Assembly: GCF_000739085.1 (NCBI RefSeq)
Contig: NZ_CP009110.1
Span: 6,758,001 to 6,822,000 of the forward strand
DNA length: 64,000 nt
Source: Amycolatopsis methanolica 239
GTDB taxonomy: Bacteria > Actinomycetota > Actinomycetes > Mycobacteriales > Pseudonocardiaceae
Reading direction: 5' to 3'
The position numbers and the translations under genes were made by a program. This document shows, one piece after another, positions 1 to 64,000 of this stretch (position 1 is its first letter; each line of letters begins with the position of its first letter). The notes under the pieces were generated by a model that did not search any database, was not told where the DNA came from, and was given only the letters and a program-made list of their open reading frames with translations.

Positions 1-782
1 CCGAGGATGAGCGCGGCGACCAGGGTCACCGCGTAGGACTCGAAGAGGTCGGCCGCCATGCCGGCGCAGTCACCCACGTTGTCGCCCACGTTGTCGGCGA
101 TGGTGGCCGCGTTGCGCGGGTCGTCCTCCGGGATGTTCTGCTCGACCTTGCCGACCAGGTCCGCGCCCACGTCGGCGGCCTTGGTGAAGATGCCGCCGCC
201 GACACGCATGAACATCGCGATCAGCGCGGCGCCGAAGCCGAAGCCCTCGAGCACCTTCGGCGCCTGGCCGGTGTAGACGAGCACGACGACCGCGGCGCCG
301 AACAGGCCGAGGCCGACGGTGAACATGCCGACCGCGCCGCCGGTGCGGAACGCGGCGCGCATCGCCTTCTCCCGGCCGCCCGGCTCGCGGGAGGCGGCGG
401 CGACCCGCAGGTTGGCCCGCGTCGCCAGCCACATGCCGGTGTAGCCGATGAGGAACGAGAACACCGCGCCGACGAGGAAGAACAGCGAGCGGCCGATGCG
501 CTCGTTCCAGTCCTCCGCCGGGAGCGCGAGGAGCAGCAGGAACACCACTACACCGAAGATCGAGAGGGTGTTGCGCTGCCGCTTCAGATACGCGGCCGCC
601 CCTTCCTGTACGGCCTTGGCGATGTCCTGCATCTTCGTGGTGCCCTGGCCGGCGGCCAGCACCTCCTTGAGCAGGAGCCAGCCGATGACCAGTGCGATCA
701 GGGCGATGACGGCGACGACGGCCGCGATGCCGTAGTCACCTCCGGAAAACTCGAGGCCCTCCGCGAGGGTCTGCCGGGACAT
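1..782 (-). CDS. hppA: Membrane pyrophosphate-energised proton pump, N-terminal part
   Basis: Hydrolyses pyrophosphate and pumps protons across the membrane. The translation starts MSRQTLAEGLEF and has several hydrophobic helices, beginning with IAAVVAVIALIALVIGWLLL. It then shows the family hallmark GGGIFTKAADVGADLVGK, where the DVGADLVGK part binds pyrophosphate and magnesium, followed by NIPEDDPRNAATIADNVGDN. The ATG (780-782) has an AGGAGG-like ribosome site just upstream. The gene runs off the left edge, so about 260 residues of a protein usually 700-800 long are visible. Whether it is the potassium-dependent or independent type cannot be decided, because the deciding residue lies outside the window. 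Confidence 0.96.
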   Translation of the reverse strand, partial: MSRQTLAEGLEFSGGDYGIAAVVAVIALIALVIGWLLLKEVLAAGQGTTKMQDIAKAVQEGAAAYLKRQRNTLSIFGVVVFLLLLALPAEDWNERIGRSLFFLVGAVFSFLIGYTGMWLATRANLRVAAASREPGGREKAMRAAFRTGGAVGMFTVGLGLFGAAVVVLVYTGQAPKVLEGFGFGAALIAMFMRVGGGIFTKAADVGADLVGKVEQNIPEDDPRNAATIADNVGDNVGDCAGMAADLFESYAVTLVAALIL

Positions 783-1020
783 CCGTCCTCCTGGAAACGT
801 TCCTGTCGCCAGTGACAGCTCGCCTTCCGAAAGCCGTGCCGACGCTGGCATGGGATCTACACCACAAGTGGTGCCGGTTGCGGGGAGTGTATTGGTAATG
901 GATCCGGCGCGGTCAGGGCGTCCCGCAACGATCACTCTCGGTACATGTGAGCCTGCTCACGGTTCATGATCTTTTCACACGAGACCGGTTCTGTCGTACA
1001 CGTGTGCGAAGCTGGAAAGC

Positions 1021-3777
1021 GTGGATGTGGTTGCGGGAACCGAGCGCGCGCGGCGGTTGCTGCACCGGGTCACCGCCGGGATCCGGGAGAACCCGGTGAC
1101 CCACGTGGCCGACCTGCCCGCCCGCGAGGCGCGGCACACCGAGTGGCCGTCGTGGGCGGACCCGCGGGTGGTGACGGCCCTGCGCTCGAGCGGGGTGGAG
1201 CGGCCCTGGGCGCACCAGTCGGAGGCGGCGTCGCTGGCCTTCGGGGGGCGGCACGTCGTGGTGTCGACGGGCACGGCGTCCGGCAAGTCGTTGTGCTACC
1301 AGCTGCCGGTGCTGACGAAGCTGGTCGCAGACGACAAGGCGTGCGCGCTGTACCTGTCGCCGACGAAGGCGCTGGGCGCCGACCAGCTGCGTTCGGTGTC
1401 CGCTTTGGACGTTCCCGGGGTGCGGGCGGCGTCGTACGACGGTGACACGCCGATGGCGGAGCGCGACTGGGTGCGGGCGCACGCGCGGTGGGTGTTCACG
1501 AACCCGGACATGCTGCACCGCGGCATCCTGGCCGCGCACTCGCGGTGGGCGCGGTTGTTCCGCAAGCTCTCCTACGTCGTGATCGACGAGTGCCACAGCT
1601 ACCGGGGCGTGTTCGGGTCGCACGTCGCGCTGCTGCTGCGGCGGCTGCAGCGGGTGGCACGGCACTACGGTTCGTCGCCGGTGTTCATCCTCGCGTCCGC
1701 GACAACGGCGGAGCCGGGCGAGTTCGCGTGCCGTCTGGTGGGCGAGGACTGCGTGCCTGTGGTCGAGGACGCGTCACCGCGCGGGGCGCGGACGGTGGCG
1801 TTGTGGGAGCCGCCGCTGGTGGAGGACCACCGGGGTGAGAACGGTGCGCCGGTGCGCCGGTCGGCGGGTGCGGAGGCCGGCCGGATCCTGGCGGAGCTGG
1901 TCATCGAGGGTGCGCGGACACTGGCGTTCGTGCGGTCGCGGCGGGGCGCGGAGCTGACGGCGCTCGGCGCCCGGCGGTTGTTGTCCGAAGTGGACAGCGA
2001 GTTGCCGTCGCAGGTGGCGGCGTACCGGGCGGGCTTCCTGCCCGAGGAGCGGCGTGCGCTGGAGCGCGCCCTGCTGTCGGGCGAGCTCAAGGGCGTGGCG
2101 ACGACGAACGCGCTCGAGCTGGGTGTGGACATCGCGGGGCTGGACGCGGTGGTGCTGGCGGGGTATCCGGGCACGCTGGCGTCGTTCTGGCAGCAGGCGG
2201 GCCGGGCGGGCCGGGCGGGTGACGACGCGCTGGTGGTCTTTGTGGCGCGGGACGATCCACTGGACACGTACCTGGTGCACCACCCGGCGGCGGTGCTGGA
2301 GCGGCCGGTGGAGACGGCGGTGCTGGACCCGTCGAACCCGTACGTGCTGGCGCCGCAGCTGGCGTGCGCCGCGGCGGAGCTGCCGCTGACCACGGGCGAG
2401 CTGGACACGTTCGGCGGAGCGGCGGCGCGCGAGGTGCTGGACACGCTCGTGGCGGACGGGCTGCTGCGGAGGCGGCCGAGCGGCTGGTACTGGACGTCCC
2501 GGGACCGCCCCCACTACGAGGTGGATATTCGTGGTTCGGGCGGCGAGCAGATCGCGGTGGTGGAGGCGGACACGTCGAGGCTGCTCGGAACGGTCGACCC
2601 GGGCTCGGCGTGCACGACGGTGCACCCGGGTGCCGTGTACCTGCACCAGGGGTCGTCGTACGTGGTGGACGAGCTGGACCTGGAGTCCGGGATCGCGCTG
2701 GTGCACGCGGAAGACCCGGAGTGGACGACGTCGGCGAGGGAGGTCGCCGACATCAAGGTGCTGAGCACCCAGGAACGGGTCGACTACGGCGGGGTGAGCG
2801 TGTGCCTGGGCGAGGTCGCGGTGACCTCCCAGGTGGTCGGCTACCTGAGACGCCGCCCGTCCGGCGAGGTCCTGGACCACGTGGCGCTCGACCTGCCTGC
2901 GCAGACGCTCGAGACGCGGGCCGTGTGGTACACGATCAGCCCGGAACTGCTGGAGGCCCCTCGGGCTGTCCCTGCAGGCGAACGGCGCACCGCCACCGCA
3001 GCTCTGGAATCCAGGGGTTCCCGCACAGCCACTGCGCCCCAGGAATCCACCGGAACGTCCAGAACCAGCGGACCGCGAGAAGGGCGCGGCCCCACCGGAG
3101 CCACCGGCAGGCCGTCTGAAGCCGGCGCACCGTCTGGAGCCAGCGGCGCACGTGGAACCGACCAGGCATCCCGAACCGGCAGCCCATTGGAAACTGGAAT
3201 GGCGTCCGAAGCCGCCAGCGCGCTTGAGGCCGGCCAGCCGTCCGGAGCCGCCGGCCCGCTTGAAGCCGCCCAGCCGTCCCGAACCCGCGGCCCGCTTGAA
3301 GCCAGTCGGGCGTCTGGAAGCGGTGGCCCGCTTGGATTCGGCGGGGCGCCGGGGGGCGCCGGTCTGGATCCGGCGCGCATCCCCGGCGCCCTGCACGCCG
3401 CCGAGCACGCGGCGATCGGCCTGCTACCGCTGTTCGCTACGTGCGACCGGTGGGACATCGGCGGCGTCTCGACCGCTTTGCACGCTGACACCGGGGAGGC
3501 GACGGTGTTCGTGCACGACGGCCATCCCGGAGGCGCGGGATTCGCCGATCGCGGTTTCGCTGCTGTTGTCCCGTGGCTGGCCGCTACGCGGGAGGCCATT
3601 CTCTCCTGCGAGTGCCCGGCGGGATGCCCGTCCTGTGTTCAGTCACCGAAGTGCGGGAACGGTAACGACCCACTGGACAAGGCGGGGGCGGTGGCCGTGC
3701 TGGAAACCGTGCTCGGGGCGGTGAGTCTTCACAGTGCCCAGCACGACCACGGGGTGGCTCAGGCTGCGGCGAACTGA
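1021..3777 (+). CDS. Superfamily 2 helicase with DUF1998 zinc domain (MrfA/SftH type)
   Basis: ATP-dependent 3'-5' DNA translocase/helicase of the Hrq1/MrfA/SftH clade, linked in other bacteria to repair of mitomycin-type damage. Visible motifs are Walker A (STGTASGKS), a DECH box in VVIDECHSYRG, SATTAEP, and motifs V/VI in TNALELGVDIAGLDAV and QQAGRAGRAG. The C-terminal DUF1998 part carries the four-cysteine cluster CECPAGCPSCVQSPKCGNG. Between the helicase core and that cluster lies a low-complexity insert of about 140 residues (nt 2960-3380) with 12-residue repeats. GTG 1021 is chosen as the start, since residues just after it begin the conserved domain. At 918 residues it is long for the family because of the insert. 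It corresponds to Rv3649. The 3' end overlaps the convergent gene by 19 bp. Confidence 0.93.
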   Translation: MDVVAGTERARRLLHRVTAGIRENPVTHVADLPAREARHTEWPSWADPRVVTALRSSGVERPWAHQSEAASLAFGGRHVVVSTGTASGKSLCYQLPVLTKLVADDKACALYLSPTKALGADQLRSVSALDVPGVRAASYDGDTPMAERDWVRAHARWVFTNPDMLHRGILAAHSRWARLFRKLSYVVIDECHSYRGVFGSHVALLLRRLQRVARHYGSSPVFILASATTAEPGEFACRLVGEDCVPVVEDASPRGARTVALWEPPLVEDHRGENGAPVRRSAGAEAGRILAELVIEGARTLAFVRSRRGAELTALGARRLLSEVDSELPSQVAAYRAGFLPEERRALERALLSGELKGVATTNALELGVDIAGLDAVVLAGYPGTLASFWQQAGRAGRAGDDALVVFVARDDPLDTYLVHHPAAVLERPVETAVLDPSNPYVLAPQLACAAAELPLTTGELDTFGGAAAREVLDTLVADGLLRRRPSGWYWTSRDRPHYEVDIRGSGGEQIAVVEADTSRLLGTVDPGSACTTVHPGAVYLHQGSSYVVDELDLESGIALVHAEDPEWTTSAREVADIKVLSTQERVDYGGVSVCLGEVAVTSQVVGYLRRRPSGEVLDHVALDLPAQTLETRAVWYTISPELLEAPRAVPAGERRTATAALESRGSRTATAPQESTGTSRTSGPREGRGPTGATGRPSEAGAPSGASGARGTDQASRTGSPLETGMASEAASALEAGQPSGAAGPLEAAQPSRTRGPLEASRASGSGGPLGFGGAPGGAGLDPARIPGALHAAEHAAIGLLPLFATCDRWDIGGVSTALHADTGEATVFVHDGHPGGAGFADRGFAAVVPWLAATREAILSCECPAGCPSCVQSPKCGNGNDPLDKAGAVAVLETVLGAVSLHSAQHDHGVAQAAAN
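3163..3342 (+). repeat. Five 36-bp tandem repeats inside the helicase gene
   Basis: Five in-frame units of 12 residues: QASRTGSPLETG, MASEAASALEAG, QPSGAAGPLEAA, QPSRTRGPLEAS and RASGSGGPLGFG. They are degenerate at the DNA level and rich in Ala, Gly, Ser and Pro. Looser related sequence continues upstream to about 2960. The repeats sit in the linker before the DUF1998 cysteine cluster. Confidence 0.85.
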
Positions 3778-4385
3778 CCGGCGCCGACGAGGGCGGTCCG
3801 GTCGGAACCCCGCTGGTCGAGAGCGCGGGCGAGCACGGAGTGCACGGCGTCGGCGGACGGCAGACGCCAGCTCCACACATCCGGCTTGACCCGCCAGTGC
3901 ACGACGCCGTGCTGGAACGGCGTGGGCGGGAGCGGGATCCAGCTGCCCTGACCGTGCCAGCGGACCTCGCCGTCGGTGGCGAGCTCCTCCGGGATGCGGT
4001 CGGCGACCGTGGTCAGGAACAGCCAGCGACCGTCGGGCGTCGCGACGATCGGCGCGGGGTGGCCGGTCGCGCGAAGCAGGCGGGCGGCACGCTTGCCCAG
4101 TTCATCGGGAACCTCGACGGCGTCCAGCACGGTGCCGGTCGCGACGAGCAGGCTGTAGGGCTGCCCGGTCCACCAGCCGGCCACCTCGTTGGGGTGGGCG
4201 CCGAGCCGGTCGGCCCAGTCCTCGTGGACGGGCACCGGGCCGGTCCAGGAGCCCTCGGCGTTCGCCTGCGCCGGAAAGGTGCCGGGCAGCACCGGCCACC
4301 CGTGCCAGGCGAGACCGATGGCCTCCGCTCGTAGCTCGATGCGGAAGGCGCCCCGCCAGCTGTCCGACCAATCCGTGTCCAACAT
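3759..4385 (-). CDS. Prim-pol (bifunctional primase/polymerase N-terminal)-like protein
   Basis: About 208 residues. It resembles the stand-alone actinobacterial proteins annotated as bifunctional DNA primase/polymerase N-terminal domain: an early W-x-VLPG segment (HGWPVLPGTFPAQ), a central WWTGQPYSLLVATGTVLDAVE, then IVATPDGRWLFLTT and GSWIPLPPTPFQHGVVHW. The acidic metal-binding pair of active prim-pols is not obvious, so catalytic activity is uncertain. ATG 4385 is preferred because AAGGAG lies 12 nt upstream; a TTG at 4451 would add 22 residues but has no ribosome site. It converges on and overlaps the helicase 3' end. Family assignment is by remembered similarity only. Confidence 0.6.
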   Translation of the reverse strand: MLDTDWSDSWRGAFRIELRAEAIGLAWHGWPVLPGTFPAQANAEGSWTGPVPVHEDWADRLGAHPNEVAGWWTGQPYSLLVATGTVLDAVEVPDELGKRAARLLRATGHPAPIVATPDGRWLFLTTVADRIPEELATDGEVRWHGQGSWIPLPPTPFQHGVVHWRVKPDVWSWRLPSADAVHSVLARALDQRGSDRTALVGAGQFAAA

Positions 4386-4879
4386 TTCCGTCCACAACTC
4401 CTTGCTTGTTCCACCGCTCGCGGTGGCTGTCTGGTTCCCAATAAACGGCAAGTTGCAAAGTGCCGGAACCCGCCACGCGACAACCGGCTGCTCCCGGGCG
4501 ACGAGCGACGATCCCCTGCTCGGCGCGGCCGAACGCCGCTCGGCCGCTACTCACCGACGACGAGCGGTTGACGGCGCCGCTCGTCAACCGTGATCTCCAG
4601 CACACGTTTCTCCTGCATACCAACGGTTTCCGCCCTCGGGCGCCACTCGCCGCCGCCACCGCCCGTGACCGCTCGGCGCGCGAGGGCGACCGCCCAACCT
4701 CCGTCGGCGCACCTACCGTTCGGCGCGAAACCGACCGTTCGTCGCAGCCGCAGCACAAGGCCGCCCTCCCGGGTCGACCTCCAGCGGGCGCCGGTCCGTC
4801 GACCAGACCGCCCCGGGGCGATGTGACTCAAGGGACCGGCACGGGCTCGGCAGGCGGCCGGCACCAGCCCACGGCACCC
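4386..4879. other. Intergenic region without a supported gene
   Basis: About 490 bp between the prim-pol-like gene and the end of the tad operon. Open frames here lack recognisable domains. A 16-bp direct repeat (AGGGACCGGCACGGGC) lies at 4831-4846 and recurs at 4882-4897, the second copy starting inside the last codon of the tad gene. I see no RNA gene. Confidence 0.5.
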
Positions 4880-5290
4880 TCAGGGACCGGCACGGGCCCG
4901 GCCGGCCACGGGACCGAGCCCGGTGTCGACGACTACCTCGACGAGCGCGTCCCACCCCTCGAAGCGGCAACTCACCACCCGGGCGCCCATCCGCTCGGCC
5001 ACCCACAGCGCCTGCCCGCAGGCGACATCGCTCCCGTCGGCAGCCTGACCAGCAGCCGCGAGAGCAGCGAGGTCGGCCGCGCCGGCAGCCCGGTGCCGAG
5101 CGATCGCTACCGAGCCGAGCCCCCACAACAACCCGGCGACGACCACCAGGCCGGCGATGGCGCACGCGGCCCAGACGGTCGCCGCGCCCCGATCCCGGCC
5201 CCGAAGATCCTGGAGCCGGGTCAGCGACGGGACAGGCCCGGGGCCGAAGCTGACCGGCCGGCGCAGATGGATCAGGTCAGGGAGGGGCAT
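4880..5290 (-). CDS. TadE-like minor pilin (helicase/secretion-neighbourhood family)
   Basis: 136 residues with one N-terminal membrane segment (AATVWAACAIAGLVVVAGLL) preceded by DRG, as in class III prepilins; the usual Glu at +5 is replaced by Trp. Several Cys residues follow. It matches the small TadE-like protein always found beside the actinobacterial tad genes (Rv3654c type). It probably forms part of the pilus or its surface assembly. ATG 5290 overlaps the upstream tadE stop by 14 bp, so the two are translationally coupled. It is the last gene of the tad operon. Confidence 0.75.
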   Translation of the reverse strand: MPLPDLIHLRRPVSFGPGPVPSLTRLQDLRGRDRGAATVWAACAIAGLVVVAGLLWGLGSVAIARHRAAGAADLAALAAAGQAADGSDVACGQALWVAERMGARVVSCRFEGWDALVEVVVDTGLGPVAGRARAGP

Positions 5291-5648
5291 CGTCGGCTCC
5301 TGGCTCGAGGATGGCGAAGGCGCTCGCCGCCAGGTGGAGCCCGGGCAGAAGCCCGCTAACCGCGGCGGCGCGCACCTCGACGGTGATGCTGTTCCCCTCG
5401 GACGTCACCGCGAGCTGCGCGCCCGGCGGGGCGATCTGCTCGACCGCCTGCGCGGCCAGTTGCGGTTCACCCCGGGCCAGGAGGCGCGCCGCCTCGCGGG
5501 CTGCGTCGGTGCAGCGGAGCTGACCGGCCACCGCTGTGAAGCCCGCCAGCGCCAGTCCCACCACCACGGTCAGCGCGCACAGCGCGATCGCCGCTTCGAC
5601 CGTCACAGCGCCGCGGTCCGCGGGGCCGGCGCGCGCTCGTGTCTTCAT
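5277..5648 (-). CDS. TadE family minor pilin
   Basis: 123 residues. The start region MKTRARAGPADRG is followed by AVTVEAAIALCALTVVVGLA, a class III prepilin signal with cleavage after Gly and Glu at +5. The rest is a short extracytoplasmic domain. In Tad/Flp systems TadE is processed by the prepilin peptidase and is needed for pilus assembly; no prepilin peptidase is present in this window. The ATG (5646-5648) shares one base with the upstream flp stop (TGATG), indicating coupling. Counterpart of Rv3655c. Confidence 0.85.
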   Translation of the reverse strand: MKTRARAGPADRGAVTVEAAIALCALTVVVGLALAGFTAVAGQLRCTDAAREAARLLARGEPQLAAQAVEQIAPPGAQLAVTSEGNSITVEVRAAAVSGLLPGLHLAASAFAILEPGADDAPP

Positions 5649-5884
5649 CAGAACTGCACCGTGAGTGCCTGCTCGACCAGCCCGGTGAGGGCACCGACCA
5701 CGGAGTCTCCGGTGACGACGGTGTACAGCAATGCCCCGAAGGCCGCGGCGGCGATCGTGCCGATCGCGTACTCGGCGGTGCTCATGCCGTCGTCGGCGGC
5801 TAGTACCGGGCGGAGCCAGCGACGCCACCACCGGGGACGGGCGGGGGCTGCGTGGCGGCCGGCGGGCTTGGTGCGGAACAGCAT
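5648..5884 (-). CDS. Flp-type major pilin (DUF4244)
   Basis: 78 residues: a basic, Pro-rich leader of about 33 residues, then GMSTAEYAIGTIAAAAFGAL, the Flp prepilin signature (cleavage after Gly, Glu-Tyr at +5/+6). The mature chain is a single hydrophobic helix, typical of Flp pilins, which polymerise into the tad pilus. ATG 5884 has a strong AAGGAGA site 6 nt upstream, stronger than most of the operon and fitting a major subunit. Counterpart of Rv3656c. Confidence 0.88.
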   Translation of the reverse strand: MLFRTKPAGRHAAPARPRWWRRWLRPVLAADDGMSTAEYAIGTIAAAAFGALLYTVVTGDSVVGALTGLVEQALTVQF

Positions 5885-5913
5885 GAGGGTTCTCCTTTGT
5901 CTGTTGTGGAGGG

Positions 5914-6495
5914 TCAGAACACGTTGAGGCGTCCGGCGAGCCCGAGGACCACCGGCACGACCCCGAGGCACACGAAGGCCGGGAGGAAGCAGAGCCCCAG
6001 CGGTCCGGCGATCAGCACGCCCGCACGCTGAGCCCGCGCCTCGGCGCGATCCCCGAGCGAGGCGCGTATTCCGCGGGCGAGGTCGGTGGCCGCGTCGGCG
6101 AGCGTGGTTCCGCTGCGCGCGGTCCGCTTGGCCGCGCGGGCGAACTCGGCGGTGCCGGCACATCCGAGCGCGGGCACCCACGCTTCGGTCGCGTCGGCGC
6201 CGAGTTCGAGCAGACCGGCAGTGGCACGAAGGGCATCCGCTTCCGGCCCCGTCTCGCCATCGGTGACAGCGCGCAAAGCGGCCGGCACCGGTTGCCCGGC
6301 GCGCAAGCAGGCTGCGAGCAGGTCCCACGTCGCGGCGAGGTCGAGGGGATCGCTCCTGCGCCGCCGACCGCGCGTGCGCGCGGGCGACTGTGGCGAGGGA
6401 AAGAGGTGCGCCAACCGCAGACCTGGGACTGGCCTGCCGGGAAAGGTCAGCAGCGCCGCGCCCAGCAACGCGACCACCAGGGCGGCTGTGCTCAT
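5914..6495 (-). CDS. Type II secretion F-domain protein TadC
   Basis: 193 residues. It starts MSTAALVVALLGAALLTFPG (membrane segment), then a basic linker, the GspF-like helical domain (LAATWDLLAACLRAGQPVPA to TDLARGIRASLGD), and two closing hydrophobic stretches. TadB and TadC form the inner-membrane platform on which the ATPase builds the pilus. The ATG overlaps the preceding mini-ORF stop as ATGA. The C-terminus GLAGRLNVF ends 29 bp before flp. Counterpart of Rv3657c. The start codon region is the template of the repeat array upstream. Confidence 0.88.
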   Translation of the reverse strand: MSTAALVVALLGAALLTFPGRPVPGLRLAHLFPSPQSPARTRGRRRRSDPLDLAATWDLLAACLRAGQPVPAALRAVTDGETGPEADALRATAGLLELGADATEAWVPALGCAGTAEFARAAKRTARSGTTLADAATDLARGIRASLGDRAEARAQRAGVLIAGPLGLCFLPAFVCLGVVPVVLGLAGRLNVF

Positions 6496-6689
6496 CGTGG
6501 GGCTCCCCGGTCTGCGGCCGATGCAACCAGATGCGGCGGGACCAAACCGGGTTGGATCAGCAGTGGATCGGGGCGAGGTGGAATTGCTGCGATCGGCTCG
6601 GCAGCAGGAGAGCCGAACCGAAGTGGGGGACCTGGCTCGGGTTGGGGTGGAAGTGTTGTGGGCAGCGGGGCGGGGGTGGGCGTGCTCAT
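6492..6689 (-). CDS. Coupled Pro-rich mini-ORF 4 in tad operon
   Basis: 65 residues: MSTPTPAPLPTTLPPQPEPG, then LRFGSPAAEPIAAIPPRPDP, ending ADRGAPR. Start and end each overlap neighbours by ATGA, so ribosomes from upstream frames could pass straight through to tadC. The first residues copy the tadC start (MST) and the last copy the tadB end (RGAPR). No known domain or membrane segment. It may be translated only as a coupling device, or be a duplication scar. Expression is not shown. Confidence 0.5.
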   Translation of the reverse strand: MSTPTPAPLPTTLPPQPEPGPPLRFGSPAAEPIAAIPPRPDPLLIQPGLVPPHLVASAADRGAPR

Positions 6690-6934
6690 CGTGGGACTCC
6701 CCGGTCTGCGGCGGAAGCAACCAGATGCGGCAAGACCGCGCCGGGTTGGATCGGCACTGGAACGGGGCTGGGCGGATGTGGCGGGACCAAACCGGGTCGG
6801 ATCGAAACTGGATCGGGCCGGGGTGGAATTGCTGCGATCGGCTCGGCAGCAGGAGAGCCGAACCGAAGTGGGGGACCTGGCTCGGGTTGGGGTGGAAGTG
6901 TGGTGGGCAGCGGGGCGGGGGTGGGCGTGCTCAT
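6686..6934 (-). CDS. Coupled Pro-rich mini-ORF 3 in tad operon
   Basis: 82 residues. The first 42 are identical to mini-ORF 4 (MSTPTPAPLPTTLPPQPEPG onward), then a Pro/Val-rich insertion (HPPSPVPVPIQPGAVLPH), ending ADRGVPR. ATGA overlaps at both ends. The near identity with mini-ORF 4 points to a recent duplication. No recognisable domain. Confidence 0.5.
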   Translation of the reverse strand: MSTPTPAPLPTTLPPQPEPGPPLRFGSPAAEPIAAIPPRPDPVSIRPGLVPPHPPSPVPVPIQPGAVLPHLVASAADRGVPR

Positions 6935-7122
6935 CGTGGGGCTCCCCGGTTTGCGGCGGCAGAACCCAGATGCGGCAAGACCGCGCCGGGTTGGATCAGC
7001 AGCGGTTCGAGGCGGGGCGGAATTGCTGCGATCGGCTCGGCAGCGGATGGGCCGAACCGAAGCAGGGGAACCGACTCGGGTCGGGGTGGTGTCGGCAGCG
7101 GGGCGGGGGTGCGCGTGCTCAT
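6931..7122 (-). CDS. Coupled Pro-rich mini-ORF 2 in tad operon
   Basis: 63 residues: MSTRTPAPLPTPPRPESVPL, then LRFGPSAAEPIAAIPPRLEP, ending ANRGAPR. It is the most diverged of the three long units. Unlike the others it has its own strong AAAGGAGA ribosome site, in a segment resembling the tadC/flp junction near 5890-5920. Its stop overlaps the next start as ATGA. Confidence 0.5.
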   Translation of the reverse strand: MSTRTPAPLPTPPRPESVPLLRFGPSAAEPIAAIPPRLEPLLIQPGAVLPHLGSAAANRGAPR

Positions 7123-7154
7123 CGCGGGGCTTCTCCTTTGGTGCTGCAGAGGTG

Positions 7155-7277
7155 TCAGCCCGCGGGGAGGGCGAGCAGGGGTGGGGGAGGCGTTGGAGAG
7201 CGGGAGCGAAGTGGCGGACTGACTCGGGTTGGGGTGGAAGTGTTGTGGGCAGCGCGGCGGGAGCTGGGCGTGCTCAT
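7155..7277 (-). CDS. Coupled mini-ORF 1 directly after tadB
   Basis: 40 residues: MSTPSSRRAAHNTSTPTRVS, then basic and Pro-rich sequence ending PPLLALPAG. The ATG (7275-7277) overlaps the tadB stop by ATGA, exactly where tadC would be expected to start. A 32-bp gap with a ribosome site follows before mini-ORF 2. Likely the remnant of an old tadC start cut short by the rearrangement. Confidence 0.45.
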   Translation of the reverse strand: MSTPSSRRAAHNTSTPTRVSPPLRSRSPTPPPPLLALPAG

Positions 7278-8071
7278 CGTGGGGCTCCTCGTCTTGTTAG
7301 GTGGGCGCTCCATGCGCCGCCAGTGGTGATCAGCGCCGTGCCGAGCAGGAGGAGGGCGTTGCCGCTCGGGGTGGCGAACAGGATGTGGGTCGGGTGGGCT
7401 CCCATGCCCTCGCCGAGCAGCAGTCCGAAGACGGGCAGGGCGGCGAGGACCATCGCGCTCGCGCGGGGGCCGGACATCGCTGCCTCGGACTGGCTGGTGA
7501 ACCGCAGCTCGGCGGTGATGTCCTGGCGGACCGCGTCGAGCAGGTCGGCCAGCGGGAGGCCGTGCCGTTGGCTGAGCGACCACGCCCGCGCCAAACGCCT
7601 CCGCGCCGCCGACAGTGGTTCGGCCGTCGGGACCGTCGCCAGTGTTTCAGCGAGGTTCCCGCCAAGGCGGGCGGCGCCGGCCACCGCGTCGAGGATCTCG
7701 GCGACGGGGCGGGGCGCATCGGCCGCAGCGGACTCGGCGGCCAGCGCGGGCGTGCCGCCGGCCCGGAGGTCCACCACCATCGCGTGCAGCGCCTCGGCCA
7801 TCGCCCGGCGCATCGCGAGCCCGGACTTCGATCGGCGACGCGCCTGCCACTGGCGCCAGCCGGCCAAGCCGAGCAACGCGCCTGCCGCCCACACCATCGG
7901 TGGCACGACGAACAGCAACGGCACCAGCCCGAGCGCGAGCGCCTTCCGCGGCTTCGGCAGTCCGCGGCGTGCCGGAGACGGCGCGAGCACGCCCAGCCGA
8001 GCCGCCGAGCCACGCACCGGTGGCCAGCACAAGGCGGCCGTGGCCGCGCAGGCCAGCGAGTGGGTCAGCAC
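7274..8071 (-). CDS. Type II secretion F-domain protein TadB
   Basis: 265 residues starting at GTG 8071 (VLTHSLACAATAALC), which overlaps the tadA stop (GTGCTGA). N-terminal membrane helices (LALGLVPLLFVVPPMVWAAG) precede the GspF-like domain (MAEALHAMVVDLRAGGTPAL to LADLLDAVRQDITAELRF). Two C-terminal helices follow (MVLAALPVFGLLLGEGMG and NALLLLGTALITTGG). Works with TadC as the membrane platform. The end, LTRRGAPR, is echoed by the downstream mini-ORFs. Counterpart of Rv3658c. Confidence 0.88.
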   Translation of the reverse strand: MLTHSLACAATAALCWPPVRGSAARLGVLAPSPARRGLPKPRKALALGLVPLLFVVPPMVWAAGALLGLAGWRQWQARRRSKSGLAMRRAMAEALHAMVVDLRAGGTPALAAESAAADAPRPVAEILDAVAGAARLGGNLAETLATVPTAEPLSAARRRLARAWSLSQRHGLPLADLLDAVRQDITAELRFTSQSEAAMSGPRASAMVLAALPVFGLLLGEGMGAHPTHILFATPSGNALLLLGTALITTGGAWSAHLTRRGAPR

Positions 8072-9228
8072 GGCTCGCCTCCCCGGGGCAGCAACGCGGA
8101 GAACAACACCCGCCGCTTCGTCCACCCACCGTCCTGCCACACCGGAAGCACCCGGACGTCCCCGTTGTCGCTCCGGCTCAGCACGCCGACCTCCGCCAGT
8201 TCCCGCTGCCCCGACGACGACCGGCGCATGTGGAGGACGACCTGCACCGCGGCCGCGAGCTGGCTGTGCAAGGCCGCGCGGGACAGGCCGCCCAGCGCGG
8301 CAAGCGCTTCCAGCCGGGCCGGCACCTCCGCCGTCGAGTTCGCGTGCAACGTTCCGGCGCTGCCGTCGTGACCGGTATTCAACGCGTTGAGCAGCTCGCA
8401 CACCTCCTGGCCGCGCACTTCGCCGACCACGAGCCGGTCCGGTCGCATCCGCAGCGCCTGGCGCACCAGGTCACGCAGGCCGACCTCCCCCGCGCCCTCG
8501 ACGTTGGGCGGCCGGGCGGTCAACCGCACGAACTGCGGGTGCGCGGGCTGCAGTTCGGCGGCGTCCTCAACGCAGACGATCCGCTCGGCCGGGGACACCG
8601 CCCCGAGCATCGCGGCGAGCAGGGTGCTCTTGCCCACGCCGGTGCCACCGGTGACGAGGAAGGCCAGCCGGGCGGCGACCACCGACTCCACCAGTTCCGC
8701 ACCTTCGGCCCCGAAGGCCCCCAGGTCGCGCAACGCGGCGAGGTCGTGCACAGCGGGACGGAGGATCCGCAACGAGATGCAGGTGCCGTCGGCGGCGATC
8801 GGTGGCAGCACCGCGTGCAACCGGACGCGGCCATGCGGCCCGAGCCCGGGCAGCCAGCCGTCGACGTAGGGCTGGGCGTCGTCGAGCCGCCGACCGGCCG
8901 CGAGCGCGAGCCGCTGGGCGAGACGGCGCACTCCCTCCTCGCCCGAGAAGTGAGCCTCGACGCGGCGCAGCCCGTCGGCCCCGTCGACCCACACGTCGTC
9001 CGGACCGGTGACCAGCACATCGGTGACGCCGGGCAGCGCGAGCAACGGTTCCAGCGGACCGGCACCGGCCAGCTCCTGCCGGATGAGCCGCAGGGCGTCG
9101 AGCGCCTCCGTGTGCCCGACGGGACGCCCGGCTTCCGCGCGAACCGCGTCCGCCACCGTCGCCGGGTCCGTCCCAGCGCCAGCACCCGCCAGCCGGTGGC
9201 GGACCCGCTCGACCAGTTCGGAGTTCAT
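8065..9228 (-). CDS. TadA/CpaF family secretion ATPase
   Basis: 387 residues. Hexameric ATPase that powers tad pilus assembly. Walker A is GGTGVGKST, followed by the acidic Walker B-like VCVEDAAELQP, then RMRPDRLVVGEVRGQE and the His-box region TGHDGSAGTLHANS, all typical of the VirB11/CpaF family. Slightly shorter than many CpaF proteins because the N-terminal domain is compact. ATG 9228 overlaps the ssd stop by ATGA. Counterpart of Rv3659c. Confidence 0.93.
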   Translation of the reverse strand: MNSELVERVRHRLAGAGAGTDPATVADAVRAEAGRPVGHTEALDALRLIRQELAGAGPLEPLLALPGVTDVLVTGPDDVWVDGADGLRRVEAHFSGEEGVRRLAQRLALAAGRRLDDAQPYVDGWLPGLGPHGRVRLHAVLPPIAADGTCISLRILRPAVHDLAALRDLGAFGAEGAELVESVVAARLAFLVTGGTGVGKSTLLAAMLGAVSPAERIVCVEDAAELQPAHPQFVRLTARPPNVEGAGEVGLRDLVRQALRMRPDRLVVGEVRGQEVCELLNALNTGHDGSAGTLHANSTAEVPARLEALAALGGLSRAALHSQLAAAVQVVLHMRRSSSGQRELAEVGVLSRSDNGDVRVLPVWQDGGWTKRRVLFSALLPRGGEPC

Positions 9229-10298
9229 GCCGCCAGCACCTGCGTCGACTGCGACCGCTCCACGATCAGGCGCGCGGTTTCCATCAGCGCGCCGCGTGGA
9301 CGCGGGAGGAAGTTGCCACGCTCGATCTCCCGGTCCAGCTGGCGTTCGACGGCCATCGACGTCAGCAGCGGCAGCCCGATCGCGCCGGCCGCGACGCTCG
9401 GCTCGAGGTCACCCGGCGCAGGCCCGCGGACCACGAGCCTGACCCGGCCGGACGGGTCCCCCAGCTGCTTGACCACCCGACGGGCGGCCAGGCAGGCCCG
9501 CATCTCGGCCGGGATCACCACGATCACGAGGTCGGCACGCGCGATGACGGCGAGGCCAGGACCGTCGAGGTGACGCGGCAGATCGCACACCACCGTCCGG
9601 CCGGCCCGGCGACCGGCCTCGACCACGGCCGCCACGCCCTGCCCGGTCGGCCCGTCGCCGTTGCGGTGGCAGGACAGGAACGGCAACCGCAAGCCGCGGT
9701 AGCGGAACTCGGGCAGCGATTCGAGCAGCGCGGGCATCGACAACCGGCCGGCTCCGGGCCGCAGCTCGGGCCAGCGGAGCCCCTCCGTGTTCTCGGCTCC
9801 CAGCAGCGCGTCGATCCCGCCGGACAACGGATCGCAGTCCACCAGCAGCCCGCCGGGATCGGTGCGGCACGCGACCAGCGCCGTGGCCGCCGCCAGGACC
9901 GACGCCCCGGCTCCGCCGCGGCCGCCCAGCACGCCGATGATCCGCCCGCCCGACAGCCCCGGCCCGTCCACGACGTCCGCCAGCGCCGACGCGAGCGCCG
10001 ACTCGTCCTCCGGCAGCGACACGACACCTTCGACGCCGGCGCGGAAAGCCCGTCGCCATGTCCGGGAATCCGGCGCGCCCTTGGTGATCAGCAGGATGCC
10101 GGGGCGCCGCGGCAGCTCCACCTCGCCGTCGACGGCCTGCTCGTCGACCAGCACCAGCGGCGCGTCCGGCCACCGCGGCCGGGCGGCGAGCAGATCGGGC
10201 GCGCGCTGCGTCTCGCAGCCCACAGCCGCGGCGACGCGCAGGATTTCGTCGAGCATCACCTCGTCGTGGGCGATGACGAGCGGACGAGCGTGTTCCAT
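9225..10298 (-). CDS. ssd: Septum site-determining/CpaE-like ParA-family protein
   Basis: 357 residues. N-terminal receiver-like part (LVIAHDEVMLDEILRVAAAV to FRAGVEGVVSLPEDE), then a MinD/ParA fold with a deviant Walker A (GVLGGRGGAGAS), VDCDPLSGGIDALLG and VVCDLPRHLDGPGLAV. Its place at the head of a tad operon fits a CpaE-type localiser of the pilus; the mycobacterial counterpart Rv3660c (Ssd) affects septation and dormancy genes. ATG 10298 is chosen; GGGGGCC upstream is a weak ribosome site. First gene of the tad operon. Confidence 0.85.
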   Translation of the reverse strand: MEHARPLVIAHDEVMLDEILRVAAAVGCETQRAPDLLAARPRWPDAPLVLVDEQAVDGEVELPRRPGILLITKGAPDSRTWRRAFRAGVEGVVSLPEDESALASALADVVDGPGLSGGRIIGVLGGRGGAGASVLAAATALVACRTDPGGLLVDCDPLSGGIDALLGAENTEGLRWPELRPGAGRLSMPALLESLPEFRYRGLRLPFLSCHRNGDGPTGQGVAAVVEAGRRAGRTVVCDLPRHLDGPGLAVIARADLVIVVIPAEMRACLAARRVVKQLGDPSGRVRLVVRGPAPGDLEPSVAAGAIGLPLLTSMAVERQLDREIERGNFLPRPRGALMETARLIVERSQSTQVLAA

Positions 10299-10487
10299 GA
10301 CGGCCCCCAGTGGTGATCGGTGTTTGACCTGACTCCACCGTCGTGCTCGCGCCGTGCCGCGACAAGGAGCTCCGGCGGGACCTGTGGACAACTGGGGTCA
10401 TGTGGACAACTCGCGACCGGGGGCAGCCCGGCACAGCGGGTTCGTCGGTGCGCTGTGGCAAGATCCGCGCCCGCGCGCGGAGAAAGG

Positions 10488-10521
10488 GGCGACCCCCGCC
10501 AGGGGGAGGGCGGGGGTCGCC
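10488..10521. other. Perfect 13-bp inverted repeat
   Basis: GGCGACCCCCGCC (10488-10500) pairs exactly with GGCGGGGGTCGCC (10509-10521) around an 8-nt loop. It lies between divergent genes where no terminator is needed, has no T-run, and could be an operator, a transcript leader structure or the end of an unseen RNA. Confidence 0.6.
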
Positions 10522-10730
10522 GAGGGTTCAGCCCCGGGGGGTCGGACTGAACCGCCGGTGGGAACACCGGATGCGGTCCACTGTAACTCCGCCGACCGGC
10601 CCGCAACGCCGCCAGCGACACCCACAATTCGGTAACGGCACCGGCAATCGATTTCCGCCGTGGGCAAGGAACTTCCGACCGGGCGACACCGTTCGTGGTC
10701 ACCTCACCGCCCCCGCGGATGATCTACTCT

Positions 10731-10736
10731 TATCCT
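10731..10736 (+). promoter_or_regulatory. Likely -10 box for leaderless HAD transcript
   Basis: TATCCT lies 6 nt before the GTG at 10743, the usual spacing for actinobacterial leaderless transcripts whose first base is the start codon. No ribosome site is present, which supports this reading. Confidence 0.45.
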
Positions 10737-10742
10737 GAAGCA

Positions 10743-11585
10743 GTGGCAGAACCTCCCAGCTCGCCGCCGGGCGACCGGCGCGCCGCGACCGGAACCGGTG
10801 TCGCGGCCTTCTTCGACCTGGACAAGACGATCATCGCCTCGTCCAGCGCGCTGGCCTTCAGCAAGCCACTGTTGCGCGAGGGGCTGATCAGCAAGCGGGC
10901 GGCGCTGAAGAGCGCGTACGCGCAGTTCGTCTTCTCCCTGTCCGGCGCGGATGCCGACCGGACCGAGCGGATGCGCGCCGAGATCTCCGCGTTGTGCGCG
11001 GGCTGGGACGTCGCACAGGTGCGGGCGATCGTCAACGAGACGCTGCACGACATCGTCGACCCGCTCGTCTACTCCGAGGCCGCCGAGCTGATCGCCTGGC
11101 ACCAGGCGGAGGGCCACGACGTGATCGTGCTGTCGGCGGCGGGCGACGAGGTCGTGACGCCGATCGCGGCGATGCTCGGCGCGACCGGAAGCGTCGCGAC
11201 GAGAATGGCCGTCGTGGACGGTCGCTATTCGGGGGAAATCGCTTTCTACTGCTATGGCGAACAAAAAGCGGTGGCGGCGAAACAATTGGCCGCGGAGAAC
11301 GGTTACGACCTGGCCGAGTGTTACGCCTATTCCGATTCCAGCACCGATGTCCCGCTGCTGGAGACGGTCGGGAAGCCGCATGCCGTGAACCCGGATCGCC
11401 TGCTCCGCCGGACCGCGCTCGAACGCGGCTGGCCGGTGCTGGAGTTCACCAAACCGGTCTCGCTGCGGAGCCGGTTCCCGGCGCCGTCGACGGCGACGCT
11501 GGCAGTCGGACTCGGTCTCGGGGCGGTCGCCGCGGCGGGCGTGACTTGGTACGGGCTGACACGCAAACGCCGTGGGGGAACGTAG
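10743..11585 (+). CDS. HAD-IB family phosphatase (SerB-like)
   Basis: 280 residues. Motif I FFDLDKT (Asp25 nucleophile, Asp27), motif II in VIVLSAAGD, motif III/IV in YAYSDSSTDVPLLETVGKP; the family hydrolyses small phosphate monoesters. A C-terminal membrane helix (STATLAVGLGLGAVAAAGVT) and a basic tail suggest membrane attachment. GTG 10743 is preferred over an upstream GTG (10695) because of the -10 box just before it. Counterpart of Rv3661; the RNA that follows sits in the conserved position. Confidence 0.85.
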   Translation: MAEPPSSPPGDRRAATGTGVAAFFDLDKTIIASSSALAFSKPLLREGLISKRAALKSAYAQFVFSLSGADADRTERMRAEISALCAGWDVAQVRAIVNETLHDIVDPLVYSEAAELIAWHQAEGHDVIVLSAAGDEVVTPIAAMLGATGSVATRMAVVDGRYSGEIAFYCYGEQKAVAAKQLAAENGYDLAECYAYSDSSTDVPLLETVGKPHAVNPDRLLRRTALERGWPVLEFTKPVSLRSRFPAPSTATLAVGLGLGAVAAAGVTWYGLTRKRRGGT

Positions 11586-11653
11586 AAGTCTAGTCGCTGA
11601 GGGTGCCCGCCTCACCGGATCGAGCGTCTGTACCGGTGCACCCGTCCGACCCC

Positions 11654-11682
11654 TTGAAGTGACGGCGGTCACTGGGTACAAA
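11654..11682 (+). promoter_or_regulatory. Promoter of the Ms1-type RNA
   Basis: TTGAAG (11654-11659), a 17-bp spacer and TACAAA (11677-11682), close to the housekeeping sigma pattern, would start a transcript at about 11688. That is where the 5' strand of the closing helix of the RNA begins. Confidence 0.55.
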
Positions 11683-11687
11683 GTGAA

Positions 11688-11931
11688 GTGCGGACGTTGT
11701 TCGGCCCAGGACGAGACGAAGATGAGCCTCGTTCCTCCCCGACAACCTCCGTGCGCGGACTCCAGGCACCCACGCGCAGCGCGCCGCGGGAGGCTTGTCG
11801 TCGAGGGACTGCGTACCGGGACGCCGGACGCCGAGTCCCCGTAGGTACGACACGAGTTGCAGCTTGGTCACCTGAGCAGTCCGCGCGGGCGGGCGCCGCC
11901 GGCACATCGTCGGCGGCGCCCGCGCATTTTT
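11688..11931 (+). ncRNA. Ms1 (MTS2823)-type RNA polymerase-binding small RNA
   Basis: Non-coding stretch of about 245 nt directly after the Rv3661-type HAD gene, the conserved position of mycobacterial Ms1/MTS2823. It has its own promoter and a strong terminator. GTGCGGAC (11688-11695) can pair with GTCCGCGC (11879-11886) to close the molecule; the 3' strand leads straight into the terminator. The interior contains several GC-rich pairing segments. Ms1 binds core RNA polymerase without sigma and accumulates in stationary phase. The call rests on synteny, promoter, terminator and closing helix, not on an alignment. Confidence 0.7.
11887..11931 (+). terminator. Intrinsic terminator of the Ms1-type RNA
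   Basis: CGGGCGCCGCCG (11890-11901) pairs with CGGCGGCGCCCG (11911-11922) across a 9-nt loop. GCGCATTTTTA follows, one of the few true T-runs in the window. Confidence 0.85.
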
Positions 11932-12086
11932 ATGTCCAACGGATTAGCCCGCGAGAGTGACGGAACCTGAAAGACACTTTCGGACTCCTCCGAAAGTAAG
12001 GCAGTCGTTGACCTCGTCCGGAGCGACTGAGTAGCTTCCCCCAATGCCGGCCCGTCCGTCGGCGATCATCACAGGGGAGGTTCGCG

Positions 12087-13868
12087 ATGCGCCGGAGGAG
12101 TCATGTGCTTGCCGCGATCGTCGTGGGGGTTCTCGGCGTGAGCGCGGTCGGCGCGTCCTCCGCCGCACCGGGACGCCAGGACGGCTGGGCCGAGCAGACG
12201 CTGCGGCGGATGTCGCTTGAGGAGAAGGTCGGCCAGCTCTTCGTCGCCGACGTCTGGGGCAAGTCCGCCGGCCAGGCCGACGAGGGCAACCGGAAGAAGT
12301 ACGGGGTGGACACGGCCGCGGAGGTCGTCCAGCGCTACCACCCGGGTGGCGTCATCTACTTCAACAACGCCGGCACCGACAACGTGGACGACCCGGCGCA
12401 GGTCGCCCGCTTCTCGAACGGGCTGCAGCAGGCCGCGCTGGCGTCGGGCGCGAAGGTGCCGCTGATCGTTTCGACCGACCAGGAGGGCGGCCGGGTCACG
12501 CGCATCGCGGCCCCGGCCACGGAGTTCCCGTCCAGCATGGCCGTCGGGGCAGGCCGCAGCGCCGCGGACGCGCGGACGCTGGCCACGGTGAACGGTCACG
12601 AGCTGCGGGCGATGGGCATCAACCAGGACTTCGCGCCCGACGCGGACGTCAACTCCAACCCGCTCAACCCGGTCATCGGCTCCCGGTCCTTCTCCGCGGA
12701 TCCGGCGCTGGCCAGTGAGCTGGTCGCGGCCGCGGTCGACGGCTACCAGAACTCGGGGCCCGCGACGGAGACGGTGTCCGCGGCGGCCAAGCACTTCCCC
12801 GGCCACGGGGACGCCGCCGCCGACAGCCACACCGGGTTGCCGGTCATCAACCACACGGAGGAACAGTGGCGGCAGATCGACCTGCCGCCGTTCCGGGCGG
12901 CGATCGACGCGGGCGCCGACGTGATCATGTCCGCGCACATCACCGTGCCCAGCCTCGACCCGTCGGGTGAGCCCGCGACGCTGTCGAAGCCGATCATGAC
13001 CGGGATCCTCCGGGACGAGCTGCGCTACGACGGGGTGATCACGACCGACTCGCTGCAGATGGCCGGCGTGCGCGAGCTGCACAGCGACGCGGAGATCCCG
13101 GTGCTGGCGCTGGAAGCCGGGGTCGACCAGATGCTGATGCCGCCGGACCTGGGGCTCGCCATCAACAGCGTGCTGGACGCGGTCCAGAGCGGCAGGCTGA
13201 CCGAGGAGCGGATCGACCAGAGCGTCCTGCGGATCCTGAAGCTCAAGGACAAGCGCGGCATCGTGGCGAGCCCGCTGGTCAACCCGCGGGCGGTGAAGCA
13301 GGTCGTCGGCAGCGCGGCCAACCGGGACAAGATCCAGGCCATCACCGACCGCACCACCACCGTGCTCCGCAACGACGCCGGCCTGCTCCCCCGCCGGGAC
13401 CCGGGCAAGGTCGTGGTGACCGGCTGGAACAACCCGAACTACCCCGGCTACCCGGCGGAGCCGGTCCGGGCGCTGGCCGAGCGGCTCGGCGGGACAGCCG
13501 TCTCGACCGGAGCCAAGCCGACCGCCGCGAAGATCGCCGAAGCGGTGGCGGCCGCCGGCGAAGCGGACACGGTCGTCGTGCTGACCAACGGGCTGCGCAG
13601 CGACACCGCCCAGGGTGATCTTGTGCGTGAACTGCTCGCGACCGGGAAACCGGTCGTCGCGGTGAGCGTCCAAGAACCGTACGACCCGGGCTACGCCGAC
13701 GTACCGACCTGGGTGGCGACGTACGACTGGCGGGATGTGACGATGGCTTCGCTGGCCAAGGTGCTGACGGGCGAGATTTCGCCGCAGGGCAAGCTGCCCG
13801 TCGACATCCCGGCAGGCGACGACGCCGGCCCGATCCGGTATCCCTTCGGCACAGGACTGACATGGTGA
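12087..13868 (+). CDS. nagZ: Secreted GH3 beta-N-acetylglucosaminidase (NagZ type)
   Basis: 593 residues with an N-terminal signal peptide (VLAAIVVGVLGVSAVGASSA). The GH3 barrel shows the NagZ signature KHFPGHG (about 235-241) followed by DSHTGLP, the His/Asp dyad acting as general acid, and the nucleophile Asp321 in ITTDSLQMAG. A second C-terminal domain follows, unlike single-domain Gram-negative NagZ but like the Bacillus enzyme. It releases GlcNAc from the non-reducing end of muropeptides or glycan strands. First gene of a cell-wall recycling operon; it overlaps namZ by 7 bp. Confidence 0.88.
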   Translation: MRRRSHVLAAIVVGVLGVSAVGASSAAPGRQDGWAEQTLRRMSLEEKVGQLFVADVWGKSAGQADEGNRKKYGVDTAAEVVQRYHPGGVIYFNNAGTDNVDDPAQVARFSNGLQQAALASGAKVPLIVSTDQEGGRVTRIAAPATEFPSSMAVGAGRSAADARTLATVNGHELRAMGINQDFAPDADVNSNPLNPVIGSRSFSADPALASELVAAAVDGYQNSGPATETVSAAAKHFPGHGDAAADSHTGLPVINHTEEQWRQIDLPPFRAAIDAGADVIMSAHITVPSLDPSGEPATLSKPIMTGILRDELRYDGVITTDSLQMAGVRELHSDAEIPVLALEAGVDQMLMPPDLGLAINSVLDAVQSGRLTEERIDQSVLRILKLKDKRGIVASPLVNPRAVKQVVGSAANRDKIQAITDRTTTVLRNDAGLLPRRDPGKVVVTGWNNPNYPGYPAEPVRALAERLGGTAVSTGAKPTAAKIAEAVAAAGEADTVVVLTNGLRSDTAQGDLVRELLATGKPVVAVSVQEPYDPGYADVPTWVATYDWRDVTMASLAKVLTGEISPQGKLPVDIPAGDDAGPIRYPFGTGLTW

Positions 13869-15133
13869 GCTTCAACCGGCGCGGGTTCCTGGTCACCGGC
13901 GCCCTCGCGACACCCCTCTTGACCGGCGGCTCCGCGCTGGCGGAACCGGCAAGCGTGTTACCGGCCGCGTCGCGGGGGCCGGTCGTCACCGGCGCCGACA
14001 TCCTGGCCCGGCAAGGCTGGCGCTCGCTCGCCGGCCGCAAGGTGGGCGTGCTGTCGAACCCGACGGGCGTGCTGGAGAACGGCGATCACATCGTCGACTC
14101 GATGATCGCCGCCGGCGTCCGGCCGGTCGCCGCCTTCGGGCCGGAGCACGGTTTCCGAGGCAGCGCGCAGGCCGGCGGTTCGGAGGGCGACTACACGGAC
14201 CCGCGCACCGGCATCGCGGTGTACGACGCGTACGGCGCGGACGCTGCGAAACTGGCCGGGATGTTCACCAAGGCCGGGGTGGACACGGTGGTGTTCGACA
14301 TCGCCGATGTCGGCGCCCGCTTCTACACCTACATCTGGTCGATGTACACGGCGATGGTCGCGGCGGGCCGCACGGGTGCGGCCTTCGTCGTGCTGGACCG
14401 GCCCAACCCGGTCGGCGGCAAGGCCTTCGGCCCGATACTTCGCCCGGAGTTCGCCTCCGGCGTCGGGCTCAAGCCGATCGTGCAGCAGCACGGCATGACC
14501 GTCGGCGAGCTGGCGAAGTACTTCGCCGCGGAGCTGCTGCCTGCCGAGGGCGTGCGGCTGGCGGACCTGCAGGTGGTGCAGACCGAGGGGTGGCGCCGGG
14601 ACACGTTCTTCGCAGGCACCGGGCTGACCTGGACGCCACCGAGCCCGAACATGCCGACGGCGGACACCGCGCTGGTCTACCCCGGCACAGGCATGTTCGA
14701 GGGCACCGTGTTCTCCGAGGGACGCGGCACGACGCGGCCCTTCGAGATCATCGGCGCGCCCGGCATCGACTGGCGATGGCGGGACGAGCTGACCGCGCTG
14801 GGACTCGCTGGCGTGCGGTTCCGGGAGACCTACTTCGTCCCGACGTTCGGCAAGTTCGTCAACCAGACCTGCGGCGGGGTGCAGCTCACGGTCACCGCCC
14901 CGGCCTCGTTCGACGCCATCCGCACGGCGGTGGCCATGCTCGTCACGGCCAAGAAGCTGCACCCGGACCGCTTCGGCTGGCGCGCGGACAACGGCATCGA
15001 CAAACTCACCGGCTCGGACCGGTTGCGGACGATGGTCGACCGCGGGGCGGGGGTGGACGAGATCGTCGGGTCCTGGCAGGCGGAGCTCGACGAGTTCACC
15101 GCCCGCCGGCGGCCGCACCTGCTCTACTGGTGA
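13862..15133 (+). CDS. namZ: Exo-beta-N-acetylmuramidase NamZ (DUF1343, GH171)
   Basis: 423 residues. Twin-arginine-like signal (FNRRGFLVTGALATPLLTGG), then the DUF1343 fold: GRKVGVLSNPTGVLENG, AAFGPEHGFRG, VDTVVFDIADVGARFYTYIW, FVVLDRPNPVGG. NamZ removes MurNAc from the non-reducing end of peptidoglycan chains, and in Bacillus acts in sequence with NagZ and an amidase on turnover products. Its position after the GH3 gene and before the serine hydrolase, with murR and murQ behind, supports this role strongly. The start overlaps the nagZ end. Confidence 0.9.
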   Translation: MVSFNRRGFLVTGALATPLLTGGSALAEPASVLPAASRGPVVTGADILARQGWRSLAGRKVGVLSNPTGVLENGDHIVDSMIAAGVRPVAAFGPEHGFRGSAQAGGSEGDYTDPRTGIAVYDAYGADAAKLAGMFTKAGVDTVVFDIADVGARFYTYIWSMYTAMVAAGRTGAAFVVLDRPNPVGGKAFGPILRPEFASGVGLKPIVQQHGMTVGELAKYFAAELLPAEGVRLADLQVVQTEGWRRDTFFAGTGLTWTPPSPNMPTADTALVYPGTGMFEGTVFSEGRGTTRPFEIIGAPGIDWRWRDELTALGLAGVRFRETYFVPTFGKFVNQTCGGVQLTVTAPASFDAIRTAVAMLVTAKKLHPDRFGWRADNGIDKLTGSDRLRTMVDRGAGVDEIVGSWQAELDEFTARRRPHLLYW

Positions 15134-15140
15134 GGCCGGC

Positions 15141-16430
15141 GTGCGAACGGGCAAACTACTGGTCGCGGCGGTGCTGACCGTTTCCGCCCTCACCGTCCCC
15201 GGAGCGAGTACCACCATCACCGAACAGGCCCACACCGGGCGGATCGACCGTCCGCAGTACGAATTCGCACCGGCCGACACGGTGCTGCGCCCGGGCGCGC
15301 CCGGCGAGGTGGGGCTCGATCCGGCGCCGCTGCTGGCCGCCGAGCAGTTCCTGACCGACTGGGCCGAACCGGACCCGGCCTCCGGGCACCCTCACTTCTC
15401 CGGCGCGGCCGGGATCCTGGCGCACGACGGCGTGATCGTCGAGGAGACCGCGACCGGCGGAGCGCTCCGGTACGCCGACGTCGCGGGCGCCGAACTCCCG
15501 CCTGACCAGCAGGTGCCGGTGCGCGCCGACACGATCTTCGACCTGGCCTCGATCACCAAGGTGTTCACGTCCCTCGTGGTGATGCAGCTCGTCGAGGACG
15601 GCAGGGTCGCCCTGGATCGGCCGGTCGCCGAGTACCTGCCCGAGTTCGCGGCGAACGGGAAGCAGGCGGTCACCGTGCGGCAGTTGCTCACCCACACCTC
15701 GGGGCTGGCCGCCGACCCGCGCCCGTCCCTGTGGGAGGGCTACCCGGACATCCCGTCGCGTCGGAAGGCGGTGCTCGACAGTCCACTGGTGAACCAGCCG
15801 GGCACGACCTACCTCTACTCGGACATCAACCTGATGACCCTCGGCTTCCTCGTCGAGCGGGTCGCCGGGCAACCGCTCGACGTCGTGGTGCGGGAGCGGA
15901 TCACCCAGCCCCTCGGGATGACCGACACGGCGTTCAACCCGCCCGCGGAGAAGCTCGGCCGGATCGTGGCCACCGAGTTCCAGGCCGATCCACCACGCGG
16001 CATGGTGCGCGGCCAGGTCCACGACGAGAACGCGTGGGCGCTGGGCGGGGTGTCCGGTCACGCCGGCATCTTCTCCACGGCGCCGGATCTGGCGGTGCTC
16101 GCGCAGACGATCCTCAACGGCGGCGCCTACCGGGGCGCGCGCATCCTGCACCCGGAGACCGTGCGGGACATGCTGACCGACTACAACCAGGAGTTCCCCG
16201 GTCACGCGCACGGCCTCGGGTTCGAGCTGGACCAGCAGTTCTACATGGGCGCGCTGTCCGCGCCCACCACCGCGGGGCACACCGGTTTCACCGGCACGTC
16301 GCTGGTCATCGATCCGGTGTCCCGGTCGTTCGCGATCCTGCTGACCAACCGCGTTCACCCGACCCGCGACTGGGGTTCGATCAACCCGGCCCGCGAGAAG
16401 TGGGCGAGCTCGCTGGCCGGAGCGAGGTGA
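15141..16430 (+). CDS. Exported beta-lactamase-family serine hydrolase
   Basis: 429 residues with an N-terminal signal segment (LLVAAVLTVSALTVPGAS). Class C motifs: SITK (nucleophile Ser and Lys) in FDLASITKVFTSLVVMQLVE, YSD in TTYLYSDINLMTLG, and HTG in AGHTGFTGTSLV. In the Bacillus recycling cluster the equivalent position is held by AmiE, a serine amidase/esterase family member that strips peptides from MurNAc; this protein probably has that role, but a D,D-peptidase or esterase is possible. It begins 7 bp after namZ. Confidence 0.8.
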   Translation: MRTGKLLVAAVLTVSALTVPGASTTITEQAHTGRIDRPQYEFAPADTVLRPGAPGEVGLDPAPLLAAEQFLTDWAEPDPASGHPHFSGAAGILAHDGVIVEETATGGALRYADVAGAELPPDQQVPVRADTIFDLASITKVFTSLVVMQLVEDGRVALDRPVAEYLPEFAANGKQAVTVRQLLTHTSGLAADPRPSLWEGYPDIPSRRKAVLDSPLVNQPGTTYLYSDINLMTLGFLVERVAGQPLDVVVRERITQPLGMTDTAFNPPAEKLGRIVATEFQADPPRGMVRGQVHDENAWALGGVSGHAGIFSTAPDLAVLAQTILNGGAYRGARILHPETVRDMLTDYNQEFPGHAHGLGFELDQQFYMGALSAPTTAGHTGFTGTSLVIDPVSRSFAILLTNRVHPTRDWGSINPAREKWASSLAGAR

Positions 16431-16840
16431 ACCGGGGCCGGCTGTAGGCACAATTGCCCGCGGCCGGACAGGTGATCTTTCGGCGCGCGGGCACCCACCG
16501 TGCATCCGGGTGGTGTGCCACCAGCCAGTGCCAACGAATTTCGGACACTCGCGTCCGTCACGGACAGCTACCGAACGGCTGCTCCATTCGTACTTAAAGT
16601 GCGCAGAGCCGCGTCATACGATCGTGGCGGGGAAGTCCCTATCACTGAGACGCGAGCGGGAGCCACCGACGATCGTCGGCTGTTTCGGGAACCATAGGAA
16701 GTTGCCAAGTCGTTAACTTGATGACGTTAACAACCACGACGTAGTTGGCGACTTTCCGGGCAACTGAGTCACCGCAGCTCGGCCGTGCAGGGGCGGGCGA
16801 GTTGCGATCATCCCTAAGGATGTGGGTAATCTTGTCTCAA
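16431..16840. promoter_or_regulatory. Upstream region of murR with paired GTTAAC sites
   Basis: 410 bp without a supported gene. Two GTTAAC palindromes (16712-16717 and 16726-16731) sit 14 bp apart, flanked by GTTGCCAAGTC and GTTGGCGACTTT, which are roughly inverted to each other. This is a candidate MurR operator about 110 bp upstream of the start. TAATCT (16827-16832) lies 8 nt before ATG 16841 and is a possible -10 for a leaderless transcript. Confidence 0.45.
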
Positions 16841-17833
16841 ATGCCTACGGTTGGTAAGTTTCCCACGGAAACGGATACCGATTCCGTGACGGGACAGGCA
16901 CCGAACGAGACCGGTTCGGTCGTACGCGAGTCCGAGACCAGTCCCCTGGTCCGGATTCGGTCGCTGCTGCCCGGTCTGGCCAGGGCGGAACAGCGCGTAG
17001 CCAAGGTCGTCCTCGATGCCCCGTCTGCAGTAGCGCGCCGGTCGATCACCGAGGTGGCCCTCGCGGCGAACACCAGCGAAACCACGGTGACCCGGTTCTG
17101 CAAGGCCGTTGGGGTCGGCGGGTACCCGCAGCTGCGGATCGCGCTGGCCGCCGACACCGCCCGTTCGGAAGCGCGGTCGGCGCGCAACCTGGGCGGCGAG
17201 ATCGCCGTGGACGACGACCTGGCCGCCGTGGTCGGCAAGGTCAGCTTCGCCGACGCGCGCGCCGTCGAGGAGACCGCCGACCAGCTCGACATCGCGACCC
17301 TGCAGCACGTGATCGAACTGCTCGCCAACGCCGGGCGCACCGACGTCTACGGCGTGGGCGCGAGCGCGTTCGTCGCCGCCGATCTGCAGCAGAAGCTGCA
17401 CCGCATCGGCCGCGTGTGTTTCGCCTGGTCGGACACGCACATCATGCTGACCTCGGCCGCCGTGCTGGGCGCAGGCGACGTCGCGATCGGCGTCTCCCAC
17501 ACCGGCGCGACCACCGACACCGTCGAGGCGCTGCGGGTGGCCCGCGAGCACGGCGCGACCACCGTGGCGCTGACCAACTTCCCGCGCTCGCCGATCACCG
17601 AGGTCGCCGACTACGTCCTGACCACGGCCGCCCGCGAGACGACGTTCCGCTCGGGCGCGACCGCGAGCCGGATCGCCCAGCTCACGGTCATCGACTGCCT
17701 GTTCATCGGGGTCGCGCAGCGCCACATGGAGACCGCGTCCGCCGCGTTGGAAGCCACTCGCGACGCCGTCGGCGGTCACCGCCTCGGCGTGCGACCGGAC
17801 GGCCGGAGGCGTCCGCGAGAGACCGGAAAGTGA
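16841..17833 (+). CDS. murR: RpiR family transcriptional regulator (MurR-like)
   Basis: 330 residues. N-terminal RpiR helix-turn-helix (RSITEVALAANTSETTVTRF) and C-terminal SIS domain (DVYGVGASAFVAADLQQKLH, GVSHTGATTDTVEALRVARE), which binds a phosphosugar. Adjacent to murQ, it most likely senses MurNAc-6-phosphate and represses the recycling genes. ATG 16841 is preferred, with a -10 box 8 nt upstream and no ribosome site; ATG 16820 is an in-frame alternative. It overlaps the murQ reading frame as GTGA. Confidence 0.85.
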   Translation: MPTVGKFPTETDTDSVTGQAPNETGSVVRESETSPLVRIRSLLPGLARAEQRVAKVVLDAPSAVARRSITEVALAANTSETTVTRFCKAVGVGGYPQLRIALAADTARSEARSARNLGGEIAVDDDLAAVVGKVSFADARAVEETADQLDIATLQHVIELLANAGRTDVYGVGASAFVAADLQQKLHRIGRVCFAWSDTHIMLTSAAVLGAGDVAIGVSHTGATTDTVEALRVAREHGATTVALTNFPRSPITEVADYVLTTAARETTFRSGATASRIAQLTVIDCLFIGVAQRHMETASAALEATRDAVGGHRLGVRPDGRRRPRETGK

Positions 17834-17856
17834 GCACGAAGGAAACGGTGAGACGC

Positions 17857-18780
17857 ATGATGACGGTGCCGAGTCAGGTGGTCCACGTCGATTCCCCGAC
17901 CGAGCAGCGCAACCCCCGCACCACCGAGATCGACCGGATGTCGACCCTCGGCATCCTGACCATGATCAACGACGAGGACCGCCTGGTCCCCGATGCGGTC
18001 GCCAAGGTCCTGCCCGAGCTGGCGGACGCGGTCGATCATGCGGTGGAGGCGCTGCGCACCGGCCATCGTGTGCACTACGTCGGCGCCGGCACGTCCGGCC
18101 GGCTGGCGACGCTGGACGCCGCCGAGCTCGTTCCCACGTTCAACGTGCCGTCCGACTGGTTCGTCGCGCACCACGCGGGCGGCGACCGGGCGCTGCGCGA
18201 AGCGGTCGAGAACGCCGAAGACGACGCTGCCGCGGGCGCGGCGGAAATCTCGGCTTCGGTGCGGGCAGGCGACTTCGTGCTGGGCCTGACCGCGTCCGGC
18301 CGCACCCCGTTCGTGATCGGCGCGCTGCAGGCGGCCGCGCGGCTCGGCGCGGCGACCGGTCTGGTCTCGGGCAACGCGCGTGCGGACAGGCCGGCCGGGG
18401 TCGACGTGTTCATCTCGGTGGACACCGGCCCGGAGGTGATCGCGGGGTCGACGCGGATGAAGGCGGGGTCGGCGCAGAAGATCCTGCTGACCGCCTTCTC
18501 GACGGCCACGATGATCAAGCTCGGCCGCACGTACTCGAACCTGATGGTCAGCCTGCGCGCCACCAACGCGAAGCTGCGCGGCCGGACGCTGCGGATCCTC
18601 AGCGAGGCGACGGGCGTGAACGAGCGGGAGGCCGCCGAAGCCCTGGCGGAGGCGAACGGTGACCTGAAGGTCGCGCTGGTGCACCTGCTGTGCGGGGTGG
18701 ACGCGGCGACGGCGGCCGACATGCTGGCCGCGAACGGCGGGCACGTGCGGGAGGCGCTGCTCGCCTGCGCGACGACCTGA
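17857..18780 (+). CDS. murQ: N-acetylmuramic acid 6-phosphate etherase
   Basis: 307 residues, close to the E. coli enzyme (298). Cleaves the lactyl ether of MurNAc-6-phosphate to give GlcNAc-6-phosphate. Signature features are TEQRNPRTTEIDRMSTLGIL, the SIS-domain VHYVGAGTSGRLATLDAAEL and GLTASGRTPFVIGAL, then the Glu-bearing GPEVIAGSTRMKAGSAQK. Start choice: ATG 17857 has AAGGAA upstream; GTG 17830, overlapping the murR stop, is the other candidate. No PTS transporter (MurP) or kinase is seen, so how MurNAc is taken up and phosphorylated is open. Confidence 0.93.
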   Translation: MMTVPSQVVHVDSPTEQRNPRTTEIDRMSTLGILTMINDEDRLVPDAVAKVLPELADAVDHAVEALRTGHRVHYVGAGTSGRLATLDAAELVPTFNVPSDWFVAHHAGGDRALREAVENAEDDAAAGAAEISASVRAGDFVLGLTASGRTPFVIGALQAAARLGAATGLVSGNARADRPAGVDVFISVDTGPEVIAGSTRMKAGSAQKILLTAFSTATMIKLGRTYSNLMVSLRATNAKLRGRTLRILSEATGVNEREAAEALAEANGDLKVALVHLLCGVDAATAADMLAANGGHVREALLACATT

Positions 18781-18781
18781 G

Positions 18782-18839
18782 GTCGCGCAGTCCCGGGGAG
18801 GTGCGCAGGGAGCGTCGCACTTCCCCGGAATTGCGCGAC
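18782..18839 (+). terminator. Stem-loop terminator after murQ
   Basis: GTCGCGCA (18782-18789) pairs with TGCGCGAC (18832-18839). Inside it CCGGGGAGGTGCG (18793-18805) pairs with CGCACTTCCCCGG (18816-18828) with one G-T pair. Long GC-rich stem 2 nt after the murQ stop, without a T-run. Confidence 0.7.
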
Positions 18840-18953
18840 TACGAGCGCTTGACGACGGCCCGCGCACGGCACCGCGATGTGTTGCCCGAAGTGGACGTGT
18901 GCACAACACGGACCGTCTCGCAACTGATCAACGGATGCTGCTGACGAGGCGGC

Positions 18954-19005
18954 TCAGCCGGCCGCGTCGACGATGCTCTTGGCCACCCGCGCTCCGTGAA
19001 CGAAG
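18954..19005 (-). pseudogene. Duplicated 3' tail of the neighbouring Fic-like gene
   Basis: The minus strand reads FVHGARVAKSIVDAAG-stop, matching the end of the gene at 19123 (FVCEALEAGAREAKSIADAAG-stop). At DNA level GCTCAGCCGGCCGCGTCG (18952-) recurs at 19119, and roughly 35 of 39 bases agree. Upstream of this tail the reading frame has no similarity to the intact gene, so it is a gene remnant. Confidence 0.65.
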
Positions 19006-19122
19006 CGACCGGCGATAGGCCGGGCGCGCGCCAACCCCGAAAATTCCGCGACCAGGGCGCACGCGGGTGCTACCGACTGCGCACCACGCCCCGCGTCCCC
19101 GTGACGCGACCGCCGGAGCGGC

Positions 19123-19848
19123 TCAGCCGGCCGCGTCGGCGATGCTCTTGGCCTCCCGGGCGCCCGCTTCCAGCGCTTCACACACGAAGAGGAGCCACGA
19201 GCGCACGCCGTCGGGGCTCCCGGTCGCGAAGGCTGCCGCCGCCTCTTGGTACCGGGCGGCCCGGCGGAAGAAGGCGACCTCGGGGACGCTCAGGCCCTTC
19301 GGGTCGACCCCGGTCGCCGTCATGGTCAGGCGAGCCGCGGCGCGGGCCAGCACGCCGTCCGCCGTGCCGAAGGGCCGCAGGCTGAGCAGCTCGCCGTGCA
19401 CGACGGCGGTCAGCACGGGGCCCGGCACCGACGTCGCGCCCGTGACCAGCTGCGTCAGGAGGTCCAGGCGGGTGCCGGCGGCCGGGTCGGGGCGGCCCAG
19501 CGCGTCCTGGTCGTCGACGAGATCGGCCGCGGCCAGGACGTGCATCCGGGCCAGCGCCTGCCGCGGGGCGCGGCGCCACGTCGGCAGCAACGACTCGCTC
19601 GCCTCGGCGACCCGCAGCGCGCCGGCCAGGATCGGGTCCTTCACCTCGGCGTCGGCCGGGATTTCCGGGTCCGCGCCGTCGAGCGCGGCCGACGCCCGGG
19701 CGCCCCGGACGGACGCCTCGGCGGCGGTGGCCGAGCCGCCGCGCAGGTTCACCGGGAGCCGGTGCACGGCGAAGACCGCGTCCTGCGCCTTCTTCACCGC
19801 TTCGGCCACGCCCTCCAAGTCGAGCAGTGGCGCCAGTGGGTCGCTCAT
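19123..19848 (-). CDS. Fic/Doc-like protein with a degenerate active-site motif
   Basis: 241 residues, all-helical in appearance. The segment LRPFGTADGVLARAAARL lies where Fic proteins have HPF-x-DGNGR-x-R; the catalytic His, the Asn and the first Arg are missing, so AMP transfer is unlikely. It probably corresponds to the conserved hypothetical Rv3662c, which also lies beyond the Ms1-type RNA. ATG 19848 overlaps the stop of the upstream phosphoribosyltransferase (ATGA), so the two are one operon. Relation to Fic is inferred from one motif; function is unknown. Confidence 0.6.
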   Translation of the reverse strand: MSDPLAPLLDLEGVAEAVKKAQDAVFAVHRLPVNLRGGSATAAEASVRGARASAALDGADPEIPADAEVKDPILAGALRVAEASESLLPTWRRAPRQALARMHVLAAADLVDDQDALGRPDPAAGTRLDLLTQLVTGATSVPGPVLTAVVHGELLSLRPFGTADGVLARAAARLTMTATGVDPKGLSVPEVAFFRRAARYQEAAAAFATGSPDGVRSWLLFVCEALEAGAREAKSIADAAG

Positions 19849-20339
19849 GCGTCCAGCACCTGCCCCTCGCGCCGGATCACCGGCGGCTGCTTCGACCAGG
19901 CGAAGTTGATCCACCGGTCCGTGCGGCGCCACACGTATTCGCACTTCACCTCTGACCAGGGCTTTTCGTACACAACCGCGCAGCGCACGTCCGCCACGTG
20001 GTCCGCGCAGAAGTCACGCACCAGCTTGAGCGTCGCGCCGGTGTCGGCGACGTCGTCGGCCACCAGGACCTTCGCTCCAGTCAGGTCGACGGCGTTCGGC
20101 ACCGGCGGCAGCATGACCGGCAGTTCGAGCCGCTCGCCGACGCCGGTGTAGAACTCGACGTTCATGACGTGCAGGTTCTTCACGTCGAGCGCGTAGCCGA
20201 GCGCGCCGGCGACGAACAACCCGCCGCGGGCGATGGACAGGATCACGTCCGGCTCGTAACCGCTGTCCGCGACCTGTTGGGCGAGCTCCCGGCTGGCCGA
20301 ACCGAACAACTCCCAGGTGAGCTCTTCCCGCTCAGCCAC
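19845..20339 (-). CDS. Type I phosphoribosyltransferase
   Basis: 164 residues. The PRPP-binding loop is VLVADDVADTGATLKLV, preceded by the type I fold (ELTWELFGSASRELAQQVAD and DVILSIARGGLFVAGALGYA). The length and WEVFG-like start resemble small xanthine/hypoxanthine-type phosphoribosyltransferases of Actinobacteria, which salvage purine bases. GTG 20339 is chosen because AAGGAGGT stands 4 nt upstream. First gene of a two-gene operon with the Fic-like protein. Confidence 0.85.
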   Translation of the reverse strand: MAEREELTWELFGSASRELAQQVADSGYEPDVILSIARGGLFVAGALGYALDVKNLHVMNVEFYTGVGERLELPVMLPPVPNAVDLTGAKVLVADDVADTGATLKLVRDFCADHVADVRCAVVYEKPWSEVKCEYVWRRTDRWINFAWSKQPPVIRREGQVLDA

Positions 20340-20549
20340 TCGGACCTCCTTCGACGCGTCCCCGCGAGCATATGAGGGGGCGATCCGGGCCCCCGAACCC
20401 AGGCCGAGTGGCCCGCGCCACATCCCTCGCGTGCGGTGATCGACGCGGGACGTGCCGCGAGGTGCTGCGCTCTTTCGTCACGGGGGCTAACGTCGCTACC
20501 GTGCATCCGGCGTCAGCCAGTGATGAGTGACTTCAGGAGGCCGTGCACC

Positions 20550-22514
20550 ATGACAGAGCAGTCCCCCGCGCTGGACAACCTGCTCACCGAGAACCGGACG
20601 TTCCCGCCGACCGACGAGTTCGCGGCGCAGGCCAACGCGAAGGCCGATTGGTACGACAAGGCCGACGCCGACCGCGAAGCGTTCTGGGCCGAGCAGGCGG
20701 AGCGGCTGCACTGGGACACCAAGTGGTCCCAGGTCCTCGACTGGTCGGGCGCGCCCTTCGCGAAGTGGTTCGTCGGCGGCAAGCTGAACGTCGCGTACAA
20801 CTGCGTCGACCGGCACGTCGAGTCCGGGCACGGTGAGCAGGTCGCCATCCACTGGGTCGGCGAGCCGGGCGACACCCGCGACATCACCTACGCCCAGCTC
20901 AAGGACGAGGTGTCCAAGGCCGCGAACGCGCTGGCCTCCCTGGGCGTCACCTCCGGCGACCGGGTCGCCATCCAGCTGCCGATGATCCCCGAGGCGATCG
21001 TGGCGATGCTGGCCTGCGCGCGGCTGGGCGCGATGCACTCCGTCGTCTTCGGCGGGTTCTCCCCGGCCGCGCTGCGCTCCCGGGTGGACGACGCCGAGGC
21101 CAAGGTCGTGATCACCTCCGACGGCCAGTACCGCCGCGGCAAGGCCGCCCCGATGAAGACCAACGTCGACGAGGCCCTCGACGGTGCCGCGAGCGTGGAG
21201 AAGGTCATCGTCGTGCGCCGCACCGGCGAAGAGGTCCCCATGGGCGAGCGGGACGTGTGGTGGCACGAGTTCGTCGACGGCCAGTCCACCGAGCACACCC
21301 CGGAGGCGTTCGACTCCGAGCACCCGCTGTTCATCCTCTACACCAGCGGCACCACCGGGAAGCCGAAGGGCATCCTGCACACCTCCGGCGGCTACCTGAC
21401 CCAGGTCGCCTACACCCACCACGTCGTCTTCGACCACAAGCCGGGCGAGGACGTCTACTGGTGCACGGCCGACATCGGCTGGGTGACCGGCCACTCCTAC
21501 ATCGTCTACGGCCCGCTGGCCAACCGCGCGACCCAGGTGGTCTACGAGGGCACCCCCAACACGCCGCACGAGGGCAGGCACTGGGAGATCATCCAGAACC
21601 ACAAGGTCTCGATCTACTACACCGCGCCGACGCTGATCCGCACGTTCATGAAGTGGGGCGAGGACATCCCGGCGAAGTACGACCTGTCCAGCCTGCGCGT
21701 GCTGGGCAGCGTCGGCGAGCCGATCAACCCCGAGGCGTGGATGTGGTACCGCGAGCACATCGGCGCGGGCAAGGCGCCGGTCGTGGACACCTGGTGGCAG
21801 ACCGAAACCGGCTCCATCATGATCTCCCCGCTGCCCGGTGTCACCTCGACCAAGCCCGGTTCGGCGCAGCGCCCGCTGCCCGGCATCTCGGCGAAGGTCG
21901 TCGACGACACCGCGACCGAGGTCGGCAAGGGCGGCGGCGGCTACCTGGTGCTGGACAAGCCGTGGCCATCGATGCTGCGCGGCATCTGGGGCGACGACGA
22001 GCGCTTCCGCGAGACTTACTGGTCGCGGTTCGCCGACCAGGGCTTCTACTTCGCCGGTGACGGCGCGAAGTACGACAACGACGGCGACATCTGGCTGCTC
22101 GGCCGGGTCGACGACGTCATGAACGTGTCCGGCCACCGCATCTCCACCACCGAGGTCGAGTCCGCGCTGGTCTCGCACCCGACGGTGGCCGAGGCGGCGG
22201 TGGTCGGCGCCTCCGACCCGACCACCGGGCAGGGCATCGTCGCGTTCGTGATCCTGCGCGGCGCCGCGGCCGAAGGCGGCGACGAGGCGGTGCAGGAGCT
22301 GCGCAACCACGTGGCGAAGGAGATCGGCCCGATCGCCAAGCCGCGGCAGATCATGGTCGTGCCCGAGCTGCCCAAGACCCGCTCCGGCAAGATCATGCGC
22401 CGCCTGCTGCGCGACGTGGCCGAGAACCGCCAGATCGGCGACGTCACCACGCTGGCCGACTCCAGCGTCATGGAACTCATCTCCAGCGGCCTGAAGTCCG
22501 GCAAGGAGGACTGA
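20550..22514 (+). CDS. acsA: Acetyl-CoA synthetase
   Basis: 654 residues, the usual length. Converts acetate, ATP and CoA to acetyl-CoA through acetyl-AMP. Visible motifs are the AMP-binding P-loop [50 protein letters not shown] and the acetylatable Lys in [15 protein letters not shown], normally controlled by reversible lysine acetylation. ATG 20550 has AGGAGG 9 nt upstream. Single-gene unit with its own terminator. Counterpart of Rv3667. Confidence 0.97.
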
Positions 22515-22521
22515 CGCACGA

Positions 22522-22557
22522 ACAAGGGCCCTGCACCTCGCGGTGCAGGGCCCTTGT
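22522..22557 (+). terminator. Terminator after acsA
   Basis: ACAAGGGCCCTGCACC (22522-22537) pairs perfectly with GGTGCAGGGCCCTTGT (22542-22557) across a 4-nt loop. It lies between convergent genes and could serve both. Confidence 0.9.
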
Positions 22558-22582
22558 CATGGGGACCCGAGGAAGAAGCGGA

Positions 22583-23359
22583 TCAGCCGGTGACGTCCAG
22601 GTGGGCCTTCACCGGGGTCGGCTTCGGGGCCTTGCCGTTGGCGTCGGGCTTGTCGCCCGCACCCGAGCCGGCGCCACCGCCGGAGCTGGTCTTCGTCGAG
22701 GTCGGCGTGCTCGGCTTCGGCGTGCTGGTGCCGGTCGGCTTGGTGGTCGGGGTCTCGCTGCCGCCGTTGTCGTCGTCGCCCGGCGCGCAGGTGACCGACG
22801 CGATGTCCAGCGTCTGCAGGTTGTCGATCTTGATGGAGATCGCGGTGACGGTGATCGAGCCGTCGTCCTTCTTGGTCTGCTTGTTGAGCACGACCGAGAG
22901 CAGGCCCGGCACGGCGACCGTGGTGTTGGTCGGCGCGGTCACGTCGAGGGTGATGTCACCGAGCTTCGCCTTGGCCAGCGAAGAGGTGCCCTTGCCGCCC
23001 TCGCACTCCGCCTCGATGGCGGTCGCGGTCAGCAGCGGCTTGCCGACGCCGAGGCCGACGTTGACGTCGGCGACGCTGGCGCGCGCCTGGCCAGCGCCCG
23101 CCGAGGCGTTGAGCAGCTTGACCTGCGCAAGGCCCGGCACGTTCAGCGAGGCCAGCGACTTCTGCTCGAAGCCCTTCTCGTCGGTGACGTACGGGCTGGG
23201 GTCGATGCCGAGGAGGCCCTTGGCGGCGATCGCGTAGGCGGAGTTGACGCCGTCCGAGGTGGTCGTGGTCGCACCGGCGGCCGGCGCGAGCAGCACCGAG
23301 GTGGCGAGCGCGGTCGCGAGCACGCCGACGCCGCCGGCCACAGCCTTCTTTCTGGACAA
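22583..23359 (-). CDS. Secreted protein of the choice-of-anchor P type
   Basis: 258 residues. Basic N-terminus and signal peptide (GVGVLATALATSVLLAPAAG), then an actinobacterial extracellular domain with short beta strands (SLASLNVPGLAQVKLLNASA, VPGLLSVVLNKQTKKDDGSI), and a long Thr/Pro/Lys/Gly-rich tail likely to reach into the cell wall. The start is a TTG (23357-23359) with AAAGGGAA before it; no in-frame ATG fits the signal peptide. Function unknown. It shares orientation with the L,D-transpeptidase-like lipoprotein 95 bp upstream. Confidence 0.7.
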   Translation of the reverse strand: MSRKKAVAGGVGVLATALATSVLLAPAAGATTTTSDGVNSAYAIAAKGLLGIDPSPYVTDEKGFEQKSLASLNVPGLAQVKLLNASAGAGQARASVADVNVGLGVGKPLLTATAIEAECEGGKGTSSLAKAKLGDITLDVTAPTNTTVAVPGLLSVVLNKQTKKDDGSITVTAISIKIDNLQTLDIASVTCAPGDDDNGGSETPTTKPTGTSTPKPSTPTSTKTSSGGGAGSGAGDKPDANGKAPKPTPVKAHLDVTG

Positions 23360-23454
23360 GGAATTCCCTTTCGTGAAATGGAAATGCGAAATGAAGCCGG
23401 CGACCCCCGTAGCGCATTCCGGCCGCCGGCGAAGCGGGGAAGAAGCTCAGTTCG

Positions 23455-24285
23455 TCACGTGATGTTCACGATCGTGCCGAGCGGCAGTTCGACCAGCGCG
23501 TCGAGCGCCTCCGTGGGCACCCGGATGCAGCCGTCGCTGTTCGCCTGGCCGACGAAGCTGTTGTTGGGCCAGGTGTGCAAGCCCACCGTGCCCGGACCGC
23601 CGCCGAAGGTCTCCAGCGAATCGGAGTGGTAGCTCAGCGGCAGCACGATCGGGCTGTAGGTGTTCTTCGTTTCCTCGATCGAGGCGATGATGTAAGCACG
23701 CCCCGCCGGGGTCGGGTGTTCGGCCTTGCCGGTGCCGATCGTCCACTTGCCGATCGACTTGCCGCTCTCCAGGATCTCCAGGCTGAAGGCGGCACGGTCC
23801 ACATTGACCACGTAGTCGTTCTGCGCGGATTCGGCGGCGCCCTCGCTCAGGTGCACCCAGCCGGACGCGGCGTTCGGCCGGGTCGGCAGCAGGACGTGCA
23901 CCCAGTCGCCCTGCTCCGCGATCACCGGCACCCACGTCGGCGATCCCATTTGGATGGACGGCAGCTTCGCGATCGCTTTGCCGCCAACGGAGTCGTACAC
24001 GACCATGTCGGCCTTGGGGTGGATCACGCGGCCTGCCGTCGCGCCGCCGGAGGGCTGCGGGTCGAGCGGGGCGTTCGCGACCGTGGCGAACGTGGTCGCC
24101 TCCGGCAGCTGGGTCAGGTCTTCCTGGCTGACCGCGGCCGGCTTCACGCCGTCCTCGTCGCCACCGGAGCACGCCCCGGTGAGCAGTGCCAGGGTCGAGA
24201 CCCCGGCCACGGCGAGGAGCCGGACCGGGAGCCGTCCGCGGCGCGCAGAACCCGTCTGCGTGCGCGAGCTGCACGTCATGCGCAT
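23455..24285 (-). CDS. Lipoprotein L,D-transpeptidase (YkuD)
   Basis: 276 residues. Signal with lipobox LLTGACSGG places it on the outer face of the membrane. A Ser/Pro linker and SH3-like middle part (WVPVIAEQGDWVHVLLPTRP) lead to the YkuD domain (FSLEILESGKSIGKWTIGTG). Its catalytic motif is GLHTWPNNSF then SDGCIRVP, with the nucleophile Cys at about 252. Such enzymes make 3-3 cross-links in peptidoglycan or attach proteins. ATG 24285 is preferred (AAGGA 8 nt upstream) over GTG 24291. Confidence 0.88.
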   Translation of the reverse strand: MRMTCSSRTQTGSARRGRLPVRLLAVAGVSTLALLTGACSGGDEDGVKPAAVSQEDLTQLPEATTFATVANAPLDPQPSGGATAGRVIHPKADMVVYDSVGGKAIAKLPSIQMGSPTWVPVIAEQGDWVHVLLPTRPNAASGWVHLSEGAAESAQNDYVVNVDRAAFSLEILESGKSIGKWTIGTGKAEHPTPAGRAYIIASIEETKNTYSPIVLPLSYHSDSLETFGGGPGTVGLHTWPNNSFVGQANSDGCIRVPTEALDALVELPLGTIVNIT

Positions 24286-24441
24286 TACCACAATCCTTGA
24301 GGACCTACATCGGACAAGAATTCACCAAGGCGGTCTCCCCCGAAGACATGCGGCACCGCAGGTGCGCCTTGGGCCTTATTGCTATCAGGACCCCCCTAGG
24401 TGATCAAACTCCCGGGTGACGGGGGTCGATTAGGGAGAGCA

Positions 24442-24460
24442 GGGCAAATGCTGCATTTGC
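24442..24460. promoter_or_regulatory. Perfect 19-bp palindrome, operator candidate
   Basis: GGCAAATGCTGCATTTGCC has 9-bp arms around a single central T. It lies 157 bp upstream of the transpeptidase start. The regulator is unknown. Confidence 0.5.
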
Positions 24461-24660
24461 CGAGGTCGCGCGAAAAACGAGATACACCCGATCGGGTACA
24501 GATAAGTAACACCCACTTCGACCTGCCCCATCGAGCGACATCGCTTCCTCACCCTGGCGGGTGATGGCGGCAGCGTATCGGTCCCTCCGGACGCGGCGCC
24601 CCGGGGGTACGTGGAAGTAGGTAGCGGGAGACAATCGCCGGGCACCCCAGCGAGCGGCTA

Positions 24661-24676
24661 TCGAACGCCTGTTCTA
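24661..24676. promoter_or_regulatory. LexA (SOS) box candidate
   Basis: TCGAACGCCTGTTCTA matches the actinobacterial LexA site TCGAAC-N4-GTTCGA at 11 of 12 fixed positions. It stands 50 bp before the DUF6319 start codon, in promoter range. Confidence 0.55.
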
Positions 24677-24726
24677 GAATTCGGGCCGACGTAGCCGGAC
24701 CCCACGAGAGGGAGACCGCAGCACCG

Positions 24727-25161
24727 ATGAGCTTGGACACCACGACCACCCCGCAGGAGCAGGACACCCCCGTCACGCCGGCGCCGGTCACGGACGACTC
24801 CGCAGCCGCTCCCGCTTCCGCCGCCCCCTCCGCCGAAAGCGAGGAAGCCAAGCCCAAGCGCGGCCGCCCGAAGGCCTCCGCGGCGAAGAAGACCCGCACC
24901 GTCGAGCTCACGCTCACCGTCACCGGCACCGCCGACGGCGAATGGCAGGCCGAGCTCAAGCACGGCTCCAAGTGGGTCGCGCAGGGCCTGAAGATCCCGG
25001 CCTCGGCCGTGTCCCGCGCGGCCAAGGAGCTGCACGAGGACCTGTCGACCCCGATCGACGAGGTGATCAACGCCGCCGTCGAGCAGCAGAAGGCCAAGGT
25101 CGCCGCGCTGGAGGCCGAGCTGGAGCAGGCCAGGCAGGCCCTCGCCGAGCTCGACGCCTGA
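24727..25161 (+). CDS. DUF6319-type protein with AT-hook-like motif
   Basis: 144 residues. An acidic, Thr/Pro/Ala-rich N-terminus is followed by EEAKPKRGRPKASAAKKTRT, whose core PKRGRPK is an AT-hook. A compact middle (VELTLTVTGTADGEWQAELK, GSKWVAQGLKIPASAVSRAA) and a C-terminal coiled coil (EQQKAKVAALEAELEQARQA) follow. This layout suggests a small DNA-associated protein that oligomerises. Ribosome site GGGAGA before ATG 24727. No function is known to me; the possible SOS box is the only regulatory hint. Confidence 0.7.
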   Translation: MSLDTTTTPQEQDTPVTPAPVTDDSAAAPASAAPSAESEEAKPKRGRPKASAAKKTRTVELTLTVTGTADGEWQAELKHGSKWVAQGLKIPASAVSRAAKELHEDLSTPIDEVINAAVEQQKAKVAALEAELEQARQALAELDA

Positions 25162-25279
25162 CCGAGGCCGCCGGAACCGATCGCCGTCGGGCGATCCCCA
25201 GACCCGCCGGGGCGGATGTCCATCGATCAGGCATCCGTCCCGGCGTTCTTTTCCCACCCGCCACTTTCCGCGTACCATC

Positions 25280-25296
25280 TGTATACAACGTGTATG
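25280..25296. promoter_or_regulatory. GntR operator, site 1
   Basis: TGTATACAACGTGTATG lies 13 bp before the GntR gene. It agrees at 15 of 17 positions with the site at 27290-27306, which lies between the MFS and DUF2848 genes. The core TGTATACA is palindromic. Such paired placement suggests autoregulation plus control of both neighbours. Confidence 0.65.
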
Positions 25297-25309
25297 GAGG
25301 GAGCCCCGG

Positions 25310-25960
25310 ATGCCGGCGACGAACAAGCCCGCCCAGTCCGGGCGGGCGAAGGCCTACGACTACCTGAAGAACACCGTGCTGGCAGACCCCGACGCCGAGG
25401 GCGGCTTCATCAGCGAACAGGAGGTCGCCGAGCGCGTCGGCGTCTCCCGCACCCCGGTGCGCGAGGCGTTGCTGCAGCTCGCGGCCGAGGAACTGGTGCA
25501 GCTCGTGCCCAACCGGGGCGCGTACATCGCGCCGCTGACCGGGCGCGACCTGCGGGACCTCGTCGAACTGCGCGGGCTGCTCGAGCGGTTCGCGGCCGAG
25601 CGGGTCATGGCGGACGGCACCGTGCCGTGGCGGGCCATGCAGAAGGTCCTCGAACAGCAGGAACGCTGCGACGACCCGGCGTCGGCCAAGGAGTTCATCG
25701 AACTCGACGCGCACTTCCACACGCTGCTCGTCGAGGCCGCGGGCAACTCGATGCTGAGCCGGACCTACACCGCGCTCCGAGCCCGGCAGGTGCGTGCCGG
25801 GCTCGTCGCGCTGCGGCGGTCAGGCACCCGGCACGCGGAGGTCATCCACGAGCACCAGGCCATCGTGACCGCACTGGCCAACGGTGAGGTCGAGGCGGCG
25901 CTGGCCGCCATCGACGACCACCACGCCCAGACGTTGAAGCATCAGCTGACGACCACCTGA
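25310..25960 (+). CDS. GntR family regulator with FCD domain
   Basis: 216 residues. Winged helix (ISEQEVAERVGVSRTPVREA, then QLVPNRGAYIAPLT) and an all-helical FCD effector domain with the metal-binding pattern Asp (ELDAHFHTLLVEAAGN), His (HAEVIHEHQAIVTAL) and His (AAIDDHHAQT). Binds a carboxylate ligand and controls nearby catabolic or transport genes. ATG 25310 lies just after operator site 1. Its 3' end overlaps the convergent MFS gene by 19 bp. Confidence 0.9.
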   Translation: MPATNKPAQSGRAKAYDYLKNTVLADPDAEGGFISEQEVAERVGVSRTPVREALLQLAAEELVQLVPNRGAYIAPLTGRDLRDLVELRGLLERFAAERVMADGTVPWRAMQKVLEQQERCDDPASAKEFIELDAHFHTLLVEAAGNSMLSRTYTALRARQVRAGLVALRRSGTRHAEVIHEHQAIVTALANGEVEAALAAIDDHHAQTLKHQLTTT

Positions 25961-27243
25961 GTCTCGTCGCGGGCCTCCCGCGCGAGGGCGATGCCGACGG
26001 CGCTGACCACCGCGGTCACCACCACGTACAGCGCGAGCGCGACCCAGCTGTCGAAACCGGCCAGCAGCGACGTGAACAGCAGCGGCGCGATGGCGCCGCC
26101 GATCACGCCGGCGAGCGTGTAGGCCAGCGAGCTGCCGGTGTAGCGCAGGCGCTCGGTGAACTGCTCGGTGATCAGCGCGGCCTGCGGCCCGTACAGCGCG
26201 GCATGGATGACGAGCGCGATCACGATGCCGACCAGCAGCAGGCCGAACGAGCGGCCGGACACCAGCGGGAAGAACACGAACGGCCAGATCGCCGCGGCGA
26301 TGGTCGCGAAGAGGTAGAGCTTGCGGCGGTTCATGCGGTCCGACAGGGCGCCGAACGCCGGCATCAGGACGAGCTGGCCTGCGGACCCGATCATCACCGC
26401 GGTGAGTCCCTGGCTGCGGGACATGCCCAGCTCCTGGGTCATGTAGGTCAGCACGAAGACGGTGAACAGCGCATACAGCACGTCGGGGCAGACGCGGACG
26501 AAGATCGCGGCCAGCAGGGCCCGGCGCTCGTACTTGAAGACCTCGGAGATCGGCGCGCTGGGCCGCTCACCGCTCTCCGCGATGCGCTTGAAGACCGGGG
26601 TCTCCTCCAGCTTGAGCCGGATCCACAGGCCGAACGCGACGAGCACGGCGGACAGCAGGAACGCCACGCGCCAGCCCCACGAGTCGAACTGCTCCTCGGT
26701 CAGCAGCAGGGCCAGCAGCGCGAGCACACCGTTGGCGAGCAGGTTGCCGGCAGGCGGGCCCACCTGGGCGGCGGAGGCCCAGAACCCGCGCTTCTTCGGA
26801 TCACCGAACTCGCTGGAGAGCAGCACCGCGCCGCCCCACTCACCGCCGATGCCGACGCCCTGAGCGAAGCGCAGCAGGACCAGCAGCACCGCCGCCGTGC
26901 CGCCGATCGCGGAGTGGGTCGGCAGGACGCCGATGAGGAAGGTGGCGATGCCGGTGAGCAGCAGCGTGATCACGAGGACGCGCTTGCGGCCGAGCACGTC
27001 GCCGAGTCGGCCGAAGACGAACCCGCCGAGCGGGCGGGAGAGGTAGCCGACGGCGTAGGTGGAGAACGCGGCCATCGTGCTGACCAGCGGGTCGCCCGCC
27101 GGGAAGAACTGGTGTCCGAACACGGTGGCCGCGGCCACTGAGTAGGCCGCGAAGTCGTACCACTCCAGCGACGTGCCGGACAGGCTGGCCAGGAAGGCAC
27201 GCCGTAGCGATGCCCTGTCCACGGTCGGCGTTACCGAGGTCAT
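25942..27243 (-). CDS. MFS metabolite:proton symporter (ShiA/ProP-like)
   Basis: 433 residues with twelve predicted membrane segments. Sugar/metabolite-symporter family markers: SLEWYDFAAYSVAAATVFG at the first helix, GRLGDVLGRKRVLV between helices 2 and 3, and RFAQGVGIGGEWGGAVLL. The family moves small organic acids such as shikimate, ketoglutarate or betaine with protons. Flanked by the GntR gene and, across a shared operator, by the DUF2848 gene, it probably imports the substrate of the latter. Confidence 0.9.
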   Translation of the reverse strand: MTSVTPTVDRASLRRAFLASLSGTSLEWYDFAAYSVAAATVFGHQFFPAGDPLVSTMAAFSTYAVGYLSRPLGGFVFGRLGDVLGRKRVLVITLLLTGIATFLIGVLPTHSAIGGTAAVLLVLLRFAQGVGIGGEWGGAVLLSSEFGDPKKRGFWASAAQVGPPAGNLLANGVLALLALLLTEEQFDSWGWRVAFLLSAVLVAFGLWIRLKLEETPVFKRIAESGERPSAPISEVFKYERRALLAAIFVRVCPDVLYALFTVFVLTYMTQELGMSRSQGLTAVMIGSAGQLVLMPAFGALSDRMNRRKLYLFATIAAAIWPFVFFPLVSGRSFGLLLVGIVIALVIHAALYGPQAALITEQFTERLRYTGSSLAYTLAGVIGGAIAPLLFTSLLAGFDSWVALALYVVVTAVVSAVGIALAREARDETQVVVS

Positions 27244-27289
27244 TGCTCACATCCTGATCTCTTCGGTGCCACGATGCTGTAATACTCGT

Positions 27290-27306
27290 TGTATACAACC
27301 TGCATG
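27290..27306. promoter_or_regulatory. GntR operator, site 2
   Basis: TGTATACAACCTGCATG, with a T before it making the 10-bp palindrome TTGTATACAA (27289-27298). It lies 46 bp upstream of the MFS start and 51 bp before the DUF2848 start, so one bound dimer could block both divergent promoters. Confidence 0.65.
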
Positions 27307-27357
27307 CGCAACCCCTCGCAGGTAAGAACTGGGTTACCCGAAATTACGGAGGACGAC

Positions 27358-28029
27358 ATGCCGACGCTGAGCTTCGACCTGCCCGACGGCACGACGGTGA
27401 CCACTCCGGTGACGACCCTGCTGAACGCCGGGTATGCGGGCCGCGACCAGGCCGACGTCGCCGCGCACGTCGCCGAACTGGCCGAGCTGGGCGTGCCGGC
27501 GCCGAAGGTCACGCCGGCGCTGTACCCGGTCGCCCCGTACCTGGCCGCCCAGACCGACGAGGTGCCCGCCCAGCACGGCCGCACGTCCGGCGAGGCGGAG
27601 TGGGCGCTGGTGATCACCGCCGAGGGTGTGTTGCTCACCGTCGCGTGCGACCACACCGACCGGGAGCTCGAGGTGCACGGCGTGGCGTGGAGCAAGAACG
27701 CGGCGCCGGACGTGCTGGGGCGCAAGGCGTGGCGGCTGGACGACGTGGCGGACCGGCTGGACTCGCTGACGCTGCGCGGCTGGGCGGACGGGCAGCTGAT
27801 CCAGGACGGCACGCTCGCCGAGCTGCTGACGCCGCAGCACTGGCTCGACGTGCTGCGCGAGCGCGGACTTTACGAGCCGGGGGTGGTGCTGATCTCCGGA
27901 ACCATCCCGATGGTGCCGGGGGTGAACCAGTTCGCCGGCGAATGGCGGGTCGAACTGGGCGACCCGGCGACCGGCAACACGATCGAGGCGGCCTACCGCG
28001 TCCGGCGGTTGCCGGAGGTGATCGGCTGA
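27358..28029 (+). CDS. DUF2848 family protein (fumarylacetoacetase-like fold)
   Basis: 223 residues. The pattern VTTLLNAGYAGRDQADVAAH, GVPAPKVTPALYPVAPYLAA, GEAEWALVITAEGVLLTVAC and GVVLISGTIPMVPGVNQFAG fits DUF2848, which resembles fumarylacetoacetate hydrolases. It probably acts on a small keto acid or amide brought in by the neighbouring symporter. Clear ribosome site ACGGAGGA before ATG 27358. Substrate unknown. Confidence 0.75.
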   Translation: MPTLSFDLPDGTTVTTPVTTLLNAGYAGRDQADVAAHVAELAELGVPAPKVTPALYPVAPYLAAQTDEVPAQHGRTSGEAEWALVITAEGVLLTVACDHTDRELEVHGVAWSKNAAPDVLGRKAWRLDDVADRLDSLTLRGWADGQLIQDGTLAELLTPQHWLDVLRERGLYEPGVVLISGTIPMVPGVNQFAGEWRVELGDPATGNTIEAAYRVRRLPEVIG

Positions 28030-28227
28030 CCGGCGCTCGGCCGCGCATCGACTGCTTTGTGAAGACCTAGCGCCGCCCTGCGCGTGGCATCCCTCGATCG
28101 CCGCGGGCGCGCGGCTGCGCGCAGGCGCGATGGCTCCCTGTCGGCGGGCGCGGGCGGCCGCCGGGCGCCAAGAACGGCGGGGCACCCCCTCCCCGCCGGC
28201 GCGTTCAGGGGCGCGCCGGCAGGGACC

Positions 28228-29385
28228 TCAGCCGCGCAACCTGGTGTTGAGCCGTGCGGCTTGGCGGGTCAGGTGGTCGCGCTCGGCGAGGTTCGTGGCC
28301 TTCGCGGCGGCCTCCGCGTACAACCGGGCGGCGCTCGCCAGGTCACCATCGCGTTCGTGCAGGTACGCCGATACCGCGGCGTACCGCGGCAGTCCTTCGT
28401 CCAGGGACGCGAGTTCCGCCAGGCCCGCGCGTGGGCCGTCCGCCTCGCCGACCGCGACCGCCCGGTTCAGGCGCACCAGCGGGCTGTCGGTCAACCGCAC
28501 CAGCTCGTCGTACCACTCGACGATCTGCACCCAGTCGGTCTCCTCCGCAGTGGGCGCGTCGGCGTGCAGGGCGGCGATCGCGGCCTGCGCCTGGAACTCG
28601 CCGAGCCGGTCACGGGCCAGCGCCGCCTGCAGGATCTCCACGCCCTCCGCGATCAAGCGGGTGTCCCACCGGCCGCGGTCCTGCTCGGCGAGCGGCACCA
28701 GGCTGCCATCGGGCGCGGTCCGGCTCGCGCGGCGGGCGTGGTGCAGCAGCATCAGGGCGAGCAGCCCGGCCACCTCGGGGTGGTCGATCACCGCCGCGAG
28801 CTGGCGGGTCAGCCGGATCGCCTCGGCGGCCAGGTCGACGTCACCGGAGTACCCCTCGTTGAACACCAGGTAGAGCACGCGCAGCACGGTGGCGACGTCG
28901 CCGGGCTGGTCGAAGCGCACCCCGGAGACCGTCCGCTTGGCGCGGCTGACGCGCTGCGCCATCGTCGCCTCCGGCACCAGGTACGCGGCGGCGATCTGCC
29001 GGGTGGTCAGGCCGCCGACCGCGCGCAACGTGAGCGCGACCGCGGACGACGGGGTCAGCGACGGGTGCGCGCACAGGAAGTACAGCTGGAGCGTGTCGTC
29101 CACGCCGACGGCCTGCCCCGGTTCCGGCTCCTCGTCGACGATGTCCTCACGACGGCGCCGGGCCGCGTCCGCCCTGGTCGCGTCGAGGAACTTCCGCCAG
29201 GCGACAGTGACCAGCCAGCCCTTCGGATCGCGCGGCGGGTCGGCAGGCCACACGCGCAACGCCTCGACCAGCGCCTCCTGCACCGCGTCCTCGGCCGCCG
29301 CGAAGTCGGCTCCGCGGCGGACGAGGATCGCGAGCACAGTCGGGGTGAGACCACGGAGCAGGGCCTCGTCCACCGCGGGGGTCAT
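28228..29385 (-). CDS. ECF42-group RNA polymerase sigma factor
   Basis: 385 residues. Sigma region 2 (FAAAEDAVQEALVEALRVWP, GWLVTVAWRKFLDATRAD) and region 4 (GGLTTRQIAAAYLVPEATMA), then a long TPR-like C-terminal extension (DUF6596; ALMLLHHARRASRTAPDGSL, WVQIVEWYDELVRLTDSPLV). This extension and the DGPF partner define ECF42. These sigma factors lack a classic anti-sigma factor; the extension is thought to carry control. ATG 29385 overlaps the partner stop by ATGA. Confidence 0.92.
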   Translation of the reverse strand: MTPAVDEALLRGLTPTVLAILVRRGADFAAAEDAVQEALVEALRVWPADPPRDPKGWLVTVAWRKFLDATRADAARRRREDIVDEEPEPGQAVGVDDTLQLYFLCAHPSLTPSSAVALTLRAVGGLTTRQIAAAYLVPEATMAQRVSRAKRTVSGVRFDQPGDVATVLRVLYLVFNEGYSGDVDLAAEAIRLTRQLAAVIDHPEVAGLLALMLLHHARRASRTAPDGSLVPLAEQDRGRWDTRLIAEGVEILQAALARDRLGEFQAQAAIAALHADAPTAEETDWVQIVEWYDELVRLTDSPLVRLNRAVAVGEADGPRAGLAELASLDEGLPRYAAVSAYLHERDGDLASAARLYAEAAAKATNLAERDHLTRQAARLNTRLRG

Positions 29386-29789
29386 TCCGTGACGGTGGGC
29401 GGCTCGGCGAGGAAGGGGCGCAGCTCGAGCCATTCGTGGATCGGCTTGCCGCCCGCCCCGGGTGCGGCCGACAGTTCGCCGGCCAGCTCCAACGCACGCT
29501 CGTGGCTGTCCACGTCGATCACCATCCAGCCCGCGATCAGGTCCTTGGTCTCCGGGAACGGGCCGTCGGTCACCGGCGGACGACCCTCCCCGTCGTAGCG
29601 CACCCACGTCCCCTCCGGAGCCAGCGCCTGACCGTCGACGAACTCACCGGTCTCCTCCAACCTGGCCGCGAAAACCCGCATGTACTGCACGTGCGCGGTG
29701 ACCTCCTCCGGCGTCCACTGATCCATCGGCACGTCGTTGACCGCCGCCGGAGCGCCGCGGTAGTGCTTGAGCAGCAGGTACTTGGCCAT
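29382..29789 (-). CDS. YCII-related DGPF-domain protein
   Basis: 135 residues. The fold starts MAKYLLLKHYRGAP; the DGPF motif appears in PPVTDGPFPETKDLIAGWMV. DGPF proteins are encoded next to ECF42 sigma factors and are common targets of them; their biochemical role is unsettled. ATG 29789 has GGAGAAG upstream. First gene of a two-gene operon with the sigma factor. Confidence 0.9.
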   Translation of the reverse strand: MAKYLLLKHYRGAPAAVNDVPMDQWTPEEVTAHVQYMRVFAARLEETGEFVDGQALAPEGTWVRYDGEGRPPVTDGPFPETKDLIAGWMVIDVDSHERALELAGELSAAPGAGGKPIHEWLELRPFLAEPPTVTE

Positions 29790-29960
29790 GATCTTCTCCT
29801 CGGTGTGGTACGGCCCATTGTGGCCGCGTACCAACCGGGGACGGAGCCGTTTCCGGCATCTCGACACCGACGCGCGAACTTTTTTTTCCGGCAGACCGCT
29901 GCGGTTTAGGCAAGACTCAGCTAATGCGGGAAACCGGCCCCGGGGTGCTTCAATGACCAC

Positions 29961-30689
29961 GTGACCGAGACGAAGGACGCCGCCGAGGCGCACGCGCACG
30001 AACCCCACGGCGAGAGCCTGGGCAGCAGGCTGAACTGGCTGCGCGCCGGGGTTCTCGGGGCCAACGACGGGATCGTGTCGGTCGCCGGGCTCGTCGTCGG
30101 CGTCGCAGGCGCGACCACCGACCACGGCGCCATTCTGATGGCCGGAATAGCCGGACTGGTCGCGGGCGCGCTTTCCATGGCGGGCGGGGAATACGTTTCG
30201 GTGAGCACCCAGCGCGACACCGAGCAGGCCGCGCTCAAGCTGGAAAAACAAGAACTGAAGACGATGCCGGAGGCCGAGGAGCGGGAGCTCGCCGACATCT
30301 ACGAGGACAAGGGCCTGTCCCGCGAGCTCGCCGAGCGGGTGGCCCGCGAGCTGTCGCAGAAGGACGCGCTCGCCGCCCACGCGGAGGCCGAGCTCGGCAT
30401 CGATCCCGACGAGCTGACCAACCCGTGGCAGGCCGCGTGGGCGTCGTTCGTGTCGTTCTCAATCGGCGCGCTCATCCCGCTGCTGGCGATCGCGCTGCCG
30501 CCCACGTCGTGGCGGGTGTGGACGTGCGCGATCGCCGTCGTCGCGGGCCTCGCGCTGACCGGGTACACCAGTGCCCGGCTCGGCAGCGCCGGGCCGGGCC
30601 GGGCGGTGGCGCGCAACGTGGGCGTCGGCGCGCTGACCATGCTGGTCACCTACTACGTCGGCACGCTGTTCGGCATCACCGCCGGCTAG
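29961..30689 (+). CDS. VIT1/CCC1 family metal transporter
   Basis: 242 residues. N-terminal membrane pair (LGANDGIVSVAGLVVGVAGA, GIAGLVAGALSMAGGEYVSV), a charged cytosolic segment rich in Glu (KLEKQELKTMPEAEERELAD), which binds metal in plant VIT1, then three more helices. Family members move iron(II) or manganese out of the cytosol. Start is GTG 29961. Its stop overlaps the convergent DHFR-like gene. Confidence 0.88.
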   Translation: MTETKDAAEAHAHEPHGESLGSRLNWLRAGVLGANDGIVSVAGLVVGVAGATTDHGAILMAGIAGLVAGALSMAGGEYVSVSTQRDTEQAALKLEKQELKTMPEAEERELADIYEDKGLSRELAERVARELSQKDALAAHAEAELGIDPDELTNPWQAAWASFVSFSIGALIPLLAIALPPTSWRVWTCAIAVVAGLALTGYTSARLGSAGPGRAVARNVGVGALTMLVTYYVGTLFGITAG

Positions 30690-31174
30690 CGCGGAACGCG
30701 GTAGCGGATGTGGGTGGCCTCGGGCGTGTCGATCACCTCGGGGATCCCCAGCTCGATCCGCGCGGGCAGTACGTCGAACAGCCTGCGGCCGCCGCCGAAC
30801 AGCACGGGGATCTGGTGGATCTGCACCTCGTCCAGCACGCCCGCCTCGATCGGCCGCTGCCCGGTGTACGCGCCGATGACGTGCACCCGGCGGTCTCCGG
30901 CGGCCGCCTTCGCCCGTGCCATCGCCTCGACGATGCCGTCCGCGTAGGTCATCAGCGGGTAACCGGCCACGTCCGGGCCGGGCGGCCGGTGGCTGGGCAC
31001 GAAGATCGGGACGCCCATGCCCCCGTGGTCGCCACCCCAGTGATCGACCTGCTCCGCGGTCCGGCGCCCGCTGACGACCGCACCGGCCGCGCTGATCCGG
31101 TCCATCAGCTCGGCACTGGGACCGGATTGGCGTGGTTCGAAGTCCGGGGTGAACGCCCATTCGTGCAGGCGCAT
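30686..31174 (-). CDS. Dihydrofolate reductase family (RibD C-terminal-like) protein
   Basis: 162 residues. Carries AAGAVVSGRRTAEQVDHWGG and a nucleotide-binding stretch RRVHVIGAYTGQRPIEAGVL followed by DEVQIHQIPVLFGGGRRLFD, the usual end pattern of the RibD_C/DHFR-like reductases. The N-terminal beta strand of the fold is short. Probably an NADPH-dependent reductase of unknown substrate. Confidence 0.8.
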   Translation of the reverse strand: MRLHEWAFTPDFEPRQSGPSAELMDRISAAGAVVSGRRTAEQVDHWGGDHGGMGVPIFVPSHRPPGPDVAGYPLMTYADGIVEAMARAKAAAGDRRVHVIGAYTGQRPIEAGVLDEVQIHQIPVLFGGGRRLFDVLPARIELGIPEVIDTPEATHIRYRVPR

Positions 31175-31232
31175 GAAGCCGTCGCCGCCGGGGTTTCCCG
31201 GTCCGTCGTTCGGGCCGGGCGGATTCGACCGG

Positions 31233-32690
31233 CTAGCGCACGCCCGACATCAGTTTCCGCACGAACGGGCTGATCAGCGCCAGCACCACACCGATCACGA
31301 CGGCGACCCCGCCGACGATGCCGAAGTACGACGCCTCGTGGTCGGTGCCGTAGTACTCGGCCAGCGAGCCGGACAGCGCGGTGCCCAGTGAGACCGACAG
31401 GAAGTTCAACGCGACCATCTGCGTGCGGAACGCGTCCGGCGCCAGCTTCGTCGACAGGGACAGGCCGACCGGCGACAGCATCAGCTCCGCGACGGTGAAC
31501 ACCAGCAGGATCCCGACCAGCGCGAGCAGTGGCGTGCTGTTTCCGGCGCCGCCCGCGAAGAACAGGAACAGCAGGAACGCCACACCCATCACGGACGTGC
31601 CGAGCGCGAACTTGATCGGCGTCGACGGCTGCCGTGAGCCCAGCTTGATCCAGATCGCGGCCAACACCGGCGCGAGCAGCAGGATGAACACCGGGTTGAT
31701 CGACTGCACCCAGCTCACCGGCATCTCCCAGCCGAACAGGTCGCGGTCCAGCCGCTGGTCCGAATACACCGCGACCACCGTGAACTGCTGCTGGTAGAGC
31801 GCGAAGAACGCGGCGCTGGCGATGAACATCGGGATGAACGACAGCACCCGCCGCCGCTCGATGGCGGTGATCTTGCTGCTGCTCAGGATCACCGTGAAGT
31901 AGACGACCGACGCGATGCCGACGATCCACACGACCACGTCGGACAGGTTGGCCGCGGTGACGATCCCGCTCAGCACGGCCGCCACGATGACGGCGACCAG
32001 CACCAGTAGCACCCCGCCGATCGCGGGCCGCCGCTGCGCGGGCAGCGGGTTGGGCACCTCGCGCGCGGTGTCGGGCAGGTTGCGCCGGAAGATCGTGTAC
32101 TGGGTCAGGCCGATCGCCATGCCGATCGCGGCGAGCCCGAACCCGAGGTGGAAGCCGACTTCGCTCTGCGCGAGCCCGGTGAGCAGCGGGCCGACGAACC
32201 CACCCAGGTTGACGCCCATGTAGAAGATCGTGAAGCCGGCGTCGCGCCGCTCGTCCTTCTCGCCGTAGAGCGTGCCGACGACCGCGGTGGCGTTGCCCTT
32301 CAACCCGCCGCTGCCGATTGCGACGCACACCAGGCCGACGCCGATCCCCAGGAAACCGGGCAGGAACGCGAGGCTGATGTGCCCGATCATGATCAGCACG
32401 GCGCTGTAGAACAGCGTGCGCTCGGACCCCAGCAGGCGGTCGGCGACCCAGGCGCCCACGATCGTGGACAGGTACACGAGACCGCCGTAGGCCCCGACGA
32501 TGCTGGTGGCGGTGGCCTCCGGCATCGCGAGGCCGCCCTCGGCGACCGAGTAGTAGAGGTAGATCGGCAGGATGCCGAGCATCCCGTAGTACGAGAAGCG
32601 TTCCCACATCTCGACGCCGAACAGGTTCGCGAGCCCGATCGGGTGCCCGAAGAACCGGGTGTCGCGCTTCGCCTCGGTGGAGGTCGTCAC
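31233..32690 (-). CDS. POT family di/tripeptide:proton symporter
   Basis: 485 residues with about 12-14 membrane segments. The proton-coupling motif E-x-x-E-R-F appears as GVEMWERFSYYGMLGILPIY, and the PTR2 signature FTIFYMGVNLGGFVGPLL follows. Takes up small peptides with protons. GTG 32690 is the start. It stands alone, 158 bp from the divergent nhaA. Confidence 0.93.
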   Translation of the reverse strand: MTTSTEAKRDTRFFGHPIGLANLFGVEMWERFSYYGMLGILPIYLYYSVAEGGLAMPEATATSIVGAYGGLVYLSTIVGAWVADRLLGSERTLFYSAVLIMIGHISLAFLPGFLGIGVGLVCVAIGSGGLKGNATAVVGTLYGEKDERRDAGFTIFYMGVNLGGFVGPLLTGLAQSEVGFHLGFGLAAIGMAIGLTQYTIFRRNLPDTAREVPNPLPAQRRPAIGGVLLVLVAVIVAAVLSGIVTAANLSDVVVWIVGIASVVYFTVILSSSKITAIERRRVLSFIPMFIASAAFFALYQQQFTVVAVYSDQRLDRDLFGWEMPVSWVQSINPVFILLLAPVLAAIWIKLGSRQPSTPIKFALGTSVMGVAFLLFLFFAGGAGNSTPLLALVGILLVFTVAELMLSPVGLSLSTKLAPDAFRTQMVALNFLSVSLGTALSGSLAEYYGTDHEASYFGIVGGVAVVIGVVLALISPFVRKLMSGVR

Positions 32691-32846
32691 TGCCCCGCCC
32701 TTTTAAGGTCTAGACAACGTTGGCGAGTGACATGCTACGACTCCTGTTGGGCATCATGTTACCGGCCCGTAAGGTACGATGGTTCATGGTGCGCCGGGAA
32801 GTCTGGTCGGCAAAACTCGGTCCGACCGATCCCGGAGGAGCCTCCA

Positions 32847-34037
32847 GTGGGCCAGCCGCGTCGCCCCGCCAGCGAATTCGTGCGTTACCTGCGCACCGAG
32901 ACCACCGGCGGGATGATCCTGCTCGCCGCCACCGCCATCGCCCTGATCTGGGCGAACTCGCCGATCGGCGAGTCCTACCGCGTGGTGCGCGACTTCCACG
33001 TAGGCCCGCACCTGCTGCACCTGAACCTGTCGATCGGCGACTGGGCGAAGGACGGCCTGCTCGCGCTGTTCTTCTTCGTCGCCGGGCTCGAACTCAAGCG
33101 CGAGCTGGTCGTCGGCGAGTTGTCGCAGCTCAAGAAGGCCGTGCTGCCGATCATCGCGGCCATCGGCGGGATGATCGTGCCCGCCGTGGTCGCCCTGCTC
33201 GTCGGCGACGGCGCGGAGGGCATGGAACGCGCGTGGGCGATCCCGACCGCGACCGACATCGCGTTCGCGCTGGGTGTGCTCGCCCTCACCGCGTCGAACC
33301 TGCCGAGCAGCGCGCGCGTTTTCCTGCTGTCCCTGGCGGTCGTCGACGACCTGGGCGCGATCATCCTCATCGCCGTGTTGTTCACCACGTCCTTCAACCT
33401 GGTCGCCGCGCTGGTCGCGGTCGCCGCGCTCGCGCTGTACGCGTTCCTGCAGCACAAGCGGGTGCGGGCGTGGTGGATCTACGTGCCGCTCGCGGTCGTC
33501 GTGTGGGTCGCGGTGCACTCGGCGGGCGTGCACGCCACGATCGCCGGCGTCGCGCTCGGCCTACTCACCCGCGTGCGGCCGGACCCGGGCGAGGAGCACG
33601 CGCCCGCGATCCGACTGGAGCACCGGCTGCAGCCGTGGTCGGCGGCGGTGGCCGTGCCGGTGTTCGCGCTGTTCGCGGCCGGTATCGCGGTCAGCGGCGA
33701 CTCGCTCGGCCGCGTCTTCACCGAAGCCGTGCCGCTCGCGGTGTTCCTCGGTCTGGTGGTCGGCAAGCCGGTCGGGATCTTCGGCGCCTGTTTCGCGGCG
33801 GTGAAGCTGCGGCTCGCGGAGAAGCCGCGCGGGGTCGGCTGGCGGGACATCGCGGCGTTGTCGCTGCTCGGCGGCGTCGGGTTCACGGTGTCGCTGCTGA
33901 TCGCAGACCTCGCGCTGGATGGCGCGACGAGTGAGCTGGCCCGCACGGCGGTGCTGCTGGCCTCCGCTGTGTGCTCGCTGACCGGCGCGGCGGTGCTGCT
34001 GCGGCGCAACAAGGTACACGCCGCAGCGGAGGACTAA
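32847..34037 (+). CDS. nhaA: Na+/H+ antiporter NhaA
   Basis: 396 residues, standard length. The paired aspartates of the ion site lie in SLAVVDDLGAIILIAVLF. Other family segments are GGMILLAATAIALIWANSPI, FFFVAGLELKRELVVGEL and AIPTATDIAFALGVLAL. Exports sodium in exchange for protons and helps with alkaline and salt stress. GTG 32847 follows a GGAGGAG ribosome site; longer upstream frames are not supported. Confidence 0.95.
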   Translation: MGQPRRPASEFVRYLRTETTGGMILLAATAIALIWANSPIGESYRVVRDFHVGPHLLHLNLSIGDWAKDGLLALFFFVAGLELKRELVVGELSQLKKAVLPIIAAIGGMIVPAVVALLVGDGAEGMERAWAIPTATDIAFALGVLALTASNLPSSARVFLLSLAVVDDLGAIILIAVLFTTSFNLVAALVAVAALALYAFLQHKRVRAWWIYVPLAVVVWVAVHSAGVHATIAGVALGLLTRVRPDPGEEHAPAIRLEHRLQPWSAAVAVPVFALFAAGIAVSGDSLGRVFTEAVPLAVFLGLVVGKPVGIFGACFAAVKLRLAEKPRGVGWRDIAALSLLGGVGFTVSLLIADLALDGATSELARTAVLLASAVCSLTGAAVLLRRNKVHAAAED

Positions 34038-34075
34038 CCGCGCCCCGTGCTGGGTCTTCTGGCACGATGACCCCC

Positions 34076-34558
34076 GTGAGCAGCCAGGAGCACGAACGCA
34101 ACGGTCGGGATGCCCACGGGGCCGTGCCCTACATCCCGCTGAGCCCGGAGGCCGAGTCCGCGTCCGACGGCCAGTCGATCGGCAGCCTTGTCAGCCAGGC
34201 CACCCAGCACCTGTCCACGCTGGTCAGAGCCGAGGTCGAGCTGGCGAAGTCCGAGGTGATGGGCGAGGTCAAGAAGGGCGCCAAGGGCAGCGTCTTCTTC
34301 ATCGTCGCCGGGGTGATCGGGCTCTACAGCTCGTTCTTCTTCTTTTTCTTCCTCGGCGAGCTGCTGTCCGAGTGGCTCAAGCGGTGGGCCGCGTTCGGCA
34401 TCGTGTTCCTGCTGATGCTGCTGGTCGCGGGGCTGTTCGGCCTCCTCGGCTACCGCAAGGTCAAGAAGATCAGGGCGCCGGAGCGCACCATCACCAGCGT
34501 CAAGGACACGGCCGCGGCCCTCAAGCCGCGCCGGGACACCGTCCCCGAACACAGCTGA
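34076..34558 (+). CDS. Phage-holin superfamily III-like membrane protein
   Basis: 160 residues. Polar N-terminus, an amphipathic stretch (TQHLSTLVRAEVELAKSEVM), two membrane segments (VFFIVAGVIGLYSSFFFFFF and AAFGIVFLLMLLVAGLFGLL) and a basic tail. This is the actinobacterial protein annotated as phage holin family (Rv3669 type); it is chromosomal and not part of a prophage. GTG 34076 is preferred, ATG 34067 is close. It lies directly before the EphE-like hydrolase. Confidence 0.75.
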   Translation: MSSQEHERNGRDAHGAVPYIPLSPEAESASDGQSIGSLVSQATQHLSTLVRAEVELAKSEVMGEVKKGAKGSVFFIVAGVIGLYSSFFFFFFLGELLSEWLKRWAAFGIVFLLMLLVAGLFGLLGYRKVKKIRAPERTITSVKDTAAALKPRRDTVPEHS

Positions 34559-34575
34559 ACCGCTCAGGCGCGACC

Positions 34576-35514
34576 ATGACGCCGCCCGACCCGTCCATCG
34601 TCCGGATCGACGGGCCGTGGGCGCACCGCGACGTGTCCGCGAACGGCATCCGGCTGCACGTCGCCGAGGCCGGGCACGGGCCGCTGGTGTTGTTCCTGCA
34701 CGGCTTCGGGCAGTTCTGGTGGACCTGGCGGCACCAGCTCACCGCCCTCGCCGACGCGGGTTACCACCCAGTGGCGGCCGACCTGCGCGGCTACGGCGAT
34801 TCGGACAAACCCCCACGCGGCTACGACGCGTGGACGCTCGCCGGTGACGTCGCCGGCCTGGTCCGCGCGCTCGGCGAACGGCAGGCGCACCTGGTCGGGC
34901 ACGCATGGGGCGGGCTGCTGGCCTGGACGGCGGCCGCGCTGCACCCGCGGGTCGTGGCGTCCGTGACCGTGCTGGGCGGCGCGCACCCGATGGCCCTGCG
35001 CAGCGCGATCGGCCGTACCGCGTTCCGGCGCAAGGGGTCCAACCAGGCGCGGGCGCTGGCGCACCTGTTCCGCTTCCAGGTGCCGATGGCGCCCGAGCGG
35101 TGGCTCACCGAGGACGACGGCGCCAACCTGGAGGGCCTGCTGCGCGCCTGGTCCGGCCCGCGGTGGACGGCGACGCGGGACTTCGACACCAGTGCCGCGA
35201 TGTTCCGCGAAGCGGTCCGGATCCCGGGTGTCGCGCACAGCGCGCTGGAGTACTACCGGTGGGCGTTCCGGGCCCAGTTCCGCGGCGAAGGACGCCGGTT
35301 CGCGAGCGCGGTGGGCACGCGCGTGGCGTCGCCGGTGCTGCAGATCCACGGCGCCGCGGACCCGTGCGTGCTGCCGGAGACCGCCCGGGCATCCGCCCCG
35401 TGGCGCGGCCCGCACTCCGCGCTGGAGGAACTGCCGGACGTCGGTCACTTCCCGCAGCTGGAAGCACCCGCCGAGACGACGAAGGCGCTGCTGGACTTCC
35501 TGGCGAAGGCCTGA
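34576..35514 (+). CDS. Alpha/beta-fold hydrolase, EphE-like, nucleophile replaced
   Basis: 312 residues. Epoxide-hydrolase-type layout: FLHGFGQFWWTWRHQLTALA (HG oxyanion loop), DLRGYGDSDKPPRGYDAWTL, a lid, an Asp in LQIHGAADPCVLPE and a His in PDVGHFPQLEAPAE. At the nucleophile elbow, however, the sequence is VGHAWGGLLAW, with Ala (codon GCA) where these enzymes have Asp or Ser. The protein may be catalytically dead or use another residue. Counterpart by position of Rv3670 (EphE). Confidence 0.85.
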   Translation: MTPPDPSIVRIDGPWAHRDVSANGIRLHVAEAGHGPLVLFLHGFGQFWWTWRHQLTALADAGYHPVAADLRGYGDSDKPPRGYDAWTLAGDVAGLVRALGERQAHLVGHAWGGLLAWTAAALHPRVVASVTVLGGAHPMALRSAIGRTAFRRKGSNQARALAHLFRFQVPMAPERWLTEDDGANLEGLLRAWSGPRWTATRDFDTSAAMFREAVRIPGVAHSALEYYRWAFRAQFRGEGRRFASAVGTRVASPVLQIHGAADPCVLPETARASAPWRGPHSALEELPDVGHFPQLEAPAETTKALLDFLAKA

Positions 35515-35535
35515 CGCCGGGACTTGCGCGGCGGG

Positions 35536-35619
35536 GAGTGCGGGCCTCGCGGCCGGGAGCATGGAACTCGCCCGGCCGAACGTGGGACTCGCGGGGCGGA
35601 GCGTGGGGCTCGCGGGGTG
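35536..35619. repeat. Four 21-bp tandem repeats
   Basis: Units begin at 35536, 35557, 35578 and 35599; the last reads GAGCGTGGGGCTCGCGGGGT plus G. They fill the gap between the convergent hydrolase and marP stops, degenerate at about a third of positions. Confidence 0.7.
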
Positions 35620-35620
35620 G

Positions 35621-36817
35621 TCAGGCGGCGCAGGCTCCGGTGGAGACCCGGGCGCTCAGTGACGGCGCGGACTCGATCACCGGGCGCACCTGGTTGCCGG
35701 TCAGCGTGAAGCCGGTGTCGGCGTCCTCGACGGACGCCCCGAACACCACCCCGACGACCTGGCCCTGCGGGTCGACCAGCGGGCCGCCCGAGTTGCCGCT
35801 GCGCACCTGCGCCCGCACCGTGTACACGTCGCGGCGCACGGTGCGGGAGTCGTAGATGTCCGGGCCCTGCAACGTGATCTCGTTGCGGATGCGGGCCGGC
35901 GTCGCGCGGTACGGCCCGTCCAGCGGGTAGCCGAGGACGATCGCGCTGTCGCCCGCCTTCGCCGGCTCCGGCGCCAGGCGCAGCGGCGTCGCATCCAGGC
36001 GGGGCACCGCGAGCACCGCGACGTCCACCTCGGGGTCGAAGTACACGACCCGCGCGGGCAGCCGCCCTGTCGACGTCTCCACCGCGGTCGTCTCGGTGCC
36101 CGCCACCACGTGCGCGTTCGTCATCACCCGCTGCGGCGCGATCACGAACCCGCTGCCCTCCAGCGTGCGCGAGCACGACTCGGCGGTGCCCCGGATCTTC
36201 AGCACGCTGCCGCGCAACTGCTGCACCACGGCACTGTCCTGGAGCGTCGTGTCCGGCGGCGCGGTGTCGTTGATCTGCGTCTTCTGGAATGGGTCCACAA
36301 TGGACGGGAACCCGGAGACGTCGAGCAGTTTCCGCAGCTCGCTGGGCAGGCCCTCGGCGGCGGGCGGCATCGCCTTGTCGACCGTGCCGAGCACCGTCGA
36401 GTTGTTGATCGCCCGCGCCAGCCCGGGCAGCGCCGCGACACCGGTCAGCGGCACCGCGATCAGCCACGCGACCACGAACACCACAACGGCCTGCACGATC
36501 GCGCCCAGCGTCTGGTCGATGCCGGTCAGCTTGTCGGTGTTGAACCGCCGCTTGACCGCGTACTTGAACCGACGGCCCAGCCACACGCCGAGCGTCTCAC
36601 CGAGCGCGACCAGAAACACCACGGTCGCGACCGCGAAGGCGACCTTGGCGGCCGGGTTCTCGAACATCTCGACGACCCACGGGGCGACGCGGATGCCCAG
36701 GATCGCCCCGCCGATCACGCCGACCAGTGCGGGCAACGCGATCACCACGCCCTGGCGCGCGCCGGAGACAGCCGCCACCAGCGCCAGCAGAATGACCAGG
36801 ACGTCGACCCAGTTCAC
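35621..36817 (-). CDS. marP: MarP acid-resistance periplasmic serine protease
   Basis: 398 residues. Four N-terminal membrane helices of CvpA type (VLVILLALVAAVSGARQGVV onward), then a chymotrypsin-like domain. The triad falls at His236 (MTNAHVVAG), Asp265 (DPEVDVAVL) and Ser343 (RSGNSGGPL), almost the same numbers as in M. tuberculosis MarP. Two cysteines (ESCSRTLEG and the C-terminal TGACAA) match its redox-sensing disulfide. Cleaves cell-wall hydrolases under acid stress. GTG 36817 has GGAGACG upstream. Last gene of the nth-tlpA-nudix-marP operon. Confidence 0.95.
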   Translation of the reverse strand: MNWVDVLVILLALVAAVSGARQGVVIALPALVGVIGGAILGIRVAPWVVEMFENPAAKVAFAVATVVFLVALGETLGVWLGRRFKYAVKRRFNTDKLTGIDQTLGAIVQAVVVFVVAWLIAVPLTGVAALPGLARAINNSTVLGTVDKAMPPAAEGLPSELRKLLDVSGFPSIVDPFQKTQINDTAPPDTTLQDSAVVQQLRGSVLKIRGTAESCSRTLEGSGFVIAPQRVMTNAHVVAGTETTAVETSTGRLPARVVYFDPEVDVAVLAVPRLDATPLRLAPEPAKAGDSAIVLGYPLDGPYRATPARIRNEITLQGPDIYDSRTVRRDVYTVRAQVRSGNSGGPLVDPQGQVVGVVFGASVEDADTGFTLTGNQVRPVIESAPSLSARVSTGACAA

Positions 36818-36826
36818 CGCGTCTCC

Positions 36827-37510
36827 TCAGTCGGTCGCGAGCAGATGATCGCGCAACGCTACGTCAAGATCCCGGACGTCGCCGCGATCCCACTCACGTG
36901 CCCAGCCGCCCAGTTCGAGCAGGACGGTCAGCAGGCCCGCGGTGAACCCCCACACGAACAGGCCGTTCACGGTGAAGGCCGGGCCCTTGTAGGTGGTCCC
37001 GGGCCGGCGCACCTGGAACCTGTTCGCCGGATCGGCCAGGTCGGCCAGCGGCACCCTCGCCACGGCCGCCGTCTCCGCCGGGTCGACGGCGTGCACCGGC
37101 GACGGCGCGTGCCAGTGGGCGAGCACCGGCGTCACGGCGAACTTGGACACCGGGATGAACAGCTCCGGCAGGATCGCGACCGGACGGACCCCGGACGGAT
37201 CGACGCCGGTCTCCTCCTCGGCCTCACGCAGGGCGGTGGCGACCGCGTCGTCGTCCTCCGGGTCCGCGCCGCCGCCGGGGAAGGCCACCTGCCCGGCGTG
37301 CGAGCCGAGCGTGTCGGCGCGGCGCAGCAACAGCACGTCCGGCCCCCGCTCGCCGTGGCCGAACAGGATCAGCACCGACGCGGCGCGCGTCAACTCGTCC
37401 TCGGGCGGGGTGAACCGGGTGAACGCGGTCGAGTCGAGCTTCCCGCTGATCTCGACCAGCGGGCGCAACCAGGCCGGCACCGACTCCGGATCGACGAGCG
37501 GCCCCTTCAC
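36827..37510 (-). CDS. Nudix hydrolase, CoA pyrophosphatase type
   Basis: 227 residues. The Nudix box runs VAFPGGGADPEDDDAVATAL then REAEEETGV; the first Glu of the consensus is Asp here, and the catalytic REAEEE is intact. LLLRRADTLGSHAGQVAFPG matches the CoA-hydrolase (YeaB/NudL) branch. It would cleave CoA or its derivatives to phosphopantetheine and ADP. GTG 37510 overlaps the upstream tlpA-like stop as GTGA. Counterpart of Rv3672c. Confidence 0.9.
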   Translation of the reverse strand: MKGPLVDPESVPAWLRPLVEISGKLDSTAFTRFTPPEDELTRAASVLILFGHGERGPDVLLLRRADTLGSHAGQVAFPGGGADPEDDDAVATALREAEEETGVDPSGVRPVAILPELFIPVSKFAVTPVLAHWHAPSPVHAVDPAETAAVARVPLADLADPANRFQVRRPGTTYKGPAFTVNGLFVWGFTAGLLTVLLELGGWAREWDRGDVRDLDVALRDHLLATD

Positions 37511-38097
37511 GACAGCCTCCGCACGACCTCGCGCACCTGCTCAGGATCAGTGAAGGTGGGCGGGCTTTCGATGAAACGGACCTCCCCCGCCGCGGTGACC
37601 AGGTAGGACGCCGGCAGCGCCGGGCGCACCTTGAGCGCGCTGCGCACCGGGCCGCTCCCGCCGTCGCCGTCGAACACGGTCGGCAGCCGCACCCCGAGAT
37701 CGGTCAGGAGCTCCAGCCCGTCGTCCGGCTTGCTCTGCACCTGCACCGTGAGGACCCGCACCGCGCCCGGCTCACTCGCGTACCGCTGGAGCACGGGCAG
37801 CTCGGTCCGGCACGGCTCGCACCAGGTGGCCCACACGTTTACCAGCGTCACCTGGCCGGCCAACGCGCTGCCGAGGTCGACGGCGCTCCCGTCGCCGAGG
37901 CATTCGGCGCGCACGCCGGCGAGCTGGGCGACCGCGCCGGTGCCGGACGGGCACGGCGCGAGCGCGGCGGCGGCCCTGGCCGCGGTCAGGTCCGGGCCCG
38001 CGGCCGGGCGGTCCGAGCGGACCTGCGGCAGCACCGCGACGATCACCGCGAGCACCAGCACCCCGGCGACGAGCGCCCACCTGGTCGCCGTCGTCAC
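37507..38097 (-). CDS. TlpA-like membrane-anchored thioredoxin
   Basis: 196 residues. N-terminal anchor helix ([20 protein letters not shown]), an extracytoplasmic part with two extra cysteines (LAPCPSG, RAECLGD) and a thioredoxin fold with active site [15 protein letters not shown]. The cis-Pro lies in [12 protein letters not shown]. Probably reduces or shuffles disulfides outside the membrane. Start GTG 38097 overlaps the nth stop as GTGA. Counterpart of Rv3673c. Confidence 0.9.
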
Positions 38098-38852
38098 TGC
38101 TTGGTCACCATCGCGAGCAGGTGGTCCCGCTCCGGGCCCTTGACCAGCTTCGCGGCCTCCTCGAACCCGGTCGGGCCCGTGCCGAAGGAGGGGCAGTCGC
38201 GGGCCAGCGGGCACGCGCCGCAGGCCGGTTTGCGCGCGTGGCAGACGCGGCGGCCGTGGAAGATCACCCGGTGCGAGAGCATCGTCCACTCCTTGCGGGG
38301 GATCAGCTCGCCGACCTCGTGCTCGACCTTGACCGGGTCCTCCTCCGCGGTCCAGCCCCAGCGGCGCACCAGGCGGCCGAAGTGGGTGTCCACCGTGATC
38401 CCCGGCACGTCGAAGGCGTTGCCGAGCACGACGTTCGCGGTCTTGCGCCCGACGCCGGGCAGCGTGACCAGGTCCTCCAGCTTGCCCGGCACCTCGCCGT
38501 CGAACCGCTCGACCAGCGCGGCGCCGAGGCCCATCAGCGAGTTCGTCTTCGCGCGGAAGAAGCCGGTCGGCCGGATCAGCTCCTCCAGCTCGGTGCGGTC
38601 GGCGCCCGCGTAGTCGGCGGCGGTGCGGTAGCGCGCGAACAGGGCGGGGGTCACCTCGTTGACCCGCACGTCCGTGGTCTGCGCCGACAGCACGACCGCG
38701 ATCAGCAACTCCAGCGGTGTGGTGAAGTCGAGTTCGCAGTGCGCGTCCGGATACGCGTCGGTGAGGCAACGAAGCATCCGGCGTGCGCGTCTCACGAGTG
38801 CGAGGCGGCTCTCCGCGCCCTTGCGAGGGCTGACATGAGACGCATTCGGCAC
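38094..38852 (-). CDS. nth: Endonuclease III (base excision repair)
   Basis: 252 residues. Removes oxidised pyrimidines and nicks abasic sites. The helix-hairpin-helix with catalytic Lys is [20 protein letters not shown], the catalytic Asp is in [16 protein letters not shown], and the 4Fe-4S cluster cysteines are [17 protein letters not shown]. The start is GTG 38852, giving a basic N-terminal extension before [18 protein letters not shown]. First gene of the operon that ends with marP. Confidence 0.96.
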
Positions 38853-38929
38853 GCCGCTAGCCTACGGAAGCCGACACGCCGGACCCCTGACACCACCCCC
38901 GAACCCGTGATGAGCGAGGATCAGAACCG

Positions 38930-39181
38930 ATGACTGTCTGGTTCGTAGTAGCGGTGCCACTCGTGATGATGTTCTTCGCTCTGGCGATGGAACGGGTGGA
39001 GAACCGGCTGCGTCACGTCGCGGTCCAGGAGGAAGAGGTCGAGGAGTTCCTGGAGCAGGCCAGGCCGAACGAGGTCAGGGCGCTGTACGGGCACGGCATC
39101 GGCCGCGCGCTGGAGCTGTTCCGGCTGCGCCGCCTCGGTGGCCGCGCGGCCAAGATGCGCCCCCGCAAGAGCCGTGGCTGA
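38930..39181 (+). CDS. Small single-pass membrane protein (Rv3675-type position)
   Basis: 83 residues. One N-terminal helix (VWFVVAVPLVMMFFALAM), then an acidic helix (VAVQEEEVEEFLEQARPNEV) and a basic tail (GGRAAKMRPRKSRG). Located between nth and crp as in mycobacteria. No known function. The ATG lies within GAACCGATGACTG without a strong ribosome site. Confidence 0.7.
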   Translation: MTVWFVVAVPLVMMFFALAMERVENRLRHVAVQEEEVEEFLEQARPNEVRALYGHGIGRALELFRLRRLGGRAAKMRPRKSRG

Positions 39182-39213
39182 GGCCCACTGACCTCGACCG
39201 ATTCAGCGACGAT

Positions 39214-39310
39214 TAGGCTGTCCGTTCGGAGCGAGATCGCCCTCGCCCGGCCGGGCGGTGATCGGTCTGTCCTCGGCGTGCCCTGAGGCGATCTCGTCCG
39301 AACGGCCTAG
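39214..39310. promoter_or_regulatory. Long inverted repeat at the crp promoter
   Basis: GTTCGGAGCGAGATCGCC (39224-39241) is repeated inverted as GGCGATCTCGTCCGAAC (39287-39303) with one bulged base. The arms extend outward through CC/GG and, past a bulge, TAGGC/GCCTA. The 3' arm runs into TAGACT (39308-39313), a good -10 box. Transcription across it would give a long-armed hairpin of nearly 100 nt. Confidence 0.65.
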
Positions 39311-39381
39311 ACTGCACGCAAGTGATCGGCGACACGCCCCGGTACGCGGGAGCACGGTCGCCACCGACGAGGAGGCACGAG

Positions 39382-40056
39382 GTGGACGAGACCCTGGCCC
39401 GGGCGGGCATCTTCCAGGGGGTGGAGCCGGCCGCGGCTGAGGCGCTCGCCCAGACCCTGGAGACCGTGGAGTTCCCGCGGGGTCATGTGATCTTCTCCGA
39501 GGGTGAGCCCGGCGACAAGCTGTACATCATTCTGTCCGGCAAGGTGAAGATCGGCCGCAAGTCGGCGGACGGCCGGGAGAACCTGCTGTGGATCGCGGGC
39601 CCCTCGGACATGTTCGGTGAGCTGTCGATCTTCGACCCGGGTCCGCGCACCTCGACCGCGACGACGGTCACCGAGGTGCGGGCGGTGTCGATGGACCGGC
39701 CGTCGCTGCGGAAGTGGATCGCGAACCGGCCGGAGATCGCCGAGCAGCTGCTGCGGGTCATCGCCCGCAGGCTGCGCCGGACGAACAACATGGTCGCCGA
39801 GCTGATCTTCACCGACGTCCCCGGCCGCGTGGCGCGCGCGCTGCTGCAGCTGGCGCAGCGGTTCGGCAGCCAGGAGGCCGGCATCCTGCGGGTCACGCAC
39901 GACCTGACGCAGGAGGAGATCGCGCAGTACGTCGGCGCCTCGCGGGAGACCGTGAACAAGGCGCTGGCCGACTTCGCGCACCGCGGCTGGCTGCGGCTGG
40001 AAGGCAAGTCGGTGCTGATCCTGGACCCGGAGCGCCTGGCCCGCCGCGCTCGCTGA
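39382..40056 (+). CDS. crp: cAMP receptor protein family regulator
   Basis: 224 residues, the same length as M. tuberculosis Crp (Rv3676). Cyclic-nucleotide domain with [20 protein letters not shown], where Glu, Arg and Ser/Thr contact cAMP, and a winged helix [20 protein letters not shown] that reads TGTGA-type sites. Global control of carbon and dormancy genes. GTG 39382 follows GGAGG; an upstream TTG/ATG frame is not needed. Preceded by a long inverted repeat and followed by a strong terminator. Confidence 0.95.
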
Positions 40057-40068
40057 CACCAGCAAAAA

Positions 40069-40118
40069 CAAAAGAACCGGGCGCCACCCCCGACGTGGCG
40101 CACCGGTTCTTTTGCTTT
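40069..40118 (+). terminator. Terminator after crp
   Basis: CAAAAGAACCGG (40069-40080) and GCGCCAC (40081-40087) pair with GTGGCGC (40095-40101) and CCGGTTCTTTTG (40103-40114), one unpaired A, then CTTTTC. A long stem with T-rich end. Confidence 0.9.
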
Positions 40119-40332
40119 TCGCGCGGGCCATCCCCCGACAGACCGCGCTCCCCGCCCTCCGGTTCCGGCCCCGACCCTTTGCCGGAGGGAGCTATATCTA
40201 CTTGTCAACCTTGCCACGGCCGGTACCCCGAAATTCAAGGCCGTTCACCCCATAGACGCGCCCGTTGCGGGTTCGTTGCGCGGGTCCGGCGAAAAGTCCT
40301 GGGCCGTTACCGAACCGAGACCTGAGCGGGTA

Positions 40333-40374
40333 TTAACTGGTACCCGCGTACCAATATGAGGCATACTGGTACGC
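40333..40374. promoter_or_regulatory. Promoter/operator of the MFS gene
   Basis: GGTACCCGCGTACC (40339-40352) contains the inverted arms GGTAC and GTACC. A second copy of the half-site, CTGGTACGCGT, lies at 40366-40376 overlapping the start codon. CATACT (40362-40367) stands 7 nt before GTG 40375 and could be a leaderless -10. A repressor binding here would block initiation. Confidence 0.5.
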
Positions 40375-41592
40375 GTGTCCCAGACTTCCCTCGCCGACTA
40401 CCGTGCTGCCCTGACCACGCCGGGCGCGACCCGTCCGATGGTCGCGTCCATCCTGGCGCGCCTGCCGATCGCGATGATCGGCCTGTCCGCGCTCCTCTAC
40501 GTGCAGCAGGAGATGGGGTCGTTCGCGGTCGCCGGGCTGGTGTCGGCCAGCTCGCTGGTCGGCGTCGCGGTGGGATCGGTCGTGCAGGGCAGGCTGATCG
40601 ACCGCTTCGGCCCGACGCGGCCGCTGCTGTCCACCGCGGCGATGTTCGCGGTGATCCTGGTGACGCTCGCGCTGGCGATCGAGGCCCACGCGGCGACCCT
40701 CGTGCTGGTCGCGCTCGCGTTCGGCATCGGGATCACCGAGCCGATGGTCGGCTCGGCGTCGCGGGCGCTGTGGGGACGCCTGGTGCCCGGCGAGGCGGCA
40801 CGCAACGCGGCGTACGCCTACGAGGCGATCAGCATGGAGGTGTTCTTCATCCTCGGGCCCGGCCTGGCCGGCCTGCTGGTCGCCGCGCCGTGGCCGGGCA
40901 CCGGGATGGTCGCGGGCGGCGCGTGCATGGTGGCCGGCGCGGTGTTGTTCGCGCTGAGCCCGGCCGTGCGGGCGTGGGGACCGGCCGGCCGGACCCACCA
41001 CTCGCTGCTGGGCGCGCTGAGCAGCCCCGGCATGCGGACGCTGGCGCTGGCCGCGCTCGGGTTCGGCGTGGTGATCGGGTTCGTCGAGGTCGCGGTGCCC
41101 GCCGCGGCCACCGAGGCCGGGTCGCGGGCGCTCGGCGGCGTGCTGCTGTCGGTGTGGTCGGTCAGCTCGGTCGCGTTCGGTGTGGCGTACAGCCTGCGGC
41201 CGTGGCCGCGGGAAATGCCGTTGCGGCTGCCGGTGCTGCTGGCCGGGTTCGGTGTGCTCGTGGCGCTGCTGGCCTGGCCGTCGACGCTGTGGGGCCTCGC
41301 GATCGCGATGCTCGCCGCGGGCGCCCTGATCACCCCGCAGTCGGCGACGCACTCGGCGGCGATCGAACTGGTCGCCCCGAAGGGCACCGCCGCCGAGGCG
41401 TTCGGGTGGGTGCTGACCGCGGTGACGCTGGGGCTCGCGTTCGGGCAGTCGGTCAGCGGCTACCTGGTCGAACACGCCGGCCCGTCGGCGGCGTTCCTCG
41501 CGGCGACCGCGTCGGCGCTGGTGATCGCCGCGGTGGTGTACCTGCTGCGCGGCACGGTCAAGGCACCGCGCGAGCACGTGCTGGCCGCCTAG
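40375..41592 (+). CDS. MFS transporter
   Basis: 405 residues with about twelve membrane segments. Sequence features include VQGRLIDRFGPTRPLLSTAA (motif A-like loop after helix 2) and GIGITEPMVGSASRALWGRL. Resembles drug- or metabolite-efflux MFS proteins of Actinobacteria with unknown substrate. The start is GTG 40375 without a ribosome site. Upstream inverted repeats suggest a dedicated repressor that is not in the window. Confidence 0.85.
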   Translation: MSQTSLADYRAALTTPGATRPMVASILARLPIAMIGLSALLYVQQEMGSFAVAGLVSASSLVGVAVGSVVQGRLIDRFGPTRPLLSTAAMFAVILVTLALAIEAHAATLVLVALAFGIGITEPMVGSASRALWGRLVPGEAARNAAYAYEAISMEVFFILGPGLAGLLVAAPWPGTGMVAGGACMVAGAVLFALSPAVRAWGPAGRTHHSLLGALSSPGMRTLALAALGFGVVIGFVEVAVPAAATEAGSRALGGVLLSVWSVSSVAFGVAYSLRPWPREMPLRLPVLLAGFGVLVALLAWPSTLWGLAIAMLAAGALITPQSATHSAAIELVAPKGTAAEAFGWVLTAVTLGLAFGQSVSGYLVEHAGPSAAFLAATASALVIAAVVYLLRGTVKAPREHVLAA

Positions 41593-42360
41593 AGCGCCGT
41601 CGCGCGGCTGACCTCTTCCCACGCGTCGAGGTCGGCGCGTAGCTCCGCGCGCTTGCCGCGCAGCGCCTCCACCGCGTCCGCGCCCAGCGCGAGGCGCAGT
41701 GGGGGCTTCTCGGCGTCCAGCACCCGCACGATCGCCTGCGCGGCGTTCGCCGGGTCGCCAGGTTGCGTGCCGTCCATCGTGTCCACCGCGGCCCGGGTCG
41801 GCAGGTCGCGGTAGGCCTCGATCTCGCGCGACCGGTGCATCCGCGCGCCGCCGAACTCGGTGCCGAACGCGCCCGGCTCGACGATCAGCACCCGGACCCC
41901 GAACGGCTCGACCTCCGCGGCCAGCGCCTCGGACATGCCTTCCAGCGCGAACTTCGCCGCGCAGTAGGCGCCGAACCCGGGCATCAACAGCTGCCCGCCC
42001 ATCGAGCTGATCTGAACGATCGCGCCGCTGCCCTGCTCACGCAGGTGCGGCACCACCGCCTTGGTGACCGCGACCGCGCCGAAGAACATCACCTCCATCA
42101 CCGACCGCAACTCGTCCATCGTGAAGCGTCGATGCGCCGAACTCGCGCAGCGTCGCCTGCACGGCTTCCTCGACCTGCGCCGGGTCGGTCACGTCGAGCG
42201 CGTGCGTGCGCACCCGGTCGCCGGCGAGGCCGGCCAGCTGCTCGGGCCGCCGCGCGGTCGCCATCACCCTGTCCCCGGCCGCCACCGCCGCGCGGACCAG
42301 CTCCCGCCCGAAACCGGCGGAGCACCCGGTGATCAGCCAAACCCGTTCCGTCCTCGTCAT
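41589..42360 (-). pseudogene. SDR oxidoreductase with internal deletion and frameshift
   Basis: The N-terminal part (MTRTERVWLITGCSAGFGRE to QATLREFGA) starts at ATG 42360 and contains the TGxxxGxG cofactor motif. The C-terminal part, in another frame from 42119, starts MDELRSVMEVMFFGAVAVTK and has the Ser, YCAAK and rest of the short-chain dehydrogenase fold. The expected IDVLVNNAG strand and about 15 further residues are missing at about 42120-42135, and the frame changes there. An intact enzyme cannot be made. Sequencing or assembly loss is the other explanation. Confidence 0.8.
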
Positions 42361-42430
42361 GTCACAAGCCTCACCAAGATCACCCGGAGCGCCCAACACG
42401 CGTTTCCGCGCGCGGCTACAGTCAGCACCT

Positions 42431-43059
42431 GTGAGGCTTCCCGAGCTGCGGCAACTGCGGTACTTCGTCGCGGTCGCCGACGAGCTGAGCCCCTCGCCAG
42501 GGCCGGCCGCGGCGAGGTGGGCGAGCTCACCGTGGCCTTCCTCGCAAGCACCGCGAGCTACCTGCTGCCGCCGGTCGTGCAAGCCTTCCGCGAGCGCTAC
42601 CCGGACGTGCGGCTGACCACCGAGGACACCTCGGTCGCCACCCTCGTCGACGGGCTGCGCGACGGCCGCTACGACGCCGCGTTCAGCCGTCCGCCGCTGG
42701 TGGACGGACTCGCCGCGCGCAGTTTGTGGCCGCCGTGGCACCGCAAGTACGACGAGGACTTCCGGCGGGCGGGCTACGAGCCGGACGTCGTCCAGCGGGC
42801 AGGCAGCGTGCAGAACCTGCTCGGCCTAGTGGCCGCCGGGGTGGGGGTGTCCCGGCTGGCCCGCTCGGCGCACAGCCTGCGCCGCACCGGGGTGGTGTTC
42901 GTGCCGCTGGCCGGTGAGCAGGCCGCCACGCAGGTGCTGTGGCTGCCGGACGCGGACAAGCCGGCCCTGCGCCGCCTGCTCGAAGTGGTCACCGAGCTGG
43001 CGGCGCGCACCGACCTCACGCAGTCCGGTTACAGCGCAGGTACTCCAGTTGCGCCTTGA
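42431..43059 (+). pseudogene. LysR family regulator with two internal deletions
   Basis: GTG 42431 starts MRLPELRQLRYFVAVADEL, the usual LysR beginning, but the frame breaks at about 42500 and the rest of the helix-turn-helix (roughly 70 residues) is absent. A second frame resumes with AGRGEVGELTVAFLASTASY, the effector domain. About 35 more residues are missing in frame between DGLAARSL and WPPWHRKYDEDF near 42727. The remainder to the stop is normal. Divergent from the SDR fragment, as intact LysR/SDR pairs usually are. Confidence 0.8.
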
Positions 43060-43786
43060 CGCTGTGCTCGGCCGGCGCCCACAGCGCCCGGTCGACGTCG
43101 GCGTAGACGACCTCCACCACCTGCCGTGCGGTGGCGTCCGCGCCCAGCGTGTCCAGCGCCGCCCGGACCTGGTCCAGCCGCTGCTCGCGGTGGTCCAGGT
43201 ACTCCCGCGCGATCACCCGCAGGTCGGCCATCTCCGGGCCGTGGCCGGGCAGCGCGAGCAGCCCGGACGGCAGGTCGACCAGCCGCCGCAGGGAGTCCAG
43301 GTACGAGCCGAGGTCGGTGAGCACCGTGGTGCCCCGGCCGAGGATCGTGTCGCCGGTCAGGACCTGGTCCCCGACGCGCAGGCACACCGAGTCGCCGGTG
43401 TGGCCCGGCGTGTGCAGGACCTCGATGTCCAGGCCCGCCGCGGAGATCACATCACCGTCGGTGAACGGGTCCGCGTCCCGGCACAGCGCGGCGTCGAAGG
43501 CCCGCACCGGCGCCTGCACCCGCTCGGCCAGCCACGGCGCGCCCTCGGTGTGGTCGGGGTGGTGATGTGTCAGCAGGATCATCGCCACCGGGCCCTGCTC
43601 GGTGAGCAGCGGCAGGTGGTCCAGGTCCTGGTAACCGGGGTCCACGATGACGCACTCGGCCGAGCCGGGCGCCCGCAGCACCCAGGTGTTCGTGCCGTCC
43701 AGCGTCATCGTGGACGGGTTGTTCTCCAGCACGACGGCCGCGGAAGGCGAGACCTCGCGGCGCACGCCGTAGGCGGGGTGGCTCAT
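43016..43786 (-). CDS. Metallo-beta-lactamase fold hydrolase
   Basis: 256 residues. Metal-binding motif LLTHHHPDHTEGAPWLAERV, further ligands in HTPGHTGDSVCLR and GDTILGRGTT, and LPGHGPEMAD. C-terminal helical part (REQRLDQVRAALDTLGADAT) as in glyoxalase II-like/LACTB2 proteins. Counterpart of Rv3677c. ATG 43786 overlaps the upstream Nudix stop as ATGA; its 3' end overlaps the LysR remnant by 44 bp. Confidence 0.9.
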   Translation of the reverse strand: MSHPAYGVRREVSPSAAVVLENNPSTMTLDGTNTWVLRAPGSAECVIVDPGYQDLDHLPLLTEQGPVAMILLTHHHPDHTEGAPWLAERVQAPVRAFDAALCRDADPFTDGDVISAAGLDIEVLHTPGHTGDSVCLRVGDQVLTGDTILGRGTTVLTDLGSYLDSLRRLVDLPSGLLALPGHGPEMADLRVIAREYLDHREQRLDQVRAALDTLGADATARQVVEVVYADVDRALWAPAEHSVKAQLEYLRCNRTA

Positions 43787-44547
43787 TCCGCGACCACCCG
43801 GATCACGTCGCCCTCGCGGATCAGCTTCGGGATGATCGCCTCGACCGTCCGCTCCGCGGCCAGCGCCTCCGCGGCGGTGCCGAACGAGGCCAGCTCGGTG
43901 AGCGTGTGCCAGGTCGGCGGCATCAGCGTGCTGCGGCCGGCCTCGGCGTCGGCCAGCGCGTCGGCAGGCCGCCACCACCCGGACGACTCGGCCTCGGTCG
44001 TCTTCCCGTCGGCCTCCTGCCCCGCGGGCAGGATCGCGGCGAAGAAACGGGTGTCGTAGCGGCGCTTCTCCTGCACCGGGGTGATCCAGTGCGCCCACGG
44101 GCGGAGCAGGTCGGAGCGCAGGGTGAGGCCCTCGCGAGCTAGGAAGTCGGCCAGCGACAGCTCCCGCGACACCAGCTCGTCCCGCGCGCCCGCGTACCGG
44201 GCGGTGTCCGTGACGACCTCGTCCGCGGTGCCTGCCAGCAGCACCCCGGACTCCTCGAAGGTCTCCCGCACCGCCGCGCACACCAGTGCGCGCGCGACCT
44301 GCTCGGTCCCGTTGAACCAGCTCGCCCAGTCCGTGGCGGGCGGACCGGCCCAGGCGATCGTCGCGTCGGCGTCGCGCTGGTCCACCCCGCCGCCGGGGAA
44401 GACCGTCATGCCCGCGGCGAACGCCATCGCCGCCACGCGCCGCTGGAGGAAGACTTCGAGACCGTTCGCGCCGTCCCGCAGCAACAGCACCGTCGCCGCA
44501 TCGCGGGGCACGGCCGGTTCGGCCGGCTCCGCGACGGAGAAGTTCAT
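43783..44547 (-). CDS. Nudix hydrolase
   Basis: 254 residues. GMTVFPGGGVDQRDADATIA begins the box and AAVRETFEESGVLLAG carries the catalytic REtxEE, separated by an insertion typical of the NUDT19-like branch. RRYDTRFFAAILPAGQEADG follows. Substrate may be a CoA ester or nucleotide conjugate. ATG 44547 (after GGGGAG) is preferred over a TTG at 44589. Operon with the metallo-beta-lactamase gene. Confidence 0.85.
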   Translation of the reverse strand: MNFSVAEPAEPAVPRDAATVLLLRDGANGLEVFLQRRVAAMAFAAGMTVFPGGGVDQRDADATIAWAGPPATDWASWFNGTEQVARALVCAAVRETFEESGVLLAGTADEVVTDTARYAGARDELVSRELSLADFLAREGLTLRSDLLRPWAHWITPVQEKRRYDTRFFAAILPAGQEADGKTTEAESSGWWRPADALADAEAGRSTLMPPTWHTLTELASFGTAAEALAAERTVEAIIPKLIREGDVIRVVAE

Positions 44548-44568
44548 GCTCCCCGGGATCCGGAAATC

Positions 44569-44592
44569 AAGTTGCACCACATGACGCAACTT
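44569..44592. promoter_or_regulatory. Inverted repeat upstream of the Nudix operon
   Basis: AAGTTGC (44569-44575) and GCAACTT (44586-44592) form perfect 7-bp arms around 10 bp, 21 bp upstream of the start codon. The form is that of a dimeric repressor site (MarR- or ArsR-like size). Confidence 0.5.
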
Positions 44593-44601
44593 ACGTGGGA
44601 A

Positions 44602-45771
44602 TCACGAGCCGGAGAAGCCGTCGACCCACCGCGGGTCGTCCTCGGACCGGCTCGAACCGTTCGCCCGCACCTTGGCGGCCTCGGCGCGCTCCCGCTCGGC
44701 GAGCTCGGCGTGCAGCTCACGCAGGAGCTGGCGGTCGCGCTCGGACAGCTGCGGGTCGTTGAGGTCGAGCTCCGGGATTTCGATCACTTCACCCGGGCCG
44801 ATCGTCGCCGAGGCCACGGCTCTCGGCTTCTCGCCGTCCTCCGCCGCCAGCTGCGCCCGCAGCTGCGCGACCTCCTCGGACGTCATGTCCATCGTGTTCT
44901 CCACGCGGCTGGGCTCGGGGCCCTCTTCGCGCGGCTTGAACACGTGGCCCGGCCCGCTGGGGGACGCGACGACCTCAGTTGGCTCGGTCTCCGCTGCCGC
45001 TTCGGTGGTGGTGGTCTCCTCCGCGGCCGGAGGTTCGGGCTCCTCGGGCTCGTCCCCGGCCGCGACCGTGGCGTGCGCCACGTGACGGCCGGAGCCCTGG
45101 CGCTGCGCCGGCGCCGTGGGAGCGGACGACGGGACGGCCCCGCCGGAGAGCCACACCGCGGTGGCCGCGGTGAGCGCCTGCTCGTGGTAGCGGGAGCGCT
45201 CGGTGGACGGCCCGGTGACCTCGACGACCGACCGGATCCCGGCGCGCCGCAGAGCGGCGTCGATGCGGTACGCGGCGGCAGGCGGGTTGCCCTCCGGGCC
45301 GATCTCGACGAGCACCACGCGCTGCGGCAGCGGGCCCGGCACGCTGCCGGCCGGGGTGTTGCGCCACACCGCGTGCACCGACCGCAGGTCCGGCAGCACC
45401 TGGAGGGTGCGGTCGAGCGCGTCGGCGATGCCGTGCTCGGGGTGGTTGTCGCCGGTGAAGCGGTGCAGGACGCCGGTCTCGGCCTCCGGGTCGTTCACCA
45501 CCAGCTGGTCGGCGAGCGTCGCGTCGGACCGCGTCAGCTCCAGCACCAGCGCCAGCTCGTGCCGCTCCGCCTCGCGGACCGGCAGCCGGCCCGCGATCAG
45601 CGCGCCCGTGGTCAGCTCGGCGGCCTCGTCGAGGCGCGCTCGCGCGATCAGCTCGCGCGCCTCCGACAGCAGGCTGTCGTCCAGGCGTCCTGCCAGGCCC
45701 AGCAACAGGTTGTGCAGGCGCAACGGCACCGCGAACCCGTCGCCCGCGATCCCGTCGTGGACGTCCACCAT
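44602..45771 (-). CDS. Uncharacterised actinobacterial protein, paralogue of next gene
   Basis: 389 residues. A helical N-terminus (PLRLHNLLLGLAGRLDDSLL, REAERHELALVLELT) leads to a middle with DLRSVHAVWRNTPAGSVPGP, QRVVLVEIGPEGNPPAAAYR and IRSVVEVTGPSTERSRYHEQ. A low-complexity Glu/Thr/Pro region and a charged C-terminal helix (SERDRQLLRELHAELAERER) follow. No membrane segment or known domain. The first 190 residues share layout with the protein upstream. ATG 45771 has GGGAGAAAG before it. Confidence 0.7.
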   Translation of the reverse strand: MVDVHDGIAGDGFAVPLRLHNLLLGLAGRLDDSLLSEARELIARARLDEAAELTTGALIAGRLPVREAERHELALVLELTRSDATLADQLVVNDPEAETGVLHRFTGDNHPEHGIADALDRTLQVLPDLRSVHAVWRNTPAGSVPGPLPQRVVLVEIGPEGNPPAAAYRIDAALRRAGIRSVVEVTGPSTERSRYHEQALTAATAVWLSGGAVPSSAPTAPAQRQGSGRHVAHATVAAGDEPEEPEPPAAEETTTTEAAAETEPTEVVASPSGPGHVFKPREEGPEPSRVENTMDMTSEEVAQLRAQLAAEDGEKPRAVASATIGPGEVIEIPELDLNDPQLSERDRQLLRELHAELAERERAEAAKVRANGSSRSEDDPRWVDGFSGS

Positions 45772-45805
45772 CTGACTTTCTCCCTCCAGCTCGGCAGGAG
45801 TGCCG

Positions 45806-46426
45806 TTACGCGGCGACGAGCCGGTTCCCGGTGTCCACCGCACCGACGCAGACGAGCTCGGAGCTCGCCAGTGCGGCCTGGTGGTACTCCGGCAGCTCGA
45901 ACCGCGGCGGCATCACCTCGACGCTGGGTTCCTCGTCCCCCAGCACCCGCAGGACCCGCTGCAGCTCCCCGGTCAGCCTCGGCAGCCCCGACAGGGCCGT
46001 GATCAACAACACGCGCTTGGATTCCTCCCCCGTGCGCTGACGCCAGCTCTGCCGCACCTCGCCGACGTCCGGCCGACCCCGCAGGGTGGCGTGGACCAGC
46101 GCGGACACCGAGTCAACCGAGTTCACCTGATCGGGTGCACTCGGGGTGAATGTGTACCGGTTCTCGCCGACCTCGTCCACCCCCAGGGTCGAACTCACCT
46201 GGTGCCAGTCCGCGCCGTGGGGCACGAGGCCCGCCACGAGCAGGCGATACTCCGGCTGGTCGAGATCGATGTTGTGCTTGAGCAACGTGCGCGGCAACGT
46301 TCGAGCCAAGGTCGACATCGCGCCCTCGCCCAGCCAGTCCCGGTAGCGCCACAGCAGCCGGTCGGGCATGCGCCCGGCCAGCCGCAGCAGCAGCTCGTGG
46401 CACGCGGCTTCGATGTCCGGGTCCAT
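45806..46426 (-). CDS. Uncharacterised protein paired with the previous gene
   Basis: 206 residues: HELLLRLAGRMPDRLLWRYR, DLDQPEYRLLVAGLVPHGAD, DVGEVRQSWRQRTGEESKRV, LLITALSGLPRLTGELQRVL, VEVMPPRFELPEYHQAALAS. These segments line up with LRLHNLLLGLAGRLDDSLL, DLRSVHAVWRN, RVVLVEIG and VEVTGPSTERSRYHEQALT of the next gene, so the two are diverged copies. No known domain. Its ATG shares a base with the ridA stop (TGATG). Confidence 0.7.
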   Translation of the reverse strand: MDPDIEAACHELLLRLAGRMPDRLLWRYRDWLGEGAMSTLARTLPRTLLKHNIDLDQPEYRLLVAGLVPHGADWHQVSSTLGVDEVGENRYTFTPSAPDQVNSVDSVSALVHATLRGRPDVGEVRQSWRQRTGEESKRVLLITALSGLPRLTGELQRVLRVLGDEEPSVEVMPPRFELPEYHQAALASSELVCVGAVDTGNRLVAA

Positions 46427-46881
46427 CAGCTCACCTCGACAATCAGTTCGACCTCGACCGGCGCCCCCAGCGGCAACTCGGCCACACCCACCGCCGAGCG
46501 GGCGTGCGCGCCCGCGTCACCGAAAATCTCACCGAAGAGCTCCGACGCGCCGTTGATCACGGCCGGCTGGCCGGTGAACCCCTCCGCGGACGCGACGAAC
46601 CCGACGACCTTCACGATCCGGACGATCGACTCGAGACCGACGAGCGCGTCCACCGCCGCGATCGCGTTCAGCGCCGCCGTCCGGGCGTGGCGCTTGGCCT
46701 CCTCCGGGCTGACCTCCGCCCCAACCTTGCCGGTCGCGGCGAGCTCGCCCCCGACGAACGGCAGCTGGCCCGACGTGTAGACCATCGACCCGCTGCGCAC
46801 CGCAGGCACGTAGGCAGCCACCGGCGCGGCGACGCCCGGCAGCTCGATCCCCAGTTCGGCCAGGCGATCGCCCCAGCTCAT
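46426..46881 (-). CDS. RidA family protein
   Basis: 151 residues, same length as Rv3678c. The fold begins WGDRLAELGIELPGVAAPVA, with SGSMVYTSGQLPFVGGELAA, ARTAALNAIAAVDALVG and an end like AELPLGAPVEVELIVEVS. Family members hydrolyse reactive enamine/imine intermediates. The canonical Arg of the active RidA subgroup (near residue 105) is not obvious, so it may belong to another subgroup. ATG 46881 overlaps the DUF4177 stop as ATGA. Confidence 0.88.
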   Translation of the reverse strand: MSWGDRLAELGIELPGVAAPVAAYVPAVRSGSMVYTSGQLPFVGGELAATGKVGAEVSPEEAKRHARTAALNAIAAVDALVGLESIVRIVKVVGFVASAEGFTGQPAVINGASELFGEIFGDAGAHARSAVGVAELPLGAPVEVELIVEVS

Positions 46882-47039
46882 GCCTTGGCCCGCTTCAGAT
46901 AAGCGACGTGCTGCTCCCCGCTCGGGTTCGGCAGCACGGTTACCAGCTCCCAGCCGTCCTCGCCCCACTGGTCGAGGATCTGCTTGGTCGCGTGGATCAG
47001 CAACGGAACCGTGGCGTACTCCCACTTCGTGGCGCTCAT
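46878..47039 (-). CDS. DUF4177 small protein (Rv3678A type)
   Basis: 53 residues: MSATKWEYATVPLLIHATKQ, ILDQWGEDGWELVTVLPNPS and GEQHVAYLKRAKA. The WEY start and WGxDGWEL centre are the DUF4177 pattern. Function unknown. First gene of the ridA operon, divergent from the ArsA-like pair. Confidence 0.85.
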   Translation of the reverse strand: MSATKWEYATVPLLIHATKQILDQWGEDGWELVTVLPNPSGEQHVAYLKRAKA

Positions 47040-47111
47040 GGGGGCCAATCTAGTGGTGATGGGAAGCTCTCCTCGCGGCGGCAGCGTGATCGCTGGCTTA
47101 CGCTGGATCGT

Positions 47112-48116
47112 GTGAGCACACCCCTGGCCGGATGGACCGACGAGCTCGCCCGCGCCCGGTTGCACTTCGTCACCGGCAAGGGCGGCACCGGCAAGACGAC
47201 CATGGCCGCGGCACTCGGGATCGCGCTGGCCAGCCACGGACGCCGGGTGCTGCTGGTCGAGGTCGAGGGCAGGCAGGGGTTCGCCCAGCTCTTCGACACC
47301 GAGCCGCTGCCCTACGCCGAGCAGCGGATCGCGGCGGTGCCCGGTGGCGGTGAGCTGCGGGCGCTGCACATCGACGTGGAAGCGGCGCTGCTCGAGTACT
47401 TCGAGATGTTCTACAACCTGGGCTTCGCGGGCCGGACCCTGCGCCGGATGGGGGCGATCGAGTTCGCCACCACGCTCGCGCCGGGCCTGCGGGACGTGCT
47501 GCTCACCGGCAAGATCAAGGAGTGCGTCGGGCGGACCGGCCCGGACGGCAGGCACGTCTACGACGCGGTCGTGGTCGACGCGCCCCCGACTGGCCGCGTG
47601 GTCAAGTTCCTCGACGTCACCAAGGCGCTGACCGACCTGGCGAAGGCGGGCCCGATCCGCGGCCAGGCCGAGGGCGTCGTGCGGCTGCTGCACTCCGAGG
47701 AGACGGTCGTGCACCTGGTGACGCTCCTGGAGGAGATGCCGGTGCGCGAGACCGTGGAGGCGGTCGCCGAGCTGGACGGCGCCGACCTGCGGCCGGGCGC
47801 GGTGCTGGTCAACCGGGTAAGGCCGCCGCGGCTGCCCGCCCGGTCGATCTCGCCGGCCGCGGACGGTCGGGTGGACGCCTCACGGGTGCGCAGCGGGCTG
47901 GCCTCGGCCGGGCTCGAACTGCCGGACGCCACCATGGACGCGCTGGTCGCGGAGACCGTCGAGCACGCGATCCGGCTCGCCGCCGAGCAGCGGGCGCGGG
48001 AGCAGCTCGCCGAGGCGGACCTGCCGACGCTGGAGCTGCCGGAGGAGTCCGGCGGCATCGACCTCGCCGCGCTGTACGACCTCGCGGAGTCGCTGACCGA
48101 CCAAGGGGTGCGCTGA
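47112..48116 (+). CDS. ArsA/GET3-like P-loop ATPase, first of pair
   Basis: 334 residues. Deviant Walker [21 protein letters not shown] and [15 protein letters not shown] as Switch II. Counterpart of Rv3679; in mycobacteria this protein and its partner form a complex needed for resistance to glycerol and redox stress. The start is GTG 47112, with TACGCT (47099-47104) 7 nt upstream, suggesting a leaderless transcript. Its stop shares a base with the next ATG. Confidence 0.9.
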
Positions 48117-49231
48117 TGACCGAGCGGCTCGACGTCGACGCGTTGATCGACGACCCGACGACGCGGATCGTCGTGTGCTGCGGTTCCGGCGGGGTGGGCA
48201 AGACCACCACCGCCGCGGCGCTGGCGTTGCGCGCGGCCGAACGCGGCCGCCAGACGGTGGTGCTCACGATCGACCCGGCGCGGCGGCTGGCGCAGGCGCT
48301 CGGGCTGCGGGAGCTGGGCAACCACCCGCGGCAGGTGTCGGTCGCCGGGTTCGAGCCCAAGGGCGAGCTGTGGGCGATGATGCTCGACATGCGGCGCACC
48401 TTCGACGACATGGTGCGCACCCACGCCGGCCCGGAACGCGCCGAGGCGCTGCTCGCGAACCCCTTCTACCAGACCATTTCCACGTCGTTCTCCGGCACAC
48501 AGGAGTACATGGCGATGGAGAAGCTCGGCCAGCTCGCGGCCACCGACGAGTGGGACCTGATCGTCGTGGACACCCCGCCGAGCCGGTCCGCGCTGGACTT
48601 CCTGGACGCGCCGAACCGGCTGTCCAGCGCGCTCGACGGGCGCATGATCCGGCTGCTGACCGGGCCGGCGAAAGCGGGCAGCTGGGGTCTGCGGAAGGTG
48701 GTCAGCACCGGGTTCTCGATCTTCGCGAAGGCCGTGTCGACGATCATCGGCGGGCAGCTGCTCGCCGACGCGTCGGCGTTCATGCAGGCCTTCGACAGCA
48801 TGTTCGGCGGGTTCCGGGAACGCGCCCGCAAGACCGCCGAGCTGCTGCGGTCGGAGGGCACGTCGTTCCTGGTGGTGGCCGCGCCGGAGCCGGACGCCCT
48901 GCGCGAGGCGAGTTACTTCGTCGAGCGGCTGGGCGGCGAGAACATGCCGCTGGCCGGGCTGGTCGCGAACCGGACACACCCGGTGCTGGCGGACCTCTCG
49001 GCGACGGCGGCGCTGTCCGCCGCCGAGAAGCTGGAGTCGACCGCCCCGCTGGCCACCGCGGTGCTGCAGCTGCACGCCGACCGGGTGGCGCTGGCGGAAC
49101 GCGAGAAGCGCCTGCTGGCGCGCTTCACGCGCGCCCATCCCGGAGTCCCCCTCGTCGAGGTGCCCGCACTCCCCAGCGACGTCCACGACATCGGCGGACT
49201 CCGGGAAATCGGCGAACGACTGGCGTCCTAG
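48116..49231 (+). CDS. ArsA/GET3-like P-loop ATPase, second of pair
   Basis: 371 residues. Walker [21 protein letters not shown], then [35 protein letters not shown] and a hydrophobic methionine-rich region ([14 protein letters not shown]). Counterpart of Rv3680 and partner of the preceding ATPase; the TGATG junction ensures coupled, near-equal synthesis. Not an arsenite pump by context: no ArsB or ArsR is nearby. The 3' end overlaps the convergent whiB gene by 4 bp. Confidence 0.9.
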
Positions 49232-49515
49232 GACGCTTCGACGAAGTCCTTACGCGCGGAATCCAGCAGCTCCGACCACGACTCCACCTCGGGGCGCCGT
49301 CGCAGCAGGGCGCGGCGTTCCCGTTCGGTCATCCCTCCCCAGATGCCGAAGCTGATGCGGTTGTCCAGCGCCTCGGCCAGGCATTCGGTGCGCACCGGGC
49401 ACCCCATGCAGACCAGTTTCGCCCGGTTCTGGTCCGCTCCCCGCACGAACAGCTCATCCGGATCCGCGTCCCGGCAGAGGGCGCGGATGCGCCAGCTCTG
49501 TGGTGTGGATTCCAT
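49228..49515 (-). CDS. whiB4: WhiB family iron-sulfur regulator (WhiB4 position)
   Basis: 95 residues. Four cluster ligands at Cys14, Cys36, Cys39 and Cys45 ([20 protein letters not shown]), the turn GIWGG and a basic C-terminal stretch ([14 protein letters not shown]) for DNA contact. By position between the ArsA pair and ponA2 it equals WhiB4 (Rv3681c), a redox sensor that controls antioxidant and cell-wall genes. ATG 49515 is preceded by AGGGGAG at 9 nt. Confidence 0.92.
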
Positions 49516-49726
49516 CCCCCAAGCTCCCCTCGTGATGTGCCTGCTCACCCGGAGCCTCCCCGGCTCCGCACTACGTGAGACGTTGACGGACTGTAGAGGC
49601 CGACGGTTCCCGCCGCCAAGAGCCCGATGGAAATTCGTTACCGGAATACGTCGCGAACCCGGCGTTGCCGTGGTATTCGGCGACGCGGCCCGGCGGGGTG
49701 ACACCTGTTCCCACTACTCTGGCGAT

Positions 49727-51889
49727 GTGCGCAAGACGGATGGTCTGTTCAAGCTGCTCGGCCTGTGCCTGCTCGCGGGAATCCTCGTCGCCGGGGTGCT
49801 GTTCCCCGTGGTCGGCGCCGCGGGGGTGGCCTCCAACAGGGCGAGCGAAACGGTCGACAGCATGTCCGCCGAACTCGCGAACGTGCCGCCGCCGCTGGTC
49901 ACCACGATCACCGATTCGGCGGGCAACCAAATCGCCACGCTGTACGACCAGTACCGCATTCCGACGGCCAGTGACGAGATCAACGAGGCCATGAAGTGGG
50001 CCCTGGTCTCCACCGAGGACCGGCGGTTCTACGAGCACCACGGCGTGGACTGGAAGGGCACGCTGCGCGCCGCGCTGAGCAACAGCGCAGGCGGCGACAC
50101 CCAGGGCGCGTCCACGCTGACCCAGCAGTACGTGAAGAACTACCTCATCAACGTGATCTACCGGGACGACCCGGTGGGCCAGCAGAAGGCCCAGGAGCAG
50201 TCGATCGCCCGCAAGCTGAAGGAAGCGCGGATCGCGATCCAGCTCGAGAACACGATGAGCAAGGACCAGCTCCTCACCAGCTACCTCAACGTCGTCGAGT
50301 TCTCGCGCAAGATCTACGGCGTCGGGGCGGCCGCGCAGGCCTACTTCAACACCACCGCGGACAAGCTGTCGGTCACCCAGGCCGCGCTGCTCGCCGGCAT
50401 GGTCAACAACCCGCCGTTCTACGACCCGTGGAGCCACCCGGACCGCGCCACCGAGCGCCGCAACCTGGTGCTGGACCGCATGGTGGACAACCTGAAGTTG
50501 TCCAAGGCGGACGCCGAGCGGATGAAGACCGAGCCACTGGGCGTCGTGCCGGGCGGGCCGTCCAAGCCCGCGTCCAACTGCGTCGGCGCCGGGCCGGAGA
50601 ACGGGTTCTTCTGCCAGTACGTCGAGGACTACCTGCTGTCGCACGGCATGGACAGGAACGACCTCTACAGCGGCGGCTACACCATCCGCACGACGATGGA
50701 CCAGCGCGCCAACCACGAGGCGAAGATGTCCGCGCAGACCCAGGTCAGCAAGACCCAGAAGAACGTCGCGAACGTGCTGTCCCTGGTGCGGCCCGGGAAG
50801 AACCGGCACGAGGTGGTCGCGCTGGCCGCGAACCGCGACTACGGCACGGACGCAAGCGCGGGTCAGACGACGTACGCGTTGCCGTCGGGCGTCTACAACA
50901 CCGGCGGCGCCGGGTCGAGCTACAAGATCTTCACCTCGGCGGCGGCGATCCAGAACCGCGTGATGGGCATCTACGACACCATCGAGGTGCCGAACTTCTA
51001 CGTGTCCAATGTGTTCACCGGGTCAACGAACCCGCGCTGCCCAATTGTGGCTCAGGGCACACGTGCTTATTGTCTCGGGAACGCCACGGACTACGAGGGC
51101 GGCACGCGGACGATGACGCTGCAGCAGGCGCTGCAGACCTCGCCCAACACGGCGTTCGTCATCCTCGAGGAGCGCACAGGCATGGGGCCGATCGTCGACA
51201 TGGCGAGCAAGCTCGGCCTGCGTGAGACGATGTTGCGGAACCTCGGTGGAGGCGAAGTCAAACCCGAGTCGAAACTGCCTGGCGAGAATAAAACCCAGAC
51301 CGCGTTCTTCGGGCCGACGGACAAATCGCCCGGGCAGGGTTCGTTCACGCTCGGCGTGTCGGCGACCAGCAACCTGGAAATGGCCAACGTCGCGGCGACC
51401 ATCCTCAGCGGCGGCGTGTGGTGCCCGCCGACGCCGATCGCGCAGGTGCAGGACCGCGACGGCAAGCCCATCCCGATCAGCGAGCAGCCGTGCGAGCAGG
51501 TCATGGACGAGGCCGCGGCCAACAGCCTGGCCCAGGGCCTGAGCAAGGACGACCTGCCCGGCGGCACCGCGGCCGCGGCAGCCGCCCAGGTCGGCTGGAA
51601 CCGGCCCATGATCGGCAAGACCGGAACCACCCAGAGCAACGGCTCCGCGGCCTTCATCGGCGGCACCCCGCAGCTCGCGGGCGCCGCGATGATCTTTCGA
51701 CCCGAAGGCGGTACGGGGGGTCTCTGTGACGGCGGCCCGGGCAACGTCTACACCTGCGGCGAAGGCAACATGTTCGGTGGTAAGACCCCCGCGCGAACCT
51801 GGTTCGGCGCGGTGAGCAAGATCCTCGGGCCCAACGACCCGATCCTGCCGCTACCGCCGTCCGACCCGCGCTACGAACGGGTCCGCTGA
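49727..51889 (+). CDS. ponA2: Bifunctional class A penicillin-binding protein (PonA2-like)
   Basis: 720 residues. One N-terminal anchor (LFKLLGLCLLAGILVAGVLF). The glycosyltransferase domain shows STEDRRFYEHHGVDWKG and GASTLTQQYVKNYLINVIY. The transpeptidase motifs are SSYK (Ser397, Lys400), SPNTAF and KTGTT (Lys631). Unlike M. tuberculosis PonA2 (Rv3682), no C-terminal PASTA domain follows; the protein ends in DPRYERVR. GTG 49727 lies 6 nt after TACTCT, a likely -10, so it is probably leaderless. Confidence 0.93.
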   Translation: MRKTDGLFKLLGLCLLAGILVAGVLFPVVGAAGVASNRASETVDSMSAELANVPPPLVTTITDSAGNQIATLYDQYRIPTASDEINEAMKWALVSTEDRRFYEHHGVDWKGTLRAALSNSAGGDTQGASTLTQQYVKNYLINVIYRDDPVGQQKAQEQSIARKLKEARIAIQLENTMSKDQLLTSYLNVVEFSRKIYGVGAAAQAYFNTTADKLSVTQAALLAGMVNNPPFYDPWSHPDRATERRNLVLDRMVDNLKLSKADAERMKTEPLGVVPGGPSKPASNCVGAGPENGFFCQYVEDYLLSHGMDRNDLYSGGYTIRTTMDQRANHEAKMSAQTQVSKTQKNVANVLSLVRPGKNRHEVVALAANRDYGTDASAGQTTYALPSGVYNTGGAGSSYKIFTSAAAIQNRVMGIYDTIEVPNFYVSNVFTGSTNPRCPIVAQGTRAYCLGNATDYEGGTRTMTLQQALQTSPNTAFVILEERTGMGPIVDMASKLGLRETMLRNLGGGEVKPESKLPGENKTQTAFFGPTDKSPGQGSFTLGVSATSNLEMANVAATILSGGVWCPPTPIAQVQDRDGKPIPISEQPCEQVMDEAAANSLAQGLSKDDLPGGTAAAAAAQVGWNRPMIGKTGTTQSNGSAAFIGGTPQLAGAAMIFRPEGGTGGLCDGGPGNVYTCGEGNMFGGKTPARTWFGAVSKILGPNDPILPLPPSDPRYERVR

Positions 51890-51894
51890 CGCAC

Positions 51895-51924
51895 CGCCCC
51901 GGGCACTCGCCGGTGCCCGGGGCG
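51895..51924 (+). terminator. Stem-loop after ponA2
   Basis: CGCCCCGGGCAC (51895-51906) pairs perfectly with GTGCCCGGGGCG (51913-51924) across TCGCCG. No T-run. Confidence 0.8.
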
Positions 51925-51950
51925 CCCCGCCGACCCGTATCCTGGGCTGT

Positions 51951-52922
51951 GTGAGCACGGTCCGTGACAGCCAGAAGCTGACAGCCAAACGCCTCGCCGC
52001 CGGGACGGTCGCTCTCGGGGCCGCCGCGTTCGGGTACGCCTCCGGCATCGAGCGGCGGCACTACGTGCTCCGCACAGCCGAACTGCCCGTACTGGCGCCC
52101 GGCGCCCAGCCGATGCGCGTCCTGCACATCTCCGACCTGCACATGCTCCCCGGGCAACAGGCCAAACAACGCTGGGTCGCCGCACTCGACCGGCTCGAAC
52201 CCGACCTGGTCGTCAACACCGGCGACAACCTCGCCCACCCCAAAGCCGTGCCCGCCGTGCTGCGCGCACTCGGCCCACTCCTCGAACGCCCCGGCCTGTT
52301 CGTGTTCGGCAGCAACGACTACTACGCGCCCAAACCCAAGAACCCCGCCCGCTACCTCATGCCCCGCGGCAAGAAGAAGCGCATCCACGGCCGGAAACTC
52401 CCGTGGCGCGACCTGCGGGCCGCGTTCCTCGAACACGGCTGGCAAGACCTCACCCACGTCCGGCACACCCTCACCGTCGCCGGGCAGACGGTGTTCGCCG
52501 CCGGCCTCGACGACCCCCACCTTCGCCGCGACCGCTACGGCGAGATCGCCGGCCCCGCCGAACCCGCCACCCTCCGCCTCGGCGTCGCCCACTCACCCGA
52601 ACCACGCATCCTGGACCCCTTCGCCGCCGACGGCTACGACCTCGTCCTCGCCGGCCACACCCACGGCGGCCAACTCCGCATCCCCGGCATCGGCGCCCTC
52701 GTCACCAACTGTGAGCTGGACCGCAGCCGCGCCAGGGGCGCGTCCCGCTGGGGAGCCCACATGTGGCTCCACGTCTCCGCCGGACTCGGCACCTCCCCCT
52801 ACGCCCCGGCCCGCTTCGCCTGCCCACCCGAAACGACGCTGTTGACCCTGGTAGAACGCGGCCGGACCACGCCGAACACAACGAAGGCCACCCCCCGCAA
52901 ATCCCCCCGCGCCATCCGCTAA
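51951..52922 (+). CDS. Calcineurin-like metallophosphoesterase
   Basis: 323 residues. N-terminal hydrophobic anchor (RLAAGTVALGAAAFGYASGI), metal-site motifs LHISDLHM, NTGDNL, FGSNDYYAPK and LAGHTHGGQL. Resembles YkuE/PgdB-type phosphodiesterases of the membrane face. Asp replaces the usual His in GNH(E/D), giving GSND, as commonly seen in this subfamily. Counterpart of Rv3683. TATCCT (51938-51943) stands 7 nt before GTG 51951, pointing to a leaderless transcript. Confidence 0.88.
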   Translation: MSTVRDSQKLTAKRLAAGTVALGAAAFGYASGIERRHYVLRTAELPVLAPGAQPMRVLHISDLHMLPGQQAKQRWVAALDRLEPDLVVNTGDNLAHPKAVPAVLRALGPLLERPGLFVFGSNDYYAPKPKNPARYLMPRGKKKRIHGRKLPWRDLRAAFLEHGWQDLTHVRHTLTVAGQTVFAAGLDDPHLRRDRYGEIAGPAEPATLRLGVAHSPEPRILDPFAADGYDLVLAGHTHGGQLRIPGIGALVTNCELDRSRARGASRWGAHMWLHVSAGLGTSPYAPARFACPPETTLLTLVERGRTTPNTTKATPRKSPRAIR

Positions 52923-52951
52923 ACTCTTCTACGACCCGCTAAGCAGTACAT

Positions 52952-53025
52952 CGGGGTGTGGCGCAGCTTGGTAGCGTGCCTCGTTCGGGTCGAGGAGGTC
53001 GTGGGTTCAAATCCCGCCACCCCGA
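52952..53025 (+). tRNA. tRNA-Pro (anticodon CGG)
   Basis: 74 nt. Acceptor CGGGGTG (52952-52958) pairs with CACCCCG (53018-53024), discriminator A. The anticodon arm CCTCG-TTCGGGT-CGAGG gives anticodon CGG, reading CCG, the major proline codon here. T-loop GGTTCAAATCC is standard. CCA is not encoded. A long terminator follows. Confidence 0.97.
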
Positions 53026-53037
53026 CGGAAGATCCGG

Positions 53038-53083
53038 AGATCCCCTGTCCGCCGAAATAAGGCGGACGGGGGATCTTCTTTTG
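53038..53083 (+). terminator. Terminator after tRNA-Pro
   Basis: AGATCCCCTGTCCGCC (53038-53053) pairs with GGCGGACGGGGGATCT (53061-53076), one G-T pair, loop GAAATAA, followed by TCTTCTTTT. Confidence 0.9.
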
Positions 53084-53089
53084 TGTTCT

Positions 53090-53157
53090 CTGGGGGTCGA
53101 ACCCCCAGACCCCCGCCAGGGGGCAAGCCCCCTGGACCCCCCGCGGCGAAGCGCGGG
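53090..53157. repeat. Three consecutive GC hairpins (REP-like element)
   Basis: CTGGGGGT/ACCCCCAG (53090-53108), CCAGGGGGC/GCCCCCTGG (53116-53135) and CCCGCG/CGCGGG (53140-53157) follow one another. This compact chain looks like a dispersed high-GC hairpin element known from the intergenic regions of related genomes; I cannot test its copy number here. Confidence 0.55.
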
Positions 53158-53394
53158 AAGATCGGGTGCCGCGTGTGGCGCGTGTCGCGGAGCGACATCC
53201 GCGCCGGAACCCGCCGGGTCGGCGCAGCCAGCCTTTAATCCCGTCGAGAACCGGCGGCCGTGTGCGTGGCTGTGCCCACTCCACCAACCACACCCCCTCC
53301 GGGACCGGTCCCCAGCCTTCTTCGAGATCGGGGCGGGTGGGGGTGCCGGGCGTAGCGGAGCGAAGCCGGCGCCCTGCAAGAACCCGCGTAGCGG
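53158..53394. other. Non-coding stretch before the methyltransferase end
   Basis: About 240 bp after the hairpin element without a recognisable gene. Open frames on both strands have shadow-like compositions. Confidence 0.45.
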
Positions 53395-54147
53395 CTACTT
53401 GATCGCCACCAGCTCGACCCAGTACTGGGCGAATTCGCCGTCACCGGCGTGCGACCAGGCCCAGGCTGAGCGTGCGGCCGAGGCTAGTTGGTCCCGTTCC
53501 AGTGGGGAGGCGCTCAGGGCGGCGTCCAGGCGGGCCTCCACGTAGCGCGCCAGCTGGCGGTAGCTCATGTCCGAGCGGAAACGGCCGTGCGTGCGGATGT
53601 CGCGAAAGCCGGCCGCCGCCACCCATGACGCGATGTGCTTGCCGGCGAACGGGTCGCCGCCCGCGCGGCGGAGCAACAGGTAGTGGCCTCGTAAGGCCGC
53701 GGCCACGTTCGCGGTGCCGGGGCGCAGGCGGGCGCGCGACCAGTCCGAAGTGGACAGCGCGACGGTGCCGCCGGGGCGCAGGACCCGGCGGATCTCCGCC
53801 AGCGCGTCCACCGGACGGGCCAGGTGCTCGAACAACGCGTGCGCGAACACCAGGTCCACGCTCTCGTCCGCCACCGGCAACGCGTACACGTCCCCGGCCG
53901 CGAACTCCACTTTGGACGATTCCGGGAACTGGCCCGGCTCGCGGTCCACGCCGAGCACGTTGCCCCGTCCGGCGATCGTCGCGAAGCCCGCGGTGATCGT
54001 GCCGGGTCCGCACCCCACGTCGAGCACCCGCATGCCCGGCCGAAGCAGTCGCAACACGTATTCGGCACGGTCGGCTGCGGTGCGTGACGCCATGACCGAC
54101 AGCGCGTCCTGCTCGAACCCGGGCGCGTATCCCTCCAGCACACGCAC
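53395..54147 (-). CDS. Class I SAM-dependent methyltransferase
   Basis: 250 residues. Motif [21 protein letters not shown], the acidic Asp of [31 protein letters not shown] and [20 protein letters not shown], then [10 protein letters not shown]. UbiE/COQ5-like fold with unknown acceptor. Start is GTG 54147 or the GTG two codons later. It diverges from the S9 peptidase, whose start is only 32 bp away, so their promoters overlap. Confidence 0.9.
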
Positions 54148-54179
54148 ACGGTACGGGCAGGAGCTGGCAGGATCGAGGG

Positions 54180-56009
54180 GTGACTACCCAGCACCCGCCC
54201 GCGAACATCCCCGACCGCCTCTTCGACGACCCCGAGGCCGAGGCCCGCTGGCGCGCGCGGTTCCACGCCCCGCGCGTGTCGGTGCCGGACTGGTCCCTCG
54301 ACGCGCCGGACCGCAACATCTACGTCTCCAACGCCAGCGGCGTCTGGGAGGTCTACTCCTGGGACCGCGCCACCGGCGAGCACCGCCAGGTCACCGACCG
54401 CCCCAACGGCACCCTGCACGCCACCACCGCGCCCGACGGCAGCGCCATCTGGTGGTTCAACGACACCGACGGCGACGAGTTCGGCACCTGGATGCGCCAG
54501 CCGTTCGACGGCGGCCCCGCCGAGCCTGCCCTGCCCGACGTGCACGCCGGCTACCCGGCCGGGCTGGAGATCGGCCACCGCGTCATCGCCAGCGGCGTCT
54601 CCACCGACGACGGCAGCGAACTCTTCGCCACCCGCGACGGGCAGACCACGCGCTTCTACTCCAGCGAACAGGACGCCGGCATCGCCGCGCTGTCCCGCGA
54701 CGAGACGCTGCTCGCGATCTCGCACGCCGAGCACGGCGACTCGCGCCACCCTGCCGTCCGCGTCCTGGACACCACGGGCTTCGACGCCGTCGCCGACAAG
54801 TGGGACGGCGAGGGCAAGGGCCTCACGCCGCTGGAGTTCTCGCCCGTCGCCGGCGACCAGCGGCTGCTCGTCCTGCACGAGCGCCGCGGCCGCGAGGAGC
54901 TGCTGATCTGGGACGTCGCCGCGGACACCGAGCGCGAGCTGGACCTCGGCCTGCCCGGCGAGGTCGTCGCCACCTGGTACCCGAAGGCCGACGCGCTGCT
55001 CGTCGTGCACTTCCACGAAGCCCGCAGCAGCCTGTACCGCTACGACCTGACGACCGGCGAACTGTCCGCTGTGGACACGCCTCCCGGTCGTATCGGCGGC
55101 GCCGGGGTCCGCCCGGACGGCACGATCGAATACTCCTGGTCCAGCGCGGCCGAGCCGGCCATCATCCGGGCCCGCGCGACCGACGGCACCGACACCGTGC
55201 TGCTCACCCCGCCCGGCGACCCCGCGCCCGGTTCGGCGCCGGTCACCGACGCGTTCGTCGAGGGTGCGGGCGGCCGCATCCACGCGCTGGTCGCCCGCCC
55301 GCTGAACGCGCCGGACGGGCCGCTGCCCACGGTATTCACCCTGCACGGCGGCCCGCACGCGGCCGACGAGGACCGCTTCTCCGCCTACCGCGCGGTGTGG
55401 CTGGACGCCGGGTTCGCCGTGGTCGAGGTCAACTACCGCGGCTCGACCGGGTACGGCTCGGCCTGGCGCGACGCGATCGAGGGCCGCCCCGGCCTGACCG
55501 AGCTGGAGGACGTCGCCGCGGTGTACGACTGGGCCGTCTCCAGCGGCCTGAGCGACCCGGCGCGGATGGTCGTCTCCGGCGCCTCCTGGGGCGGTTACCT
55601 GACGCTGCTCGCCGTGGGCACCCAGCCGGACCGGTGGGCGGCCGGGGTGGCGAGCGTGCCGGTGGCCGACTACGTCGCCGCCTACGAGGACGAGATGGAG
55701 CAGCTGCGCCAGTTCGACCGGGCGCTGTTCGGCGGGTCGCCGGAGGACGTGCCCGCCGTGTACCAGGAGTGCTCGCCGCTCACCTACGTGGACGCGGTGA
55801 AGGCGCCGCTGCTGGTGCTGGCCGGCGACAACGACCCGCGCTGCCCGATCCGGCAGATCGAGAACTACCTTGAGCGGCTGGCCAAGCGGGACCTGCCGTA
55901 CGAGTTCTACCGCTACGACGCCGGCCACGGCTCGCTGGTGATCGCCGAGACGATCAAGCAGACCGCGACCGAGGTGCACTTCGCGATGAAGGCGGTCGGC
56001 CTGGCCTAG
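54180..56009 (+). CDS. Prolyl oligopeptidase-family (S9) serine peptidase
   Basis: 609 residues. N-terminal beta-propeller repeats ([48 protein letters not shown]), then an alpha/beta hydrolase domain: [20 protein letters not shown], nucleophile Ser in [15 protein letters not shown], Asp in [13 protein letters not shown] and His in YDAGHGSLV. Resembles acylaminoacyl peptidases, cytosolic enzymes that trim peptides. No signal peptide. GTG 54180 is the start. Confidence 0.9.
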
Positions 56010-57397
56010 TGGTGGAAGGCCGTGCTGGTCGCGGGCTTGTGCTGGGGACGGTCCTGCTCGGCGAGTTCGGGCAGGACCCGCTTCAGGTCCTCGACCAGCA
56101 GGTCGGCCAGGTCGTGCGTGAAGCCGTTGCGGCACACGATCCGCAGCACGGCGAGGTCGGTGCGGTTCTCCGGGAACGTGTAGGCGGGCACGAGCCAGCC
56201 GCGTTCCCGGAGCCGCCGGGACACGTCGAACACGTCGAAGCCGGTCACGTCGTCACGGGTGGTGAACGCGAACACCGGCAGCTGGTCGCCGCGAGTGAGC
56301 AGCTCGAACGGCCCGAGCTCGGCGATCCGCCCGGCCAGCCGGGTCGCGACGTCGCGGCAGGCCTGCTGCACGATCCGGAACCCCTCACGGCCCAGCCGGA
56401 CGAAGTTGTAGTACTGCGCCACCACCTGGGCGCCCGGACGGGAGAAGTTGAGCGCGAACGTGGGCATGTCGCCACCCAGGTAGTTCACGTTGAACACCAG
56501 CTCGGACGGCAGCGCGTCGCGGTCCCGCCACAGCACCCAGCCGACGCCCGGGTAGACCAGCCCGTACTTGTGCCCCGAGGTGTTGATCGAGGCCACCCTG
56601 CGCAGGCGGAAGTCCCACTCCAGGTCGGCGTCGAGGAACGGCGCGATCATCGCCCCGGACGCGCCGTCGACGTGCACCGGGATGTCCCAGCCGCGCTCGG
56701 ACTGCAACCGGTCCAGCGCGGCGGCGATCCCCGCGACCGGCTCGTAGCTGCCGTCGAAGGTGGAGCCGAGGATCGCGACCACGCCGATCGTGTTCTCGTC
56801 GCAGCGCGCGACGGCCTCCTCCGCGGTGAGGTGGAAGCGGTCGCCGTCCATCGGCACCAGCCGCGGCTCGACCTCCCAGTACTCGCAGAACTTCTCCCAG
56901 CAGACCTGGACGTTCGCGCCCATCACGAGGTTCGGCCTGCCGGTCCGGCCCAGCTTGCTCCAGCGCCGCTTGAGCGCCATCCCGGCAAGCATGCACGCCT
57001 CGGACGAGCCGGTCGTGGAGCAGCCCATGACCGCCGCCGGGTCCGGCGCGTGCCACAGGTCGGCCAGGATGCTCACGCAGCGCCGCTCGAGCTCCGCGGT
57101 CTGCGGGTACTCGTCCTTGTCGATCATGTTCTTGTCGGCGCAGTCGGCGATCAGCTCGCGCGCCTGCGGCTCCATCCAGGTGGTGACGAACGTCGCCAGG
57201 TTGAGCCGCGCGTTCCCGTCGAGCATCAGCTCGTCCCGCACCACCTGGAGCGCGGTGTCGGCGGGCAGGGTCTCGTCGTTCAGACGGCTGCGGGGCGGCG
57301 TGTAGGTCGCCGCCAGCGCCGGACTCGTCACCGCGTGCAGCGGGTTGCTCCCGCCCGGCCGGTCGTCGGCTCCCCGTTCACCCGCGTGCAGCACCAT
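56006..57397 (-). CDS. gadB: Glutamate decarboxylase
   Basis: 463 residues. PLP-dependent; converts glutamate to GABA while consuming a proton. The cofactor Lys lies in SINTSGHKYGLVYPGVGWVL; substrate-site sequences are NLATFVTTWMEPQARELIAD, DKDEYPQTAELERRCVSILA, GCSTTGSSEACMLAGMALKR and VHVDGASGAMIAPFL. ATG 57397. No GABA antiporter is adjacent. It lies downstream of the dps terminator in the same orientation, and its stop overlaps the S9 peptidase end by 4 bp. Confidence 0.95.
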   Translation of the reverse strand: MVLHAGERGADDRPGGSNPLHAVTSPALAATYTPPRSRLNDETLPADTALQVVRDELMLDGNARLNLATFVTTWMEPQARELIADCADKNMIDKDEYPQTAELERRCVSILADLWHAPDPAAVMGCSTTGSSEACMLAGMALKRRWSKLGRTGRPNLVMGANVQVCWEKFCEYWEVEPRLVPMDGDRFHLTAEEAVARCDENTIGVVAILGSTFDGSYEPVAGIAAALDRLQSERGWDIPVHVDGASGAMIAPFLDADLEWDFRLRRVASINTSGHKYGLVYPGVGWVLWRDRDALPSELVFNVNYLGGDMPTFALNFSRPGAQVVAQYYNFVRLGREGFRIVQQACRDVATRLAGRIAELGPFELLTRGDQLPVFAFTTRDDVTGFDVFDVSRRLRERGWLVPAYTFPENRTDLAVLRIVCRNGFTHDLADLLVEDLKRVLPELAEQDRPQHKPATSTAFHH

Positions 57398-57418
57398 GAG
57401 CCGAATCTAGCCCGCAAA

Positions 57419-57448
57419 ACGGGCCCCGGAGCGCATTCCGGGGCCCGT
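57419..57448 (-). terminator. Terminator after dps
   Basis: ACGGGCCCCGGA (57419-57430) pairs perfectly with TCCGGGGCCCGT (57437-57448) around GCGCAT. On the minus strand a TTTT follows, so it ends the dps transcript before gadB. Confidence 0.85.
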
Positions 57449-57462
57449 ATCGTGAATTCGGG

Positions 57463-57939
57463 TCAGGCGGTCTGCGCCTGCCACATCCAGTGGGCCTTCT
57501 CCAGTTCGTGCGTGATCTCGATGAACAGGTCCTGGGTGACCAGGTCGCTCTTGTCCGTCTCGTCGATGCGCTTGCGCATGCGCTGGATCAGGTCGGCGAG
57601 GATCGCCACGATGTTCTCGATCGTGGACTCGACGCTCTGCCAGTTGTCCGGGTAGTCGGGCAGGCCGGAGCTCTCCACGACCGTCTTGGCCTTGCCGTTC
57701 GGCGAGATGCCGATCGCGTTGGCCCGCTCCGCGACCTCGTCGACGTAGTTCCGCGCGGTGCTCACCAGCTCGTCGAGCTGCAGGTGGACGCTGCGGAAGT
57801 TCGACCCGACGACGTTCCAGTGCGCCTGCTTGGCGATCAGCGACAGGTCGACCAGGTCGACCAGCGCGGCCTGCAGCGCGTTACCGGTGATTTCTTTGTC
57901 GGCGGGGCTGAGCGGGCTCTGGATGGGTGCGTTCGCCAT
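57463..57939 (-). CDS. dps: Dps/ferritin-like DNA-protecting protein
   Basis: 158 residues. Four-helix bundle with the Dps ferroxidase ligands across the dimer: AKQAHWNVVGSNFRSVHLQL (His, His) and LDELVSTARNYVDEVAERAN (Asp, Glu). NGKAKTVVESSGLPDYPDNW and the C-terminal ELEKAHWMWQAQTA are standard. Stores iron and protects against peroxide. ATG 57939 follows AAGGAGGA; longer frames upstream are unnecessary. Confidence 0.95.
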   Translation of the reverse strand: MANAPIQSPLSPADKEITGNALQAALVDLVDLSLIAKQAHWNVVGSNFRSVHLQLDELVSTARNYVDEVAERANAIGISPNGKAKTVVESSGLPDYPDNWQSVESTIENIVAILADLIQRMRKRIDETDKSDLVTQDLFIEITHELEKAHWMWQAQTA

Positions 57940-57968
57940 CGAAAAATCCTCCTTGTCGACAACTCTTG

Positions 57969-58388
57969 TCAGGTCGTCGCGGTGATCTCGACCTGGATGT
58001 TTCCCCTGGTGGCGCGAGAATAAGGACACACCTGGTGGGCCTGCGCCGCAAGTTCGCCCGCCTTGTCCTGCTCCAGACCGGGCAGGTGGGCCACGAGCTT
58101 GACGGCCAGTTCCAGGCCGTCGCCGTCGCGGCCGATGCCGACCTCGGCGGTGACGGCGGAGGAGTCCACCCCGACGTCGGCCTTGCGCGCCACGAGCTGC
58201 AGGGCGCTATGGAAGCAGGCGGCGTAGCCGGCGGCGAACAGCTGCTCCGGGTTGGTTATCTCGCCGCCCGGCCCGCCCATCTCCTTCGGCACGGCCAGGC
58301 GTTCGTCGATGACGCCGTCGGAGGAGGTGACCTCCCCGTTCCGACCGTCACCGCGAGCGGTCGCGACCGCTGTGTAGACCGGTTCCAC
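57969..58388 (-). CDS. Organic hydroperoxide resistance protein (OsmC/Ohr)
   Basis: 139 residues. Two redox cysteines in FAAGYAACFHSALQLVARKA and HQVCPYSRATRGNIQVEITA, the Ohr arrangement; Glu and Arg partners are present (MGGPGGEITNPEQLFAAGY). Reduces organic peroxides with lipoyl-type thiols. Start GTG 58388 has GGAGGGGA upstream. Lies next to dps and a flavin reductase in an oxidative-stress group. Confidence 0.93.
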   Translation of the reverse strand: MEPVYTAVATARGDGRNGEVTSSDGVIDERLAVPKEMGGPGGEITNPEQLFAAGYAACFHSALQLVARKADVGVDSSAVTAEVGIGRDGDGLELAVKLVAHLPGLEQDKAGELAAQAHQVCPYSRATRGNIQVEITATT

Positions 58389-58453
58389 GTGTTCCCCTCC
58401 GCAGACGGCAGGTGTCAGCGGGTGGATACCCCGTGGCCGGGAGGATGAATCCT

Positions 58454-59017
58454 CTAGCGGCGGCGGGCGAAGTCCACGACCTGCCGCCCGATGAGCTGCA
58501 GCGTCCGCACGGCCTTGTCCTCGGAAGCTCCGCCGACCTCGTCGAACTTGACCTCGGCGGAGTTGATCGACCCGCCGAGTGGCGTCGGCCACCCGCGCAG
58601 CGCGTGGGTGATGGTCCGCAGCTGGTCGAGGGTGGTCACCGCGGCCTGCCAGCCGTAGGCGACCGCGGCTAGCCCGACCGCGCGGCCGTCCAGGTAGGGG
58701 CGCTCGTCGGGCCGCAGGTCCTCCACGTAGTCCAGGGCGTTCTTGATCAGCCCGGACAGCGCGCCGTGGTAGCCGGGCGAGACGATGACCAGCCCGTCGG
58801 CCTGGCGGATCGCCTCGACCAGGCGGACCGCCTGCGGGGTCCGGTCCGTGATCGCCGAGTCGTAGAACGGCAGCACCAGGTCGTCACCCGTGAGGGCGAG
58901 CGTCTCGGCCCCGGCCGCCGCCGCGCTGTCCAGCGCGATGCGCAAGGCGCGCTCGGACTGGGAGCCCGGACGCAGGGAGCCGCCGATACCGACCACGTTG
59001 ACCGCCGCACTAGTCAC
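58454..59017 (-). CDS. NADPH-dependent FMN reductase
   Basis: 187 residues. Flavodoxin-like fold with the FMN phosphate loop VGIGGSLRPGSQSERALRIA and VIVSPGYHGALSGLIKNALD (the SPEYN-type loop), then LAAVAYGWQAAVTTLDQLR. Similar to SsuE/ArsH-like NADPH:FMN reductases. GTG 59017 is the start. A perfect palindrome sits 16 bp upstream. Confidence 0.9.
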   Translation of the reverse strand: MTSAAVNVVGIGGSLRPGSQSERALRIALDSAAAAGAETLALTGDDLVLPFYDSAITDRTPQAVRLVEAIRQADGLVIVSPGYHGALSGLIKNALDYVEDLRPDERPYLDGRAVGLAAVAYGWQAAVTTLDQLRTITHALRGWPTPLGGSINSAEVKFDEVGGASEDKAVRTLQLIGRQVVDFARRR

Positions 59018-59033
59018 GTTTTCGAGGCTAACC

Positions 59034-59051
59034 CCTCCACCTAAGTGGAGG
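59034..59051. promoter_or_regulatory. Perfect palindrome upstream of the FMN reductase gene
   Basis: CCTCCACCTAAGTGGAGG has 7-bp arms around CTAA, 16 bp from the reductase start and 70 bp from the divergent lipase-like gene. Operator candidate for a dimeric regulator. Confidence 0.55.
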
Positions 59052-59121
59052 ACCAGCATCTGGGACGGAGGCGGCCGTCACACCTACCCAGTTTGCCTAC
59101 CAGTGAGTAACCTCTGTCACC

Positions 59122-60168
59122 ATGGCGACCTCACTGCAGAGCCGCGTGGAAGCCGCCGCGGCCCAACTGATCTTCGGGCTCCCGGAGCCCCTGCGCCGGT
59201 TGATCGCCGGGCGCCCGATCCGGCTGGACGGGCAGGAGCTGGCGCTGGACGCCCAGTTGCTGCTCCGCCTCCAGCAGCTGAACCGGGTCAGCATGAGCGC
59301 GGGCACGCCAGAGGTCGCCCGGCAGCGGATCCTCGACTCGGGGCACCTGGTCAGCGGCAAGCCGATCGAGCCGGTGCGCACGCAGGAGATCGTGATCCCG
59401 GCCGAGCACGGCCCGCTCCCGGCGACGCTCTACGTGCCGGACGGGTTGCCGTCGCCGTCGCCGCTGCTGGTGTTCTTCCACGGCGGTGGCTGGGTGGTCG
59501 GCAGCCGCGCGAGCCACGACAACACCGCGCGTTACTTCGCCAAGCACGCGGGCGTGCGGGTGCTGTCGGTCGAGTACCGGCTCGCGCCCGAGCACCCGTT
59601 CCCGGCGGCCCCCGAGGACGCCGTCGCCGCGTTCGGCTACGCCCACGCCAAGGCGGCGGACCTGGGCGTGGACCCGGACCGGATCGCGGTGGGCGGGGAC
59701 AGCGCCGGCGGCAACCTCGCGGCGGTGACCGCCCAGGTGACGACCGCGCGGGGCGGCCCGGCACCGGCTTTCCAGCTGCTGCTCTACCCCGGCGTTGACG
59801 CGAGCACTCGCCGCCGGTCGCGGGAGATCTTCGGCAGCGGCTTCTTCCTCACCGACGCCGACATGACGTGGTTCATCGACCACTACGCACCGGCCGGTGT
59901 GGACCGCACCGATCCGCGCCTGTCGCCGCTGCTCACCGAGGACTTCACCGGGCTGCCGCCTGCCTACGTCGCCACCGCGGGGTTCGACCCGCTGCGCGAC
60001 GAGGGCGAGGAGTACGCGGCCAAGCTGCGGGAAGCGGGGGTGCCGGTCACGTTGAGCCGCCAGCGCGACCTGATCCACGGTTACGTCAACTTCCTCGGGG
60101 TCGGCAGGCGGTTCCGGGAGGCGACCTCGGAGGCGGCCGGCGCACTGCGCGTCGGCCTGCGGGCGTAA
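59122..60168 (+). CDS. Alpha/beta hydrolase of the hormone-sensitive lipase family
   Basis: 348 residues. HSL oxyanion motif FFHGGGWVVGSRASHDNTAR, nucleophile Ser in VGGDSAGGNLAAVTAQV, Asp in TAGFDPLRDEGEEYAAKL and His in DLIHGYVNF. Acts as an esterase or lipase on short to medium acyl esters. N-terminal cap region (LQSRVEAAAAQLIFGLPEPL). ATG 59122. Shares a bidirectional terminator with the convergent secreted-protein gene. Confidence 0.93.
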   Translation: MATSLQSRVEAAAAQLIFGLPEPLRRLIAGRPIRLDGQELALDAQLLLRLQQLNRVSMSAGTPEVARQRILDSGHLVSGKPIEPVRTQEIVIPAEHGPLPATLYVPDGLPSPSPLLVFFHGGGWVVGSRASHDNTARYFAKHAGVRVLSVEYRLAPEHPFPAAPEDAVAAFGYAHAKAADLGVDPDRIAVGGDSAGGNLAAVTAQVTTARGGPAPAFQLLLYPGVDASTRRRSREIFGSGFFLTDADMTWFIDHYAPAGVDRTDPRLSPLLTEDFTGLPPAYVATAGFDPLRDEGEEYAAKLREAGVPVTLSRQRDLIHGYVNFLGVGRRFREATSEAAGALRVGLRA

Positions 60169-60172
60169 AAAA

Positions 60173-60212
60173 GACCGGGATCCGATGTGGACGTCCACAT
60201 CGGATCCCGGTC
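60173..60212. terminator. Bidirectional terminator
   Basis: GACCGGGATCCGATGTGGA (60173-60191) pairs perfectly with TCCACATCGGATCCCGGTC (60194-60212). AAAAAA precedes it, giving a T-run to the minus-strand gene at 60232; it also ends the plus-strand hydrolase. Confidence 0.92.
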
Positions 60213-60231
60213 CCCCCTGCCGGATTGCTTG

Positions 60232-60738
60232 TCAGGCCACCGGAACCGGCACCGGAACCGGAAGCGGCGGAGCCGAGCCGAGCAGCGACGCGAGCAGGCT
60301 CGTCACTGTCTTCAGCAGGTTCTTGAGCAGGTTGCTGACGATGTCCAGCGGCGGCGGCAGGTCCGGGATGTCCGGCACCGGCGGCAGCTGGCGGACCTCA
60401 CCCGCCTTCGAGGGATCGGCCAGGACGCGGCTCGCCTGGGTGGCGTAGTCGTTGCCGGTCGCGGCGACCTGTTGCGCGTCGGACTGGATGGTGTACTTCT
60501 GGCCCGCGGCGACGTCGCCGAGCACTGGGCTTATCTGGCCGAGCGAACGCTGGGTGGCCGGCACGTCTCCGGCGTAGGCCGCCCTGGCGAGCTGGTCACG
60601 CAGCTGGAGGACCTGTTCCGCGGCGGCCTGCGTGCTGGACGTCCCCTTGCCCCCGGCCGCGGCCACGCCTGCGCCGGACACCGCCAGCACGCTGCCGGCC
60701 ACCGCCACGGCGATGATCCGGGCGAACTTGCCTAACAT
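60232..60738 (-). CDS. Small secreted protein with Pro-rich C-terminus
   Basis: 168 residues. Signal peptide (FARIIAVAVAGSVLAVSGAG, then VAAAGG), helical body (GTSSTQAAAEQVLQLRDQLA, ATQRSLGQISPVLGDVAAGQ, KYTIQSDAQQVAATGNDYAT), a Pro-rich hinge (VPDIPDLPPPLDIVSNLLKN) and a hydrophobic end with VPVPVPVA. No known domain. ATG 60738 with GGGAG before it. A broken paralogue lies 560 bp upstream, so the family was once tandemly duplicated. Confidence 0.75.
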   Translation of the reverse strand: MLGKFARIIAVAVAGSVLAVSGAGVAAAGGKGTSSTQAAAEQVLQLRDQLARAAYAGDVPATQRSLGQISPVLGDVAAGQKYTIQSDAQQVAATGNDYATQASRVLADPSKAGEVRQLPPVPDIPDLPPPLDIVSNLLKNLLKTVTSLLASLLGSAPPLPVPVPVPVA

Positions 60739-60769
60739 CTCCCTACCTCCTGGCCTCGGTGGACCTGTC

Positions 60770-61247
60770 AGGAAATGCGTACCCGCCGTGTTGATCTCCC
60801 ACCACTCGACACCCGAAGACGGCGGTTTCCAACGCTCACGGGCCGAATCGGTTCCGGACTTGAGACCCGCATCTGATGAACAATACCTTCGCCCGATTGA
60901 TCAAGACCTTGACGACCGGGGTCGCGCAGCGTGTGCAGTTCACCCGCAAGAACCCCAAACTCACTCAACCAGATGCAAAACACGGCACCGGGGCCAAACG
61001 AAAGCCGGCAACGTAGGAACGCCGACTACCCCAACCAGACCTCCCCCGTCCCCGATCCACAGCCCGATCTCTGGTCGGCGACTGAAACACAATCAGGGAG
61101 AGGGGGCGGGGGTGGTCGGAAGGTGACCTTTCCAGCGCCGTTAAGGCGCAGTTTTGCGCCACAGCGCGGGTTTAAAGATCAAAAGAGTCCTCGCCGGACG
61201 GGCAGGCTCCGGGATGACCACCCAACTACCTTGGGTTCCGCGCAACG
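60770..61247. other. Intergenic region between the two secreted-protein copies
   Basis: About 480 bp, less GC-rich than its neighbours in parts (for example around 60960-61020). Open frames have no recognisable features and I see no RNA gene. The promoter of the 60738 gene should lie at its left end. Confidence 0.5.
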
Positions 61248-61294
61248 AAAAGCCGGGCTCCGGTGTGGACAGATCTCCCCGGAGCCCGGCTTTT
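61248..61294 (-). terminator. Terminator of the secreted-protein pseudogene
   Basis: AAAAGCCGGGCTCCGG (61248-61263) pairs perfectly with CCGGAGCCCGGCTTTT (61279-61294). Placed 6 bp after the pseudogene stop, with its T-run on the minus strand. Confidence 0.85.
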
Positions 61295-61300
61295 GCTTTC

Positions 61301-61799
61301 TCAGGCGGCTGGAACGGTGAGCGCCGGCGGGGAGGCGCCCGTCAGCGCGTTCAGCAGTTCCATGAGCTTCTGGATCAGCGTCTTCAGCAGGTCCGCCACG
61401 ATGTCCAGGGGCGGCGGCGGGTTCTGCAGCGGCGAGGCCGACGGCGTCTGCTCGACTGTGCTCGCCTGGGACGGGTCGGCGATGATCCGGCTGGCGGTCT
61501 CGGCGTCGTTGTTCGCGGACGCGGCGGTGTCCCTCGTGTCCGACTGGACGGTGTACTTCTCACCCGCGGCGAGGTCGCCGAGCAGCGGGCTCATCTGGCC
61601 GAGCGCCCGCTGCGTGCCGGGGACGTCGGCCTAGCAGGCCGAGTCGACCAGCTGGGTGCGCAGCCGCGGCAGCTGCTCACCGGCGGCCTGGGTGCTGGAG
61701 GTGCCCTTCCCGTCGGCCGCGGCGACAGCGGCTCCGGTCAACGCCAGAACGCTGCCTGCCACCACCGCGGCAACGACCCGGGCGGAACTTGCCTCTCAT
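61301..61799 (-). pseudogene. Broken paralogue of the small secreted protein
   Basis: ATG 61799 starts MRGKF, then one extra C shifts the frame. In the corrected frame the signal peptide reads ARVVAAVVAGSVLALTGAAV, and the body GKGTSSTQAAGEQLPRLRTQ matches the intact copy at 60232. At 61633 an in-frame TAG replaces the Tyr codon of the paralogue (SAC-stop-ADVPGTQRALGQ versus AAYAGDVPATQRSLGQ). The rest stays open to PALTVPAA. Two independent disabling changes make this a pseudogene; ribosome site and terminator remain. Confidence 0.85.
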
Positions 61800-61923
61800 T
61801 CCCTACCTCCTGTGTGGGTGACCTGACCCGGGCGTGAAGTACCAACCTCGTCGCCGGTGAATCGCCGCGCCACCCATTCCGGGAGTGTTCACCACCCGTC
61901 TGTGCAGGGGGCCCCGATACGAA

Positions 61924-61961
61924 AGCGGCCCGGTGAGCCACAAAGGACTCACCGGGCCGCT
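61924..61961 (-). terminator. Terminator after the catalase gene
   Basis: AGCGGCCCGGTGAG (61924-61937) pairs perfectly with CTCACCGGGCCGCT (61948-61961) across a 10-nt loop, 16 bp past the catalase stop on the minus strand, followed there by TTTC. Confidence 0.85.
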
Positions 61962-61977
61962 GCTCCGTGGTGGGAGG

Positions 61978-63420
61978 TCACTTGCCGAACGCTTCGGCGA
62001 CCTTGTCGCCGAGGGTCTTGTCGACGTTGCGCCAGTACTCGAACACGCGCTCGAGCACCGGCTCGGACACGCCCTTCTTGGCGTGGCCGATGATATTGCT
62101 CGCGAGGCGCTCCCGCTGCGCGGCGTCCATCACCTTGCGCACCAGCGTCCCTGCCTGGCCGAAGTCGTCGTCCTCGGCGTGCAGGCGGTAGGCGGAGCGG
62201 ATGACCTCGTCAACCACGCCGTAGGACGACACCGTCTCGCCGGCGTAGGCCGCGTCGGCGTGCGGGCCGCCGAACGAGTTCGGCGCGTACACCGGGTCGC
62301 CCGGGTTCTGGTAACGCATCGCGCCGTCCCGCGAGTAGCTGTTCACCGGCGACTTCGGCGCGTTCACCGGCAGCTGGGCGAAGTTCGCGCCGATCCGGTA
62401 GCGGTGCGCGTCCGGGTAGGCGAACAGGCGACCCTGCAGCATCTTGTCCGGCGACGGCCCGATGCCCGGGACCATGTTGGCCGGCGAGAACGCGGCCTGC
62501 TCGATCTCCGCGAAGTAGTTCGACGGGTTGCGGTCGAGCACGTAGCGGCCGACCTTGATCAGCGGGTAGTCGCCGTGCGGCCACACCTTCGTCAGGTCGA
62601 ACGGGTTGAAGCGGTAGTCCGCCGCTTCCTCGTACGGCATGACCTGGACGTAGAGGGTCCAGCTCGGGTGGTCACCCCGCTCGATCGCGGTCCAGAGGTC
62701 GCGGATGTAGTAGTCGGCGTCCTCACCCGCGATGCGGTCCGCGTCGGCCTGCGTCAGGTAGCCGATGCCCTGGTCGGTCTTGAAGTGGTACTTCACCCAG
62801 AACTTCTCGCCGCCCGCGTTCTCCCACAGGTAGGTGTGCGAGCCGAACCCGTCCATCTCGCGCCAGTTCGACGGGATGCCGCGGTCGCCCATCAGCCAGG
62901 TGACCTGGTGGGCCGACTCCGGGCGCAGGGTCCAGAAGTCCCACTGGATGTTGTGGTCCCGCAGGTGGTTGTCGGCGCGGCGCTTCTGCGAGTGGATGAA
63001 GTCGGGGAACTTGATCGGGTCCCGGATGAAGAAGACCGGCGTGTTGTTGCCGACGATGTCGTAGTTGCCCTGCGTGGTGTAGAGCTTCACGGCGAACCCG
63101 CGCGGGTCGCGCCAGGTGTCGGGCGAGCCGTTCTCGCCGGCCACCGACGAGAAGCGGATGAGGCTCTCGGTGCGGGTGCCCGGCTGGAAGACGGCCGCCT
63201 TGGTGAACTGGCTGACGTCCTCGGTGACCTCGAGGAACCCGAACGCACCGCCGCCCTTCGCGTGCACCACGCGCTCCGGGACGCGCTCGCGGTTGAAGTG
63301 CGCGTTCTTCTCGATGAGGTAGTGGTCCTGCAGCAGGATCGGGCCGTTGGCGCCCAGGGTCAGCGAATCGTTGTCGCTGGCCACCGGGATGCCCACGTTG
63401 TTGGTGGTCGGCTTCGTCAC
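61978..63420 (-). CDS. katA: Monofunctional haem catalase
   Basis: 480 residues, small-subunit clade. Catalytic His in FNRERVPERVVHAKGGGAFG, Asn in TQGNYDIVGNNTPVFFIRD, and the proximal haem Tyr in RLFAYPDAHRYRIGANFAQL. Breaks down hydrogen peroxide. GTG 63420 overlaps the fur stop as GTGA and has AAGGAGGG upstream inside fur, so the two are co-translated under Fur-family control. Similar in arrangement to CatR-CatA of Streptomyces. Confidence 0.97.
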   Translation of the reverse strand: MTKPTTNNVGIPVASDNDSLTLGANGPILLQDHYLIEKNAHFNRERVPERVVHAKGGGAFGFLEVTEDVSQFTKAAVFQPGTRTESLIRFSSVAGENGSPDTWRDPRGFAVKLYTTQGNYDIVGNNTPVFFIRDPIKFPDFIHSQKRRADNHLRDHNIQWDFWTLRPESAHQVTWLMGDRGIPSNWREMDGFGSHTYLWENAGGEKFWVKYHFKTDQGIGYLTQADADRIAGEDADYYIRDLWTAIERGDHPSWTLYVQVMPYEEAADYRFNPFDLTKVWPHGDYPLIKVGRYVLDRNPSNYFAEIEQAAFSPANMVPGIGPSPDKMLQGRLFAYPDAHRYRIGANFAQLPVNAPKSPVNSYSRDGAMRYQNPGDPVYAPNSFGGPHADAAYAGETVSSYGVVDEVIRSAYRLHAEDDDFGQAGTLVRKVMDAAQRERLASNIIGHAKKGVSEPVLERVFEYWRNVDKTLGDKVAEAFGK

Positions 63421-63866
63421 GCCGAGCCCTCCTTCTCGTGGTGGGTGGTGGAACAGGCGGGGCACAGGCCCCAGAAGACGACCTCCGCCTCCTCGACGAC
63501 GAACCCGGCGGTGTTCGAGGGTTCGAGGCAGGGCGCCGCGCCGTGGACGCAGTCGACGTCCTCGGCCCGGCCGCAGCCGCGGCAGACGAGGTGGTGGTGG
63601 TTGTCCCCGGTACGCGTCTCGAACCGGGCCGGGTGCCCGGCCGGCTCGACGCGCCGCACCAGGTCCACGTTCGCGCAGGCGCCCAGGACGTCGTAGACCG
63701 TCTGGGTGGACACCGATCCGAGCACGTCCCGCACGCCGGCCGCGACCTGGTCGACAGTCGAGTGCGGGTGCCCGGCGAGCCACTCGAGGACGGCGGCCCG
63801 CGGAGCGGTGATCCGCAGGCCGACGGCCTTGAGCTGGTCCCGAACGGGGGTGGTCTGGTGCGTCAT
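63417..63866 (-). CDS. Fur family peroxide/iron regulator (CatR/FurA-like)
   Basis: 149 residues. Winged helix (LKAVGLRITAPRAAVLEWLA, STQTVYDVLGACANVDLVRR) and metal sites: regulatory His cluster RTGDNHHHLVCRGCGRAEDV, two Cys pairs (CRGC and CPAC) for structural zinc. Most likely represses its own operon until peroxide oxidises the metal site. ATG 63866 is chosen; TTG 63872 would add two residues. First gene of the fur-catalase operon. Confidence 0.92.
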   Translation of the reverse strand: MTHQTTPVRDQLKAVGLRITAPRAAVLEWLAGHPHSTVDQVAAGVRDVLGSVSTQTVYDVLGACANVDLVRRVEPAGHPARFETRTGDNHHHLVCRGCGRAEDVDCVHGAAPCLEPSNTAGFVVEEAEVVFWGLCPACSTTHHEKEGSA

Positions 63867-63889
63867 CGACAACCACGATGTCGCCTAAT

Positions 63890-63920
63890 CTGGAACGAGT
63901 CAAGATAAAAACTGGAACGA
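63890..63920 (-). promoter_or_regulatory. Promoter/operator of the fur-catalase operon
   Basis: The minus strand reads ATCTTGACTCGTTCCAG, with TTGACT as -35 (63898-63903). TCGTTCCA occurs twice (63891-63898 and 63913-63920), 22 bp apart or two helical turns. The arrangement resembles the mycobacterial furA promoter region, where FurA binds an AT-rich site at the same place. Confidence 0.5.
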
Positions 63921-64000
63921 ATCCGGAAAACTGCCCGAGTGGGTGAGGCGACGAGTTCGGCAGGGAAGCGGTGCTGTCCGTCTCCGAAGTGGCAAGCGGC

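Follow-up and report, generated by a model that had tools for sequence, protein, structure and literature searches.

Tandem multiplication of the tadB/tadC stop-start junction in Amycolatopsis methanolica, and chained mini-ORFs as candidate translational relays in Pseudonocardiaceae

Why should the stop-start junction between two genes of a pilus operon be repeated several times in tandem, and what keeps the short open reading frames (mini-ORFs) of such an array joined end to end? The question is raised by a locus of Amycolatopsis methanolica 239, contained in the 64,000-nucleotide stretch analyzed here (the window), from a genome available as a single contig of 7,237,391 bases. The locus shows the layout of a Tad (type IVc) pilus platform, a T2SSE ATPase gene followed by two T2SSF genes according to Pfam, where the direct tadB/tadC overlap is replaced by an array. 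The features, all on the reverse strand, are the following.

8068..9228, reverse strand: tadA, secretion ATPase, without stop codon (Pfam T2SSE, E=1.2e-52)
7274..8071, reverse strand: tadB (Pfam T2SSF, 5.5e-11); likely GTG start at 8071, placed by eye, overlapping the tadA stop
7276-7274, reverse strand: tadB stop codon TGA, within the first ATGA
7155..7277, reverse strand: mini-ORF m1, 40 aa; start in ATGA with the tadB stop, early end at TGA
7123..7154, reverse strand: gap of 32 bp between m1 and m2, with the Shine-Dalgarno-like AAAGGAG at 7139-7133
6931..7122, reverse strand: mini-ORF m2, 63 aa; ATGA overlap with m3
6686..6934, reverse strand: mini-ORF m3, 82 aa; ATGA overlap with m4
6492..6689, reverse strand: mini-ORF m4, 65 aa; ATGA overlap with tadC
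5914..6495, reverse strand: tadC (Pfam T2SSF, 1.1e-11)
7270..7291, reverse strand: junction copy 1, tadB stop and m1 start, the original tadB end
7115..7136, reverse strand: junction copy 2
6927..6948, reverse strand: junction copy 3
6682..6703, reverse strand: junction copy 4
6488..6509, reverse strand: junction copy 5, m4 stop and tadC start

A sequence-only reading of this stretch had described a junction recurring up to five times, four mini-ORFs coupled by ATGA except at one gap with its own ribosome site, and two units about 99% identical over 105 bp, and the analysis confirmed it on each of these points. The 22-nt stop/start junction is present in five copies between tadB and tadC, at spacings of 155, 188, 245 and 194, all four equal to 2 mod 3; such a spacing lets an ORF that starts in one ATGA terminate at the TGA of the following junction. 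The links from m2 through m3 and m4 to tadC are all ATGA, and within the m1-m2 gap AAAGGAG is placed 10 nt upstream of the m2 ATG, with a predicted pairing of -8.0. In the window TRF reports a tandem period of 245 bp with 93% matches, and the last two units show a single difference in their first 105 bp.

No second copy of the array was found elsewhere in its own genome, where the next best match is 28 nt long (E=0.005 and 0.018), and a mobile repeat was rejected for lack of such a copy. A stretch of the m1-m2 gap (7128-7140) shares 12 of 13 bp with 5887-5899, the leader of a pilin-like gene downstream of tadC; the likeness may reflect a copied ribosome site or chance. The window also contains a 36-bp tandem repeat (3203-3303), within a 918-aa ORF (1021-3777) which is helicase-like by eye.

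A match to tadC was found in all of the 41 genomes searched, its own included. In the genus Amycolatopsis 13 of 19 loci show a plain -1 overlap of tadB and tadC, and a stop/start overlap of -4 or -1 nt is present in the four nearest outgroups. The expanded junctions of the window genome (G000) and of G002, G017, G005 and G011 form one group, with support 100/99, in a TadB+TadC tree of ten, which left out a sixth expanded Amycolatopsis, G009 (L026), whose TadC is distant (63% identity). On this distribution the plain overlap, ATGA or GTGA, is ancestral, and the multiplication appears to have arisen in the clade of five species.

Within the clade there are four units in the window genome, five each in G002 and G017, and one each in G005 and G011. 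The only mini-ORF of G005 (22 aa) resembles the TadC start fused to the TadB end; that of G011 is 53 aa long, and no second copy of its insert was found within G011. Tested for a common origin with the units of the remaining three species, these two single units gave P above 0.05 in 13 of 16 alignment shuffles, and 0.01-0.04 in the rest. For G017 a longer stretch of the genome was used in place of L011, which lacks tadB. Its last mini-ORF is interrupted by an 885-bp insertion (L120:5026-5910) with TAA on both sides; the unit is 194 long, counting one copy of TAA, and neither piece contains a stop. The insertion, which by eye is transposase-like and contains stop-free stretches reaching 255 codons, leaves tadC apart from the chain of mini-ORFs. 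The first units of G017 and G002 are homologous to m1 and their frame lacks its stop, so that the m1-m2 break appears to be derived.

Homologous units are distinguished by indels of 1, 4, 7, 10 and 11 bp, and parts of the peptide would therefore be translated in different frames. Unit length is nonetheless 2 mod 3 in 13 of the 16 units of the five species (P=1e-4 if units are independent), and in 9 of 12 (P=0.004) after hand-merging those without a separating non-triplet indel. The remaining 3 of 16 are 0 mod 3, in which case the ORF continues in frame through the next unit and still closes at an overlap. Frame-shifting indels are frequent within units, and yet the end-to-end phase has been kept more than chance would give.

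Between species the mini-ORF peptide is close to neutral. Three units of the window genome compared with one of G017 gave dN/dS values of 1.09, 1.26 and 0.98, and two G002 units gave 1.02, whereas among the same three species the values are 0.12-0.18 for tadB and 0.08-0.14 for tadC, with dS like that of the mini-ORFs. Within the window genome dN/dS is 0.35 for m3/m4 and 0.59 for m2/m4 (13 and 28 changes, respectively), and on these few changes some peptide constraint may be present. In the same genome, GC at codon positions 1, 2 and 3 of the mini-ORFs is 77, 69 and 64%, to be compared with 88% and 83% at the third position of tadB and tadC; the mini-ORFs therefore show no coding bias. They have no match in Pfam and none in NCBIfam, where tadB and tadC are likewise without a match.

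The junction was then followed through the family. Matches were obtained in 283 of 297 genomes, and 153 loci were examined: 19 from the genus, 6 from the family, plus two sets of 71 and 57 loci drawn from the top of the listed matches (G195, a listed match near a contig end, is absent from these). A plain stop/start overlap is found in 124 of them, a short overlap of non-standard type in 7 and an expanded junction in 22; an Actinokineospora locus from the named collection (L046), in which a 202-aa ORF spans from tadB to tadC and overlaps both, provides the 23rd expanded species. The 7 short overlaps were kept outside the chain test, and include L219, where the nearest start in the tadC frame lies only 4 nt beyond the tadB stop. 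Four loci (L039, L040, L144 and L225) duplicate species already counted, and only L225 entered the new-locus set.

A chain was defined as a series of starts at -1, +2 or -5 from each stop, leading from tadB to the tadC-frame start, and its expectation was computed from dinucleotide shuffles with random phase. The test was defined after the first examples had been seen and its P values treat loci as independent; in these terms, 14 of 19 expanded loci in the first set are chained (4.6 expected, P=8e-7). The 57 new loci comprise 51 plain ones, 1 short overlap (L219) and 5 expanded, 4 of which are chained (1.2 expected, P=0.01), while the unchained one duplicates a species already seen. Over both sets, an unbroken chain of mini-ORFs connects tadB to tadC in 18 of 23 expanded species, against 5.7 expected (P=5e-9). 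The excess is found also for inserts of at least 100 nt (13/18, 3.8 expected), outside Amycolatopsis (15/17, 5.0 expected) and when one species is taken for each of 11 genera (9.9 chained, 3.4 expected, median P=2e-5). The five without a full chain are L009 (the window genome), G017, L026, L059 and L192. The translational relay, which had been one of several suggestions for this locus, gains support from these parallels in other genera.

Tandem multiplication in which the tadC start or the tadB end can still be recognised is seen, partly by eye, in L246, L241, L256, L176 and L157. Among 19 chained loci (L219 included, here and in the counts of restart types and Shine-Dalgarno sites below), 12 have a last unit whose end is like that of tadB, and 4 a first unit that begins like tadC (P of 0.05 or less against windows of the same gene). 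Junction duplication is therefore visible in many of the loci, not in all. At the tadA/tadB junction, taken as a control, 3 of 13 spaced loci are chained, all from one genus (0.9 expected, P=0.03); TadB N-termini align badly, and 9 of 152 family loci gave no call.

The explanation which we consider probable is that duplications of the tadB/tadC junction persist if they keep termination-reinitiation going, the mini-ORFs being relay cistrons whose peptides are disposable. Translation of tadC would normally rely on ribosomes coming off the end of tadB and beginning again at the start codon that overlaps its stop. Local duplication, followed by indels, would have multiplied this overlap in tandem; a duplication that introduced an untranslated spacer, or shifted the phase, would break the coupling of tadC, and one restoring an overlapping start together with a stop that overlaps in phase would be tolerated. 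The mini-ORFs would then be translated, handing ribosomes from tadB to tadC, and their peptides would be neutrally evolving by-products. According to two reports, coupling in native gene pairs is almost lost at a distance of about 20 nt (PMC10666635), and overlapping pairs are strictly coupled in 13 of 14 cases tested (PMC6728339). With so steep a fall of reinitiation and coupling that is mostly strict, an out-of-phase duplication would be expected to uncouple tadC, and an in-phase one to yield a relay. The relay would explain why the peptides are close to neutral, why phase is conserved and why chains recur in parallel. Evidence on the other side comes from the broken m1-m2 link of the window, the insertion ahead of tadC in G017, the five expanded species that lack a full chain, the unchained spacers of Nocardia described below, the Shine-Dalgarno-like sites from which tadC could start by itself, the low dN/dS within the window genome, the loci where junction duplication is not visible, and the chained loci at the control junction. 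A wider version, which we put forward only tentatively, is that junction multiplication is recurrent in the family and has repeatedly built serial relay cistrons selected for nothing except phase and overlap, so that the spacer would be a natural mutagenesis record of the need of tadC for tadB ribosomes.

In this explanation selection would act on the coupling and not on shielding of the mRNA. The main rival takes the opposite stand: continuous translation of the spacer would prevent Rho termination ahead of tadC, and ribosome cover would matter more than precise reinitiation. Untranslated RNA is where Rho loads, with polarity as the consequence (PMC12548453), and chains would supply cover as well as relays, so that similar chains are predicted. 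The restarts within chains are 4-nt overlaps in 45 of 46 cases, a weak argument against cover alone, since the chain test admits only short overlaps. A further objection comes from Nocardia, which keeps unchained tadB-tadC spacers of 24-1314 bp. Among its 19 expanded loci in the named set L041-L118 (without L064, L097 and L116, whose overlaps are odd), 4 are chained, 3.0 being expected (P=0.34); tadC has a Shine-Dalgarno-like site in 14 of 15 unchained loci, and the unchained spacers suggest that coupling is dispensable in this genus. Considering both sides, we hold protection from Rho to be unlikely. Unchained spacers of 216 to 1314 bp occur in ten Nocardia species (L042, L043, L044, L051, L052, L055, L062, L082, L102 and L107), and that of L102 (N. 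altamirensis) contains a repeat of the tadB end.

The number of units could also tune the TadB:TadC ratio, with ribosomes lost at each restart and the array acting as an adjustable attenuator. Closely related species do differ in this number (4, 5 and 5 versus 1 and 1); however, no sign of selection for a given number emerged in the analyses made, and Shine-Dalgarno-like sites, present in the window genome at each junction copy and at tadC, could refill the ribosomes. We rate this possibility as improbable.

Another view would regard the array as the neutral scar of a repeat-prone junction, its phase and openness being luck in a stop-poor sequence and tadC using its own Shine-Dalgarno site. 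Stops are indeed scarce, the three forward frames containing 1, 5 and 2 in about 780 codons each (fifteen units from five species), and the opposite strand of the array is open too. As no frame holds many stops, openness is weak evidence, and it was rejected as a sign of function because such a composition makes it cheap. The argument of the sequence-only reading, that frame survives where scars would not keep it, holds therefore for phase and falls for openness: in the window, the features that stand above chance are the repetition and the phase of the junction spacings. The missing codon bias of the mini-ORFs also agrees with a scar, as do the sites ahead of tadC. Besides the window, 13 of the 19 chained loci in the family have one, compared with 83 of 543 random positions, so that de novo initiation is possible; the general rule that tadC lacks such a site and hence needs coupling was rejected on this count, even if such a site is absent from the tadC of G002, and in L175 it is no better than at random positions. 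Luck, however, fits poorly with 18 of 23 expanded species chained where 5.7 are expected, with the result of the new-locus set taken by itself, and with the 2 mod 3 phase of 13 units in 16, and the scar appears quite unlikely.

That the mini-ORFs encode functional Pro-rich peptides working with the Tad machine, the small pilus-associated products once suggested, is very improbable and was rejected as the main reading, because the Pro-rich composition shared by three related species (by eye) and the m3/m4 ratio within the window genome are opposed by a dN/dS of about 1 between species, frameshifted stretches within units, the lack of third-position GC bias and of any Pfam match, and no likeness visible by eye to mini-ORF peptides of other genera.

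The usual arguments for dependence on termination-reinitiation come from reporters and from the statistics of overlaps. If the relay explanation is true, junctions which drift in nearly everything but phase would supply evolutionary evidence of coupling dependence at a single locus, with a contrast between Pseudonocardiaceae, which keep coupling, and Nocardia, which seems to have lost it. In that case small ORFs that are translated but free of constraint would also have a way of arising inside operons: with translation of every new relay starting immediately and its peptide free to vary, such arrays could be a source of de novo small proteins, the 202-aa ORF of Actinokineospora being a candidate.

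Among known systems, mycobacterial interspersed repetitive units (MIRUs) form tandem arrays and are present between senX3 and regX3. Compared by description, they resemble the tad array in being short repeats with an ORF at -4 spacing to the neighbouring gene, and they are apparently mobile (PMC12548453); no copy of the tad array was found elsewhere in the genome, so that it lacks the interspersed character of MIRUs. Unlike MIRUs, the tad units of several lineages resemble the tadB end or the tadC start of their own host.

The second comparison is with the uPPE2-PPE2 relay of Mycobacterium tuberculosis, where an AUGA-joined short ORF feeds ribosomes to the next gene, as proposed here (PMC11260477, PMC12713380). 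It works mainly by termination-reinitiation, and early and late stops both lower the output (PMC11260477). The mini-ORFs m2, m3 and m4 similarly run by an ATGA overlap into the frame that follows them, up to tadC, as in relay mini-cistrons of the uORF type; m1 does not, being separated from m2 by the 32-bp gap. However, uPPE2 is a single uORF placed ahead of the first gene and controlled by a B12 riboswitch, whereas the tad array would form serial relays between two genes, made, unlike uPPE2, apparently by duplication. The overlapping coupled pairs described in PMC6728339 and PMC10666635 are of the same kind as the ancestral tadB/tadC pair, ATGA or GTGA, but are single two-gene junctions, while the tad array is multiplied. 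No report of tadB/tadC junction multiplication was found among the open-access papers listed, for some queries the best 12-15 of up to 239. The array is apparently closest to MIRUs and to the uPPE2 relay, and would represent serial relay cistrons derived from local duplication of a junction.
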